Below, piece after piece: positions 1-64,000 of a DNA stretch of 64,000 nucleotides (position 1 is the stretch's first letter; each line of letters opens with the position of its first letter). The stretch spans positions 456,195 to 520,194 of the forward strand of contig JAMYWO010000001.1 in NCBI GenBank assembly GCA_024220525.1, written 5' to 3'. This stretch comes from Cochliopodium minus (taxonomy: Eukaryota > Discosea > Himatismenida > Cochliopodiidae). The notes under the pieces were generated by a model. That model made no database searches and was not told the DNA's origin. It saw only the letters and a program-made list of their open reading frames with translations. The translations under genes were made by a program, and so were the position numbers.

Positions 1-2
1 CG

Positions 3-737
3 TTGGTGTGGGTTTCTAATAACTCAAAAGATAATATTATTGCTTCTTCTATACCTTGGGGTAACTTTGTTTTAGATTACATGATTACTTCTCCTATGCA
101 CTTGATTTTTAACAAGGAGATAATTTATCTCTACCAAAAAATCTTCTCATTTCTGTTTGCTCTCAAAAGGGCACAAACCGAGCTTAGTTCTTTGACAAAA
201 CGTTTGCCTCACTATAATTTTTTAGTTCCTTTCATATGGAAGCACAAGTCTCACAGATCTTTTTTTTTCAATCAGTTAGAGTGTTACTTGCAAGTTGATG
301 TCATTGAATCTCACTATCAAATCCTAATGGAACAAATATCCAAATCCAATGACTTTGATGTAATCAAGAGATTTCACGAAAGGTCTTTACAATCTCTTTT
401 ACAACAGACTTTTATCACATCCGAGCCAATAATGAAGCTTTTTTCTAAAGTTATCTCCAATTCTTTAACTTTTACAAATTTCATCAAGAAACTCCAACTC
501 AATCCTCAACAATTTCAGCAAAATCAAGTTCTTTCAAAGTTGGATGATCTCAACAAAGCTTTCCTCCAAGAAATTTCTTTGCTTTCTACTGTTCTTACCA
601 CAAAAGCCAAAAATCACCAACTTTCAAACCCTTCGCAATTAATTTTGAGATTGGATTTCAATGGTTGGATTACTAACATCACAAAAAATGATACTATACA
701 GATGTATTTTCCTTTCTTGATTCACGATCCCAAATGA
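3..737 (+). CDS. Gamma-tubulin complex component 4 (GCP4)-like, 3' part
   Basis: C-terminal 244 residues of a Spc97/Spc98-family protein; the 5' part lies outside the window. The fragment opens with the conserved block around PMHLIFNKEIIYLYQKIFSF and LKRAQTEL. It continues with a stretch close to GCP4 (FFNQLECYLQVDVIESHYQI), then SLLQQTFI and ends near LILRLDFNGW, as GCP4 does. Family knowledge: GCP4 sits in gamma-tubulin ring complexes at microtubule-organising centres and its C-terminal GRIP2 domain binds gamma-tubulin. The first in-frame codon is TTG at 3 and is not a start. The stop is TGA. The spastizin-like start codon lies only 60 bases downstream on the same strand, which shows how compact the locus is. 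Assignment to GCP4 rather than another GCP rests on the matched C-terminal motifs. Confidence 0.85.
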   Translation: MVWVSNNSKDNIIASSIPWGNFVLDYMITSPMHLIFNKEIIYLYQKIFSFLFALKRAQTELSSLTKRLPHYNFLVPFIWKHKSHRSFFFNQLECYLQVDVIESHYQILMEQISKSNDFDVIKRFHERSLQSLLQQTFITSEPIMKLFSKVISNSLTFTNFIKKLQLNPQQFQQNQVLSKLDDLNKAFLQEISLLSTVLTTKAKNHQLSNPSQLILRLDFNGWITNITKNDTIQMYFPFLIHDPK

Positions 738-797
738 AAAATATAATTATATTTATTTCAATAAAAAAATCAATAATTGAATTCCTTTTGATAAAAA

Positions 798-3700
798 ATG
801 AATGAAATCAATTATATATTTTTGATAGAGGATGATGTAGCAAAAAATTTGAATATTTTCTATAATTATTTGGCTCTTGGAGAATTCGAATTAGCAAAAG
901 CTATATTATTAACATCATTTGATAGAAAAAAGCAATTGCAGATATTACATCAAATTATTACTGGTGGAATACCAAATGAATGGTATTTAAAATTACAAAA
1001 AAATAATAAAATTTTATAATAGACTTAAACAGGATGATATCAAAATCTGTTCCTTCACATGCACATTTGTTGTGGCTTTGTATGTCATTATATTTGGAAT
1101 TAATTGATTTTGAACTGAGCACGGTGGAGGATATGGAGAATTTGATAAATCAGGTTTCATATGAAGTATTGTTGCACAGTGCCTTTGAATTTTCAAATGT
1201 AAGATAGAATATTCCAAAGAAAAAAATAAATTTTTATAAAACAAAGATAAATCACAATATATTTGCTATAACAAACTATATTTTCAATAATCCTATCATA
1301 TTTTAGCCAAAAGCGAATTTATTCAATGAAATAAGAGAATATGGATTAACTGTCATTAAAGAATCAAATAATAATGTCAATTTTACTTTATCATCATCGG
1401 CAATCAATGAGTTAAAACAAATCTTTGCTCTTTTTCCAATTTTAGGAAGCACAATTTGCCATTACTTAAAGCCAAGCAGAGAATTGTTGACAAAACTGTT
1501 TATAGATTTAACGATAAATCTTCTCGGAGACAGTCAGTTCGAAGAAGCATGCTATTTCCTTCAATTTCTCAACGTGAGAGAGTCAGACAATCTTAATCTT
1601 GATGTTCTATTCTCCAAATTTAAAATAGGATTGGAAAACGGACAAGAAAAAAAGTGGAAAATAATAGAATCTCTTGTCAGCTTGACCGAACCCTTTGCAC
1701 TCAGAAAGTTTTGTTCAATGGAAGAAAAAAGTTTAGAAGAAGAATCTAAAGTTCCCTTGCCAAAAATCTTTACAGAGTACCACCAAAACCATTTCAGTTT
1801 TGAAAAGAGAGAAATAACTGAAAAAAAATTCTTCAGCGAATTTTTCCATCTAGTCAGAGTAACAGGAAAGCACTTTTTTGAATATTTGATGGAAAAATCT
1901 ATCGATTTTATATCTTCCAAACAGTTTGAAAATGCGAAAATTTTGCTATGTGCTTTTCCCAAATTGAAACCTCTGTTGATATTGATGATGGATACAAAGT
2001 TTGAGAGCGACATTAGTTCTAAAAAATTATTATTCGAGCATCTGTGGGATGAAACAACAAAGTCTATGACAGATCCTTTGCTGGTTTCGGGGTGCTTAAA
2101 TCTTGAATACGAAATAAAACTCTCAGGTATTCTTTTATTTCAGTGTTTTTTTTTTCATTTTTACGAAATTTAAATTTTCTAGAATGGTGTGCACAAGAAA
2201 TTTCCGATAAGTGTAATAACAGCAAGTCTGTTTCTGTTGGGGATAATTCTTTATCATGGTCAACCCTCACTGATATCTCCAATGCTGTTTCTAAAGTACT
2301 GAAAAAGAACTCTGTACCATATTGTTTGCAACATTGGATTTCTAGGATTGATATTTCTAAATTTGAGGAAATCTTTTTTTCTAATCCAGGCCTTACTAAC
2401 GAGATCTCCAAAAAGTTCGTTGAGGAGTCCAATTTTATAGAACTGCAGTTGATCTACTCTTTCAAATTTATTTCCCAAATTCTTCAAAAAATTGAAAAAA
2501 ATGACTTCAAAGATTTTGGGGATGTCGAAACTTTGTTTGACAAAGTAGTTTCTACAGAGAAAAAACTCATGCTTTTGGAGATTGTCTTTTCCTTTATTTT
2601 TTTGACCACTGATCAGCTAAGATTTAAAAAAGAGGTGAAAGAAAACTCCTTTATCATCAATGATATCTCGTTCGTCATTTGGTTGGTTAATTTCATCCAA
2701 AAGCTATTTTCCAAACACTTAATAGAAAACGATGAAGAGGGAGAACAAAGCACAGAAGTTAATTGGGAAACCTACTTACAATCTATTGATCAAAATCAAG
2801 AAATTTTCGAAAGAGCACAGACTCTGTTCCGTAATTCCCAAGACATGAAGATAAGATACACCTTGGTTTCTTCTATGATGGAAAACAGATTTAAATACTA
2901 TTTCGATGAGGTATTTTTTTTTTTGGTTTTTTATTATTTTTCACAAAAAAATTTTCTAAAACAGAATTTTTCAATGAAACATCCCATTGTAAATATGCTC
3001 GCACAACCTAAATCTTTGCTTTCGATGGCATTGAGATCCCAAAATTTTGGGATAGTCACCAAGATTATCACTTTTTATGATTTAGAAGAAAGTGATCCCA
3101 AAATTGTTGAAATATCAAGCTTTGCTCAATATCTTTACAACATAAAGGAGCAATTAAACTCTGACACTCCAATCGAGATATCAGAATTTTTGAACGAATG
3201 CAACAGTGAGTATGAAGCTTATTCAATTCTATTGGAACTTGCCCTTATGTCAGATAATACCACGCAAATTAATGAAATATTAGATCTGGCATCCCACCAA
3301 AAAGAAAAGTTCCCACAAGGATTTCCTCTTTTTGAATCTTTGTTGCAAGTGTTCAGAGTCTTGATAGAAAAAGGAAAATTTTTGCAGTTTTTTGGTGAAG
3401 AAATTAACAACTCTCCTATTGATCCAAGTCAATTAAGCGAGATGATCTCTAAATCTTCTGTTCTCAACGAGAAAATAGAAGCACTAAAAAATGAACAAAA
3501 AAGCGAGAATAAGAACAATGAGAGCATTTTTCAGGGAATTTCAGAGATATTTCTAGATCAGAACCAACCTTGGACTCCTGGTCAAGAGCTAGAGAAGGGA
3601 AGATCTGATTACTTTGGAATTTTTCTTAAATACATTTGTTCTCTTGCCAATTTGTTAAAAGGAACGAAATTAGAGTAAGTTTACTTTAGAAAAAATTTAT

Positions 3701-6700
3701 TTTTAAACTTATTTACTGTTTACAAGGAATCAAAACTATTTTGATCATCTCAAAAAGGGAATAACTGGAATTATTTCTGATCTTGTTTTCCAACAAAAAG
3801 AATGTAAGAAAACTCTTTTCTAATTCGAATCATAATTTTTATGATCTCTTTTTATAGTCAAAAAAGCAGAGGAAATATCTTCTATGCTTAGATCAAGTCT
3901 CATATCTAGAATAATAGATGCACTTTCTGAATCGAAAAATCAGAATTATAATTCAATTGCTTACGAAATCAACAAAAAATATACAAAGGATTTCATAACT
4001 GATGATGTAAATGATATGCCAAATCAAATTGGGAGTTTGTTGAAAGCGAATATAGGCAAAATCATTACACAAAATATCGAAAAGAATACAAAAAAATCCC
4101 CAGAGATTTCCCAGAAAGAAAATCACTTTGATATCATCTCAAGTGAGAAGATCCAAAAGGAGATATCCATAGAAATAATTGATTATGTATCGAACACATC
4201 TGAAATATTGTCATCTACCATGTGTCTTCTAACCTCTCCCAAAAGCTTAAAGGATGATAAATATTTAGATTATGCTCACAAGAACACACAAAAAGGAACT
4301 GCTTTAAACAAGCTTTCTGAGGGGAAGATCCAAATGAAAAAGATGATCGATGAGAACTTTTCCAAAGTCAAAAACGAAAAAGAACAGCTCGAGATTTTTT
4401 CTTCCTTGTTTTCTGAAGAAATGGACAAAGAAACATCTGTCTTTAGAGAATTAGTCAAAAAGTATGTAGAAGAAGGGGAACTAAAGAAAGCACTAAAAAT
4501 ATCGGATGAAAATCTTTCAGAGGGAACATCTGATCACATCCTCAAGTTATTGATCCATAAAACAGAAAAGTCAAAAGTACACAAGTATCTCTTAAGATTG
4601 TCCGATAAAAAAGAAGCTATAAAATTAGCTTTGAATTATTATACAAACTGGTCTTTGGATGTTTGCAAAGAAGTATTTTACATGTGTGAATGTTATGCTA
4701 CAATGTTCACTGATACCAACCAACAAGCTTTTCGTGATAAGTACTTGCTTATGAACACCTATTCTTCTATCTTGGAAATAAACAATTGTCCTTGGAAACA
4801 ATGGCAACAACTTGACGAAGAATGTAAAACAGATGCTCCAGAGGTGATCTCTAAGCTTTTGGATATTAGGCAATATAAATACGCAAAAGACATTGCGGTA
4901 ATCTATTCAAAGGGAGATCTCATGGAGATAGAAGAGAAATCAATCTTAAACATTTTGTCTGATAACAACATAACAACCGAGGGTATCTTAAATGCTCTTG
5001 AAGAGCTCAAAGATAGTGCAATTCCCATTGTAGAGAACGTTATTGGAAAAAACATTAACAACACCACAAAGCTATGTCTCCTACAATATCTCAAGAACCA
5101 TCCACAATATCCCCAAAACAAAAAACTTGTCGTTTTGTCCAAGGAATTGGGAGTCAACATGTTGATTGATATTTCTAACATCATGAAAACAAACGAGGAG
5201 AAAGAAAGTTTTACTGAAGAAGGAGACGAGCAACTTTATTTTGCTTTGCAAGAGATCAACTCTTATCCTGAGCTCATTTTGGAAAGTCTTGTGATGTCGG
5301 AGAGAACAGTAGTTTGCTCAAAGTTGATCAAAAATTATCCTCAACTTTGCAATGACGAACTTTTCATCAGTTACGCCAAAAAAGCCATTACTACTGAAAG
5401 AAGAAACCAAAGAGATCTACAACCACAAAAGTTTTGGATTTTCAGTGGGAAAGAGGTAAAGGATGTTGTTAAATTGATTATTTTTATGTAAAATTATTTT
5501 TTTTTTTAATTAGGAAACCGACAAGATTATAAGAGAGAAACATTACTTTGCCAATGCACCAAGTATAAACTTGGCAACTACTCTTCTGAACATGTGCAGT
5601 TCCCCTATCGTTTCGGGAGAATCGTGTTTCGAAATGGCAAACAACATCTCGAAAAATATTCAACAAAAAGATGATCATCTCTTAATGTTCAACATCATCC
5701 AAAACTTGTTATTTTATGCAAAGTTACAGTTCTCCAAAGATCAAGAAGGAGGTTCTAGTGGCTTCGCACTTTGCCAATCTTTGTTGTCCAACATCGAATT
5801 GCTAAGATCCTTGTACATTTCCAAAACGGGAATACCTGTCTCATTGGTCGATCTTTCTAATCCTCCTAAAGTGAGACAACTCAGAGACAAACTCACCAAT
5901 CTCGATAAAATGAAAATGGCAATAGACGTTGCAACCAAATGTAGAGTTGAAGTTGAACCAGTGTTTGCTGCATGGGGTATTGCTCTTTTAAGATTAGGAA
6001 ATTATGATTTGGCTAAAGAAAAGTTCATGAGATGTTTGACTGCTCCCAACGAAAGAAGAATGGGAGGTGGTTTAGTTCCTCAGTTTGATAACACTGGTGC
6101 TCTTGCAAAAATCATAGATGTGTTGGAGCAGGGACAGACTTTAGATTCTAAAGTTATTCGCCAAAAAGTTCTAGAGTTGGAGCTTTACCTCAAAAATTCA
6201 AAAGATTCAAAGGATTTGCAACTAAAAATCAGCAAAATGGAGTTGGAAGAAAAGCTTCCATCAAGATTGAACTCTGTCCGTTTCATGCAATGTATTTTTT
6301 ATCTCACCAGGTTTGGAACACCCATCATGCTCATCAAATTTTGGATCCACAATCACTTGTTGGAAGATGCCTGCAGATACATTCTCTTGAACAATATTTC
6401 CACAAGCATTTTCATCGAGGAAGTTTTCATCTACTCTTTGAGTCATGGAAAATTGGAAGCTTTGTTTCAATGTCTTTTTGAAAAGATTGATCCAAAAGGT
6501 ACTAAGAGTGAACCTTATCTCATTGAAATTTGCAAGTTTCTTAAATTAAAGAAGGCCTACAGTCTTTTACTCAACGTACAATCATTAATGAAGGACAATG
6601 TGCGTGCTGGGCTCACTTGTATCAAGCTCTTTCATGCAGGAATAGAAATGAATACAAAACTAAATTATTTGGAAAAGGCGGAAGATTTTTTGATTGCGGG

Positions 6701-7361
6701 GCTCAATGACATCCAAAGCAAACTTCCGTACACAAAAAACATCAAAGGATCTGATGTCACCAAACACTATAGAAACACAAATCTCCAACTCCAGATATCC
6801 AAATATTTCAACTCTCAAATGAAAAACCTTGGTGAGAACTTTGGTTTTGTTTGCAAGTTGAGTTTGTTTGAATCTCAACATACAGATATCGTCGAACAAC
6901 TTTTGTTGATTGGAAACTTTGAGCTCGCCAATCAGGTTTCCCAACAAAACAAACTCTCTCCCAACGATACAAACGATCTTTACAGCAACGTCATCAAGAA
7001 GCTCGCCCTCAAGAAACAAACCAAACAACTTTCCAATTTCTTCAAACAAATCAAAGGAACCATCACCAATATCATTTGGGATAACTGTGTGTTGTCTTGC
7101 ATCCAGATCTTTTCTCAAAATCTTGGTGATCTTAAGAGTGCTGAAGGCTACGTCGACTTGATCATGGATCAACAGAAAAAGATAAAGGCTTACATCATGG
7201 TTGGCCAATTGAAGCAGGCTTACTTGGTCGCTGCCAAGATCAATGACATTGATGCTGTTGCTGAGATTCGTAAGGTCGCCATGCAAACTGACAACAAAAA
7301 CATCATCCAGATGTGCAACAACTTCATCTCCAAACACAAGAGTGATCTCAATACAAATTAA
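798..7361 (+). CDS. Spastizin (ZFYVE26/SPG15)-like protein, 8 exons
   Basis: Predicted exons are 798-982, 1033-1198, 1307-2126, 2183-2910, 2965-3674, 3727-3803, 3858-5455 and 5514-7361. They join in frame to 2,043 codons. The C-terminal third follows animal spastizin closely: FAAWGIALLRLGNYDLAKEK, the GKLEALFQCLFEKIDP block, LMKDNVRAGLTCIKLF, and the end AYLVAAKINDIDAVAEIRKV. The rest is helical-repeat sequence. Family knowledge: spastizin works with spatacsin and AP-5 in late endosome/lysosome trafficking and lysosome reformation. In animals a FYVE zinc finger precedes the AWG block. Here that stretch (about 5514-5940) has no RKHHCR-like motif or paired CxxC, so the FYVE domain appears to be absent. 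The fourth intron (2911-2964, 54 nt) is stop-free and a multiple of three. Confidence 0.85.
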
Positions 7362-7551
7362 AATGAAAATCAAAAAATAAATTATTCAAAATTTAAAATT
7401 ATAAACCTGGTTTATAAGTGAATGTTGTTTGAAACTAGATCTTTTTAAAAAAATTGGTCAACTTTTAATAATAATATCCTTGTTCCAAATAAATATCCTT
7501 GTTGATTATTTGTGAATTGTTTTAAAAAAAAAAAAAATTGATTCTGTCCAG

Positions 7552-8857
7552 ATGTCGACCAATGATGAGCTTCAAAAAATAACTTCAGAATTTGAATTAG
7601 AAATCAAAAATTTGGAAGAGATCAATTCAGAATTTGAATCAGAAATCAAAAATTTGGAAGAGGAGAATGTCAAATTGCATCAACAATTGAGAGAAAAGAG
7701 GAACATAGAGGATGATCTCAACAGGGAGATCGACATCAAGGATAAAATGTTACAAAAAATAAAAAATGACAGCAATGTACAGACTGAGACGATAGATATG
7801 TTAAGGAAGAGGTAGGGAAAAATTAAATTAAGTGAAATTACATAGTATAATATATTAATATCTCTTTAAGATCATAAAGAAATATATTTCAATCTTGTTT
7901 CCACATTGATATTTTGATTTTTTTTTTTTCAACCTTCAAAGATCCATACAGAAGGAGAATGAATTAGAAGATACAATAGTAAAATTGAAGCAGAAAATAG
8001 AGAATATGGAGATAGAGAAAATCAATTCTAATAGGAAGGTGGTTAAATTGGAAAATGAATTGGAAGATCTGGAGCAATCAAAAAGAGAAATATTGAGTAC
8101 TGTTGGAATAATACAAGGGTATATACAAAAAACAAAAAAAACTCAAAATATCAAATAAGAGCTTAAAAATAAAAAGAGTATGAAATTTATTAAAACTCAT
8201 TTAACGACATAAGTCCCAAAAATTGAAATTTAAATTTCAATTTAAAGAAATTAATGAAAATTTGTTATATTAATCAACGGATATAATTTATATGGCTCAG
8301 ATTAAATTCTCGCAAAAAAATTTTCAATAAATATTAAATTTTTTTTTTGAATTAGCAAATTTGAGCAGCTTTTGGAGGAAAGTGCGCTAGCAACCTCCGA
8401 AAATGAAGTGTACAAGTCCACAATCGAAAGATACCGCCAAGAGATGAACGAGGTGGAAGAAGAGAACGACATCCTCCGAAAAAACTTGGAGAATGCTCTC
8501 AAAGTGTCCAACCAAATCAAAGACAACAACACCAACAACAAGCCCACCACTGAGAACACATTGATTGGAGAAAGCAAGGTGGTCCCTTCTTTAAACTTGG
8601 GCATTGTCCAAGACATGAGTGTCAACAACACTGTTGTCAATAATATTTTAGATAGCTCTAGGAAGAAATCTGTAATTGACGGAAGTATTTTTGAGCGAAG
8701 CAAGGAGATGCAAAAGAAGAATTATCTCATCCTTCTTAAAAAGTTTGACAATGAGATCAATTTGTTCAAGGATATTGGCTTGTGTAATAACAACAAAAAC
8801 ATCCAGTTTGTGTCCCGTCAGAAGGGAAAACACATGTCCAATAATTATGCCAAATAA
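7552..8857 (+). CDS. NudE/NDEL1-like coiled-coil protein, 3 exons
   Basis: Exons 7552-7811, 7942-8118 and 8356-8857 join in frame to about 312 residues. Residues 1-180 are nearly continuous heptad coiled coil rich in E, K and L. The segment around KLENELEDLEQSKREILSTV, followed by KFEQLLEESALATSENE, resembles the NudE/NDEL1 block that contains [20 protein letters not shown] in animals. The C-terminal half is less structured and ends basic. Family knowledge: NudE proteins tether LIS1 to dynein and act in nuclear positioning and centrosome function. An internal near-repeat (SEFELEIKNLEE, then SEFESEIKNLEE) lies near the N-terminus. A generic coiled-coil protein is the main alternative. Confidence 0.55.
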
Positions 8858-8987
8858 TAATATGTTTTTTTAATGTTATAATATATAGAAAAAGTTAAAT
8901 TAAAGTTATCAAAAAAAAAAAGGGATAAGTTATCAAAAAGATCTAACAAAAATAATTTTAATAAAAAATAAACAAATTTAAAATAAA

Positions 8988-10661
8988 TTAAAAAATGATG
9001 CATTTGAGTTGTTTTTTCTTTTTCTCATCATAACTCTCTCCATAAATGAGAGGAGAAAACTCGGGGGATTTTTGTACATTATTAACAGAATTATTGGTGA
9101 TAGTTACTTCGCTTTCACTTTCATTGATTATTTCTATTTTTTGTTCGTCTTCAGTTTGTTCTTGATTTTCTAAATCTGCAAAATAAAAAAAAAATAACAA
9201 ATAAATAAATAAAAAAATTTATCTCTTTCAAAGAAAAAAACCTTTGATCTTTTTTTGTTTTGCTTCAAGATCTTTTTGTAGTTTACTGGCATAGAGCACA
9301 GCGTCGTTCATGTCCCAAAAGAAGTGTTCCATTTTGATTTTTTCGAAGAGGCCCAATTTTTCCAGCTGTTCTGCTACCTTGGGATCCAACTGAGCATTTA
9401 AAAAAGTGAAGTCATGTTCTTGTGCTTGTTCTTAAAAGAAGAAAATTTTTTTTTGTTTATTTTAATTATTTTTTTTTTAAATTTTTTTTTTTTTTTACCA
9501 ATGATGTGTTTGATGAGATTAGCACCAGACACATCAATGAAACAAACAGGAGACCAATCCAAAATTACAACCTAAATATTTTTTATTTTTATTATTTTAT
9601 ATTTTTTTGTGTTGATAATTTTTTTTTTATTTTTTTTTACCTGTATTTTGTGTTGAGATTTACTCAACAACTCGTGGAAAAACTTTCGGATGTAAGAAAC
9701 GTTGAGGAAACAAATGGAGGAGGTAATTTTCATGATGGCGATGGAAGGGTGAACCAAAGTGTCCGGAAACCTTTCTACTGATCTGAATACATTCAATCCT
9801 GGGAGTCTCCCAAGTAAAGATCCTTCCTTTTGGTTGAAATAATAAAAATAAGAACAATAAAAATTAAAAAATAATAAAATTTAAAAAAAAATTTAAAAAA
9901 ATTTCAAAAAAAAAATAAAAAAATTAAAAAATAATAAAATTTAAAAAAAAATTTAAAAAAATTTAAAAAAATTCAAAAAATAACAAAATTCAAAAATTAA
10001 AAAATTAAAAAAATTTCTTACTGGAAATGCAGTCGGAAACAACAGAACCATTATAGAAGCACCCAACCCCACAAAAATTCCATATTCTACACCAATTAGC
10101 AAAACGGAAATGAAGCAAGAAAACCAAACAAAAAGTTCCATTTTGCTGGATTTCCACAAATGAAAGGTCTCATTGAAATCTAAAATTGCAAGTCCTAAAA
10201 ATCATTTAAAAATAAAAATTATTAAAAATAAAATTATTTAAAAATAAAAATTATTAAAAAATAAAAATTATTAAAAAATAAAAATTATTAAAAAATAAAA
10301 ATTATTAAAAAATAAATATTCAATTATTTATTTTTTAATTATATAATAATATTTTTTTTTTTTGGAAAACTCTTGTGCATTTATTCAGAATTAATTATTT
10401 TAAATATTTTTTTATTTAATTATTTTAAAAATTAATAATTAAATTGAAGTTTTTTAATATTTAATTTTTATTTACCTGCAATTATAACTATCGAAGCCAA
10501 AACCACGGAAGGGAGATAATAAAGAGGGCCAGTCAGGAAAAGGGTGGCCATCAAAACAACTGCAAAACATAAAAGTTAATTCAAAATAACTTTTTAATCA
10601 AAAAAAAAATATTACCTAATGAAGAAACCAAATTCGTCAAAGGAGAACTTGATCCGAGAGT
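8988..10661 (-). CDS. SulP/SLC26 anion transporter with STAS domain, 5' end missing
   Basis: Seven exons can be read on the minus strand (about 10661-10616, 10559-10476, 10194-10022, 9826-9641, 9572-9499, 9430-9242, 9175-8988). They encode the last membrane helices (LVVLMATLFLTGPLYYLP, then WKSSKMELFVWF and GVEYGIFVGLGASIMVLLFP). These are followed by the hallmark LGRLPGLNVFRSVERFPD and a STAS domain (NVSYIRKF, VVILDWSPVCFIDVSGANL, MEHFFWDMNDAVLYAS). Family knowledge: SulP proteins carry sulfate or other anions, and the cytosolic STAS domain regulates them. The N-terminal helices are missing. Upstream of the first visible exon comes a TTTTATTTA microsatellite and then an n at 10859, so the truncation coincides with an assembly join. 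Exon ends are approximate. Confidence 0.85.
9840..10015. repeat. A-rich low-complexity tract in a SulP intron
   Basis: Simple AT sequence with near-identical stretches built from AAAAATTTAAAAAAATTTAA units, lying between two SulP exons. No coding signal is seen. Confidence 0.6.
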
Positions 10662-10682
10662 CTATTAAAATTAATCAACCAA

Positions 10683-10858
10683 ATGATTTTATTTATTTTA
10701 TTCATTTCATTTATTTTATTTATTTTTATTTATTTTATTTATTTTTATTTATTTTTATTTATTTTATTTATTTTTATTTATTTTTATTTATTTTATTTAT
10801 TTTATTTATCAAATTTATTTTATTTATTTTATTTATTTTATTTATCAAATTTATTTTA
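10683..10858. repeat. TTTTATTTA-type microsatellite ending at an n
   Basis: Imperfect tandem TTTTATTTA/TTTATTTTA units run for about 175 bases and stop at a single n (10859). The tract lies in what should be an intron of the SulP gene and probably marks a collapsed or mis-joined repeat. Confidence 0.8.
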
Positions 10859-10859
10859 N

Positions 10860-10975
10860 AAACAGGTCAGTTGGCTCGGCCTGCGGCCATCCCAACTGAA
10901 GTGGACTTTACGAGTTGGATCTCCCAACCCAACCCATTATCTCATTCAAATTAATGATTTGTTGAAGTAATATCT
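10860..10975. other. GC-rich hairpin segment beside a contig join
   Basis: Immediately after the n at 10859 the base composition shifts sharply towards GC for about 90 bases. A two-step inverted repeat is visible: outer arms CAGTTGG and CCAACTG (7 bp) around an inner GGCC-TGC-GGCC. No gene is recognised. It could be a fragment of a mobile element end or a different locus joined here. Confidence 0.5.
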
Positions 10976-11389
10976 TTCAAAATAAAATATTTTCAATCAT
11001 CAGTATTTTTGATCACAACAAAATATGCAAGAATAGATCCAACTTTGCGGGGTGCAGCAAAATTCGATTCATAATCATATATATCACAAATTGTAACTGG
11101 CAAATTTTTCTATAATTCTTCGTGGTTTGCAATTCAGTGGTAATTGAAAAAATTCAATAAATTAGATTTATTTTGATAAAATAAAAATTGATCATTTTTG
11201 ATTTTCTATCAAAATTTCCTCAATTGTTAATTTCATTATTAGACTTTTCAATATCTATCTATTTCAAATATTTATCACATATTTAATTTTAGATTTGAGA
11301 CAGAAAATAAAGAATTATTTATACAGAACTGTATAAAAAGATAATATGAAAATTTTAATTTATTGTTAAATTTTGTTCAAGGGAGGGTT
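10976..11389. other. Intergenic, nothing recognised
   Basis: AT-rich sequence between the GC-rich hairpin and the 3' end of the GTPase gene. No splice-linked coding frame or repeat was seen. Confidence 0.5.
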
Positions 11390-12115
11390 TCAAATTCTTG
11401 ATAATTTTTCGCAAATTGCTTCAATTTGGTTTTTTGTTCTTGGTTTAACTTTATATTGATTTCCATTTTCAATACATTTGTTAAATTCATCCACATTCAT
11501 ATTCTCCAAAAAAAAAAGATTGGTTGAATGAATGGACACCAATTCTTTTTTAATCTTATCCCTTGCAGTTTCTGAAATTTGATCAACTTTTGTGATAATC
11601 ACAATGGGTTCCATGCCGAATAATTTCATATAAGCTTTGTAATTGTGAGGGAGTATTTTCAAAACTTGTTCAAGGTTATTTTCATCTTCCTTTATGTCAT
11701 ATTCTACACTTCGGAGAAATTGAAACATTTTTTTTCTTTCAACCTTTTTATCTGAGTATATAGAATCTGCTGCCCAAATGAGGATTACCATGTCAATTTT
11801 ATTAGAAGGATCTTCGAATTTACTATTCTGCCATTGATAATCTTCATCTCTCATTGATGTTTTTGCTTTCATCCCATTTAAAACTTTTTCAAAAAATTTT
11901 TTATCAGACTCATTTTGCATTGAGCGTCCTTGTGTATCCCAAAGGATAAATCCATTTTCTATCTCTATTTTGTCATAATAAGTTGTTCCTTCACCTGATC
12001 CTCCCACTGGTAAAGGAAGAGATTTGCATTGAGGTTTATTCAGGAAATATAGCGTATTAGCAAAATTAGATTTTCCAGAATGTTGTGGACCAATTAAACA
12101 GATATTTTTTTTCAT
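11390..12115 (-). CDS. P-loop GTPase of unassigned subfamily, intronless
   Basis: A 241-residue protein that begins directly with a GTPase core. The P-loop is GPQHSGKS (residues 9-16), the switch II motif is DTQG (about 59-62), and the guanine-specificity motif is TKVD (about 175-178). Spacing and the short N-terminus resemble stand-alone immune-type or IFI44/AIG1-like GTPases, but none of their diagnostic motifs is clear. There is no signal peptide or membrane segment. The start ATG is preceded by a long A run (sense strand), typical of genes in this window. The region upstream is low-complexity and carries an n at 12206. Function beyond GTP binding cannot be inferred. Confidence 0.75.
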   Translation of the reverse strand: MKKNICLIGPQHSGKSNFANTLYFLNKPQCKSLPLPVGGSGEGTTYYDKIEIENGFILWDTQGRSMQNESDKKFFEKVLNGMKAKTSMRDEDYQWQNSKFEDPSNKIDMVILIWAADSIYSDKKVERKKMFQFLRSVEYDIKEDENNLEQVLKILPHNYKAYMKLFGMEPIVIITKVDQISETARDKIKKELVSIHSTNLFFLENMNVDEFNKCIENGNQYKVKPRTKNQIEAICEKLSRI

Positions 12116-12206
12116 AGATTTTTTTTTTTTTACTATAAAAAGTTTTTATATTTTTTTTTTGAAAAGTTTTTTTTTTTTTTTTACTATTTAAAAAGTTTTT
12201 TAATTN

Positions 12207-12482
12207 TTCTTACATTTTTAAAAATTCTTCTTATTTATTTACTTTGAGGTCTCAGGATCGAACCCCACAAAATCTTTTTTTTTTTTTTTTTACAAAGTTG
12301 TTCAAGTGAAAGATTGTTGTTTGTTGATGTTTGCATTGTTTTGTTTATTTATTTTTTAAATAAATCAAATTGTTTTATTTTAATTTAATGAACAAGTTTG
12401 TTTTGTTTTTGAATTAATCTTATGTTGTTTGTTTTGTTTTAAAGAATGTTTTGTTTTTGGTTTGTTAATAATGTTTGTTTTT
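12207..12482. repeat. Dispersed repeat, copy 1 (with B-box-like motif)
   Basis: This segment and 15075-15342 are diverged copies of one sequence. Shared landmarks in order are CATTTTTAAAAATTCTTCTT, ACTTTGAGGTCTCAGGATCG, a T run, TCAAGTGAAAGATTGTTGTT, GTTTGCATTGTTTTGTTTAT, and TTGAATTAATCTTATGTTG. The GGATCGAACC stretch resembles a tRNA B-box and is followed by a T run like a Pol III terminator. No A-box is seen. The copy begins right after an n (12206). Confidence 0.65.
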
Positions 12483-12658
12483 TATCAAAGTTCTTCTTAA
12501 CAAAAAATTATAAAGTTTTGTTTTATTTGATTTTTATTTTGATGTTTTGTTGGAGTTCTGGTTGTATTTTTCAATTTTGTTTTTTTTTTTAAAAAGGTAT
12601 TTTAATAAAATATTTTTTAATTCACTTTTTTTTTCTTTTTTATTTAATCTATGTTGGA

Positions 12659-12731
12659 GTCGTTGTAGCTCAGTGGAAGAACACTATTTCTTTTTGTTCA
12701 ACATGGCATAGGATCGAATCCCTCACTATCT
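12659..12731 (+). ncRNA. tRNA-like element with A-box and B-box, not a foldable tRNA
   Basis: TAGCTCAGTGGAAGA (from 12666) matches the tRNA D-arm/A-box and GGATCGAATCC (from 12711) matches the B-box, at normal tRNA spacing. The D-stem gives three of four pairs. The acceptor, anticodon and T stems do not pair, so this is not a functional canonical tRNA as read. A tRNA pseudogene or the head of a tRNA-derived SINE is most likely. Confidence 0.45.
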
Positions 12732-13742
12732 AAAATTTGAAATTGAAAAAAATAAAATTATCAAATTTCAATTAAATGTTAGAGATTGAAGATGCGGGGA
12801 AAAAATAAATTATAAATTAATTTGCTGAAAAATTGATTTAAAATAAATAAATAAAGATTTAATATTTGAAGAAAAGATATAATCTTCAAATATAATGAGA
12901 ATATAAAAAAGATATAAGAGAGATATACCTTGAATAGATCAATAAACATAGATTATCAGATTATAATTCCTTCTAATCTCCACATATCTGAATAATAATA
13001 TAAATTTAAATTGAGAAATTATTAAGAACGGAATTAAATATTGATTGTATACCTTGTATCTTTCAATTTGAGAAATCATTCCACCTCTTTATCTTTCCAC
13101 TGTATATAAAAACAATGGCATATATAAAAAAATTTATATAAATTTTTTTTATATATATTTTCTCTCTTTCAAAAAATAAAAGATAATTAGAACAAAAAAA
13201 TAGATGTTTATAGGAGAGATGGGTGGATTTATAATTCATATTATTTTATTATAAGAAAGAAATTAAAATTTTATTTTACATTGAATTCTTCCACAAGACC
13301 AAATGAGCTATTTTTTTTTAATTTTTTTCATTTCTGACAATAAACAACTATACAAAAAGAGATGAGATGAGAAAACAAAAATAAAGGAATTAGATCAATA
13401 ATAAAAAACATCAAATATATATATGCCTGTAAATCAAATATTTTGGAAAGAAATAAAGAATATATTGTATAAAACAAAAATAATCAAGATAAAAGAATAT
13501 TTTCAAAAAATTAAATTACCATTCCTTGCTTTTGACAGCAAATTGAAATTATGCATCCAAAATTCAATCAATCCAATTATTTCAAACAAATAAAATTACA
13601 TCCAATCAACAATTCTCCTTTTTTTTTAAATTATAATCTAAATATAAGGTCAAATAAAATGAATTGAAGAGATAAATGCAATAAATTTTATTTGTAAATA
13701 AGATCAAAAAGAAATTTTTTTCAAATTATAATAAAGAATAAA
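12732..13742. other. AT-rich intergenic sequence
   Basis: About 1 kb of AT-rich sequence with scattered purine-rich stretches (for example 12890-12990). I found no reading frame linked by splice sites and no clear repeat. A poorly conserved minus-strand gene cannot be excluded. Confidence 0.4.
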
Positions 13743-13807
13743 TCAATCGATTTCAACATATAATTTGCAAATAAAAATAATAAATTTACCAATTTTAAAC
13801 TTTTTTA

Positions 13808-13862
13808 NNNNNNNNNNNNNNNNNNNNNNNNNNNNNNNNNNNNNNNNNNNNNNNNNNNNNNN
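13808..13862. other. Assembly gap (55 N)
   Basis: A run of n that interrupts the 3' part of the hypothetical minus-strand gene next to it. Confidence 0.99.
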
Positions 13863-14938
13863 TGATGGAGATTTCTCCAATTTTTTCAACACTTGATCAC
13901 CAAATAAAAGTTGAATAAATAGGAAGAAATTATTATCAGGCAAATTTTGAGATCTAAATGATTCTTTTATAATTTCAAGAAATTTGCACTCCAATCCTTT
14001 CCCCTCCTCAATGCTCTTCTCAATATTATCATTTCCACTCTGCAAAATAAAGTGGCTATTATCTATTTCCATCACAAACTCAACAACTTGGTCATTCACA
14101 TCTCCTTCAATCAAATCTTCCCCTTTTGATAATCTCTTTTTTGTGAATCCATCTACTTTTAATTCTCCAATCTTCTTTAAATCTCAAGCGCATAATTGCT
14201 TTTCCATCAAACACTGCAAGAAATTAATAACAAATCTTTCGGTTAAGCATAATTGTTATTGATTGAGACTTGATATAAAAAGATAATGAATTCTTTTTGA
14301 AAAAGATCAAACTTGGCAAGAGGGAATTTTCTAGGAATTTCTCTACCACAAGCCCTTGTGATTATGATGCCCTCCAAACTAAAAGATATAGAATGCAACA
14401 AATTTTTGTTCCTATTTGAAAATAAAATTAATTGAAACAAATCCAAATGATCAAAAAAATTTTTTCACATCTTGTTCAAATTTCAGTTTTTTTTTTTATT
14501 TCAAAAAAATTATAAATTTGATATTTCTAATGAAAAAAAAAAAAAAAAGAGTAAAAACAGATTGGGTTTTAAACAGTCAAAAGGAGATAAAATACAAGAA
14601 TGAACAAGATATTTTAAGTCTAAATATTTCAAAAAAAATGATGATTTTAAATTATTTTTAATTTCCCAGTTTGTTGAAAAATAGAACAAATCAATGTTTT
14701 AAGAAAGAGCATTAATTATTGAATTAAAAAGAAATTATACACTTGCTCCATTTGATCTCATCTCAAGCACCTTCCCTTCTTTCGAAATAAATTGATTTAA
14801 AGCAAAATATTTTAAATAGAGCTCGTTGAATAGAGAATTAAAAAGAATAAATTCACAATAAAAAGGAAAAATTAAATTTACCCCACATATTTCCAACCCC
14901 ATCTTCACCTCTTTAATTATTGTGAAATCACTACTCAA
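13863..14938 (-). CDS. Hypothetical multi-exon protein, interrupted by gap
   Basis: Three or four coding patches can be read on the minus strand. They are: SSDFTIIKEVKMGLEICG (from 14938), ISKEGKVLEMRSNGAS (about 14790-14740), LEGIIITRACGREIPRKFPL (about 14380-14290), and an acidic patch ending EKSPS at the N gap (14150-13863). Typical GTAAAT and GTATAA donors lie between them. No domain was recognised and the exon chain could not be closed in frame everywhere, so the model is incomplete. The 3' end runs into the 55-N gap. Confidence 0.4.
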
Positions 14939-15074
14939 TCAAATGTATGCTGAAAATACTGAAAATTTATTTTGGGAGAATAAGATTTGAAAGAATTATT
15001 AGCTTCAAATTAATTTTGAGAATAAATTTAATTTTTAATGGTTAAATTATTTTTTTTTTTTAAATAAACAACTA

Positions 15075-15342
15075 ATTTTCTTGCATTTTTAAAAATTCTT
15101 CTTTTTTATTTACTTTGAGGTCTCAGGATCGAACCACAAAACCTTTTTTTTTTACCAAGTTGATCAAGTGAAAGATTGTTGTTTTGAATTAATGTTGTTG
15201 TTTGCATTGTTTTGTTTATTTATTTTTTTTTTAAATAAACCAAATTTTTTGTTTTATTTTAATTAATTTAATGAACAAGTTTGTTTTGTTTTTGAATTAA
15301 TCTTATGTTGGTTGTTCTGTTTTTGGTTTGTTAATAATGTTT
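15075..15342. repeat. Dispersed repeat, copy 2, ending at an n
   Basis: Second copy of the repeat at 12207-12482, sharing the GAGGTCTCAGGATCGAACC block and the later TTTGCATTGTTTTGTTTATT and TTGAATTAATCTTATGTTGG blocks. It stops at the n (15343) in the middle of a sequence that continues in copy 1, so the contig ends inside the repeat. Confidence 0.65.
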
Positions 15343-15343
15343 N

Positions 15344-15464
15344 TTTTTATTTTTTATTTTTTATTTTTTATTTTTTATTTTTTATTTTTTATTTTTTATA
15401 TTTTTATTTTTTTATTTTTTTATTTTTTATTTTTTATTTTTTATTTTTTATTTTTTATATTTTA
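15344..15464. repeat. TTTTTTA microsatellite at broken ALDH intron
   Basis: About 120 bases of tandem TATTTTT units directly after an n and directly 3' (minus strand) of the last exon of the ALDH 5' half. The same unit borders the ALDH 3' half at 58737-58775. Confidence 0.85.
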
Positions 15465-15465
15465 C

Positions 15466-18400
15466 CTTTATAGTAACCATGGAAAGATCTGATCTTTTCG
15501 AGCTGAGATTGGAGCAACTCTATGTATTTCTTTTTGTGCTCCCATCCCTCAGGGATCACCACCACCTTGGGAGATGCGCAAATGAATCCGTTATTCAACG
15601 TCATAGATTTTGCAAGTTGTCTTGCTAATCAAAAAAATATTTAAAAAAAATATTTAAAAAAAATCTTTAAAAAAAATATTTAAAAAAAATCTTTAAAAAA
15701 AATATTTAAAAAAATATTTAAAAAAATATTTAAAAAAATATTTAAAAAAATGTTAAAAAATTTTAAAAAATATTTAAAAAATATTTAAAAAATATTTAGT
15801 TTGGTTTTATAAATTTTTGTTTCATTATTTTTTGTTCGTTAATAATTTTTTTGTTTGTGGATTTTTTGTTTGATATTTTTAATGATTAATAAATTTTTAG
15901 TTTTTAGAATTTTTAATTTTTTGTGAGATTCATTTTTTAGTATCATTATTTAGTTTCATTAAATTCTAATTTAATATGATTTTTTAATCATTAATAATAT
16001 TTTTATTGTTTTGTTATGGTTTTAGGGGGTCTCAGTTCATCATTTTAATTTCATAATTTTTTATTTTTTTTATAATTTAATTTTTGTTGTTTAAAATTTT
16101 TCATTTTTTATGATTTTTAATTTTTTTTGAATTTTTATTAATCAAATTTTTAATTTAATTTTTTTTAATTTAATTTTTAATTATTTATTTCGTTTTTATT
16201 TTACCATGATGCTCGAGTCCTTTTTGCGACCAAGTACCAGGGACAATGATCCAAGGACTGACGCAACCTAACTCACAACTGAACTTTCTGTCATTACAGG
16301 ACTCTCCTTTCTCCTTTCTTTCTTTCCACTCATTGGGTCTTCCCCAAACTATTCTGTCGTATGTCGCCTCTTTCATAAAAAAAATGAAAAAAAAAAAATA
16401 ATTAAAAAAATACATAATAAAATTAATAAATAATAAATAAAAAAAAAATAAAAAATTTAAAAAATTAAAAAAAATTAAAGTTGAAATAAAAAAATAATAA
16501 AAATTAAAAAAAAATATATTGTAAATAATAAAAATAAAATCAAAATAAAATGAAATAATAAAAATAAATAATAAATAATAAAAATAAAATTAAAATATAG
16601 TAAATATACAAAATAAAATAAATAAAAATAAATAAAATTATAAAAAAATAAATATTAAAAAAACACTTTCAAAATTAAAATATAAAAATAAAAAATTTTA
16701 AATATTAAGTACCACTTCCTGTCATATGCAAAGTATCTGCATATTTGTGTTCTACCAAGTAAGCACCTGGTTCAGTTTCTCCTCCAGTACTAGCATAGAA
16801 CCCATCATCCTTTTAAAAAATAAATTTAAAATAAATTTAAAATAAATTTTAAAAAAAAATTTGAAATAAAAAAAAAAATTTGAAATAAAAAATATGAAAT
16901 AAAAAAAATTAAATTTTAAATTTAAATTATAAAATTGAAAAAAAATTATTAAAAAAAATATTAAATTATTACAATTAATTCTTTTAATAGTTTGTCTGTC
17001 CAGAAGCCAGTGTTAGCGTTGACGGGGTTGTATTTCATCATAACCACCTGGTTCTCGACGAAAAGTTTGTGAATTGCATCCAATGCCGGCAAAATGAAGA
17101 CATTTCCTCCTCCCAAAATAACACAAACTCTTCCTAATATTTAAAAAATAAAAAATAAAAACAAATAAAAATGAAAAAAAAAATTGATTAAAAATAAAAA
17201 AAAAATTATGAATAAAAACAAATAAGAATAAAATAATTAATAAATAAAATAAATAATTAATAAATAAAATAAATAAAATAAATAAAATAAATAAAATAAA
17301 TAAAATAAATAAAATAAATAAAATAAATAAAATAAATAAAATAAATAAAATAAATAAAATAAATAAAATAAATAAAATAAATAAAATAAATAAAATAAAT
17401 AAAATAAATAAAATAAATAAAATAAATAAAATAAATAAAATAAATAAAATAAATAAAATAAATAAAATAAATAAAATAAATAAAATAAATAAAATAAATA
17501 AAATAAATAAAATAAATAAAATAAATAAAATAAATAAAATAAATAAAATAAATAAAATAAATAAAATAAAATAAAATAAATAAAATAAATAAAAACAAAT
17601 AATAATAATAAAAATATTAAATATTAATAAAAAACAAATTAAAAACTATTCAATAAATTAATTTAAAATAATGAATAATTAGTTTATTATTTTGACTAAC
17701 CTTCTTTTCCTTCTTCAAGAGACTTTCCTTGTGTTACTTCTTTGTCTTTTTCAAGCCAAATGTCGACCGAAAAATCAGGGAAAGTTACTCTGTTTATTTA
17801 CATTGGAAAAAAATTAAAAAAAAATCAAAAAAAATCAATAAAAATCAAAAATAAAATAGAAATAAAAAAATAAAAAAAAAAACATGTAAATTAAAAATGA
17901 AAAAATCTAAAAATATTTAATTAGTATTTACGGATCAACTTTGTATCTTGGAAAAATACGAGTGTATTGTCTTCCTACGTTTTCATTGTTTTCTATCTTT
18001 GGTTTTGCAAGCTCGACTTTTCCGTCACCTAGATCCTTCGATTGTTGCAATACTTCTAATTGGTAGTTGATCGCAGAAGCCAAGGGAATTGCGTTAGCTT
18101 AATGAAAAAAAGAAAATAAAAATGGCTGTAATAAAATTAGCTGTAAAAATAATTTGTTTAAAAAATAAAATTAAAATAATAAAAATATGATTTCCTCAAG
18201 TTTGTTTATCTTGGAACAATAGTAATCCCAAATAAATTCCAAAAAAAAAATCTTTAATTCTTTTTAAATGAATTTGGGATGTAAATAGTGTCTATCTGTT
18301 GAAATAAATTAATATCCGCTTTAACAGATTGTGTGATAAGAAATTTCCAAATTGGATATAATGAATTAAAGCAAAAATATGAACATTAAAATAAAGATGA

Positions 18401-18702
18401 TTGTTTTATTCTACATGTTCTATTAAAATATCATATATTTACTTTTTATTTATAATATTTTTTTTACCATATTCACCAGCCAAAATATTTTTATTTTCTG
18501 GCAATGAAGGATCAATTCCCTTATTTCTCAAAGATGCTTTTGCCCATTCATCGAGGATTTTGGAGAAATTGGTTCTGATGTTGTCTAGATATTGTATTCT
18601 CTTGGAGAGGGGTACCTTGATCCATTTCTTTTTATTTTCGTTCAATTTTTCCATCGCCAAATCGAGATTTGGGAAGGATGAAATCTTAGTTTCAGTTTGC
18701 AT
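15466..18702 (-). CDS. Aldehyde dehydrogenase family protein, 5' half
   Basis: Seven exons (18702-18468, 18097-17932, 17789-17701, 17133-16973, 16809-16713, 16369-16205, 15624-15466) join in frame to about 357 residues. The N-terminus is ALDH-like (WIKVPLSKRIQYLDNIRTNF). It is followed by VILGGGNVFILPALDAIHKL, MMKYNPVNANTG, a cofactor-site TGSG, CELGCVSPWIIVPGTW with the conserved Glu, and LNNGFICASPKVVVIPEGWE with the candidate catalytic Cys. This matches the long ALDH subfamily with ELGNVSP and NNGFNC motifs, which oxidises aldehydes to acids with NAD(P). The protein breaks off after FHGYYKG with an intron donor (phase 1). The matching 3' half is at 57702-58728, in permuted order. Confidence 0.88.
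17236..17593. repeat. AAATAAAAT 9-bp microsatellite in ALDH intron
   Basis: About 350 bases of nearly perfect 9-bp repeats in the fourth region between ALDH exons 3 and 4. Because the unit is a multiple of three, a long spurious open frame of repeating FIY appears on the minus strand; it is not a gene. Confidence 0.9.
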
Positions 18703-19094
18703 TTTTTTTATTTTTCAAATTATTTTTTACTTAGATATTCTATAATGGATTGATATTCTATTATGTGATTGCATAAACAACTTTAAAACTTTATAATAAA
18801 CTTGTATTTTGATAATTTTCAAGAAAAGACTATTTTGTTCATTCTACTAAATTATATCAATGAAATAAGATATATCTATTATACACTTTAAAATTCAACA
18901 TTGATCATTAATTCTTTTGAAAATATGATAGAATAGTTAAATACAATCTATTTATTTTGATCAGATATTCCTACAATCAAATAAAACTATAAATATCTTT
19001 AAATCATAATTGTTAATAAGAAATTAGTCCTCTTTTTACCCAAATGTTTTTGAAATGCTTTATTTTTTGATTATATTCACAAATAAGTTAATAA
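18703..19094. other. Intergenic region between two minus-strand genes
   Basis: AT-rich spacer holding the presumed promoter of the ALDH gene and the 3' end of the small gene at 19095. No other feature seen. Confidence 0.5.
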
Positions 19095-19468
19095 TTATTT
19101 AAGGGAGACGAGATATTTGTCCAAATCGTCCAATGATATCTGATTAGCATAGCTGCTAATGTTTGTCATGAATATTTGGAAGATCTTATCAACATCATTC
19201 TCATTATAAAATTGTTTCATGTGATTCTTCAAAGTAGATTCGAAACTATCTTTGATATCAATGCTTTTTTTATAATCATTCTTTTCCAATAGATGCTTTA
19301 TTCTATAAGGATTCTAATTCATTGTGTATATAAATTCAAAAGGCGAAATAAATATGATAGAGGGGAAATAAAGATATTTACAGGTTCAGTATTTCTAAAT
19401 ATGGGATATTTTCTCAATTCTAATTCAAATTCTTCTTTAGAAAATTCATGATCAAGAGCTTCTTCCAT
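19095..19468 (-). CDS. Small hypothetical protein, 2 exons, 101 aa
   Basis: Exon 19468-19382 (29 codons, phase 0) and exon 19313-19095 join to 101 residues. It starts MEEALDHEFSKEEFELELRK and ends DDLDKYLVSLK. The protein is acidic-basic mixed, probably helical, with no cysteine pairs, signal peptide or membrane segment. I do not recognise the family. Its ATG lies only 17 bases after the stop codon of the upstream 589-residue gene on the same strand. The two genes must therefore share a very short spacer, a dicistronic transcript, or a promoter inside the upstream gene. The leader is almost pure A. Confidence 0.6.
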
Positions 19469-19485
19469 TTTTTTTTTTTATTTTT

Positions 19486-21198
19486 TTATTTGAATATTTT
19501 TTTATTGAAAAAATCGAGATCATTCTCTAAAATTAAGCTGTATTTGTTTCTGGCGGAGACAAGAGTGAACTTTTCTTCTGAGTACTCAAAAATAAAGAAA
19601 AAGGTTTGAAAATCATCAAGATCATGGTTGATATTTTGAAGGAGAGAATCGATAGGCTTGTCACTTTTGGTAAAAATTTTATGATTGTTCACAAAAAAAA
19701 GTTGATTGTCAAAGAAAAAAGATGTAAAAAGAACTTTTTCTTCCTAAAATTAAGGAAATGTTAAAAAAAGAATAAAAATAATCAAAAAAAGATATGCTAT
19801 AAAGGGAAGTTACATCAACTGTAAAAGGATCTTTTGGCCATATGGGATCATCACATTTGGATTTATGAAAGAAAGGAACACAAACGTATCTTTCTTGTTT
19901 TGCATCAATGACAAGAGAACGAGATTGTAAATAAAAAAAGTTTTTCTTTTGAGGATCAAAGTCGGGACAGTTTAATACGACTAAAGGACTATGTTTGTCA
20001 TGTGAGGATATTTTTATGTCTTCTATTTTTGAAAGGAAAAGTTCAAAGTGTGACTGTAAAACTTGCAAATTTTCGATCATAAAATCGTTATCTCTATTAA
20101 GAAAAGGTTTGAGCAAAGGCAAGTGTTTTTCTGAATAAATATCTTTTTTGGTGTACAAATCAGACCCATCTAAAGAGATAAAATAATTATTTAAATGAAA
20201 AAATTTTTTAATGAGAATTAAATTGAAAAAATAAAAAAAATTCAAAAAATAAAAAAATGAAATAAAAAAAATGATTTAAAGTAATTAAAGAATTAAATTG
20301 AAAATAAAAAATAAAAAAATAAAAAATTCAGAAAATTCAAAAATAAATAATAAAAATAAAAAATAAAAATAAAAATGATTTAAAACATTTACCAATTAAG
20401 GTAATAGATTGTCCCAGATGAAAGGCAATAAATTTGAGAATTCTTGAACCGTTTTTAAATAAATCTTTCTCCTTCATAATATCTTGATAATGAGACTTAA
20501 GAGAGATGATGTCAACTTCCCTCAAAAAATTTATTTTTTCAGAAATGGAAAGACAGTTCCTCGTTAAAGATTTGAAGTGTTTGTATTTTTCTGTCGTTGA
20601 GAAAAGGCGAGTTAAATTATTGATGACCGAAATCACCTTGGGAGCAACTATCCTCGTAACTTTTTGTTTTATAGGACAAGGGTGATCTTGCTGATGGTAT
20701 TTGTATGTTTCGAATAATCCTATAAAAATAAAATAATTAACAATTTAAAAAAAAAATAATAATTTAAAAATAAAAAATAAACTGATAAATATTAAAATAA
20801 AATAAAAAATAAAAATAGTAAAAAGAAAATATAAGTAAAAACTAAATATTCAAAAAATAATCAATTAAAAAAATATAAAAGTAAAAACTAAATATTAAAG
20901 TATTGAAAAAAATAAAAAAATAATTAAAATATTTTACCATTGTTTACTTCGTCTGTGTATCCTTTATAAACGTCTGACACAAACCCCTCTAAGTTGACAC
21001 AGATAAGATTTCTATCATCAACATTTCCTCTCACATAATTCATTGCAGTTTTGTCGTCGGGAATTTTTTTGATTACATAAAGAGTGTCTTCATCAGAAGA
21101 ATCATCAGATCCATGTCCTAAAGAAATTTGCAATATAAAAAATAAAAATAAATAAAAATTTGTAAATAAAAATAAAAATAAAAATAAAAATAAAAATA

Positions 21199-21229
<31 letters not shown>

Positions 21230-22313
21230 TACTGAACATTTTTAGATCTTTTTCATTACAGAGTGGATCAATTAGAATTTTGTGTTCAGGGTACGCTTTT
21301 ATTATTGCTTGCTTCCAAGAATACCAACTGAAAATTGTAGGATATTGATCTTGGTATTTTTCATTGAATTTTTTAGCATATAAAATCAATTTCCTTTTTA
21401 AAAAGAATTTTAATGATTTTAAAAAATAAAATAAAAAAAAAATAAAAATTTTTTAAAGACCATTTTGGTTGACTGTTTCTGGTGTTTACATATTTTTTAG
21501 GCATAAAATAAAACTCTTGTTTTTCTTGTTGGGGTACAATGTCGATTAGCACATCTGCGTCTATAATAGTTTTGTCGGAAGTCACTATGATTCTTTCTGT
21601 CCAAAAAATTCCTAGATGAAGGGTAATCCACTCAAATTGCTCTTTAACAGCATTATTATTTCCTTTTAAAAATTTTTTTTTATTTTTTTGAACTATTTGA
21701 AAAAATTATTGTTGAAAATCTGAATTTTATGAACTTTATCGAGTTAAAAAACCAAGAATTGCTTCCAAATTAAAAATATTTCGCTCTCTAAAAAAGATAA
21801 GTATATCTGGGAACAATTAGCATCCCCATTAATTTTCTTTGGGATATCATTTGAATGAATAAAGTTATCAATTACATACAATAATCATGATTTTTGATTT
21901 GATATTTTAATCTGATTTAACAGATATGAAAATTTGATTCAATATTAACAAATAAATATCTTAAATTATTTTCGATATATTTTGATATGATGAAATTTAT
22001 CTTGATTGACATAGTATTCATTTTTACCTAAAGTATTAGATATGGTTATAATCACATCCAAATTTACATTGATCATATCATTCAATGCAGATAAGGATCC
22101 AGGGGATGGAATCAGATCTTTGAAGAAGTTTGCTTTGGTGATTATTTCTTTTGCTTCTCCATTTTTCTTCTTGGGCAAATTATCAAACAAATTTGAGTTT
22201 CTGAGATTTTCTGCAATCAATTTTTTGGAAGATGTTTTATTGAATTCCTCAACAAATGAATCCTCCAAAAGAGATATTGCTCTAAAATCAACCAAAATTG
22301 TTATTTTCTTCAT
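19486..22313 (-). CDS. 5'(3')-deoxyribonucleotidase-like domain fused to unknown C-terminal region
   Basis: Seven exons (22313-22028, 21662-21461, 21393-21233, 21117-20938, 20719-20393, 20169-19814, 19743-19486) join in frame to 589 residues. Residues 1-190 follow cytosolic/mitochondrial deoxyribonucleotidases (NT5C/NT5M): FFKDLIPSPGSLSALNDM, FEWITLHLG, ERIIVTSDKTIIDADVLIDI. Those HAD enzymes use a DxD motif (VDMDG) and a paired DD for Mg and catalysis. Here the first motif reads VDFRA and the last LIDI, so one aspartate is missing from each. The motif III lysine remains. A catalytically dead or altered enzyme is inferred. Residues 230-589 match nothing I recognise. Intron 2 has an unusual GTCTTT donor, required by reading frame and by homology (PKW then KLILYA). 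Confidence 0.72.
21140..21226. repeat. AAAATA microsatellite
   Basis: Tandem AAAATA units inside an intron of the deoxyribonucleotidase-like gene. Confidence 0.8.
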
Positions 22314-22682
22314 TTTTTTTTTTTATTTCACAGTAAAAGAAATGATTAGTGTTTAACTATTAAATTCATTTTTAATTTCTTGCTTTCAATAAACTCTTTT
22401 TTGATATCCAAGTAAATTTTCTGAACCTAATTTGGTCTTGATTAATTCTTGGAATTAAAAAAAAAGAAAGATAAAATATAATTTATTAATTTTTATTTTC
22501 AGATTTCCACAAAAAGAAAATTTAAAAAAAAACTACATCTAATTCAATTAATTTAAAAAGATGATCATTGTGAACAAATTGTTACTTTTATTAAAAATCA
22601 ATCAATTAGAATAAAATGGGGCAAGTTCATCAATCTCTGATGGTCTTGTTTTTTTTTAATTTATAAAAATTAAAAAAAAACA
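22314..22682. other. Divergent intergenic region
   Basis: AT-rich spacer between the minus-strand nucleotidase-like gene and the first copy of the plus-strand RRM/F-box-like array. It must hold both promoters. No motif was identified. Confidence 0.5.
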
Positions 22683-24253
22683 ATGAATGAAAATTATTTT
22701 TATTTGATTGGTATTAAAGAAACTTATTAAATTCAAGTATGATATTTTTCATAACTTTTTAATTAGGTCTTCCATCTGAAATGACATTGAAGGAATTAAC
22801 CAATATCTTTTCCTCCTATCAAAAAAACTTTTTGAAATCAGAAATAATTGAGAATGGAAATGAGATCTTCAAATATGCAAAGATTTATTGTGAAACTAAA
22901 AATCAAAGAGATCAAATTTTGAATAAAGGGTAAAAATCAAAATTCATATATTTTTGAATTGATGTGAAACAAGAATTTCATCAAAGATATTCAAAATTTT
23001 AATTTTAATTTAATCTTTCAATAATTTAATTTAAAGAATTGAAATGACAGGATTTGAATTTGAAGTCTCAGATGATGAGGAAAAGTCAAAGATCCTCCTC
23101 AATAGAATGATCAAAGAAACAAAAAAAGAAAAAGGAAAAGAAAAAGAGGAGAGCATTGATATCAAATCTTCCAACTTTTTTTTGAAGCTGTAAAAATTTT
23201 TAATCTTTTCATAAATATTTTAATCTTTTTATTTTTTAATTCTTTTTTAAAAAGACCAAAGATGATTCTTTTTGTTATTGTTGTGAGATCAAAGAATGTT
23301 TTCAATTTTATGCTCTCGTCAAAAGAAATCTACAACAAGTAAATAAAATTTCTTTTTCATTAAAAAAATTATATTTAAAAATTAAAAATTATATTTTAAA
23401 AATTAAAAATAAAAACAGATTGAATGTAGAAATATTTTGGAGAGGATTTTTCAACAACACTTTTAAAGTGAAAGTACCAAGTTCTTTCAAAAAATTGACG
23501 TGGAAAGAAAAATGCAAACAAAGAGCTTCTCACATGAAACATCCCAACTTACCTATCATGTAAAAATTTTTATACAAGAAAAAAAATTATTAGGTAAATT
23601 TAATATTTAAAAGGGAGAACGTTAACGAATTGAATTACATTTTCGAAGAAACTTTAACGAAGAAATTTGTCAAGCCTTATTTTTATTTTGGCAAGTATTT
23701 CATTTTCCTCAAAAACCAAATTTATTTCATTCCTAATCAATTTGTTGACACCCAAAATGCAAATTGCATCACTTTGAATGGATATAAACTTAATGTGAGG
23801 GAAAATTGTTTTGTTTTTTTAGACTCTCAAGTAAATTCTTTAGAACTTTCATATGTTGAATACCAAGACCCAAAAAAGAATAAAAAAAAAATGATGATGA
23901 AAAAAACAGTAATTTTTCAAACCGATTTTAATTAATATAATCATTTTAATATTATTTCGATCCTTTAAAAATTTTAATTAAAATTTTTTAATTAAAAAAA
24001 TTTTAGAATCAAAAGTAATCGAATTATATTTTGTTCCTCATCTCTATGAAGGGTTCTCAAAATATTTTTTGATTGACGATACCTTACATGATAAAATTTA
24101 CAATAATACAATTGATTTGCCTTGGAATAACTTTGGAGAAAGAATAAGAAATATTGCCAATGAAAATAACGGAATAGTTGAATTATCTACTTTTGTTCTT
24201 TACAATAATTCTCGTGGAATTTGGTCTATAAAGGAAAAGGTTTTTATTTTTTA
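22683..24253 (+). pseudogene. RRM/F-box-like gene, copy A of 3, probably decaying
   Basis: Exons 22683-22710, 22767-22929, 23037-23189, 23255-23338, 23419-23559 and 23614-23908 read in frame. They give an RRM-like fold (YLIGLPSEMTLKELTNIF), an acidic-basic linker, an F-box-like block (MILFVIVVRSKNVFNFMLSS, EIYNKLNVEIFWRGFF), and a C-terminal region shared with copies B and C (GYKLNVRENCFVFLD). The next exon (24007, IELYFVPHLYEGF, DLPWNNFGERIRNIA) needs splice phase 1, but the preceding donor is at phase 0. The last short exon of B and C has no recognisable equivalent. The likely break is a one-base change in the A tract near 23882-23891. A sequencing error is the alternative for the frameshift but not for the missing last exon. 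Confidence 0.6.
22767..23508 (+). repeat. Near-identical block shared with 24503-25244
   Basis: Exons 2-4, most of exon 5 and the three introns between them are essentially identical to copy B, introns included. The flanking intron 1 and the sequence after about 23508 differ. This is the footprint of recent gene conversion or unequal exchange. Confidence 0.85.
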
Positions 24254-24339
24254 ATTTTTTGCTTTTTACCAAGTTATGATAACTTTTTTTTGTAAAAAGA
24301 ATTCAATTGTTTTCTTGATTTCACGTGACAGCATTAATT

Positions 24340-24415
24340 AAAATCAATTTTTTGACAATCTTGACAAACTTTGTTCTTTAAGATTATTCAATCAAAATAA
24401 AATTAATAAAAAAAA
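24340..24415 (+). promoter_or_regulatory. Upstream sequence shared by copies B and C
   Basis: TTTTTTGACAATCTTG followed by TTTGTTCTTTAAGATTATT precedes copy B. The same string in the same order precedes copy C at about 26247-26293. It probably contains the common promoter. Copy A lacks a clear match at this position. Confidence 0.45.
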
Positions 24416-26106
24416 ATGAATGAAAATTATTTTTATTTGATTGGTATGAAAGAAACTTATTAAATGAAAGTTTGATTCATTTGACATAATTTGATTAATT
24501 AGGTCTTCCATCTGAAATGACATTGAAGGAATTAACCAATATCTTTTCCTCCTATCAAAGAAACTTTTTGAAATCAGAAATAATTGAGAATGGAAATGAG
24601 ATCTTCAAATATGCAAAGATTTATTGTGAAACTAAAAATCAAAGAGATCAAATTTTGAATAAAGGGTAAAAATCAAAATTCATATATTTTTGAATTGATG
24701 TGAAACAAGAATTTCATCAAAGATATTCAAAATTTTAATTTTAATTTAATCTTTCAATAATTTAATTTAAAGAATTGAAATGACAGGATTTGAATTTGAA
24801 GTCTCAGATGATGAGGAAAAGTCAAAGATCCTCCTCAATAGAATGATCAAAGAAACAAAAAAAGAAAAAGGAAAAGAAAAAGAGGAGAGCATTGATATCA
24901 AATCTTCCAACTTTTTTTTGAAGCTGTAAAAATTTTTAATCTTTTCATAAATATTTTAATCTTTTTATTTTTTAATTCTTTTTTAAAAAGACCAAAGATG
25001 ATTCTTTTTGTTATTGTTGTGAGATCAAAGAATGTTTTCAATTTTATGCTCTCGTCAAAAGAAATCTACAACAAGTAAATAAAATTTCTTTTTCATTAAA
25101 AAAATTATATTTAAAAATTAAAAATTATATTTTAAAAATTAAAAATAAAAACAGATTGAATGTAGAAATATTTTGGAGAGGATTTTTCAACAACACTTTT
25201 AAAGTGAAAGTACCAAGTTCTTTCAAAAAATTGACGTGGAAAGAAAAATTCAAGAAAAGAGTTTCTCACATGAAATATCCCAACTCTCCTATCATGTAAA
25301 AAAATTAAAATTAGAATTCAAAAAAAATGTATAACTGAAAATTTTAAGTTTTTTTTTTAAAATAAAAATGTTTTGTTTCAATAAATTTAAATCAAAAAAT
25401 AATTTAATAAAATTAAGGTGGAACATAGAAGAGCTAGAAAATATGAATGAAAAAAATTCAAAGAAGGAGTTTATTAGAATATCTCGTTACATGGGGGATT
25501 ATTTCGTTTATCATAACTCTGAAATTTATTTTTTGAAATCTCAGTATTATTATACTAGCAGGTATGATTCAAATGGCAATAGTTGTACACTCAAAGGTTA
25601 CAAGCTCAATATCAAGGAAAATTGTTTTGCTATTTTTGAAGACTTTAAGACTTTACTACAGTTTCCCAGAGGCGAGTTTTATGACACCAAAAAAACTTTT
25701 AAAAAAGCAAATGAAGACAAACATAGTACTAATTTTATTTTTTTTAAAATAAAATCTTTTACTTATTTTTTTTTATTATTTTTTTTTATTTTTAAGAGTT
25801 ACAAGGTATTCAACTATATATAATCCCTCATGTTTTGGAAACACCGGCTTTGTTCGTTTTGAAAGAAGATTGTTTATGGAACAGTACTTTGGGAATCACC
25901 TTGGATTTACCTATGAACAACTTTGGTGAAAGAATAATTAAAATTGCCAAAGAAAATGATGGGGTTGTTGAAATTTGTCTTTTAAGTCTCGGAAACTCAC
26001 GTGGCATTTTGTCTTTTCTTGAAAATGTAATTTATTTTTTTCTATTTTTAAATTAATTAAATTTTCTTAGGGAAACTTTATTAAAGTGATGACTGATAAA
26101 ATTTAA
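24416..26106 (+). CDS. RRM/F-box-like protein, copy B of 3
   Basis: Eight exons (24416-24443, 24503-24665, 24773-24925, 24991-25074, 25155-25295, 25418-25725, 25797-26026, 26071-26106) join in frame to 380 residues. Order: an RRM-like domain (residues 1-80, RNP2-like YLIGLPS), a charged linker, an F-box-like segment (about 120-175), and a family-specific C-terminal half containing GYKLNIKENCFAIF and LPMNNFGERIIKIAKEND. F-box proteins usually link substrates to SKP1-cullin ligases. The RRM-F-box pairing is inferred from pattern only. It is nearly identical to copy A over exons 2-5 and to copy C over exons 1-2. The first exon codes only nine residues. Confidence 0.65.
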
Positions 26107-26314
26107 TTTTCAAAGACCTGTATATTTTTTCTTCTTTCTTATCAAATTTTTATTCAAAAGAATTGAGCAGTGATAATGGGAACTTGGTCGTTTTGAAAGA
26201 ATGATTAAATAAAAGTATTTTCGATTTTACTTTATTTTTCTGATTTTTTTTGACAATCTTGGCATTCAACTATTTGTTCTTTAAGATTATTTATTAGTTG
26301 AATAAAAATAAAAA

Positions 26315-28157
26315 ATGAATGAAAATTATTTTTATTTGATTGGTATGAAAGAAACTTATTAAATGAAAGTTTGATTCATTTGACATAATTTGATTAATTA
26401 GGTCTTCCATCTGAAATGACATTGAAGGAATTAACCAATATCTTTTCCTCCTATCAAAGAAACTTTTTGAAATCAGAAATAATTGAGAATGGAAATGAGA
26501 TCTTCAAATATGCAAAGATTTATTGTGAAACTAAAAATCAAAGAGATCAAATTTTGAATAAAGGGTAAAAAAAAAATTTATATTTTATTTTTTTTTTATT
26601 TCAAGATAGAATGAAATTTAAACTCATAGAAAATTAAACTTTTAATAATCCCAAAAACTTTATTTTAGATTGGATATGCCAGGATTAGAATATGAAGTCT
26701 CAGATGATGAGGAAAAATCAAAGATGATCCTCCAAAGAATGATCAAACAATCAAAAAAAGAAAAAAAGGAAAAAGAAAAAAAAATTTTGCAACTCAACAT
26801 AAAATTCGACTTTTTGAAATTGTAAAAAAAAATTAATTTTTTTTAAAAATCGCTAATCTTCTTTTTTGAATTTTTTCTTTAAAAAAAGACCAAAGATGAT
26901 TCTTTTTGTTATTGTTGTGAGATCAAAGAATGTGTTCAATTTTATGCTCTCCTCTAAAGAAATCTACAAAAGGTAAATGATTTTTTTTTATTTATAAATT
27001 AATAATTATATTTCAAAATCAATAATTTAAAACAGATTGAATGTAGAAATATTTTGGAGAGGGGTTCTCAACAACATTTATAAAGTGAAAGTACCAAATT
27101 GTTTTAAACATTTAACATGGAAAGAAAAATGCAAACAAAGAGTTTCTCACATGAAATATCCCAACTCTCCTATCATGTAAAAATTTTTCCCTATTTTTTA
27201 ATTATTTTACATTGTTTGAATTTTAAATTTTTTTATAAATTAACATATTCCAAAATAAAATTTATTAAATACGATTTTTTTATTTTAGATCGAATATTGA
27301 CAATATAAATTATTTAACGGAAGACCACCTCGAGAAAAGGTTTATCAACCAACATTTTGGTGCACCCTTTTTTATGATTCACAAATCTCAAATTTATTTC
27401 GTTCATTATATGTTGCACAAGGATACTAAAAAAAAAATTGGAAAGTTCTATGTGCACAAGCTCAACATTAAAGAAAACTGCTTTGTAATTTTCGATATTG
27501 ATTATTCTACCTTGGATTTGCCTTTAGTAGATAAAAATAAATCCAAGAAGAACAAGAAAAATTTGAATGAAGATAATGATTGTAGTTTTTCCATTATTTC
27601 ATTTATTTATTAACCAATATTTTTAATTTTACAGTTTTTTTTTTCAATTACAAAATAAATTCAGTTTTTTAAAATTTTTTAATAATAATTAACTTTTTTT
27701 TTCTTATTTTTAACAATTTCAAAATAAATTCAGTTTTCGCATTTACTATATTTAATTCACCTTTTTTTTTTTTAGTAATGGAAGGATGTGAAGTGTCTGT
27801 CCTTCCACACATTCCCCAAATAACCGCAAAATTTAGCTTAGTTGACGAAAGTACTATCACTAACACTAACTTCAATGTTACCATGGAGTTGCCTTGGAAC
27901 AATTTTGGAGAAAGAGTAAGGAACATCGCCAAAGAAAATAATGGGGTGATCTATCTTATTTTTTTTGGTCTTAACAAGACCTCTTTTTGTATTTGGTCAA
28001 TCCATGAAAAAGTAATTTCTTTTCAATAATATTTTTTAAATTTTAGTGTTATTTTTAAACTCTTTTTCAGTTTTTTTTTTCAAAATTTTAATTATTTTTT
28101 TAAAAGGGATATTACACCCCAGTTATGACTGATGAAGAGTTTGGAATTTACTACTAA
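26315..28157 (+). CDS. RRM/F-box-like protein, copy C of 3
   Basis: Eight exons (26315-26342, 26402-26564, 26669-26821, 26889-26972, 27036-27176, 27289-27581, 27776-28011, 28107-28157) join in frame to 382 residues. Exon 1, intron 1 and exon 2 are identical to copy B. From intron 2 onward it diverges (LDMPGLEYEVSDDEE instead of IEMTGFEFEVSDDEE). The F-box-like block is kept (FWRGVLNNIYKVKVP). The C-terminal half keeps HKLNIKENCFVIFD and LPWNNFGERVRNIAKENN, while the residues around them vary strongly. The end reads GYYTPVMTDEEFGIYY. Exon 6 to 8 divergence among copies suggests the C-terminal half is the specificity region. Confidence 0.65.
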
Positions 28158-28360
28158 ATTAAAAACAAAAATTGATTTAATTAAAATCATCAAAACACAC
28201 TTTTTTTCCCAAATCAAACCTGACATTTAGCAAAATAAGAAAAATAAAAAGAACTCAGATAAAGAAGTACTTTTTCTCTTTATTGGAAAAAACAAAAAAG
28301 ATTTTTTTATTTTCAAAATTTCTTGTTCATTAAATATAAATATATAAAAAATTGAGAAGA

Positions 28361-29341
28361 ATGGATAATCCCTATGAAATCATTCCAACCTCTAAAATCA
28401 ATCATCTTAATAAATCCAATGATATATCCTTCATCAATGCATCCCTTGATAGAAATGAAAAATTTCAGAGCCTCATCGATCAGAACTTCAGCAACTCAGA
28501 GGATCAATTGAAGAGAGCTGTGGAATTGAGATTATTATGCGAGAATTTCGAGCAAGATTCGCTGGAATGTGGCAAAGAGATCATTGAAGATTATATGGGC
28601 ATCCAAAAGAAATCATTGAATGGTATAATGTTCCAAAAGAGAATACAATAAAAAATATTTAATTTAATGATTGTTATCCATCTTCCCCTATATTTTTTAT
28701 TTGTCAAATTATTAATTTCCAAAAATAGATTTTTTTTTTTAGAACTTTTGTTTGTAAATAAATATACATTAACAAAATAGATTATTCTTTAGTGTAGTTT
28801 TGTTTCAGAACTATCATGTTAATTTGTTTAGACATTTTATATAAATTTCTTATTCTTAAATTTTTTTTTCTAAAAGGAATAAGGAAAATTGAAAAAGGAA
28901 TAGCAGGGGGCGAAGTGAATCATTTTTTTTTTTTTAAATAAAAAATTATTTATTTTTATTTTTATATTTTTTAATTAATTTTTGTTATTTTTATGTTTTT
29001 TCAATTAGAAATACATTCACGAAGAAAAAGGAATTTTCTTCAAGTTTTGCAATGACCAATACGGTTTGTATGGAGGAGATGAAGGAATAATGAAGGCAGC
29101 TGGGAATGAGCTCAAAGCAATGATGGAAATAGCCAGTTGTAGAATTAAAAATCTTCACTACCCTTTAATAGGTTTTATTATAAATTTTTAATTTTTTAAA
29201 AAATTTTTTTCAGAAATTTTCATTTTTATTTTTTTCATTTTACATGAACTTTTTTTTAGTTTTGATTGATTATCTCGGATTTAGATTGATTGCAGAGTCT
29301 GTATTGCCAATTTCCAACGAAACATTAGTATATGGATCAAA
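28361..29341 (+). CDS. CLU-domain protein, 3' end missing
   Basis: Exons 28361-28622, 28877-28914, 29009-29171 and 29260-29341 join in frame to about 181 residues. After an 85-residue helical N-terminus comes a CLU-type stretch: HEEKGIFFKFCNDQYGLYGG, KNLHYPLIVLIDYLGFRLIA and ISNETLVYGS. These match the CluA/CLUH core (VVDYRGYRVTAQSIIP, VIYGS). Family knowledge: CLU proteins bind mRNAs for mitochondrial proteins and control mitochondrial distribution. The N-terminus is much shorter than in full CLUH. The gene runs into an AAAATA microsatellite and an n at 29437, beyond which the next sequence is the opposite-strand MSH5 gene. The rest of the CLU gene is not in the window. Confidence 0.7.
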
Positions 29342-29356
29342 GTAAATCCAAAATAA

Positions 29357-29516
29357 AATGAAAAAAATAAAAATAAAAATAAAAATAAAAATAAAAATAA
29401 AAATAAAAATAAAAATAAAAATAAAAATAAAAATAANTATTATTTATTATTTATTATTTATTATTTATTATTTATTATTTATTATTTATTATTTATTATT
29501 TATTATTTATTTTTTA
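29357..29516. repeat. Two different microsatellites joined at an n
   Basis: AAAATA units (29357-29436) meet TATTTAT units (29438-29516) at a single n. Genes on both sides (CLU-like on the left, MSH5 on the right) lose their 3' ends here. Confidence 0.85.
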
Positions 29517-29571
29517 AAAGAATTTTTAATTTAAATTTAATTTAAATTATTTTATTTTTTTTATTTTTTAC

Positions 29572-32500
29572 CGAGGATTGTTTTTGCTTTGAAACGAGAA
29601 AAGTATTCAATGGCAGATACAAGAAGTCCTATCCCGTCAAAAACATCTGTTCCCTTGCCAAACTCGTCCACAATAAGAAGAGATTTATCTAACAAAAAAA
29701 AAGAAATCAATAAAAATAATAAACTGATAAAAAAATATAAATTAAATAAATATAAAATTAAATAAATATAAAATTAAATAAATTGAATTGAATTAATTAA
29801 AATTATTAAAATGAATTAATCAAATTTTCTTGTCATTCATTTATTTTTACCAGTTGCATTTTTAATCATTTTTGATAATTGTTTAAGATCAATCATAAAT
29901 GCACTTTGGTTAAGAGAGATTGATTCAATGGTGTTAACTTTAAAATCAAGGAAAAAAAATTAAAAAATAAAAAATTAATTAAATAAAAAAAATAAAAAAT
30001 TAAATAAATAATTAAAATAAAAAAATTAAATAAATAATTAAATAAAAAGATAATTTAAGAAAAAGATAATGAAATGAAAAAAATATTGATGTGTTTACTT
30101 CTTGTCAAAATGGAGTCAGTCAAAGATATTGTTGCTTGAGAAGCAGGCACAAAACATCCTATAAATTGTTAAAATGATCAAAAAAAATAAAATTAAAAAA
30201 TAATCAAAAAAAAAATAATCAAATAATCAAATAATAAAATAATTTACCTAAGTGAGCCATGAAAACAATGAGAGCAGTTTGTTTCAAAAGCACACTCTAT
30301 TGTAATTATTTTAAAGATTAAAATTGTACAAAAATTAAATTTTTTTTTTGAATTATCATTTTTTTTGAATTATCATATTTTTTTTTTTTTTTATTTATTA
30401 TTTTTTTTTTATTATTAAGTTTTATTTAATTTTAAATTTAATTTTTTTTACTTTCCCACTGCTATTGGGACCAAAAATGATGTTGACTGGATTGACGTCA
30501 GAATTGATTTGGATGTCATTGGGAATAAAAGTTTCACAATTTTGTTCTTGTATCAAATGTCTTTAAATATATTTAAGAAAAAAAAATTAAAAAAAAATCA
30601 AAAAAAAATCAAAAAAAAAAATCAAAAAAAATTTTAAAAAAAAAAATCAAAAAATTAAAAAAAAAATTTACCTCCCTTCTTTGATGAGTATAACGTTATT
30701 ATCAGAAGTGATTTTGGGCCTTATCAACTTGAATTTCTTGGCGCAAACGGAGAAAGAGATGAGGCAATCGAGTTCGGAGCATCTTTTGGTGATTTTTTCG
30801 AAGAGGGAGTATTTCTTTACTATTTTTTGTTCTAACTCCATTATTATATTGTTCTCAAGATCTTTTTATTTAAAATAAAAATCAAAAACAAATCTATGAA
30901 AAATCAAAAAATAAAATTTGAACTAATAATCAATTTTCACAAAATAAATTCAAAATAAAAATCTCTTTTAAAATGCAAAATAAAAAATAAAAAAAAATCT
31001 CTTTGTAAAAAAATAAAAATATTATAAAATAAAATAATTTTAAATAAAAATAAAATATTTTTGAAATTTCTTTAAACCCAAAATAATGTTGTGAATGTCC
31101 CCTATTTCTTGGTCTAATTGCCTAGTAAGGTCAGACTTGAAATAGATAAAATTGGAAGTGTGGAATTGGTATGTTAAGTTGTCGATTTGTTTTTGGGTCT
31201 CTATGCTCTTCTTTTTGGAGATGGGTATTACCACTTGGAAACCAATCTTTCAAATTTATAAAAAAATAAAAATTTTAAAAAATAAAATGAAAATGTAAAT
31301 AAATACAAATAAAAAAAATAATAAAAATAAAAAAATGATAAAAATAAAAAAAATTAAATAATAAAAAAATAAATAAAAAATAAAAATTACTTGAGGAAAG
31401 TATGAAACAGTAAGACTTTTGACGGTTTCGGGTAAATTTTCAATTTCTTTCTTTGCTACTTCATTCTGAAATTAAAATAAATTAAAAAATTTTAAAACTC
31501 TACAAAAAAAAAAAGTTGTTTTACAAGCAAGGTGGAGATTCCAAAATAAGTTTGTTTGAGTTGATCCAATTCATCGTCAATTCCTTGCTTACAAATGAGT
31601 TTTTTTTGAGTTTTACTTTCTTCAAAATCAATGACAGATTCTAAGAGGGATAAAAGCTCCCACAATGGATTCTCTTCTGAATTTTCTTGCTCCCTCTGTT
31701 CTATGCTTTCGATGAATTCTTCTGCGATGGCTGAAAATAATCCCAATTCTGTTTTTTCTGAAATAAGCAAGCAAATTTGTCTGATCCTATTTGAGAATAT
31801 TGAATCAAGATTAAATAAACAAAGAAAAAAATTAAAAAAAACAAAATAAACAAAATTAAAAAAAAATGAAAAATACTTTGTATTTAAAATATGAAATAAA
31901 TAAATGAAAAATAAAATTGTTTAGAAAAGAAATTTTAAAACCTCAAAGCGTTAATCATGGTAGAATACAATCTCTTCCAATCATTCACAGAAGAAGTTAC
32001 ATTCTCGATTCTATTAACTATCTTGGGAGCATCAGCAATCTTCTTGAGACAATCCATCAATTCGCCAACAATACTGTCTTGATGAGGGTCGCTGAGAAAA
32101 GAAACGTACTCCAACCTGTTTTCTATTTCTTCTGTGCTGCACAAAGGTTGGAGGAACCACGTCTTCATCAGTTTTTTCCCGCAGTCGCTTCTTGTAAAGT
32201 TTAAGAGCGAAAACAAAGAGTTTTCTCTACTGTTTCCTATTCCTGTTGTCGATGGGTGAAATTCTAAAAAATTTTTCAAAAAAGATTAAAATTTTTTTCA
32301 TTTCTTTTATTTTAAAAAATTTATTAATTTTTCTTGTAAAAAAAAATAAAAAATTTATTAATTTTTGCCTGTATGAAATATCTGCAATGCTTCGTATGTA
32401 TCATAATCAATATTCATGAAACCATCTCTAAAATGATTGAAATTAGGAAATACAAAGAAATCTTTTTTTGGGATTTTACATCTTCAAAATCTCCAATTTT

Positions 32501-33240
32501 TGGACTTTGATGAGGGATAGATCATTAACATCTGTATTGCTGCATCCAAAATGCTCAGAAAGATAATGGATCAAGCCACCAAGAGACTTCACAAGAGATT
32601 TACAATCGAAATCAATGATGGACGAAAGATAATTCTCCCTATCTTCCACATCCACCCTTTCATACTCTTTCAAGTGGATATTCAGTATCCTTTGCTTGCT
32701 TTTGTCGTAATTATATTCCCTCAAATTGATTTTCTTGAGTGAAAATTCTCCTCCTTCACTGCTTATCTCCTTTTTTGCCAGATTTTCGAATTCTTCATCC
32801 ACATTTGAGCTCATTAAGATTATGCTTGGATTTATGTTCAATTTAACTAAAATAAAAAGTAGAAATATGAGAAAATTTTGAAGAGATGTTATCTTATAAT
32901 TTACAGTATGTTAAAACAAAGGGATATATTTGATAATCATTCAAAGAAGAGATTCTTAATGATCATTTTTTTTTTTTTTTTTTTATTATATTTTTTTACT
33001 CTTTTCTATCATCTTGTAATTTCTTTCATCTTCCCAGATTTCATTACATTGCAAGATGGAAGATTCGATATCATAAACTGATACACCCAATTTTTTGGAT
33101 TGAAAGAACAATGATAAAATCTTTCCTTTTTCGTCCATCTGATTGGATCCATCTTGGATGCGCATCATCCTTTTTTCCAGTTTAAGATCATAATCTTCAA
33201 TGAGATTGTTATGCTTTGAACTGACTTTTCTCTTTTTCAT
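29572..33240 (-). CDS. MSH5: MutS homolog MSH5, 3' end missing
   Basis: Thirteen exons read in frame from 33240 down to 29572, about 702 residues. Recognisable MSH5 blocks: N-terminal KLGVSVYDIESSILQCNEIW; the core SLFSLLNFTRSDCGKKLMKT with VNDWKRLYSTMINAL; IGFQVVIPISKKK; DLTRQLDQEIGDIHNI; the ATPase Walker A IFGPNSSGK; CFVPASQATISLTDSILTR; INTIESISLNQSAFMIDLKQ; and Walker B LLIVDEFGKGTDVFDGIGLL. The DEFGKGT signature separates MSH5 from mismatch-repair MutS proteins. Family knowledge: MSH4-MSH5 stabilises meiotic recombination intermediates, so a sexual or parasexual cycle is suggested. The exon 3 to 4 intron appears to use a GC donor. The final helix-turn-helix and dimerisation part is lost at the n (29437). 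Confidence 0.9.
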
Positions 33241-33382
33241 TTTTTTTTTTTTTATAAATTTTACAAGAAAATTAAATTTAAATTTTGAACTAATAATTAA
33301 ATTCAGTCAATGTTGCGCATATTTATGGATAATTTCAGCTCAAACACTTTTAAAATTAAAATAAATTTTTATTCAAAAGATT

Positions 33383-34887
33383 TCAAGCAACATAAATCAG
33401 TATATCAGGATCTTCTTCGCTTCTTCTCAAGTAATCACTTTCTAATAGATACCCTATTTTATTCTTGAATTCTCTCCAACTGATATGAAAAAGAGAAAAA
33501 CTTTGTAGACATTCATTATATAGTGACAACTGATTCAATTCTTTTCTGTAAAGCATTACTCTGAGAATTCTACTGGAGACCAAATTTGAGTGATAAAAGG
33601 AAACATTATTTCTTATTTCGAGTGTGTTGAATTTATTCGAAAATGAAACAAAAAGGGTTGTTGCTTTAATTTTTTCTTTAAGAAAATAAACATCCTTATT
33701 TGATAAATAATCACCCTTGGAAATAAACAGGGATGGAATGGTCTTTTTTATACCAATAGGAGAGAATTTATTTGTCACAATTTTTTCCATATTCCTTATA
33801 AAAATATCTTCCATTAATTCTTTTTCACATTTAACTTTTTTGCGAAACAAAACATCTTCCTCAAATTTGTCTTTCAACTCTCCATATCCCCATTGTTTTT
33901 TAGAGTTGAAAAGAGAAATGATATGATATTGAACAGGATTCATTTTAAATTGAACATTGTTTTTCCCAAACCGCTTTTTAATCTTTGAATAAACTTTGTA
34001 TCCAGACTCCACAACCACAACTCCAAACTCGTCCATCCACTCTAATTCTATTACTTTCTCATCTATCCCAAAATTTTCATACACATTCTTCTTGTTACTG
34101 AAATATAAGCCTGTTTCTGAAATAAAAGGAGATAAAGAAGGAATTTCCATTTCTTTAATGGGTTTATTTATAAATGAATACATTTCTTGTTCGATAATTT
34201 TAACATGATAGTTTTGTCTTTTATTTTGACTCCCATAATCGACAATTTTCTTATTCATGAAATTTTCATAATTGCTAGATTCACATTTTAGCAATTTTTC
34301 TAACACATAAAACTCTTTTTCATTATCATAATTTTCCTCAAAAAATCTTGCGATTACTGATCTTTCGTAAATATTTTTAAAAAAATAGGTTTGCCAAAGT
34401 GACATTATTTCGTTCATATCTTCCATCATTGGATCTATGATCTCATAGAAGTTACTTTTTTTGATAGAATCATCAATATAATCGACCACTATCTCCGCTG
34501 AGCTAAATTTTTGGCTAATTAATATCCCCACTACAAACTCTTCAAATTCATCCAATCTTCTCCTTTTCATTTTTTGTATCTCTGGAAATTCCTTCAGGAG
34601 AATTACAAATGATTTCAAAAATCTCTCCATTCTTGTGACTCTTTTTGAATGTATAAAGTCATTTTTCAATTTAAAGTATTTATCCAAAAATGATAACAAT
34701 GGATACTTTTTCAATGAGAATTTGGGATTGGAAATTATCTCTTTCCAATTTTTGGATACTCTTCTCAATTTGAATAATTCAAATATATCCAAATCCTTTA
34801 AAATTTCTTCAATGAAATGATGGGATGAATAGTTGGTAATTTGAAAATACCTTCTTTTATTGCCCTTGATAAATCATTTAGATTCAT
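33383..34887 (-). CDS. F-box and cullin-like fusion protein
   Basis: A 37-nt first exon (34887-34851), a 44-nt intron and exon 34806-33383 give 486 residues. The N-terminus (EEILKDLDIFELFKLRRVSK then NWKEII) is a good F-box. The middle resembles a degenerate cullin repeat and cullin-homology region (SVIARFFEENYDNEKEFYVL, PVQYHIISLFNSKKQWGYGE). The C-terminus is a cullin winged helix: RILRVMLYRKEL, then GYLLESDYLRRSEEDPDILI ending YVA, compare IVRIMKxRK and YLERDxDxxxYxYLA in cullins. Cullins are modified with NEDD8 on the lysine of IVRIMK; here that residue is Leu. F-box and cullin are normally separate subunits of SCF ligases. The fusion is read within one open exon, so it is not a splicing artefact. 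Confidence 0.65.
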
Positions 34888-35293
34888 TTTTTGAACAATT
34901 TTCAATTTTTTTTTTTTTTTTTGAAATTATTCCGAATATTCCGTGAAATTTTCTCTTTTTTAAGGAGTGAAAAATGATATAACAAAAGAAGTAGATTCAT
35001 TCACATCAATCTATTTAAATATTTACAATTAAATCTTTACAATTTGATTCATTAAAAATATAAAAAATTTGGAAATCTTTACTTTAAATGGATTGCAAAA
35101 TATGAGATATTTAGAACTAGTTCAAATATGACAAATTATTTCTTCCCTATTTATTATAATCACCAAACCTTTCAACAACAAATCTTTTTTTAATTTTTGA
35201 AAATATTAAATAAATATAATAAATAAAATAAATAAAAAAAAATCTCTCTAGATATTTATCCCTGCATTAGAACCTCAAAAAGAACCAAAAAAA

Positions 35294-36861
35294 ATGGATC
35301 AACAAAGTATAAATAATTCAAAAAAAAAAAATTTCCCATCTATAAATAAACCAAAATAAAACTCAAAAAAAAAAAATATAATACATGAGAATTTTCCTAT
35401 AATTTTTATCAAAATATTAAAAATTTTATAATTAGTACCTTTTTATTTATATTTTTCCCTATTTCAAATAATAAAGAAAAAGTACCATCAAGCACTTTGA
35501 TCTATGTTTCAAACTTACCATTCGAAACCAATGATGAACAACTCAAAGAACTCTTCAAAGGATTTGGAGTAAAAACCGCATATGTTGCAAAAAGAAGAAA
35601 TGGAAATAGCAAAGGATTCGGATTTGTTAACTTGGAAAAAGAATCTGACCAAGCTGGAGCAATTGAAAAGGTTAATGGAATTGAATATGAAAAAAGAAAA
35701 TTGATTGCAAGAGTTGCAATGAATGATGAAAGAAGAAATGAAAATGGAGAATTGAGAGAAGAATTTAAAACTCAAAGCCAACCTGTAGTAACATCCGAGA
35801 CCGCAATCTATGTATCCAATCTTGCATTCACCATCACCAACGAAGAACTCCAAAAAATCTTTTCTGAATTCAACCCAAAATCAGCAACTGTTGCATCAAG
35901 AAGAGGAGGAAGAAGTAAAGGATTTGGATTTGTCGAATTCAACAACAAAGAAGATAGAGAAAAAGCACTCTCTTTGGACCAAAAGACCTTTAGCGAAAGA
36001 CAAATCACTGTTAAGCCATCCACTGGATATCAAGGAGATAAGCCAAGAAACAGCGAAGGATCCAACTCTAGACCAAGAAACAACGACAAGTTCAAGAATA
36101 ACAGAGATAACAGAGACAACAGAAGAAGAAACAATAGCAGAGATAGTAGAGATAACAGAGACAACAGAAGAAGAAACGATAACAACTCTAACAATAACGA
36201 TAACAATGAAAGACGTGAAAGACGTGAAAGAAGCGAATTCAGCCTCTACGTAAAGAATTTGCCTTTTGAATTGGATGACACAGATTTGAAAGATGTCTTC
36301 TCTGAGTTTAATCCTAAATTTGCTCGTGTTGCAACCAACCAAAACGGAAGAAGCAAAGGATACGGATTTGTTGAATTCACCAACTCCAAGGATCAAAACA
36401 ATGCTCAACGTGCTTTGGATCAATCTGAAATCAACGATAGAGTTGTCACCATCAGCATCTCCAACCCAAGAGAGAGAAGAGGTTCAAGAGAAAGAAGAGG
36501 TTCCAGAGAAAGAAGAGGATCAAGAGAAAGAAGAGGTTCTAGAGAAAGAAGATCTCCCAGAGAAAGAAGAGAAAGAAGAGAGAGAAAATCCCCTTCCTCC
36601 CGTGAAGCTTCTGCTACCACTGTTCACGTTTCCAACTTGGCTTTCTCCATTGAAGATAAGGATCTCGAAGCAATTTTCACTGGTCTCAATGTAACCAAGG
36701 CTTATGTTGTCAAAAGAAGAAACAACATGAGCAAGGGATTCGGTTTTGTTGAATTCAAATCTGCAGAAGATCAACAAAAGTCCCTCAAACTTTCTGGACA
36801 AGAAGTTCAAGGAAGACCTATCCTTGTTCAAGCTTCATATGTTAAACAAGAATCTAATTAA
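35294..36861 (+). CDS. Four-RRM RNA-binding protein, tandem copy 1
   Basis: Exon 1 (35294-35306) codes MDQQ plus one base. After a 170-nt intron, exon 2 (35477-36861) completes 465 residues. Four RRMs start near residues 11, 106, 252 and 375. Their RNP2 motifs are IYVSNLPFE, IYVSNLAFT, LYVKNLPFE and VHVSNLAFS; their RNP1 motifs are SKGFGFVNL, SKGFGFVEF, SKGYGFVEF and SKGFGFVEF. RRM2 and RRM3 are joined by an Arg/Asn/Asp-rich linker. RRM3 and RRM4 are joined by repeated RERRGS units, an RS-like segment that could be phosphorylated. Role: binding of single-stranded RNA in nucleus or cytoplasm; a specific function cannot be assigned. Confidence 0.9.
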
Positions 36862-37115
36862 GATTTTTAAATATTTAAGTTTTTTTTTTCTTAATTAAAA
36901 AAATTTTTAAATTGAAAATAATTTTGAATTTTTTTTTCATCTATTCGACAATAACAATAACAATTAAATTCCTTTTCCATTCACAATCTCTTCACACTCT
37001 TTAGATCAAAATAAAATATTAAATAATTTAAAGTTTAATTATAAAAATATAATAAAAAAAAAAATCTTCCTCCTTTACCCAAATAAAGTCCTAAAATTTG
37101 AATTTCATTCCAAAT

Positions 37116-38814
37116 ATGGATACTCAAACAAGTAATCTCATAGTTTCAAATTATATTTAATTTATCAACACTCAACCCAAAAAAATTTTCATAAATATAA
37201 TTTTCTTTCAAAAATTTATCTCAAAAATTTTTAGATACCAATACAACCATTACTCCAAGTAAATTAATTCCAACATAAAAATCTTTCTTTCCAATATTCT
37301 AATCAAATAATAAAGAAAAGGAGCCTTCAAAAACTTTGATCTATGTTTCAAACTTGCCATTTGATACCACCGATGAACAATTCAAAGATCTCTTCAAAGG
37401 ATTTGGAGTAAAAACCGCATATGTTGCAAAAAGAAAAAATGGAAATAGCAAAGGATTTGGATTTGTTAATTTGGAAAAAGAATCTGATCAAAATGCTGCA
37501 ATTGAAAGCGTAAATGGAAAAGAATTTAATTCCAGAAAATTGAACGCAAAAGTTGCAATGAACGATGACAGAAGAAATGAAAATGGAGAATTGAGAGAAG
37601 AATTTAAAACTCTCACCCAAAATAGATCTGCTCCATCTGAAACTGTTGTTTATGTATCTAATCTCGAATGGAACGTAAATGATGAGTCTCTCAAAAAAAT
37701 CTTTGCAGAATTCAATCCAAAGGTGGCAACCGTTGCAATTAGAAGAAATGGAAAGAGCAAGGGATTTGGATTTGTCGAATTCAACACAAAAGAAGACCAA
37801 GAAAAGGCACTCAAATTGGATAATTCAAAAGTTGAAGGAAGGTAAAAGAATGAAAATAAATCTCTTTTCAAAAAATCTATCAAATCCTCATATAAAGATC
37901 GAATATCTATATTTATTTGAACCTTTTAAAAAAATAGAGAAATAGCTGTCAAAGCATCTACTGGATATAGAGGTGATAAACCAAGAGAACAAAGAAAATC
38001 TAATGTCAGAAGTGTAAGAAGAGATAATAACAACAGAGACAACAGCAGACGCCAAGAGAGAAGCTTCACCCTCTTTGTCAACAATTTGCCATTGGAATTG
38101 GATGATAATGATTTGAAAGATATCTTCCAAGAATTCCATCCTAGAAATGCAAGAATCATCAATGGAAGAAATGGAAACAGCAAAGGATATGGATTTGTTG
38201 AATTCAACAACTCCAGAGATCAAAATGATGCTCTTCGTGCTTTGGATCAATCTGAAATCAACGATAGAGTTGTCACTGTAAAGAAATCCACCTCTGGAAA
38301 TAGAGACAATAACAGAAGGGATAACAGTAGAAACAATGATAACAGAAGGGATAACAATAGAAACGATAACAGAAGAGATAACAGTAGAAACAACGATAAC
38401 AGAAGAGACAACAGAAATAATGATAACAGAAGAGATAACAGAAACAACAATGATAATAGAAGAGATAACAATAGAAACAATGATAACAGAAGAAACAATA
38501 ATAACACCACCAGACCTCCAAGAAATGAAAATAGAGAAATTTCAAATACTTTGGTTTATGTTTCAAACCTCCCTTTTAATGTTGATGATAAGGGTCTTGA
38601 GGAAATCTTTAAAGGTTTAAAGTCAAACAAGGCTTACATCACCAGAAGAAGAAACGGATACAGCAAAGGTTTTGGATTTGTTGAATTTGCTTCTGCTGAA
38701 GATCAAAAGAAGGCTGTCGAATCTAATGGAACTGAGATTGGAGGAAGAAAAATTGTTGTTCAAGCTGCATTTAAAGTTGATGAAAAACAACAAACTACCA
38801 CCAATCAAAACTAA
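37116..38814 (+). CDS. Four-RRM RNA-binding protein, tandem copy 2
   Basis: Exons 37116-37131, 37316-37841 and 37938-38814 join in frame to 472 residues. It has the same mini first exon as its neighbours (MDTQT). It alone has an extra 96-nt intron splitting RRM2 after KVEGR. RRMs start at about residues 11, 107, 232 and 370 (LFVNNLPLE and VYVSNLPFN are the third and fourth RNP2 motifs). The RRM3-RRM4 linker is an RRDNNRNND-type repeat, nearly identical at the DNA level to that of copy 3. From this linker to about residue 400 copies 2 and 3 look converted. Confidence 0.88.
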
Positions 38815-39121
38815 ATATATTGAATAAAAAATATCAACTATCAAAGTTGAGGAAAAAAAAAAAAAATAAAAATGACTTTAAATTTAAAAAGGATTATTTT
38901 GAACATGCTTTATTCATGAATTATGAGTTATCCACATTCTATAATCACCTCTTTTTTGTATTTAAAAATCTATCTATTGAAGATTAATTACTCATCAACT
39001 TATTACAAATTAAATAATTTATATATTTTTATATATAAATAAAAAAAAAAAAAATTAATTTACTTAATTTATAAAAAGTACCCCACTGATCTTCAGACCC
39101 TCAATAACACGATATTATTAA
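38815..39121. other. Intergenic spacer in RRM array
   Basis: AT-rich spacer between RRM copies 2 and 3; it must hold the terminator of one and promoter of the next. No motif was identified. Confidence 0.5.
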
Positions 39122-40806
39122 ATGGAAACTTCCACCAGTAAAATTAAAAATTATATCTCAATATCACCTTTATTGATTCAAAAATTTTGATCCTTTATAT
39201 TTTCTTTCTCATTAAATTATAATATATTTTTATTTTTATAATTTTTTCTCTTTCAAAATCAAAAAATAAAGAAAAAGAACCTTCTACCACCTTGATCTAT
39301 GTTTCAAACTTGCCATTCGATACCAATGATGAACAACTCCAAGAATTATTTAAAGGTTTTGGAATCAAAACTGCATATGTTGCAAAGAGAAAAAATGGAA
39401 AAAGCAAAGGATTTGGATTTGTTAACTTAGAAAAAGAATCTGACCAAAATGCTGCAATTGAAAGAGTAAATGGAAAGGAACTTAACTCTAGAAAATTGAT
39501 TGCAAAAATTGCTTATAATGATGACAGAAGAAATGAAAATGGAGAATTGAGAGAAGAATTTAAAACTCTCACCCAAAATAGATCTGCTCCATCTGAAACT
39601 GTTGTTCATGTATCTAATCTAGAATGGACCGTCAATGATGAAACACTCAGAGGAATTTTTGCAGAATTCAATCCAAAGGTGGCAACTGTAGCAACTAGAA
39701 GAAGTGGAAAGAGCAAGGGATTTGGATTTGTCGAATTCAACACAAAAGAAGACCAAGAAAAAGCACTCAAATTGAATGGAACATCCATTTCCAACAGAAA
39801 CATCACTGTTCAAGCATCAACTGGATTCAAGAGAGAAGGAGGAAGCAATGAAAATAGACCAAGAAGAAATGATAACAGAAGAGACAACAACAGAAGTGAC
39901 AACAGACCAAGAAGAAACGATAACAGAAATGATAACAGAAGTGACAACAGATCCAATAACAGAAGAAACGATAACAGAAATGATAACAGATTCAATGTTG
40001 TTAGAAGAAACGATAGAAATGATAACAGACCTGAAAGAAGATCTGAGAACACTCTTTACATTTCCAACTTGCCATTTGAATTGGATGACAATGATTTAAG
40101 ACAAATCTTTCAAGAATTCAATCCTAAGAATGCACACATCCCAACCAGAAGAAATGGAAAAAGCAGAGGATATGGATTTGTTGAATTTTCCAACTCCAAG
40201 GAACAAACTGAAGCTCAACGTGCTTTGGATCAATCTGAAGTCAATGGACGTGTTGTCACCATCAAGGTTTCTCAACCTGGATCTGGAAACAGAGATAACA
40301 GCAGGGTCACTGTAAGAAGAAACAATGATAACAGAAGGGATAACAACAGAAACAACGATAACAGAAGAGATAACAGTAGAAACAACGATAACAGAAGAGA
40401 CAACAGAAATAATGATAACAGAAGAGATAACAGAAACAACAATGATAATAGAAGAGATAACAATAGAAACAATGATAACAGAAGAAACAATAATAACACC
40501 ACCAGACCTCCAAGAAATGAAAATAGAGAAATTTCAAATACTTTGGTTTATGTTTCAAACCTCCCTTTTAATGTTGATGATAAGGGTCTTGAAGAAGTCT
40601 TCAAAGGTCTCAAACTCAGTAAGGCTTATGTTGCAAGAAGAAGAAACGGATACAGCAAAGGTTTTGGATTTGTTGAATTTGCTTCTGCTGAAGATCAAAA
40701 GAAGGCAATCAGCCAACACGGAAGTGAAGTTAGTGGAAGAGCTATTGTTGTTCAAGCTGCATTTAAAGTTGATGAAAAACAACAAACTACCACCAACCAA
40801 AACTAA
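39122..40806 (+). CDS. Four-RRM RNA-binding protein, tandem copy 3
   Basis: Exon 1 (39122-39137, METST) and exon 2 (39272-40806) give 516 residues. Four RRMs with IYVSNLPFD, VHVSNLEWT, LYISNLPFE and VYVSNLPFN. Both linkers are long Arg/Asn/Asp repeats (RRNDNRNDNR type between RRM2 and RRM3, NNDNRRDN type between RRM3 and RRM4). It shares the segment from about 40315 to 40600 almost base for base with copy 2 (38330-38610) and the same C-terminal tail FKVDEKQQTTTNQN. Such RG/RN-rich linkers often promote assembly of RNP granules; that role is inference. Confidence 0.9.
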
Positions 40807-41098
40807 AATTTGAAATGATATATCCCAAAATATATATCCCATATAAAAAATAAAAAAAAGAATATTCAAAAAATCATCTTATATATATGGAATCCATTCT
40901 AATTTTCGCATTTTATAATTTGTTCCATATTTTTTTTTGAGTTGCATTCTTATTATTTTCTTAATATGGTGTTGTTTTTTTTATTTGTGTTCAAAATTAA
41001 TAATTTTTAAATCAAAAAAAATTTAATAAAAATAAATAAAAAAAAAAAAAAACTACTTGTTACTTTTAAATTAAAATCCCTCCACTGCTATACTTATA

Positions 41099-42748
41099 AT
41101 GGATACAAGTAAAAGATCTTTCTAAAAAAAATAAATATATAATCAAAATATCATCAAAATCAGCTTGATTCTTCTAAATAATTTTATTTTCCTTCTATAA
41201 TATCAAAAAAAAAAAAAAAAATTTAATTAATCATTCATCACAAAAAAATAATTAAAAGAAAAAGAGCCTTCCAAAACCTTGATCTATGTTTCAAACTTGC
41301 CATTCGATACCAATGATGAACAATTCCAAGATCTCTTCAAAGGATTCGGAATCAAGACCGCATATGTTGCAAAGAGAAAAAATGGAAAGAGCAAAGGTTT
41401 TGGCTTTGTTAACTTGGAAAAAGATTCTGATCAAAAGGCTGCTATTGAAAATGTAAATGGAAAGGAACTCAACTCTAGAAAATTGATTGCAAGAATTGCT
41501 TATAATGATGAAAGAAGAAATGAAAATGGAGAATTGAGAGAAGAATTTAAAACTCAAAGCCCACCTGTTGTAACATCTGAGACCGTTGTATATATCTCCA
41601 ATCTCGCATGGACCATCACCAACGAAGAACTCCAAAAAATCTTTTCTGAATTCAACCCAAAATCAGCAACCGTTGCAACAAGAAGAAATGGAAAGAGCAA
41701 GGGATTTGGATTTGTCGAATTCAACAACAAAGAAGATAGAGAAAAAGCACTCTCTTTTGACCAAAAGAGCTTTGGTGAAAGACAAATCACTGTTAAGCCA
41801 TCCACTGGATTCAGAGGAGACCAACCAAGTGACTCCAACTCCAGACCAAGAAGAAACAATAGAGACAACAGAGATAACAGAGACAACAGAGACAACAGAA
41901 GAAGAAACGATAACAGAGATAACAGGGATAACAGAGATAACAGAGACAACAGAAGAAGAAGAAACAGCAGAAGCCCAACCAAGAGATCCCCTTCTGGAAA
42001 CAACACCAACAATGATAACAGCAGACAAAACTCTGAATTCACCATCTATATCAAGAACTTGCCATTTGAATTGGACGAAACTGATTTGAAAGATGTCTTT
42101 TCAGAGTTCAATCCTAAAGCTGCTAACATCCCAAGAAACCAAGGAAGAAGCAAAGGATTCGGTTTTGTAGAATTTTCAAACTCCAAAGATCAAAACGAAG
42201 CTGTCCGCGCTTTGGATCAATCTGAAATCAATGGAAGACTCGTCACTATCAGCATCTCCAACCAAAGAAGAAGCAACAACAACAGAGATAACAGAGATAG
42301 ATCTCCAAGAAGAAACAACAGAGATAGATCTCCTAGAAGAAACAGAAACGGAAGTAGAAATGGAAGCAGAAATGGAAGCAGAGATAACAGACGTAGAGGA
42401 TCAAAGACTAGAGATAACAACAACAGAAAATCTAATGTATCAAGCGAACAATCCAAAACTAACATCTATGTTTCCAACATCCCTTTTTCCATCACTGAAA
42501 CCAAGTTAGAAGAATTTTTTGGAAAAGATTTGAAAATTAACAAATTGACCATCCCTAAGAAGAGAAACGGTGACAGTTTCGGTTATGCTTTTGTTGAACT
42601 TGCTTCCAATGAAGACCAACAAAAGGCTCTTAAATTCAACGAAACCACCCTCGAGAACAGAAAGATTGTTGTTCAAGCTGCATACAACAGAACCACCCCT
42701 AACCCAACTACTACCACCTCTACCACCAACCCAACTACCCAAAATTAA
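41099..42748 (+). CDS. Four-RRM RNA-binding protein, tandem copy 4
   Basis: Exon 1 (41099-41108) codes only MDT plus one base; exon 2 (41259-42748) completes 499 residues. RRMs carry IYVSNLPFD, VYISNLAWT, IYIKNLPFE and IYVSNIPFS. RRM4 is the most divergent of the array: its RNP1 reads SFGYAFVEL. RRM2 is closest to that of copy 1 (RQITVKPSTGF). Linkers are RDNRDNRRRND-type and SPRRNNRDRSPRR-type, the latter SR-like. The tail is Thr/Pro-rich. The tandem arrangement and shared exon structure show that all four genes arose by duplication. Confidence 0.9.
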
Positions 42749-43053
42749 GGAAATTGATCAATAAAACTGTCCCACTTTAATTTATTCAAAAAAAAAAATG
42801 ATTAAATTTTATTTAATTTTAAAATTAGTTTATTACTTTACATTCATTCTTTAAAAAGGAAAAAATCATCCATTTATCATTGTTTGTATTTAATTCTTCT
42901 TTTTGTTTAAACAAGTGTTCCAATATAAAAAAAATTAAAAAAAAAACATAAGGATTAACGAATCCCTATAATTTGAACATACCCTTTATTTGTTCTCCAA
43001 TTGAAGAAAAAGAACATATCCTATCAAATATCATAAATAAATCACAGAGGAAG
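42749..43053. other. Intergenic spacer
   Basis: AT-rich spacer between RRM copy 4 and the longin gene. Nothing recognised. Confidence 0.5.
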
Positions 43054-44368
43054 ATGAATATATTGGGTTTATAAATTTATTTTCACTCTTAAATTAATAT
43101 ATTCAACAATTAAATTCCTCTTATACTCAAAATAGATAAATTACCTGGAATTATATATTCATTGGTGGCAAGAAATACTGTTGTATTGGTTGAATATTCT
43201 ACTCATGAGGGAAATTTTTCCACGCTCGCAAAAAGGATATTGTTATCCATCAAAACACATGATCATAAAAGAACATATACTGATAAATCTGGAAGGTAAT
43301 TTAACCAAGATAAATGTCTTCAGACAAATTATCAAATCATATTCTATCTGCCTTATCTATTGAATCATTAAAATAAAAATGAATCCATTCATACCATCAT
43401 TATAGAATTTAAAAATGTATTTACTTTGGTATTTAATTGTTGAATATTCAAATATATTTACAAAAAATTAGATATTTAAAGAAACATTCAAAAATTATAA
43501 TTTTTATAACAAAGATTCGTGTTCCATTATATGGTTTTGGACAACTTAACATATCTATGTTTCGCCACCAAGGGTCATAAAAAAGCGGTATGTTTCGCAT
43601 ATTTGAATGAGATTTACTCCCGCTTTGTTGTGGCATACAGCGAGAAGCAAATCATTCAAGCCATCTCCTATTCAAGATCCTTTATCGAATTTCAAAAAAT
43701 ATTGGAAAGAGAAATGGTAAAAGAAATTTAAATTGAATTTAAATTGAAATTTAATTATCACTTTTTTGAAAAATTTACTCATTTGATCCATCTTATTTCA
43801 ATCAAATAAATTGATATTAATCTGAGACATTAATGTCAATTTTTATATCTCAACATAAATTAATTTGAATATATTGATCTTATTTAAACAATTTTTCTTT
43901 TGAATCAAACAGAAAAGATATAGTCAGCTCGAATACATACCCGAACCTCCCAAATTTTCAGACAATGAATCCTTTTCTCCCACTCTTTCACATACTCCTA
44001 ACAATCAAATTACAAAGGATCATTACATAGAAATGGAAGAGATGAATAATGATCCCCTCAATGATCCGAACGATCATAAAATGAATGTAAACAATAACAT
44101 TAACTATAATAATAGATCCAACAGATCTTCCACCATCTCTCTTTTGATGCAAAATAATGAAGCAGTTGTTGACAATGAACGTTTAGAACGCCATAAAATG
44201 AGTGGTGCTTATAGTGAGCCTCTTCTTGTCAAGAAGAACGATCTCACATATTCTGATAAAAAGATAAGATCTCGTTGTTTTTGGTTTTCTATCTTCTTTT
44301 TGAGTTTGTTACTCATCATTTGGCTCATTTCTTCCATGGTTTGTGGATTTGATTATTTCTGTTTATAA
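43054..44368 (+). CDS. Longin-domain membrane protein without SNARE motif (phytolongin-like)
   Basis: Exons 43054-43066, 43136-43295, 43515-43716 and 43913-44368 join in frame to 276 residues. Residues 1-125 are a VAMP7-type longin domain: IIYSLVARNTVVLVEYSTHE, GNFSTLAKRIL, LTYLCFATKG, AYLNEIYSRF. Residues 126-245 are Asn-, Ser- and Pro-rich and show none of the heptads or central Arg of an R-SNARE motif. A single C-terminal membrane anchor follows (FWFSIFFLSLLLIIWLISSM). Family knowledge: VAMP7-type R-SNAREs have longin, SNARE and TM; plant phytolongins keep longin and TM but have lost the SNARE motif. This layout fits a phytolongin-like trafficking regulator. The mini first exon is supported by splice phase and the fit to VAMP7 starts. 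Confidence 0.75.
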
Positions 44369-44479
44369 TTAAAAAAATAATTGATTGTTTAGTAAAAAAA
44401 AAATTTTTTGAAAACAAAGTTTATTTTTTTTTTTTTCAAAAAAAATTTTATTCAAATTTTGTTTATTTTTTTTTTTAAA

Positions 44480-46121
44480 TTAGTTGACTTGTTCGTAATT
44501 ATTTCCTCCACCACTTTTGTTAGAATAATATCTGTAACCCATAACAATACCAAAACCAACTAAAGCAAGACCAATAACGAAGAACATACCACCAACAAAA
44601 GAAGCAGCTCTGTTTTAAGAAAAATATTAATGGAAAAATTAAAAAATTAAGTTTATTAACCTGAAACTTGATCCTAAATTTTTACAAGTATGGGTTAAGA
44701 GGCAAGAGGTATCAGTAGAATCACCTCCATAACAAGAAGCAGTAGCTTCACACCAACCACAACCACTTGCACGGGTGCAGTAACCACAATCAGTCAAAGT
44801 TTTACATACACTGGTACATTGTCCAACTTGGTTATTCAAACATTGAGAAGAAGCTTGGCAAGATCTAAAATTATTAAAAAAAAAAGAGTTAATAATTTAT
44901 ATATCTTTTTTTTTTATTTTTTATTTTTTATTTTTTTACCCGGTGTTATTTTGGACACACCAGTTGCAACCCCATTGTCCGTTACAAGTTTGGCAGTCAA
45001 CAGTAGAACTACAGTTAGGGCATTGATTAACTGGTTTGAGGCAGGTTGTTGCGGAAGTGTCTTCACCTAAAAAACAAAAAAAATTAAAATAAATCATTTA
45101 AAAAATTAAAAATTAATAATGAAAAGTTAAATCATTTAAAATAAAAAAATCATTTAAAAAATTAAAAAAGAAAATTTCATCATTTTTTAAATGAAAAGTT
45201 TTGAAAATTTTTGTTTACAAGTATTTCTTTCGGGACACCAAGTACATTTGGTGTCACCCAAGCACTTTTGGCAGTGAAGGTTTGTTCTGCAATCACAGGA
45301 GTGGCTGATCAAGCAGTCTGCTGGTACGTTGGTTGCACTGGAGCAAGTTTGACTGTTCTCGCACCAGACGCATGATGGGGTTTGGTTGCATCCGTTACAT
45401 GATGTTTGTTTGGTGCAATCTATATTGTTTTTTTTTTTTAAAATATATATTTAGCACCTTTGTAAAAGAAAAATAAAAAGTTATCTTTCAAAATGAATGA
45501 TACATTAATTGAAAATTGTAATTGAATATTTATGTTAATTAAATGCATAATACAATATTTATGAATGAGTTTTGATTATTTTGAAATTATCAAAATTATG
45601 AGTTTTATTATTTATATGTTCATCTTCTCACATTTCCTTTATTTTTTTTTGTGTTGAATTTTCTTTTGATATTCAAGAGGTTGATAGAAATAATATATTA
45701 AAAATTTGCTTTATTTTTATAAAATTGAGAATGTTGGAAGATAATAATTGGGATGAGGTAAATGAAAAATAATATCTGATGAATAATTTATTCAATGCTT
45801 TATGAATTATAAATGCATAAATAGAAATATGTTGTAAATTTTGTTTATAGTCTTCATAAATACTTTTATTAAAGATGAAATCTTGTTTAATTTAGTATAT
45901 TTACCAGGGCATGAATCATTTCCATAATACCATCCTACCAAGCATAATCCATTTGATGGACCACTGTAACTTCCAGTTTGGCAAATGCCAGTTGCATAAC
46001 AATACCCACAATTTGGAGCTGCAGAACATGCAGTACAATTATTGTTCAAAGTAGAGCATTGAGCATAGATAGATTGAATAAATATTAATGATATGAAGAC
46101 AAATAAGAGATGTTTAACCAT
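44480..46121 (-). CDS. PSI-like cysteine-rich type I membrane protein
   Basis: Five exons (46121-45905, 45419-45219, 45066-44940, 44864-44661, 44609-44480) join in frame to 292 residues. There is a signal peptide (MVKHLLFVFISLIFIQSIYA). About four to five cysteine-rich modules of PSI/plexin-repeat type follow, each with a CxxCxxxxxCxWC-like core (CSAAPNCGYC, CNQTPSCVWC, CQTCNGQWGCNWC, CGYCTRASGCGWC). A membrane helix (GGMFFVIGLALVGFGIVMGY) and a short polar tail complete it. PSI modules are disulfide-rich spacers in extracellular receptors. The intron after exon 1 is unusually long here (about 485 nt). Cell-surface or endolysosomal location is inferred. Confidence 0.8.
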
Positions 46122-46456
46122 TTTATTTTATATAAATATTATAAATTTTATAAAATAATATTTTTTCAAACAAAATATGCTGAAATAAAAAAAGAAAAAG
46201 AATAAGAATTATTTGAGAAGAAAAAAATGATGGTCCAAACAAAGTGAATGGAATTTGAAGAATGTCTTCATTATAGTGGAAGGAAAAGCCACTATCCAAA
46301 TCTGAAAATTTTTTTCTATTCTTCGAAACAATCAGTGAAAAGATTTGGATTGATTCGAATTAGTTGTAAATTTAAAAAGCTAAGCGAACTTTATGAAAAT
46401 AAAAAAAATTGAGATAATAAAAATTTTAATTAAAAAAAAAAGGAATTAATATCATT
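46122..46456. other. Intergenic region between two minus-strand genes
   Basis: AT-rich spacer upstream of the PSI-like gene and downstream of CCDC22. Nothing recognised. Confidence 0.5.
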
Positions 46457-49146
46457 TTAAAGATTAAGCTGGAGCATGATTTTGGAGTTTTCTTCCTTTA
46501 CTTGAGAAAGATCAGATTCTACCTGGCCAACATCTAGATCTTTGGTTCTCTCGGTCAACTGATCAATCTTGATCTCCAACTCCAAAGACTCGTTTCTGAC
46601 GTTACCAGTTTGAGAAACAAGCTCAGTGAGGGTGTTGAACTTTTCGTTCATGTCCACCAAGTACTTGTAAGCTTGTTTGGCAGTCATATCTTTTTTAGCA
46701 TCCTTTAAAGAAAAAAAATTAATAATTAAATAGAAATGAAATAAAAAATGAAAATAAATTTAATAAATAAAAAAATGAAATAAATTTAATAAATAAATTT
46801 AATAAAAATTTAATAAATTTACCTTAAATATTAGTTCGTCAGTTACTGAAAAGGATCTGTTGAGTTTATCGGTGATTTTGGAGATCTCTTTCTTGAGTTC
46901 CTTCGTGTCAGTGAGGATCTTGTCGATTTCGAGTTTTTGCTTTTTGACGTTCTTGACGATCTCCAAAATTCTTTCGGTGTACATGGTTCTGGTTTTGTCT
47001 TTAGGAACTTTTTTGTATTGTTCCAACAATTGTCTTTTCAAAAAAAAAAAAAAATCAAAAAAAAAAAATAAATTAGAAAATGATATATATTAAAAATAAT
47101 TATCTTTTCAGAAAAAGAAAAGAATGATTAACAAAAAACAAATTAACGTTTCGTAGAAAGAAATAATACTTTAAATAAAATTTACCTGTATTTTTGATCT
47201 TTTTGTTGGACATCGGTTCTCAACTTTTCCATTTGCTCTCTCAACTCCTTGATCTTGTTGAGTTTTTCTTTGGCGTCCTTCTTACGGTCCGCAAATTTGG
47301 AGCGGAGTTCACGGTATTGGTTGATCAATTTGGTACGCACTATTTCCCACTCTTTGGCAAGTATCATCATCTTTTCCGAGTTAGCTAAAATAAGAAAACA
47401 AATTTAAATGAAAATTTCTTTGAAAAAAGAACAAAAGAATATAAATTAAATAAAAAAAATAAATAAAAAAATCAAAAAAAATTTAAATAATACATTGGGA
47501 GATGTCTTGGAGCTTAAGAATGTTATTTGCAGCATCTGGTAAAAGATCAATCACCGCTTTTTTGACCAAAAACTCGTCTTTGAGCAAAGAAGTCTTGTTT
47601 CCTTCAGTGATCTTGTCAGCCTCGATTTGCCTGAACTTGTTGATGAAACCCTCCATCTCTTGCTTGATTTTGTTGATGGCGTCCAACATTTGTTGCAATC
47701 TGTTGTCGTATTGCTCGAGTGTTTGTCTTCTCTTCTCCTCTTGCTCTTCTTCTGTCTCTCCTGAAAAAAAAAAATTATTAAAGTTCTTATTAATACTTTT
47801 ATAATGTAAATTAGTTATAAAATATAAAAGAGAAATCTAAATTTTTTTTTTTGTATATCATTTCAAATTAAAGTTTATTTAATTTTATTTTATTTTCCAA
47901 AATGTGAAATTTTTTTAAAATTTATTTTATTTTAAAAAATCATTTTATCCAAATTTTATTTACCTTTTTTCCCAGAGGTTGTTCTGTCTTGCAATTCTAC
48001 TTGACGGGAGAATCTGGTTTCCATCTTTCCTTTACGCAAAGATTGGGTGAAGAAATGGACATTGGGATCAAAAGAAGAAAGAGCGTTTTGAAGAGAGTTT
48101 GCCATAGAGTTTCTCAATGAAGCCAACTTCTTTTGTTTGTACTCACCAGGTGTCATCCCTCCTGACAATTGCGCATTGATGATCTCTTCTCTTTCTTGTT
48201 CCTCCACTACTTTAGAGGTGTTCATCTCGATCACAGATGGGATGATCAAGCTTCTTTGTGGGGGTTGTTGAGTGATAAATGGTAAAATCTAATTTAATAA
48301 AGATGAAAGGTGAGATAAATTATTCATTGCTTAAAAATAATTTTTATAACGATAATAATAAGATGAAAGACAAATATTTTTATAATTCCTTATTCTTTAT
48401 TCATTTTCGAAAATTTTTCTTACATCTCTGACATAGTTTTGTTGTGGCTTGAAATTTTGAGATGGTGGAAGATATCCAGTGTTCAATTTTGAAGTGATGA
48501 AAGGATTGGAATGTTCATAGTTTCTTCTGAATGTATTGAAGAAGGGAGGAAGCCATATCTCTTGATTCAATGTATTCAATTCGGAGCTAATCGAATCAAA
48601 TAAAATAGTTTCTCCTTTGTTGAATTTGGGATCTTCTTTTGTTGTCTTGACATGTTCATTGAACCAAATGAATAATTTTCTGGCCAATTTTTCTTCAGGA
48701 TAGATGAAATGAGACGAGGTAATCTCTTCCTCAAATCCCAATTTCTAATTTTTAAAAAGAGGAAAGGTTAAAGAAATTGGAGAAGAATATTCAAAAATAT
48801 AAATTATATTCAAATTTAGGATCAAATATTTCTTATTTGTAAATAGATTCTTTATTTGATCATAATAATTCCATAATACTAAAACCAACTTTTTCAGATT
48901 TTATTTTATTTCATATTTTACCTTTACTGCTTCTGCCACTTTTTGACAAACTGGGATTTGAGATGGTTTTTTATCAGGCAACTTTGAATTGAAGACAATA
49001 TTGGAATCCATTGCTCTTACACATTTTACCACTGCTGAATAAAATAATTGAGGGGTTATTCCTGACAATGATTTTTGTTCTTCGGGCATTTCAACACCCA
49101 ATTCTCTCAATAAAATCAAAATGATATCATCTACATTCTCATCCAT
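46457..49146 (-). CDS. CCDC22: CCDC22 homolog (Commander/CCC complex subunit)
   Basis: Seven exons (49146-48922, 48744-48424, 48288-47964, 47760-47494, 47384-47186, 47033-46823, 46702-46457) join in frame to 597 residues, close to the roughly 627 of human CCDC22. The N-terminus is the NN-CH-type domain (DDIILILLRELGVEMPEEQK). Diagnostic C-terminal coiled-coil blocks follow: AVIDLLPDAANNILKLQ, then TERILEIVKNVKKQKLEIDK, ILTDTKELKKEISKITDKLN, FSVTDELIFKDAKKD and AYKYLVDM. Family knowledge: CCDC22 pairs with CCDC93 and COMMD proteins in Commander, which recycles endosomal cargo. ATG at 49146 was chosen; the in-frame codon at 49161 is TTG. With spastizin and the longin protein, three endolysosomal trafficking genes lie in this window, without evidence of co-regulation. 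Confidence 0.93.
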
Positions 49147-49335
49147 TTTGCAAAATATCAAATTTTTTTTTTTTTTATTTTCTCACAATCTGATCAAATC
49201 ATAAGATGCATTAACATTCTTGTAAATATAATTCATCCTTTTTTGTCTTAAATTAATTTGTTTGTGAATTCTAGGAAGAAAGAAATTGAATGATATTAAA
49301 GAAATAAAAAAAATTAAAAAATAAAAAAAAGCAAA

Positions 49336-51274
49336 ATGTCATTTTGCAATTCAAATCATTCAACAATTTCAAAAAAGAATGGAGAAATTTTAACATTTGG
49401 AACAAGTAAAATTCAAAGATATTTTAAATTAATTTATTTTAAAACTAATTTCCCTTTTGAAAAAGACAAATATTGTGAACTCGGAATGTCTTTGAAAGAT
49501 GATATATTGATCCCATTATTATTAATCAAAGAATCAACAAATGTAAAAATGATAGCATCATCAAAACATTCGTTGATATTAAAATCAAATGGACAATTGC
49601 TTACATATGGATTTAATAAGGTAAAATCTTTTCTTGCAAATTTTTATTTAAATTTATAAAAAAAGTATGGACAACTTGGTTTGGGAGATAAAGAGAACAG
49701 AGATAAACCAGTGATTCTAATGGAAGATCCTTCAATTAAATTTGTATCAGCAGGTCATTCTCATTCATTTGTTTTTAAAGAAAATGGAGAATTGTTAGCA
49801 TTTGGGAGAAACGTAAACTAATTTGTTTTTTAATAATATTTTAAATAAATTAAAAATCATAGGATTTTGGTAAAGAAGACATTTTCAATAAATTAAATTT
49901 AACTATTAATTGAAGGGCAAATTGGTAAATCATTTCATTTATAATTTTTTTTTATTATTTTTATTATTTATTTTTAATAGGTTTGAATGTTAGTTCTCAA
50001 ATAATTCCCGAAGTTTTGATGGTCGACAATACCGTAATTTCTGTAAGTTGTGGGGCTCACCATTCGATAATTTTGAAAAGTAATGGAGACGTATTGGTGA
50101 TGGGTAAGAATTTAAATCTTTAAAATCCTCTGATTCTTTAATTTTGGTATTTTTATAGGACAAAATCAGTTTGGACAATGTAAAAGAATTTTTTTTTTTT
50201 TAAAAAATTAAAATTTATACAAAAAATGTTTAAAGTGGGATTAGGAGATCTAGAAAACAGAAGTACACCCACTTTATTAATGAATGATAAAGACATCAAA
50301 AGTATTTCTTGTGGGGAAAGTTTTTCTGTGATTTACAATGGTATGGGAGTGTTTGTGTTTGGGAATAACAGTTCTGGTCAATTAGGTAATCATTTTTCAA
50401 AAACTCCTTATCTCTTTGGATTAATGGTAAAAAATTTTGAGGATTGGGAAATACTTTGCCTGTCAATAAACCTACTCTATTAATGGAAGATAAAAACATC
50501 AAACAAATTGTTTGTGGTTCCAAACATACACTTGTAAAAATTTAAAATTATTTTGTTCATATTTTTTTACAAAATAAAATTATTCATTTTGTAGATTTTA
50601 AAATTCAATGGAGATTTGTTTGGTTTTGGAATGGTTAATTTTTAATTGTCGAATAGAAATAAATTTATTTTAAATTTTAAAAAGGAAAAGTTTGGTCAAT
50701 TAGGTACAAAATCTAAAATATATACATATTTTTTTAATTTTTAAAAACTTTTTAATTTTTAAAAACTATTTAAAAAAGGGTTGGGAACATCTAATAGTTA
50801 TAAGACTACTCCTCAGCTTATAATGAATGACCCATCCATAATAAAAATTGCAGCTGGTTCATCACATTCCTTTTTATTGAACGAAAAGGGGGAATTATAC
50901 GGATTTGGTAAAACAAATTTAAAAAATTTTATTTTAAATTTATTTTAAATTTTTTTTTTTACAGGGTAAGGATATATTTTCAATTTATAGATGTTTTTTA
51001 AAGGAGATAACACTCTACTAGTTCTTCTTTAATGGGGCAATTAGGACTTGGAAGTAGCAAAGAATATTTTTCCCCAAAATTATTGATGACAGATCTTTCA
51101 ATAGATATCATTGTTGGAGGTGAAAGCACCTACATGTGGTCTCCTGAAAATCACATTTATCATTCTAGAAAATTCAAGAAAAATATCAAAACTTTCTTGT
51201 TGAGTTTAAAAGGAACTAGAATTAAAGTTCCAAAATTTGTTTTGTTTGGAATAATTAAGTATATTGATTATTAA
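49336..51274 (+). CDS. RCC1-repeat protein, many small exons
   Basis: Starting at MSFCNSNHS, a chain of about a dozen short exons encodes six or seven RCC1-type blades: GEILTFGT, NKYGQLGLGDKENRDKPVIL, NGELLAFGRN, VISVSCGAHHSIILKSNGD, FGQLGLGDLENRSTPTLL, GVFVFGNNSSGQL, GDLFGFG, LGTSNSYKTTPQLI, GSSHSFLLNEKGELYGFG and LGLGSSKEYFSPKLL. RCC1 blades form a propeller used in Ran exchange factors and many other proteins; no chromatin-binding or catalytic loop identifies true RCC1. Intron 1 (about 49405-49465) is stop-free and in frame. The join before the last exon (about 50908-51030) does not close with ordinary splice sites unless a one-base exon is assumed. The tail (KVPKFVLFGIIKYIDY) is hydrophobic. 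Confidence 0.75.
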
Positions 51275-51459
51275 AATTATGAATTCTTATTATTTTTACT
51301 CTCCTTGATCATTGTTTTGAACATTCAAATTAATTAAGCTAAATTTTATTCTATGAATTATTTTATTGAGAAATCGAAATATTGAAAAATTGAAAAAAAT
51401 TAAAAAAAAAAAAATTGTTGTTATATTTTACAACAGACAAAATATTTTAAAGAATTTAA

Positions 51460-54400
51460 ATGAATCCCAGAAGATCTAAAAGAATTGCAAAGAAAAAAGA
51501 TCCTGAAAACAATGAAGAAATAAAGGAAATACCCAAGAAAAAGATGTACACCAAGAAAAAAAAGGAAACAAAAACAGTGCCAAAGAAAAATGATACCACC
51601 AAAAAGAATACAAAGGAGACTATATCGAAAAATATGAAAGATACACCACCAAAAAAATCGAGTACCATAAATTTGGGTAAATAAATACATTATAGAAAAA
51701 TATTTTTTATATAATTGACAAAGTGGATGATGAACCAATAAACAAGGGAAATATCAATAATGATTGGATATGCAATGATTGCAAATTTTTGAATGATTTC
51801 AAATCGGAAAAATGTGATGGATGTGGGAAAATTCAGAACATGATAAATGATAAATCTCAAATTCCCAATAATACCAATAATGAAACTCCAGTGAAAAAGA
51901 TAGACATAGATATCAACCCCAAGATAGATATCAAGCCAAATATAGAGAAAGATATCAAGCCCAAAATTGAGTTAAAGCCTAACATTGAGACTATCAAAGA
52001 TATCAAACCCCAAATCGAACATAAACCGAAGATAGACAAGGATATCAAGCCCAATATCTCGAACCCTTGGAATAATAGGATTCTAGATCTTTCAGATGAT
52101 GGAAATATGCAGGAGATGGCAAGAAATCTTCCAATGCCAAATTTAAATCTTAATAATGTAAAAAATGAAAATGGAATTCTGAATAATAACGTGAATATTG
52201 TCAAAAATGAAAAAGGAAATGGAAACATTAATAATTACAATAATAATGTGAATAATAACAATGTTAACAACAATAACAATTTGAATGTGAATAATAACAA
52301 TGTTAATAATAATGTTGATAACGTTAACAATAATAATGATAATCTTAATGTTGTCAACAATAATGTTATTGGCAACAACAATGTCAACAACCAAAGTCCA
52401 AATGACCAATCTTTTTTGGAATCGCTGCCACTCATCAACATCCAAAGAACACCCATCAACTATTTTGGCGGAACCAACGTCCAGTCCCCCGACGATTACG
52501 TAGCCTACTCCCCAGCCAACCCCGAAGAAAATTCTCTTCTCATCAACCCCGACTTGGAAATAATGTATATGCAACTGATGGACTTTGAAAACATGGAGTT
52601 GGCGGAAAATCCGAAACATCTTCAGAGCAAACTTTATGATTTTCAAAGGATGGGCTTGTTTTGGATGAAGAAGATGGAGGAGGGTCATGATGTTATTCTT
52701 GATCAGAACGATCTTGAAGAATACAAGAAAAAGAACGAGAACAGTCCTATCAATCAAAACAATGAAAGAAATCCCATAAAAAATCAAAAAATAAGAGGTA
52801 ACAATTTTTTATTTTAATAAACAATAATTTTTGGATGATAATTTTTTTGTAAATAGTTTTTTTTTAGAAATTTCCTTTTTTTTAGTATTATCAAAATTTT
52901 AAAATTAATATTTCAATAGGGGGTATTCTTGCTGATGAAATGGGTTTGGGAAAAACAATACAGACCATCTCTTTGATCTTGGAAAACCAGCCCAAATATA
53001 ACACTGAAGACAAGTCCCTCGATGTCATTCTCGACAAAATCTCCATCAAAAGAAGAAAATACAGAAAAGATCCAAACAGATCCACCACTCTGATCATTGC
53101 ACCACTCGTTCTTTTGGAGCAAGTAATAATTTTAAAAAAACTTGATTTTTTCATTAATTTTATTTTTACTTTTTATTATTGATAATTTTTACTTTAATAT
53201 TATTTTCTTATTGTTAAATTTTATTATTTAAAATTTTTTATTTTCATTAAAATATTATTTTTTATTTATTATTTTTTGATCTCTTAAATTTTAATTAGTG
53301 GAAAGAGGAGATTAAAAAACACAGTACGGATAAATATTTAAACGTGGTCATTTATCATGGCGCATCCAAAAAAGATCTGAAAGACAAAAGTAAGTTGATT
53401 TCTTATGACGTTGTGATCACAACTTATGGTTCCGTGGTGTCTGAATTCAAAGGTCCCTTAGATCCTAACAATGGAACTTTGTTTAAAATCACTTGGTTCA
53501 GAATAGTCCTTGATGAAGCTCATTATGTACATTTTTTTATATGCTTTTTTTATATTTTTTTATATTTTTTTTTTATTTGTTGATTATTATTTTTATTTTT
53601 ATTATTATTTTATTTTATTTATTATTTTATTTGTTTTTATTTGATTTTTTGATTTTTTGATTTTTTGATTTTTTGTATTTTTATTATTTATTTTTGATTT
53701 TTTATTTTATATTCAATTTATTTATTTTTATCATTATTTTTCTACAGATCAAAAATCCTTCATCAAAAAGTGCAAAGGCTTGCAAAGAGTTGAGGGCATA
53801 TAGAAGATGGTTTTTTAATTTCTCAATTTAAAATTTAATTTTAAAAAAATGATTACATTTTAAAAATATTAGGTGTTTGACAGGAACCCCAGTTCAAAAC
53901 AGATTAAGTAAAATTTTTTTTTAATTTTTTTTTATTTTTTCTACTTTTTTTTTAATATTTAAATATCAATTTTTTGATTTTAAAAGACGATTTGGCAACA
54001 CTTTTGGGCTTTATTAGACACCCTTTATTTAATGACAACAGTTGGTTCATAGTCAATGTAGAAAGAGCCATGAAAAATAAAAACGTGAAAGTAGCAGTAG
54101 CAAGATTGCAAGTAATTTACAGAACATTTTTCATCATATTTATTATTTTTTTTTTTCTTGATTTTTTTTAATTATTTTTTAAAATTTTTTACTTTATTTT
54201 TTTTCAATTTTTTTAATTTTTATGATTATTTTTTTTTTTAAATTTTTAATTATTTTTTTTAAAATTTAGACGGTTGTACACAACATAATTTTGAGAAGGA
54301 AAAAAGATTCTGTGATAAACGGTAAAAAAATCTTCGAGCTTCCACCTATTAAAAGGATCGATTATCAAATAACCCTTTCCCGGACGGAGCAGGGATTTTA

Positions 54401-57400
54401 TGAGATGATTCGTTGTGATGCAGAGAATGCCCTTTCTCAAATTACCAAATTCGAATTTAAGGAGTATTACTATGAGTTTTTGACCAAGTTGTTAAGTAAA
54501 AAAATTTTTTTTTTTAAAATATTTTTAAAGATTGGTTTTCAAGGCCTTTATTAATTTTAATTTTTAGATTTTTTTTTGAATTTATTTATTTTAAATTAAT
54601 CCATTTTCTTCAAATAATTTTTTTTACATAATTTAAAGTAAAATTAGTGAACTTTTATTGATTTTACATTAATACATTTTCTTGAAAATTATTTTTGTCT
54701 TTTAAAACTTAATTTTTTAAATTTTTAATTTGTTTTTAATTTGTTTTTAATTTTTTTTATCTTATTTCTTCGCATTTTTTTTTTGAAAAGGATTGAAACA
54801 GGCATGCAACCATCCTTACATGGTAGTATTCGGAAAGCTCAAAAAGCAGCTAAACAACCTGAAAATCTCGAAAAACTACCCCAGCATCGCCAACGAATTC
54901 AACAACATCTCCACCACCATCCAAAGGATCCTCAACAATCGTAATCTGTCGAGTGAGGAGTTAACGAAACAGTTGGGCAGAGTGAACAGGAAACGCTTGG
55001 TTTTGAATCGCGGGAATTTATGCAGCGTCTGCCTTGGTGAGATTGACACTCAGCCTGTCAGGGCTTCTTGTGGCCACAAGTTTTGTAGGCCTTGCATTGA
55101 GGATCATCTCGAACAAGAATCTAATTGTAAAACTTTTTTTTTTTTTTTATTTTTTTTTATTTGGCAATATTCTATTAAATTTACAATATTTTTTTTGTTT
55201 TATTCTAATTTTTTGGACAATATTTTATTTTTTATTCTTTATTTTTCATTTTTTATTTTTTTATTTTTTTTTGTTAAATTTATAATTTTTTTATTTGATA
55301 TTTAATAATCTATTTTGTTTTCTGTTAGGTCCAAGATGTAACAAAGAAATAAAAATTTCAACATTGAAAAACTTGACATACAATCAGCTGAGAGAAGAAG
55401 AGGGAGAAGAAGAAGAGGAAGAGGAAGAGGAAGAGGTAGAGGGAGAGGAAGTGGAAGAAAACAACACTAATCTGAACCAAAATGGGACAGTAGCCCGGAA
55501 CCTGTCCTCCCTCTTCGAAGGCGAAGAAGAAGACGAAGAAAATAACAGCAATAATGGAAACGGAAAGAGAAGGAGAAGGGATTCAAACAAAAGAAATAAA
55601 GTTTCTCCCAAAACGGAACTTTCCTCCAAAAGAGCCAAAAAAGAAACTCAAACTTCAGGTGGAAGCCAGACGAAGACGACAAACGTTCTCAACAAAGTCA
55701 ACATGACCATCGACTTGTTTAGCTTGGACAACATGGATGAAGAGCTCCCTTCTTTAAAGACTTTGACCGAGAAAAAATATCCGACAGAGAAGAAATCCCT
55801 CTTCAATAAACTCCGCTCTTTGGATAGTAATGGAGACAAAGGAGATGACAAAGAAGATGAGGATGATGAAAAAGAGGAGGAAGAAGACAGTTTTGGGATA
55901 GAAGGAGTGTTGAGGACGAAGAGCAATTCAGATTCTTCCAAAAAGAAGTTTCCTTCTTTGGACCTCACTGGTTCTATGGACCTCACTGACGAGTTCCTCA
56001 GCGTTCCCCTCCTCTTCAAAAAAGAGAATGCAAATAATCCAAAAGACAAAAATGGGAACTTCTTTTCCCCCTCTCCCTTTCAAACCAATAATAACAACAA
56101 TAACAATAATACTAACAATAACAACAACAATAATACTAACAATGATAACATTAATAATTTCAGCCATAGAAATAAGTTGAATGATGGTGGAAGTAATAAC
56201 GGGAGAGGAGACCAAAATGACGAGTCTTCTTCTGCTTTGAGGAACCGGATTCTTTCTCACCTGGATCCCTCTCAAATCTCTTCCACCCCTCAGTACCTCG
56301 ATGAAAATTTCCCTCAGCATACTCAAAACTTGACAGAAGAACAGATCATGGACCAACAGAACGACGAAGCCAACGACGAAGAGATTGAAAGGGAACTCGA
56401 AGAAGATATGCAGGATGAAAACAACCTCCTCATCCCCCTCGATAATAACAATAATAACAATAATAATAACAACAACAACAACAACACTAATAACGAAAAT
56501 AATAATAACAATAACAGTAACAATAACAGTAACAATAACACTAACACTAATAACAAACTCTTTAATATTGTTAATAACGAAAATAATGTTATTATAGAAA
56601 ACAATGTTAATAATGTTGTTAATAATAACAATAATGGGAATAATGTCGTCAATATTGTTAATAACAACAACGTTGTCAACCGATTTGTTAGGAATGAAGG
56701 CCCTCCTTTCGTTTCCAACAAGATGAACGAGCTCATCAGGAGCATCAAGGAGATGTTCGAGAAGGATCCTCTCAGAAAATGTAAAAAAAAAAGTTTAAAA
56801 AAAAATGATTAAAATAATTAAAAATTAAAATAATCAAAAATTAAAAAATTTGACTTTAGGCCTTGTTTTCAGTCAATACACAGATTGTTTGGATATGATA
56901 GAAAGTATTTTTGCGGATGAACCATTGTTGGAGGACGCTTACGAAAGGTTAGACGGGAAAATGAAGATTGGTGAAAAAAAGAGCGCCATCACTTGTTTTC
57001 GAAATGATCCCAAAATCAAGATCTTCCTCATTTCCTTGAAAGCTGGTGGTGTTGGTTTGAACTTGGTGGAAGCTTCTCGTGTTTACATAGTTGGTAAAAT
57101 AAAATTTTATTTTTTATTTTATTTTTATTTTATTTTTATTTTATTTTTTATTTTATTTTTATTTTATTTTTTTATTTTGTTTTTTGTATTTTTTATTTAA
57201 TTTTGTTTTTTTTATTAAGATCTTTGGTGGAACCCTGCTGTTGAAAACCAAGCAATAGACAGAATACACAGGTTTGGACAAACAAAGGATATAGACGTCA
57301 TCAAGTACATCACCAGAAACACAATTGAGGAGAAGATCCTCCTGATGCAAAAACAGAAACAAGATTTGGCTGATGGAGTTCTTGGAGACAAGGATGGTTT

Positions 57401-57500
57401 GGACTTTGGTACTCTCACTTATTCACAATTCAAGACTTTGTTTAGTACCAGTGCTTTGGAACAAACTGACGATGTTGATGTTAATATCAATTTGATTTAA
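51460..57500 (+). CDS. SNF2-family ATPase with RING finger (RAD5/RAD16/HLTF/ULS1 type)
   Basis: Twelve exons (51460-51676, 51724-52797, 52920-53122, 53299-53526, 53748-53809, 53873-53907, 53987-54111, 54270-54495, 54791-55126, 55329-56780, 56860-57093, 57220-57500) join in frame to 1,490 residues. Order: basic N-terminus; RanBP2-type zinc finger (WICNDCKFLNDFKSEKCDGC); DIKPKI-type repeats; Asn runs; helicase motif I ADEMGLGKT; motif II DEAH; motif III CLTGTPVQNRL; a C3HC4 RING (CSVCLGEI, CGHKFCRPC, CPRC). An acidic and poly-Asn insert of roughly 440 residues follows, then the C-lobe with LVFSQY, KAGGVGLNL and QAIDRIHRFGQT. Family knowledge: such enzymes remodel nucleosomes or clear proteins from DNA and act as ubiquitin or SUMO-targeted ligases in DNA-damage tolerance. 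No HIRAN domain was seen. Confidence 0.9.
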
Positions 57501-57701
57501 ATTCAAAAAATTTTCATTTTAATTTTTTGTATCTTTTCTTGATTTTTTGATTTAACAATAAAAATAATTTTTTAAAAACTTTGTTTTAAAGATTTAATTA
57601 TTTTGAACTTTTTTCTTAGAATCCAGTTATTACAGCAGAAAGAACCCAACTAAACAAATTTTTTTTAATTTTTTATTCAAAGAAAAAAAAAAGATTTGAT
57701 T

Positions 57702-58728
57702 TTACGAAAAGTTCCAAACAGTAGGGAAGATTGAAAATTGTGCCATTCTGTACATCAACAAATCTTGATTTCTCATTTCCTAAAGAAATAAAAAAGAAGA
57801 AAATAAACAAGTTAGTTTTGAAATTTATAATTTTTTTTTTAAACCATGTTGGAATTAGTTTGAGAGATGAACTTGCATCTGGCTACAGTTTTGTTTGGAT
57901 GATCTAACATGTATGGATTAGAGATGAAATCTTCACCACTTTGAATGTCTTCTCTTTTTCCTGTTCCTGGATATCTTTTTTTAAGAAAAAAAATGTAAAA
58001 ATTAAAAAAATTAAAAAAAAATTAAAAAAAAAAATTAAAAAAATAATTACCCTCCCCAAACACCTCTACCGAAGGAGTAAACAGTCCAAATATTGACGCT
58101 GACAGTACCATACTTTAATTCGTCAATGCATTTGTCCAGTTCCACAGAGAATTTCTTAGTTTCTTCATCAGGGATCAGAATGGTACAACTCAAAGTCCCC
58201 CAAAGCTTCTCGTTACAAAATTTTGGAACATTGGAAAGATAATCTTCCTTTAAAAAAATTAAAAAAAAATATTAAACAATAAAATAAGTTTAAATTGTCA
58301 AAATTAAAAAAAATGAAATAAAATTAAAAATTTAAAAAAATATGAAATAAAAATTAAAAATTTAAATTTTTTTTTCTTTTTTTTTTTACAGTTTTGGTTA
58401 TGTTGGGAAGTTCAACGAAGGAGATGAATGGAGTGAAACTTTCGTTACGGAAACTGTATTCCCCATCAACTGGCTCTACTTTTGGAACAATTACCCTATT
58501 TTTAATAATTAAAATAAAAAATAAACAAAAAGTAAATATGAAAATAATGAAAATAATTTAAATAAATAAAAAAATAATTTAAATAATTAAAAGAAATATG
58601 AAAATAATGAAAATAATTTAAATAATATTTTTACCATTCTAAATCTTCATTTTTGAAATTTTTTGGCTTGACAATGATGGCAGTGTCTTTGTATTTGTTG
58701 ATGAAGGTGTTATGTCTAAAATGTGCAC
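57702..58728 (-). CDS. Aldehyde dehydrogenase family protein, 3' half
   Basis: Minus-strand exons encode the C-terminal part of the same long ALDH subfamily as 15466-18702: AHFRHNTFINKYKDTAIIVK, VIVPKVEPVDGEYSFRNESF, LWGTLSCTILIPDEE, YGTVSVNIWTVYSFGRGVWG, GYPGTGKREDIQSGEDF, NPYMLDHPNKTVARC, and an end at TVWNFS. The first exon begins in phase 1 (GT GCA CAT), exactly what the last exon of the 5' half needs (G at its end). Upstream of it is the same TTTTTTA microsatellite that follows the 5' half. The two pieces almost certainly belong to one gene. In this window, however, the 3' half lies upstream (minus-strand sense) of the 5' half, so they cannot be spliced as placed. Confidence 0.85.
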
Positions 58729-58736
58729 CTAACAAA

Positions 58737-58775
58737 ATTTTATTTTTTATTTTTTATTTTTTATTTTTTATTTCT
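58737..58775. repeat. TTTTTTA microsatellite beside ALDH 3' half
   Basis: Tandem TTTTATT units directly upstream (minus strand) of the first exon of the ALDH 3' half, the same unit as at 15344-15464. Confidence 0.75.
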
Positions 58776-58870
58776 TTATTTATTTATGTTTTTAAAAATA
58801 TTTTTAATTTTAATTTTTAAAATTATATTTCATTATTTATTTATGTTTGCCAAATTTATTAATTTTTCTT

Positions 58871-59149
58871 TAAAGAATTTTCAAAGAAAGATGATTACTC
58901 TAGAAAGGAGAGGGATGGACTCAAGAAGGAGAGGGAAGGATCTTTGAGAGATGAGAGGGATGATCCAAAGAAAGAAAGAGAGGAAAGAAAAGAAAGGGAG
59001 GAGATCAAAAAGAGAAAGGAGTCTTCTTCTAAGAAAGATTCTGAGAGTTCTGCAAACAAAAAATCAAAAACTGAATTTAAAAAACCATCTGATAACAATG
59101 GTGGGGGTGAAAAGAAAATTGAATTGAAGAGGAGAAATGAAAAAAATTA
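58871..59149 (+). CDS. Highly charged C-terminal exon of an unknown protein
   Basis: After an acceptor (CAAAG) an open frame reads KKDDYSRKERDGLKKEREGS and continues in an Arg/Glu/Lys-rich low-complexity region to TAA at 59149. Its first about 100 bases match 60066-60166 closely. It lacks an upstream exon here. It probably is the 3' exon, or an allelic or duplicate version, of the gene starting at 59639. Confidence 0.5.
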
Positions 59150-59241
59150 AATTAAAAATATTTTTTTATTTTTTTTATTTTTATTAATTTTTGTGTTTTT
59201 TTTTTTAAAAAATTCTTTTTTTTTCTTTTTCTATTTATTAT
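59150..59241. other. Short AT-rich spacer
   Basis: T-rich sequence between the convergent charged exon and a possible minus-strand gene; no feature seen. Confidence 0.4.
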
Positions 59242-59590
59242 TTAGAAGATTGGCATGTTTTTTACAAATAAATGATGGTCTGTGAGAATAAATTCCAAAG
59301 TTGTTTTCAAATCTAATTCTTGGAAATCAATCTTGGTGATAGAACTTAAGAAAAAAGATTTGACATAGTCCCAAAAGAATTTGATCAAAATAGAAAAAGA
59401 AATCTTTTTTATCTGTTGATATTAAAAAAACATCTAAAAAGATAGATCATATTTCACCTAATCAACAATTATTTTTTTCCACAAAATAAATTACTTTTCT
59501 TTACATTATTTGACTGTCTCAAGACCCAACATTTCCATGAATGTAAGGGAAATCATCTAACCAAATTATCCGCTTTACCAGAAGATTCTG
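59242..59590 (-). CDS. Possible gene fragment, unknown
   Basis: A minus-strand exon from about 59412 to 59242 reads IKKISFSILIKFFWDYVKSF and ends KNMPIF with TAA. A second patch around 59589-59530 reads NLLVKRIIWLDDFPYIHGN after a CAG acceptor. Both look like real coding sequence, but no start codon or recognisable domain is visible, and the gene would begin within a few dozen bases of the divergent ATG at 59639. It is probably a truncated remnant. Confidence 0.3.
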
Positions 59591-59638
59591 CAAAATTATT
59601 TCAAAAACAAAGAATTTCTCTTTTTTAAAAAAAAAAAA

Positions 59639-60166
59639 ATGAAGAATGAAAGAAATAAACCTTGGCATTGTAACATTTGTGACATGTACCATCATAAATT
59701 GATCAAATGGAAATGCAATTTTAAAGCAAAATTTGAAAATCTTCCAAAAATATCAAAAAAAGATTTGTGTGTGGATAGAAAAGATAATCTCTATAATTTT
59801 TTGAAAACAGATTGCAATGTTGCTTATCATAGAAGAAATAAAATTAAAGATAATATAAAAGTGAATAAACTGTATATAGGAGGTTTGATGTGTAATGCAG
59901 CAACATCCGCTATCAAGAGATTTAGAGATAATTTAATCAAATCTCAAAAACAAATCGAAGAAATAGAGAGCGATTCCATCCAAGACGAGGATCCCAAAGC
60001 AGTGAATAGTAGTAGGATCAAAAAATTATTTTTTAAATTTATTTTTTTCAATTGAAGAATTAACAAAGAAAGATGATTACTCTGAGAGAGATGGACTCAA
60101 GAAGGAGAGGGAAGGATCTTTGAGAGATGAGAGGGATGATCCAAAGAAAGAAAGAGAGGAAAGAAA
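59639..60166 (+). CDS. Hypothetical protein with Cys/His motif, truncated at a join
   Basis: The first exon starts MKNERNKPWHCNICDMYHHK, with a CxxC-x4-HH pattern and a later Cys (KWKC) that could form a small zinc site. It continues to about 59998-60027. A second exon after AACAAAG (about 60078) reads KDDYSERDGLKKEREGSLRD and is cut by the n at 60167. The second exon duplicates most of 58885-58990. No known family was recognised. The ATG is preceded by a 12-A run. Confidence 0.5.
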
Positions 60167-60167
60167 N

Positions 60168-60318
60168 CTGACATGGATTTTGTGTTGGAAGCAAATCATT
60201 TTAATATTAATTTTGAATAACTCAAATTCAAAACTGCATTTTGGATCTGTGCCTATTGATAGTTTAAGATAAGTGATGTTGTCAACGAAAGGTATCTGTT
60301 CCTTTGGTTCTTGATTCT
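60168..60318 (-). pseudogene. Host exon interrupted by hAT element, downstream piece
   Basis: Fifty codons open on the minus strand from the target-site duplication (NQEPKEQIPFVDN, then LSIGTDPKCSFEFELF) down to the n at 60167. The frame continues that of 63843-64000 if the transposon and one copy of the 8-bp duplication are removed. No domain recognised. Confidence 0.65.
60311..60318. repeat. Target-site duplication, left copy (TTGATTCT)
   Basis: Eight-base direct repeat identical to 63843-63850, the length typical of hAT transposons. Confidence 0.8.
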
Positions 60319-60375
60319 CACGAAAAAATATATTACTACAAAATCTATATAAGTTGTATTATCTCAAAATTTTTT

Positions 60376-60408
60376 CGCCTGCGGCGGGCTTTTTTGGCCT
60401 ATCGGCCG
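60376..60408. other. GC-rich subterminal hairpin of the hAT element
   Basis: Two small inverted repeats in tandem, GCC-TGC-GGC and GGCC-TAT-CGGCC, separated by a T run, in otherwise AT-rich DNA. GCCTGCGGC also occurs in the hairpin at 10860-10900. Confidence 0.6.
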
Positions 60409-60507
60409 TTGTTTGATGCTGTTTATATAATTTATTTGTAATTAATTAAAAACTTTCTAAATCCCTTTTTTTATTAATAAAATAAAAATTTTAAAATCGA
60501 ATACAAT

Positions 60508-63360
60508 TTATTTGAAATAAAAAGATTTGACATCTATGACTGGATCTTTCAAACCAAAATCATTGTCAACTACAAGTTTTCTAAAATTGTATTTGAGATC
60601 AAAGATGTTTTTGACAGTTGAGTCTTTAAGGAGTGGCCTTCCTTCAACTATGGAGTGCTGGCTTTTGAATCCTCTTTCTGATTCTGCACTAGAAGCTGGG
60701 AAGTTCAAATAAACTTTAGCAATAACTTTGAGCAATTGAAATTCTTCGCCATATACATCCCACCAGTCCAAAGGATTTTTGAAAACAATTTTATCATTAG
60801 AAAAGTAAGTAAATCCAAAAACAGGATCTAAGATTTTCTGCCCAGGAAGGAATCTCTTATCACAATTGGAAGGAGTATTTGTGTTTTTGAAGAGATTTTG
60901 AAATTGAAGAATTTCAATGTTATGCTCGATTTTTGTTGAAATTCTTTTCATGATTTCTACATATAATGAAAGTTCCTTTTCAAATTTTTTGGAGTCTGTT
61001 GGTAACAGTGACTTTGGGAGATTCTCATGGAAAAATTTCGATGTTAAATTATCCAGGAGAGATTCATCTTTGTCCATCATGATGCCAGCTGTATTTGGAT
61101 CGAGAAAAGTGGAAATCATATAAGTATTGATGGAGGAGAATACATGAGATGAATAATGTAGTGTAAGTTTGTCGAATGCTTGTTTTTTTGAGAGAGAGAA
61201 ATAAAAGCAAAGTTGTTCAATTATTGGTTTGTTTTTGATGTTCACTTCTAACATCATAAGAGATTTTTTCTTATTTTCTAATTCTTCCTTTACTTTCTCT
61301 TTTTCTTTGTCCTGATTCTTGAGATCTTTTTCAAGCAAATAAATTGATCTAAGCACCGTTGAGTATTCTTTCATGAATTTTTCAATTTCTATCAAATCTT
61401 CTGGATAATAGCTTCGTATCAGTTCAACTTCACTGGGAGAAAGGTCCGTCTTGGAATAGAAATTGATGGAGCTTTTGTAGTACGGGATGACCCATGATAT
61501 AGTTGGGAGATCATTACTTTGGAAAAACTTTGTTGCAAACACCAATCCATCAGTAAGTAACAAGAAATACTCGATTTGGAACAAGTAGGAATGGAGACTG
61601 CGCGTGTTAATCAAGTCGAGAAGCCCATTGTCGTTTATGGGAATCTTTTTTTCTCTACATAAAGAGAGCCATTCGTATAGATGTTGAAGGTGGGACTTTC
61701 TGGAATTTTTTGGAGGATTGAAGAGAATTAAAAGAACTTCATGGGTTCCCATCCATTTTTTCAGTTCCTTAGAAGATGGAAATTTAGAAGGAATAATTCC
61801 CATGTTTTCACAGAAACTACTCCAATCATAATGTTTTTTCGTACTTTGTGAAGTAAAGAGATTCATGCATGAAGAAGCTAACACTTTAAGTGCAGGAGGA
61901 GTCGCAACATTAATAACTTCGGAAGATAAATGAGGAGTGCAAGTAATAACAACAGCATTAGGAGCATATACAAGTAAATTCTTCATTCCCAACTTTTGGT
62001 AAGCAGTACTATCCCCAATAAAAAGATGGATTTTGTCTTTAATATCATTATACAAAGCTGTATTGAACAATTTCTCTTTGAAAGCTTGCAAAACTTTTTC
62101 ACTGTTTCCTGGCCCCTTCATGAAGAAAGTATCAAAATGCAGCCACACTCCATCCACTCTAACCATAATACAATAAGCGTTTGTCTTTCTTTTGTCAATC
62201 GATGCATCGGAAGAAAACACAAGAGACTTTGCATTTTTGAGAACCATCCATAAAATCTGTGTCAACATGAAGCATATCAGAGGAAGAAGATCAGATAGGC
62301 AAGAGGTGTTTTTGCTGAAAGTGAGAGGTGTAAAAACATTTTTTATGGAGAATTCTGAGTTATCATAGGCAATTTGAGTGAACAAATTGAATGGAAGATC
62401 ATTTTCACAGCACAGCAGCAGAAACTTGAATCTTTCTATATCCTTGGTTGCTGAATAAGGATAGTATCTCCACCAAAAGTGACTAATCTTGGCAAGTTCT
62501 TGTAAAACCAGTTTTTTGTGGGTGAGGGTATCAAGATGTTGATCGAGCATTTGGTCTGATTTGCAACAAAAACTTTGTTTACACAATTTACAATGGAGGT
62601 TGTGCTCTTTTATCTTCTTGCCTTTCTTTACTAAAACTATTTCAGGTAGAATCCCTATATGTGGTGTTCCTCCTCTTTCTTCTAGCCAAATTTTAATTCT
62701 TTCTTCACTTGGAAAATTTCTTGGAGTTGTCTTGGTTATCTTTTTAGTTTTGCTTCCAGAGAGAATTTCTTCTTCTTCAGTCTCGACCTCCAATATATTT
62801 CTCTTTCTCTTGCCTTTTGTTTGTGTACCTTTCTTCTCTTTATTCTTTTTCTTTGGAGTTGATTTTCTTCCATTATAAACATTGTTAGTGATCTTATTAT
62901 TTTCTATAACATTCACAACTGAGAAGTCAATCAGTGTTGGTGGAATTGACGGTATAGTTTGCACATCACTTGTCGTATGTGGTGATCCAACAGGTGGTAC
63001 CTCAAGCATACGTGGTCCTCCATTTTGTACATTCAGTGATTCTTTAGGCGGCACGTCTCCCATCGGAAGTGGTACAGCTTGTACTTCAACCAATAGTGGT
63101 GTTATTCCCACAGGCAGCACATCACTCGTCGTCTGTGGTCCTCCATTTTGCGCATCTCCAATTAGGGGAGAAGCTCCATTTTGTACATTCAGTGATTCTT
63201 TAGGCGGCACGTCTCCCATCGGAAGTGGTACAGCTTGTACTTCAACCAACAGTGGTGTTCCTAATGATCTATTACTTTGTGGTGAAGATGTACTTTTTGA
63301 AAATAATTTATTAATTGGAACAAAATCATATGGTATTTTCAATTTTCCTCTTTTTTTCAT
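60508..63360 (-). CDS. hAT transposase, 950 aa, intronless
   Basis: Single open frame. Residues 30-150 contain a tandem repeat in which TPLLVEVQAVPLPMGDVPPK appears twice, then a basic, nuclear-type Lys/Arg region. A BED-like zinc finger follows (CKLCKQSFC, then HLDTLTHKK, about 255-285). The RNase H-like core carries candidate acidic residues in VFSSDASIDK and FIGDSTAYQKLG. The C-terminus is the typical hAT dimerisation block: NPLDWWDVYGEEFQLLKVIA, then LNFPASSAESERGF with the final Glu. hAT transposases cut out and reinsert their element by a hairpin mechanism. No stop or frameshift is present, so the copy may be active or recently inserted. The coding sequence is richer in G and C than neighbouring genes' introns. 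Confidence 0.92.
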   Translation of the reverse strand: MKKRGKLKIPYDFVPINKLFSKSTSSPQSNRSLGTPLLVEVQAVPLPMGDVPPKESLNVQNGASPLIGDAQNGGPQTTSDVLPVGITPLLVEVQAVPLPMGDVPPKESLNVQNGGPRMLEVPPVGSPHTTSDVQTIPSIPPTLIDFSVVNVIENNKITNNVYNGRKSTPKKKNKEKKGTQTKGKRKRNILEVETEEEEILSGSKTKKITKTTPRNFPSEERIKIWLEERGGTPHIGILPEIVLVKKGKKIKEHNLHCKLCKQSFCCKSDQMLDQHLDTLTHKKLVLQELAKISHFWWRYYPYSATKDIERFKFLLLCCENDLPFNLFTQIAYDNSEFSIKNVFTPLTFSKNTSCLSDLLPLICFMLTQILWMVLKNAKSLVFSSDASIDKRKTNAYCIMVRVDGVWLHFDTFFMKGPGNSEKVLQAFKEKLFNTALYNDIKDKIHLFIGDSTAYQKLGMKNLLVYAPNAVVITCTPHLSSEVINVATPPALKVLASSCMNLFTSQSTKKHYDWSSFCENMGIIPSKFPSSKELKKWMGTHEVLLILFNPPKNSRKSHLQHLYEWLSLCREKKIPINDNGLLDLINTRSLHSYLFQIEYFLLLTDGLVFATKFFQSNDLPTISWVIPYYKSSINFYSKTDLSPSEVELIRSYYPEDLIEIEKFMKEYSTVLRSIYLLEKDLKNQDKEKEKVKEELENKKKSLMMLEVNIKNKPIIEQLCFYFSLSKKQAFDKLTLHYSSHVFSSINTYMISTFLDPNTAGIMMDKDESLLDNLTSKFFHENLPKSLLPTDSKKFEKELSLYVEIMKRISTKIEHNIEILQFQNLFKNTNTPSNCDKRFLPGQKILDPVFGFTYFSNDKIVFKNPLDWWDVYGEEFQLLKVIAKVYLNFPASSAESERGFKSQHSIVEGRPLLKDSTVKNIFDLKYNFRKLVVDNDFGLKDPVIDVKSFYFK

Positions 63361-63477
63361 TGGAAAATAATAATCTTTATTTTTATTTATATTTTTTGGG
63401 TTATTTTTATTTTTTAGTTATTTTTTTAGGGTTATTTTTATTTTTTTGAATATTTTTCTTCATTAAATTTTACCTTT

Positions 63478-63800
63478 GACATATATGTCAATTTGTTCCA
63501 TAGGATGTTTATCTTTAGAAAAAAAAAGAATTTATAGTCACAATACAATAGATATACAATATTTTTAAAGAAGGATGAAAAAAATTACCTTTTAATGAAA
63601 TGACATATGTCAGCTTGTTCCATAGGATGTTTATCTTTTAAGAATTTATAGTTCGAAGTATAAAAAGAAAGAAATTTTTTTTATATAATAATTTTCTTTT
63701 TCTATTTCAGATTTTTCTATGAATTACCTTTCAATGAAATTGTATTATTTTTATAACGTGTGTATTATCACTAACAAAATTGTATTATTTTTATAACGAG
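63478..63800. repeat. Subterminal direct repeats at the right end of the hAT element
   Basis: TTGTTCCATAGGATGTTTAT occurs twice (about 63491 and 63616), each preceded by GACATATRTGTC-like sequence. AAATTGTATTATTTTTATAA occurs twice (about 63738 and 63777). Such subterminal repeats commonly bind hAT transposase. Confidence 0.65.
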
Positions 63801-63842
63801 GATATTACAAAATATTACATTGTATTATTTTGTTTTACCCTG

Positions 63843-63850
63843 TTGATTCT
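63843..63850. repeat. Target-site duplication, right copy (TTGATTCT)
   Basis: Matches 60311-60318 exactly and abuts the CCCTG end of the transposon. Confidence 0.8.
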
Positions 63851-64000
63851 TCATAAGATTGGAATAGTTTAAAGGCTTGTTGACGTTATTGACGTTTTCT
63901 TTTGATTTTTGTTTAGATTTCTCCAAATGTGCTTCACTAGGTGTTTTATCTTCCCATGAGGTTGACATTGAAGGATAGTTATACTGAATTTCTCCTTCTT
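63843..64000 (-). pseudogene. Host exon interrupted by hAT element, upstream piece
   Basis: Open minus-strand frame running in from the window edge (GEIQYNYPSMSTSWEDKTPS, then a Lys/Asn-rich stretch, PLNYSNLMKNQ) and ending at the duplicated target site. The element's inverted terminal repeat follows directly. The gene is unrecognised; it is low-complexity and polar here. Confidence 0.65.

Follow-up and report, generated by a model that had tools for sequence, protein, structure and literature searches.

A full-length, potentially autonomous hAT transposon very probably inserted into a protein-coding exon of Cochliopodium minus

hAT elements range from 2.5 to 5 kb in size, according to the available part of PMC8961557. 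Hermes, the element of Musca domestica, has asymmetric ends in which short subterminal repeats, set a constant distance from the tip, are bound by BED zinc fingers; 8-bp duplications, a length of about 3 kb, an N-terminal zinc finger and dissimilar ends are also given for Hermes in the accessible text of the same source (PMC10368747). An amoebal hAT element with an intact transposase and with non-autonomous partners that mainly share its ends has already been published. This is hAT-5 of Acanthamoeba, reported together with the MITEs hAT-NA1 to NA5, which shows 8-bp duplications and the PF05699 domain, and whose transposase of 620 residues was assigned to the Ac family on the basis of a tree (PMC6004678, available portion). 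Among the papers listed for hAT elements in protists and amoebae, none was recognised as an account of the element described here.

The present element was found in a window of 64,000 nucleotides (the whole stretch of DNA that was analysed, C1:456195-520194) from the 44.65-Mb assembly of C. minus, which comprises 598 contigs. The genes of the window are eukaryotic and include those for ZFYVE26-like and RRM proteins. The element extends over 3,524 bp at positions 60319 to 63842, with the transposase encoded on the minus strand. Very likely it is a complete hAT DNA transposon of the cut-and-paste class, potentially autonomous, that has landed in a protein-coding exon. In size it falls within the published hAT range, its transposase carries the hAT C-terminal dimerisation domain, and an 8-bp duplication is present (TTGATTCT here, ACTTAGGG around a second copy on contig C88). 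With Hermes it has in common the 8-bp duplications, a length near 3 kb, an N-terminal zinc finger (putative in this case), dissimilar ends, subterminal repeats whose distance from the tips is constant and the C-terminal sequence PASSA..SER.F. It differs from Hermes in that its transposase has 950 residues instead of 612, its subterminal motif is another one (AAGT/AAGC in the Hermes text available) and its terminal repeats are less alike. Neither TTGATTCT nor ACTTAGGG fits nTnnnnAn, the Ac consensus, which is a further difference from Hermes and, with two sites, a weak test. The target consensus of the Buster family is nnnTAnnn, to which ACTTAGGG conforms and TTGATTCT does not. The likeness to hAT-5 lies in the intact transposase, the 8-bp duplications, PF05699 and the existence of a non-autonomous partner sharing mainly the ends; a difference lies in the length of the transposase, 950 residues as against 620 in hAT-5.

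The initial annotation had described a complete hAT element with imperfect CA...TG ends and exact 8-bp flanking duplications. Both duplications were recovered, as TTGATTCT at positions 60311-60318 on the left and 63843-63850 on the right. In the inward direction the two tips read CACGAAAAAATATATTACTACA and CAGGGTAAAACAAAATAATACA; they give the CA...TG ends and are alike at 10 of the first 16 bases. Such a terminal inverted repeat is poor and counts against the reading as a complete hAT element. The octamer TTGATTCT is common in the window (7 occurrences observed, 11.7 expected). Among 1,000 left and about 630 right starting positions it formed the sole 8-mer pair with CA...TG inside, and when the two end regions were shuffled base by base, 248 of 2,000 shuffles contained at least one pair of this kind. 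The window alone therefore fails to prove where the element ends. The ends were settled by the copy on C88, because it has the same termini and an exact duplication of its own, and the description of a complete element is thereby upheld.

The C88 copy measures 781 bp, runs on the reverse strand of a sequence free of gaps, is devoid of a transposase and is bordered on both sides by ACTTAGGG. Its first 15 bases are identical to those of the window element; its right terminus reads ...TTTCACCTTG, compared to ...TTTTACCCTG in the window. The left ends of the two copies are 95% identical over 109 bp and the right ends 88% identical over about 150 bp. Ungapped differences affect 5 of 108 and 8 of 115 positions, so the two copies do not derive from one very recent burst. 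Since the interior of the C88 copy had no other match in the genome, it is regarded as a non-autonomous relative and not as a simple deletion derivative.

A genome search with the left 192 bp of the element returned these two copies only (C1 and C88), and so did the right-end pattern when up to three mismatches were allowed. Five matches were obtained with the right 283 bp: the two copies, one stretch of the element itself and two partial right-subterminal sequences of 86-88% identity, one of 57 bp on C204 (L058 about 4290-4346) and one of 49 bp on C248 (L059 about 3567-3615). The latter two loci, possible fragments of this family, share roughly 77 bp, each abutting an assembly gap, and then diverge. 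Copies with different ends, which the initial annotation had named as an observation that would speak against it, did not appear, as the only other two-ended copy has the same ends. The DNA search with the whole element, in which 40 of 223 candidates were scored, produced at least 109 matches, namely the element itself, two on C88 and 106 of low complexity. The region concerned, 63294-63494, is A+T-rich and resembles a tandem repeat; it is located at and upstream of the ORF start and has at least 106 matches elsewhere in the genome. These 106 matches were set aside for their low complexity.

The motif TTGTATTAT is repeated close to both tips on the plus strand. One occurrence is found at 60354-60362, 36 bp from the left tip. 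The three others stand near the right tip with a spacing of 40 bp, at 63820-63828 (nearest, starting 23 bp from the tip), 63780-63788 (second, 63 bp) and 63740-63748 (third, 103 bp). All four have the same offsets in the C88 copy. On the plus strand of the 64-kb window the motif occurs four times, exclusively at these subterminal sites; on the minus strand it also occurs four times, once within the element interior. It is probably bound by the transposase, since the BED fingers of Hermes bind spaced subterminal repeats (PMC10368747, available part). A stretch of 32 nucleotides with two short hairpins (60376-60407, plus strand), G+C-rich in an AT-rich genome, is identical in both copies. No further genomic site was found for it within three mismatches, and a 30-nucleotide G+C-rich stretch had no exact match in the genome contigs. 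The predicted fold of the 3' UTR around the G+C-rich stretch was no better than that of shuffled sequences (z -0.83).

The transposase ORF (60508-63360, minus strand) consists of 950 codons without a stop, and the initial annotation of an intact hAT transposase was borne out by a Pfam match to PF05699 (Dimer_Tnp_hAT) with an E-value of 2.6e-7 and 30.8 bits against a curated cut-off of 21.4. The dimerisation region covers residues 860-922 (60595-60783, minus strand). In a PDB search up to E 10, Hermes was the sole match (E 0.0066): PASSAESERGF aligned with PASSAASERTF, pairing E895 with the Glu of the Hermes sequence. A second stretch, in which CTPHL was paired with CSSHL of Hermes, was below noise in that search. 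In Hermes, the catalytic residues include the Glu of SER.F. Candidate active-site residues would be D385 or D389, D450 and E895. For the first Asp, D385 was proposed from the run LVFSSD, while a two-sequence alignment pairs D389 instead. The stretch from D450 to C474xxH477 (61930-62013, minus strand) may contain the second catalytic Asp and a C/H motif. A single-sequence structure model of poor quality (mean pLDDT 38) has no strand near D385 or D389 and shows a predicted strand that ends with D450. Residues 257-281 (62518-62592, minus strand) form a CX2C...HX5H zinc-finger-like stretch that is BED-like by motif only; the Pfam zf-BED family had no match in the transposase. The N-terminal extension contains an 86-nt coding duplication on the minus strand, with copy 1 at 63018-63103 and copy 2, 99% identical to it, at 63174-63259.

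The codon usage of the transposase correlates at 0.88 with that of eight window ORFs taken as host genes, and its GC3 of 0.29 lies within their range of 0.19-0.46. This host-like usage, the intact ORF and an own-genome search that returned only the transposase itself at E 0.001 (one candidate) would also be expected if the transposase were a domesticated host gene with incidental repeats around it. This explanation is considered extremely improbable, as the ends, the subterminal repeats and the 8-bp duplication immediately enclose the gene and are seen again at the independent insertion on C88.

Beyond the genome, a set of 5.8 billion proteins was searched with residues 190-950, giving no match at E 1e-3 among the 7,993 candidates scored, and with residues 770-935, giving none at E 10 among 253 candidates. 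In viral contigs, 81 pattern matches were obtained for the transposase and none was confirmed. That these searches gave no close relative counts against the favoured reading. Distant hATs may escape the protein search because it requires shared exact words. As a control, the neighbouring ZFYVE26-like ORF retrieved two proteins from the same set, one of them (ENA) matching it along the entire length at 75% identity; the set thus includes a relative of the host (longest contig 5.3 kb).

The PF05699 domain was detected at three places in the genome, of which this element and C259 are over the cut-off and C45 is under it (E 0.661). The C259 locus (L060:4350-6584) encodes a second intact hAT transposase of 744 residues (PF05699, E 1.2e-8). 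It is very distant from the 950-residue protein, with 16 of 72 residues identical in BLASTP (E 0.020). In a two-sequence alignment both proteins have C257, C260, H275, H281, D450, C474, H477 and SAESER in common (numbering of the 950-residue protein); the Cys-His spacing at 474-477 is longer in C259 and the alignment is bridged there by a gap. No convincing ends were found for the C259 hAT, and its candidate duplications were only A+T-rich, chance-like pairs.

Insertion into a coding exon is considered quite probable from the features of the flanks. The left flank (60168-60318, minus strand) would be the downstream part of the interrupted exon and the right flank (63851-64000, minus strand) its upstream part, with a frame that is open to the gap. 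The initial annotation had reported open minus-strand frames in the same phase on both sides and an insertion into an exon. Once the element and one duplication are omitted, the joined minus strand is indeed open for 99 codons in one frame, over all 301 bp known. This length was reached in any of the six frames by 13 of 2,000 dinucleotide shuffles. The codon score of the joined frame is 0.17. The five remaining frames contain stops, are penalised for them and score between -0.39 and -1.00; 28 pieces of host training ORFs average 0.29. The 18,000 shuffled frames included 24 fully open ones, none of which scored as high. The open frame and its host-like codons therefore lend support to the exon proposed at the outset.

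The same flanks could accompany a genuine hAT element if their open frame were due to chance, an intron, a UTR or another mobile element. The joined 99 residues have no significant homolog in the genome (best E 0.162, on C125) or in Pfam (best E 0.19). The C125 match was equalled by none of 500 residue shuffles; it was picked as the best of the genome and is not counted as evidence. With about 150 bp known on each side, the left flank is more weakly coding than the right (0.006 vs 0.287). Moreover, since a Polinton-like provirus starts beyond the gap, the interrupted frame might be part of a mobile sequence. Against these points stands the fact that all 301 bp are open in a single frame that keeps its phase from one flank to the other and has host-like codons, and a non-exonic origin of the flanks is rated as decidedly unlikely. 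An empty or second site was searched for in the assembly and none was found. If the exon reading is correct, the interrupted protein would be truncated, because the reading frame of the occupied site runs into a stop after five residues encoded by the element, and the host protein may thereby be lost.

The element is carried by an island of 3,833 bp, bounded on the left by a single N at position 60167 and on the right by 5,647 N directly after position 64000. This agrees with the early remark that it lies beyond a contig join. The insertion may be present on a single allele, as was also suggested there. The join at 60167 is placed at the end of a repeat, given that the adjoining 83 nucleotides (60084-60166) repeat 58908-58990 with 99% identity and that the similarity continues at 90% over a longer stretch. 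With this repeat at the join and gaps on both flanks, the scaffold position of the island depends on the assembler. The island could have been misplaced by scaffolding and belong to another locus, as its two boundaries would allow and as the plus-strand ORFs on the left side of the N, which stop short of it, might indicate. The host-like codon usage and the C88 copy, which shares the ends and lies within 10 kb of gap-free sequence, speak against misplacement, which is judged unlikely; the same two observations make contamination unlikely. The placement of the island leaves the identity of the element unchanged. Left of the join, 58863-58990 and 60045-60166 form a duplicated stretch with a plus-strand frame rich in charged residues, the second copy of which stops at the single-N join. 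Rfam had no match in the island or the window, and ARAGORN predicted no tRNA in the 64 kb.

For the favoured reading of a hAT transposon in an exon, the following sequence of events is proposed. The transposase would bind the repeated TTGTATTAT sites, one on the left and three phased by 40 bp on the right, via its N-terminal zinc finger, and would pair the two CA...TG ends. The element would be excised by a DDE-type RNase H-like active site, and insertion into an 8-bp staggered cut would give rise to the TTGATTCT duplication. The non-autonomous relative on C88 has followed the same rules in moving. The initial description of the element as recent and possibly mobile is plausible. The element could also belong to a deeply separated hAT lineage that is still mobile and lies outside the families described so far. 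Its marks would be the 950-residue transposase and the asymmetric ends (one presumed binding site vs three with 40-bp phasing), and the genome would contain a single autonomous copy along with a single non-autonomous partner; this broader proposal is unlikely. The locus offers an autonomous hAT element that is paired with a non-autonomous one and has clear boundaries, in a eukaryote of AT-rich genome. The phasing of subterminal sites is conserved between the copies, and the age of the gene interruption could be estimated. The pair may aid in understanding how hAT ends are recognised, and leaves existing knowledge of hAT elements unchanged.

Two observations were made outside the element. The Polinton-like provirus beyond the gap occupies C1:526059-549291 (L041:6059-9998, L062, L063) and encodes a Pox_A32-type ATPase (E 4.2e-7), a collagen-repeat protein (E 6.2e-17), an rve integrase (E 1.9e-15) and an ORF of 1,484 residues without a Pfam match above cut-off. 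An additional ORF of 418 residues, without a family match, resembles a capsid protein by eye. In the whole genome, the 10-mer TTGATTCTCA occurs 444 times, compared to 44 occurrences of the same pattern read backwards.
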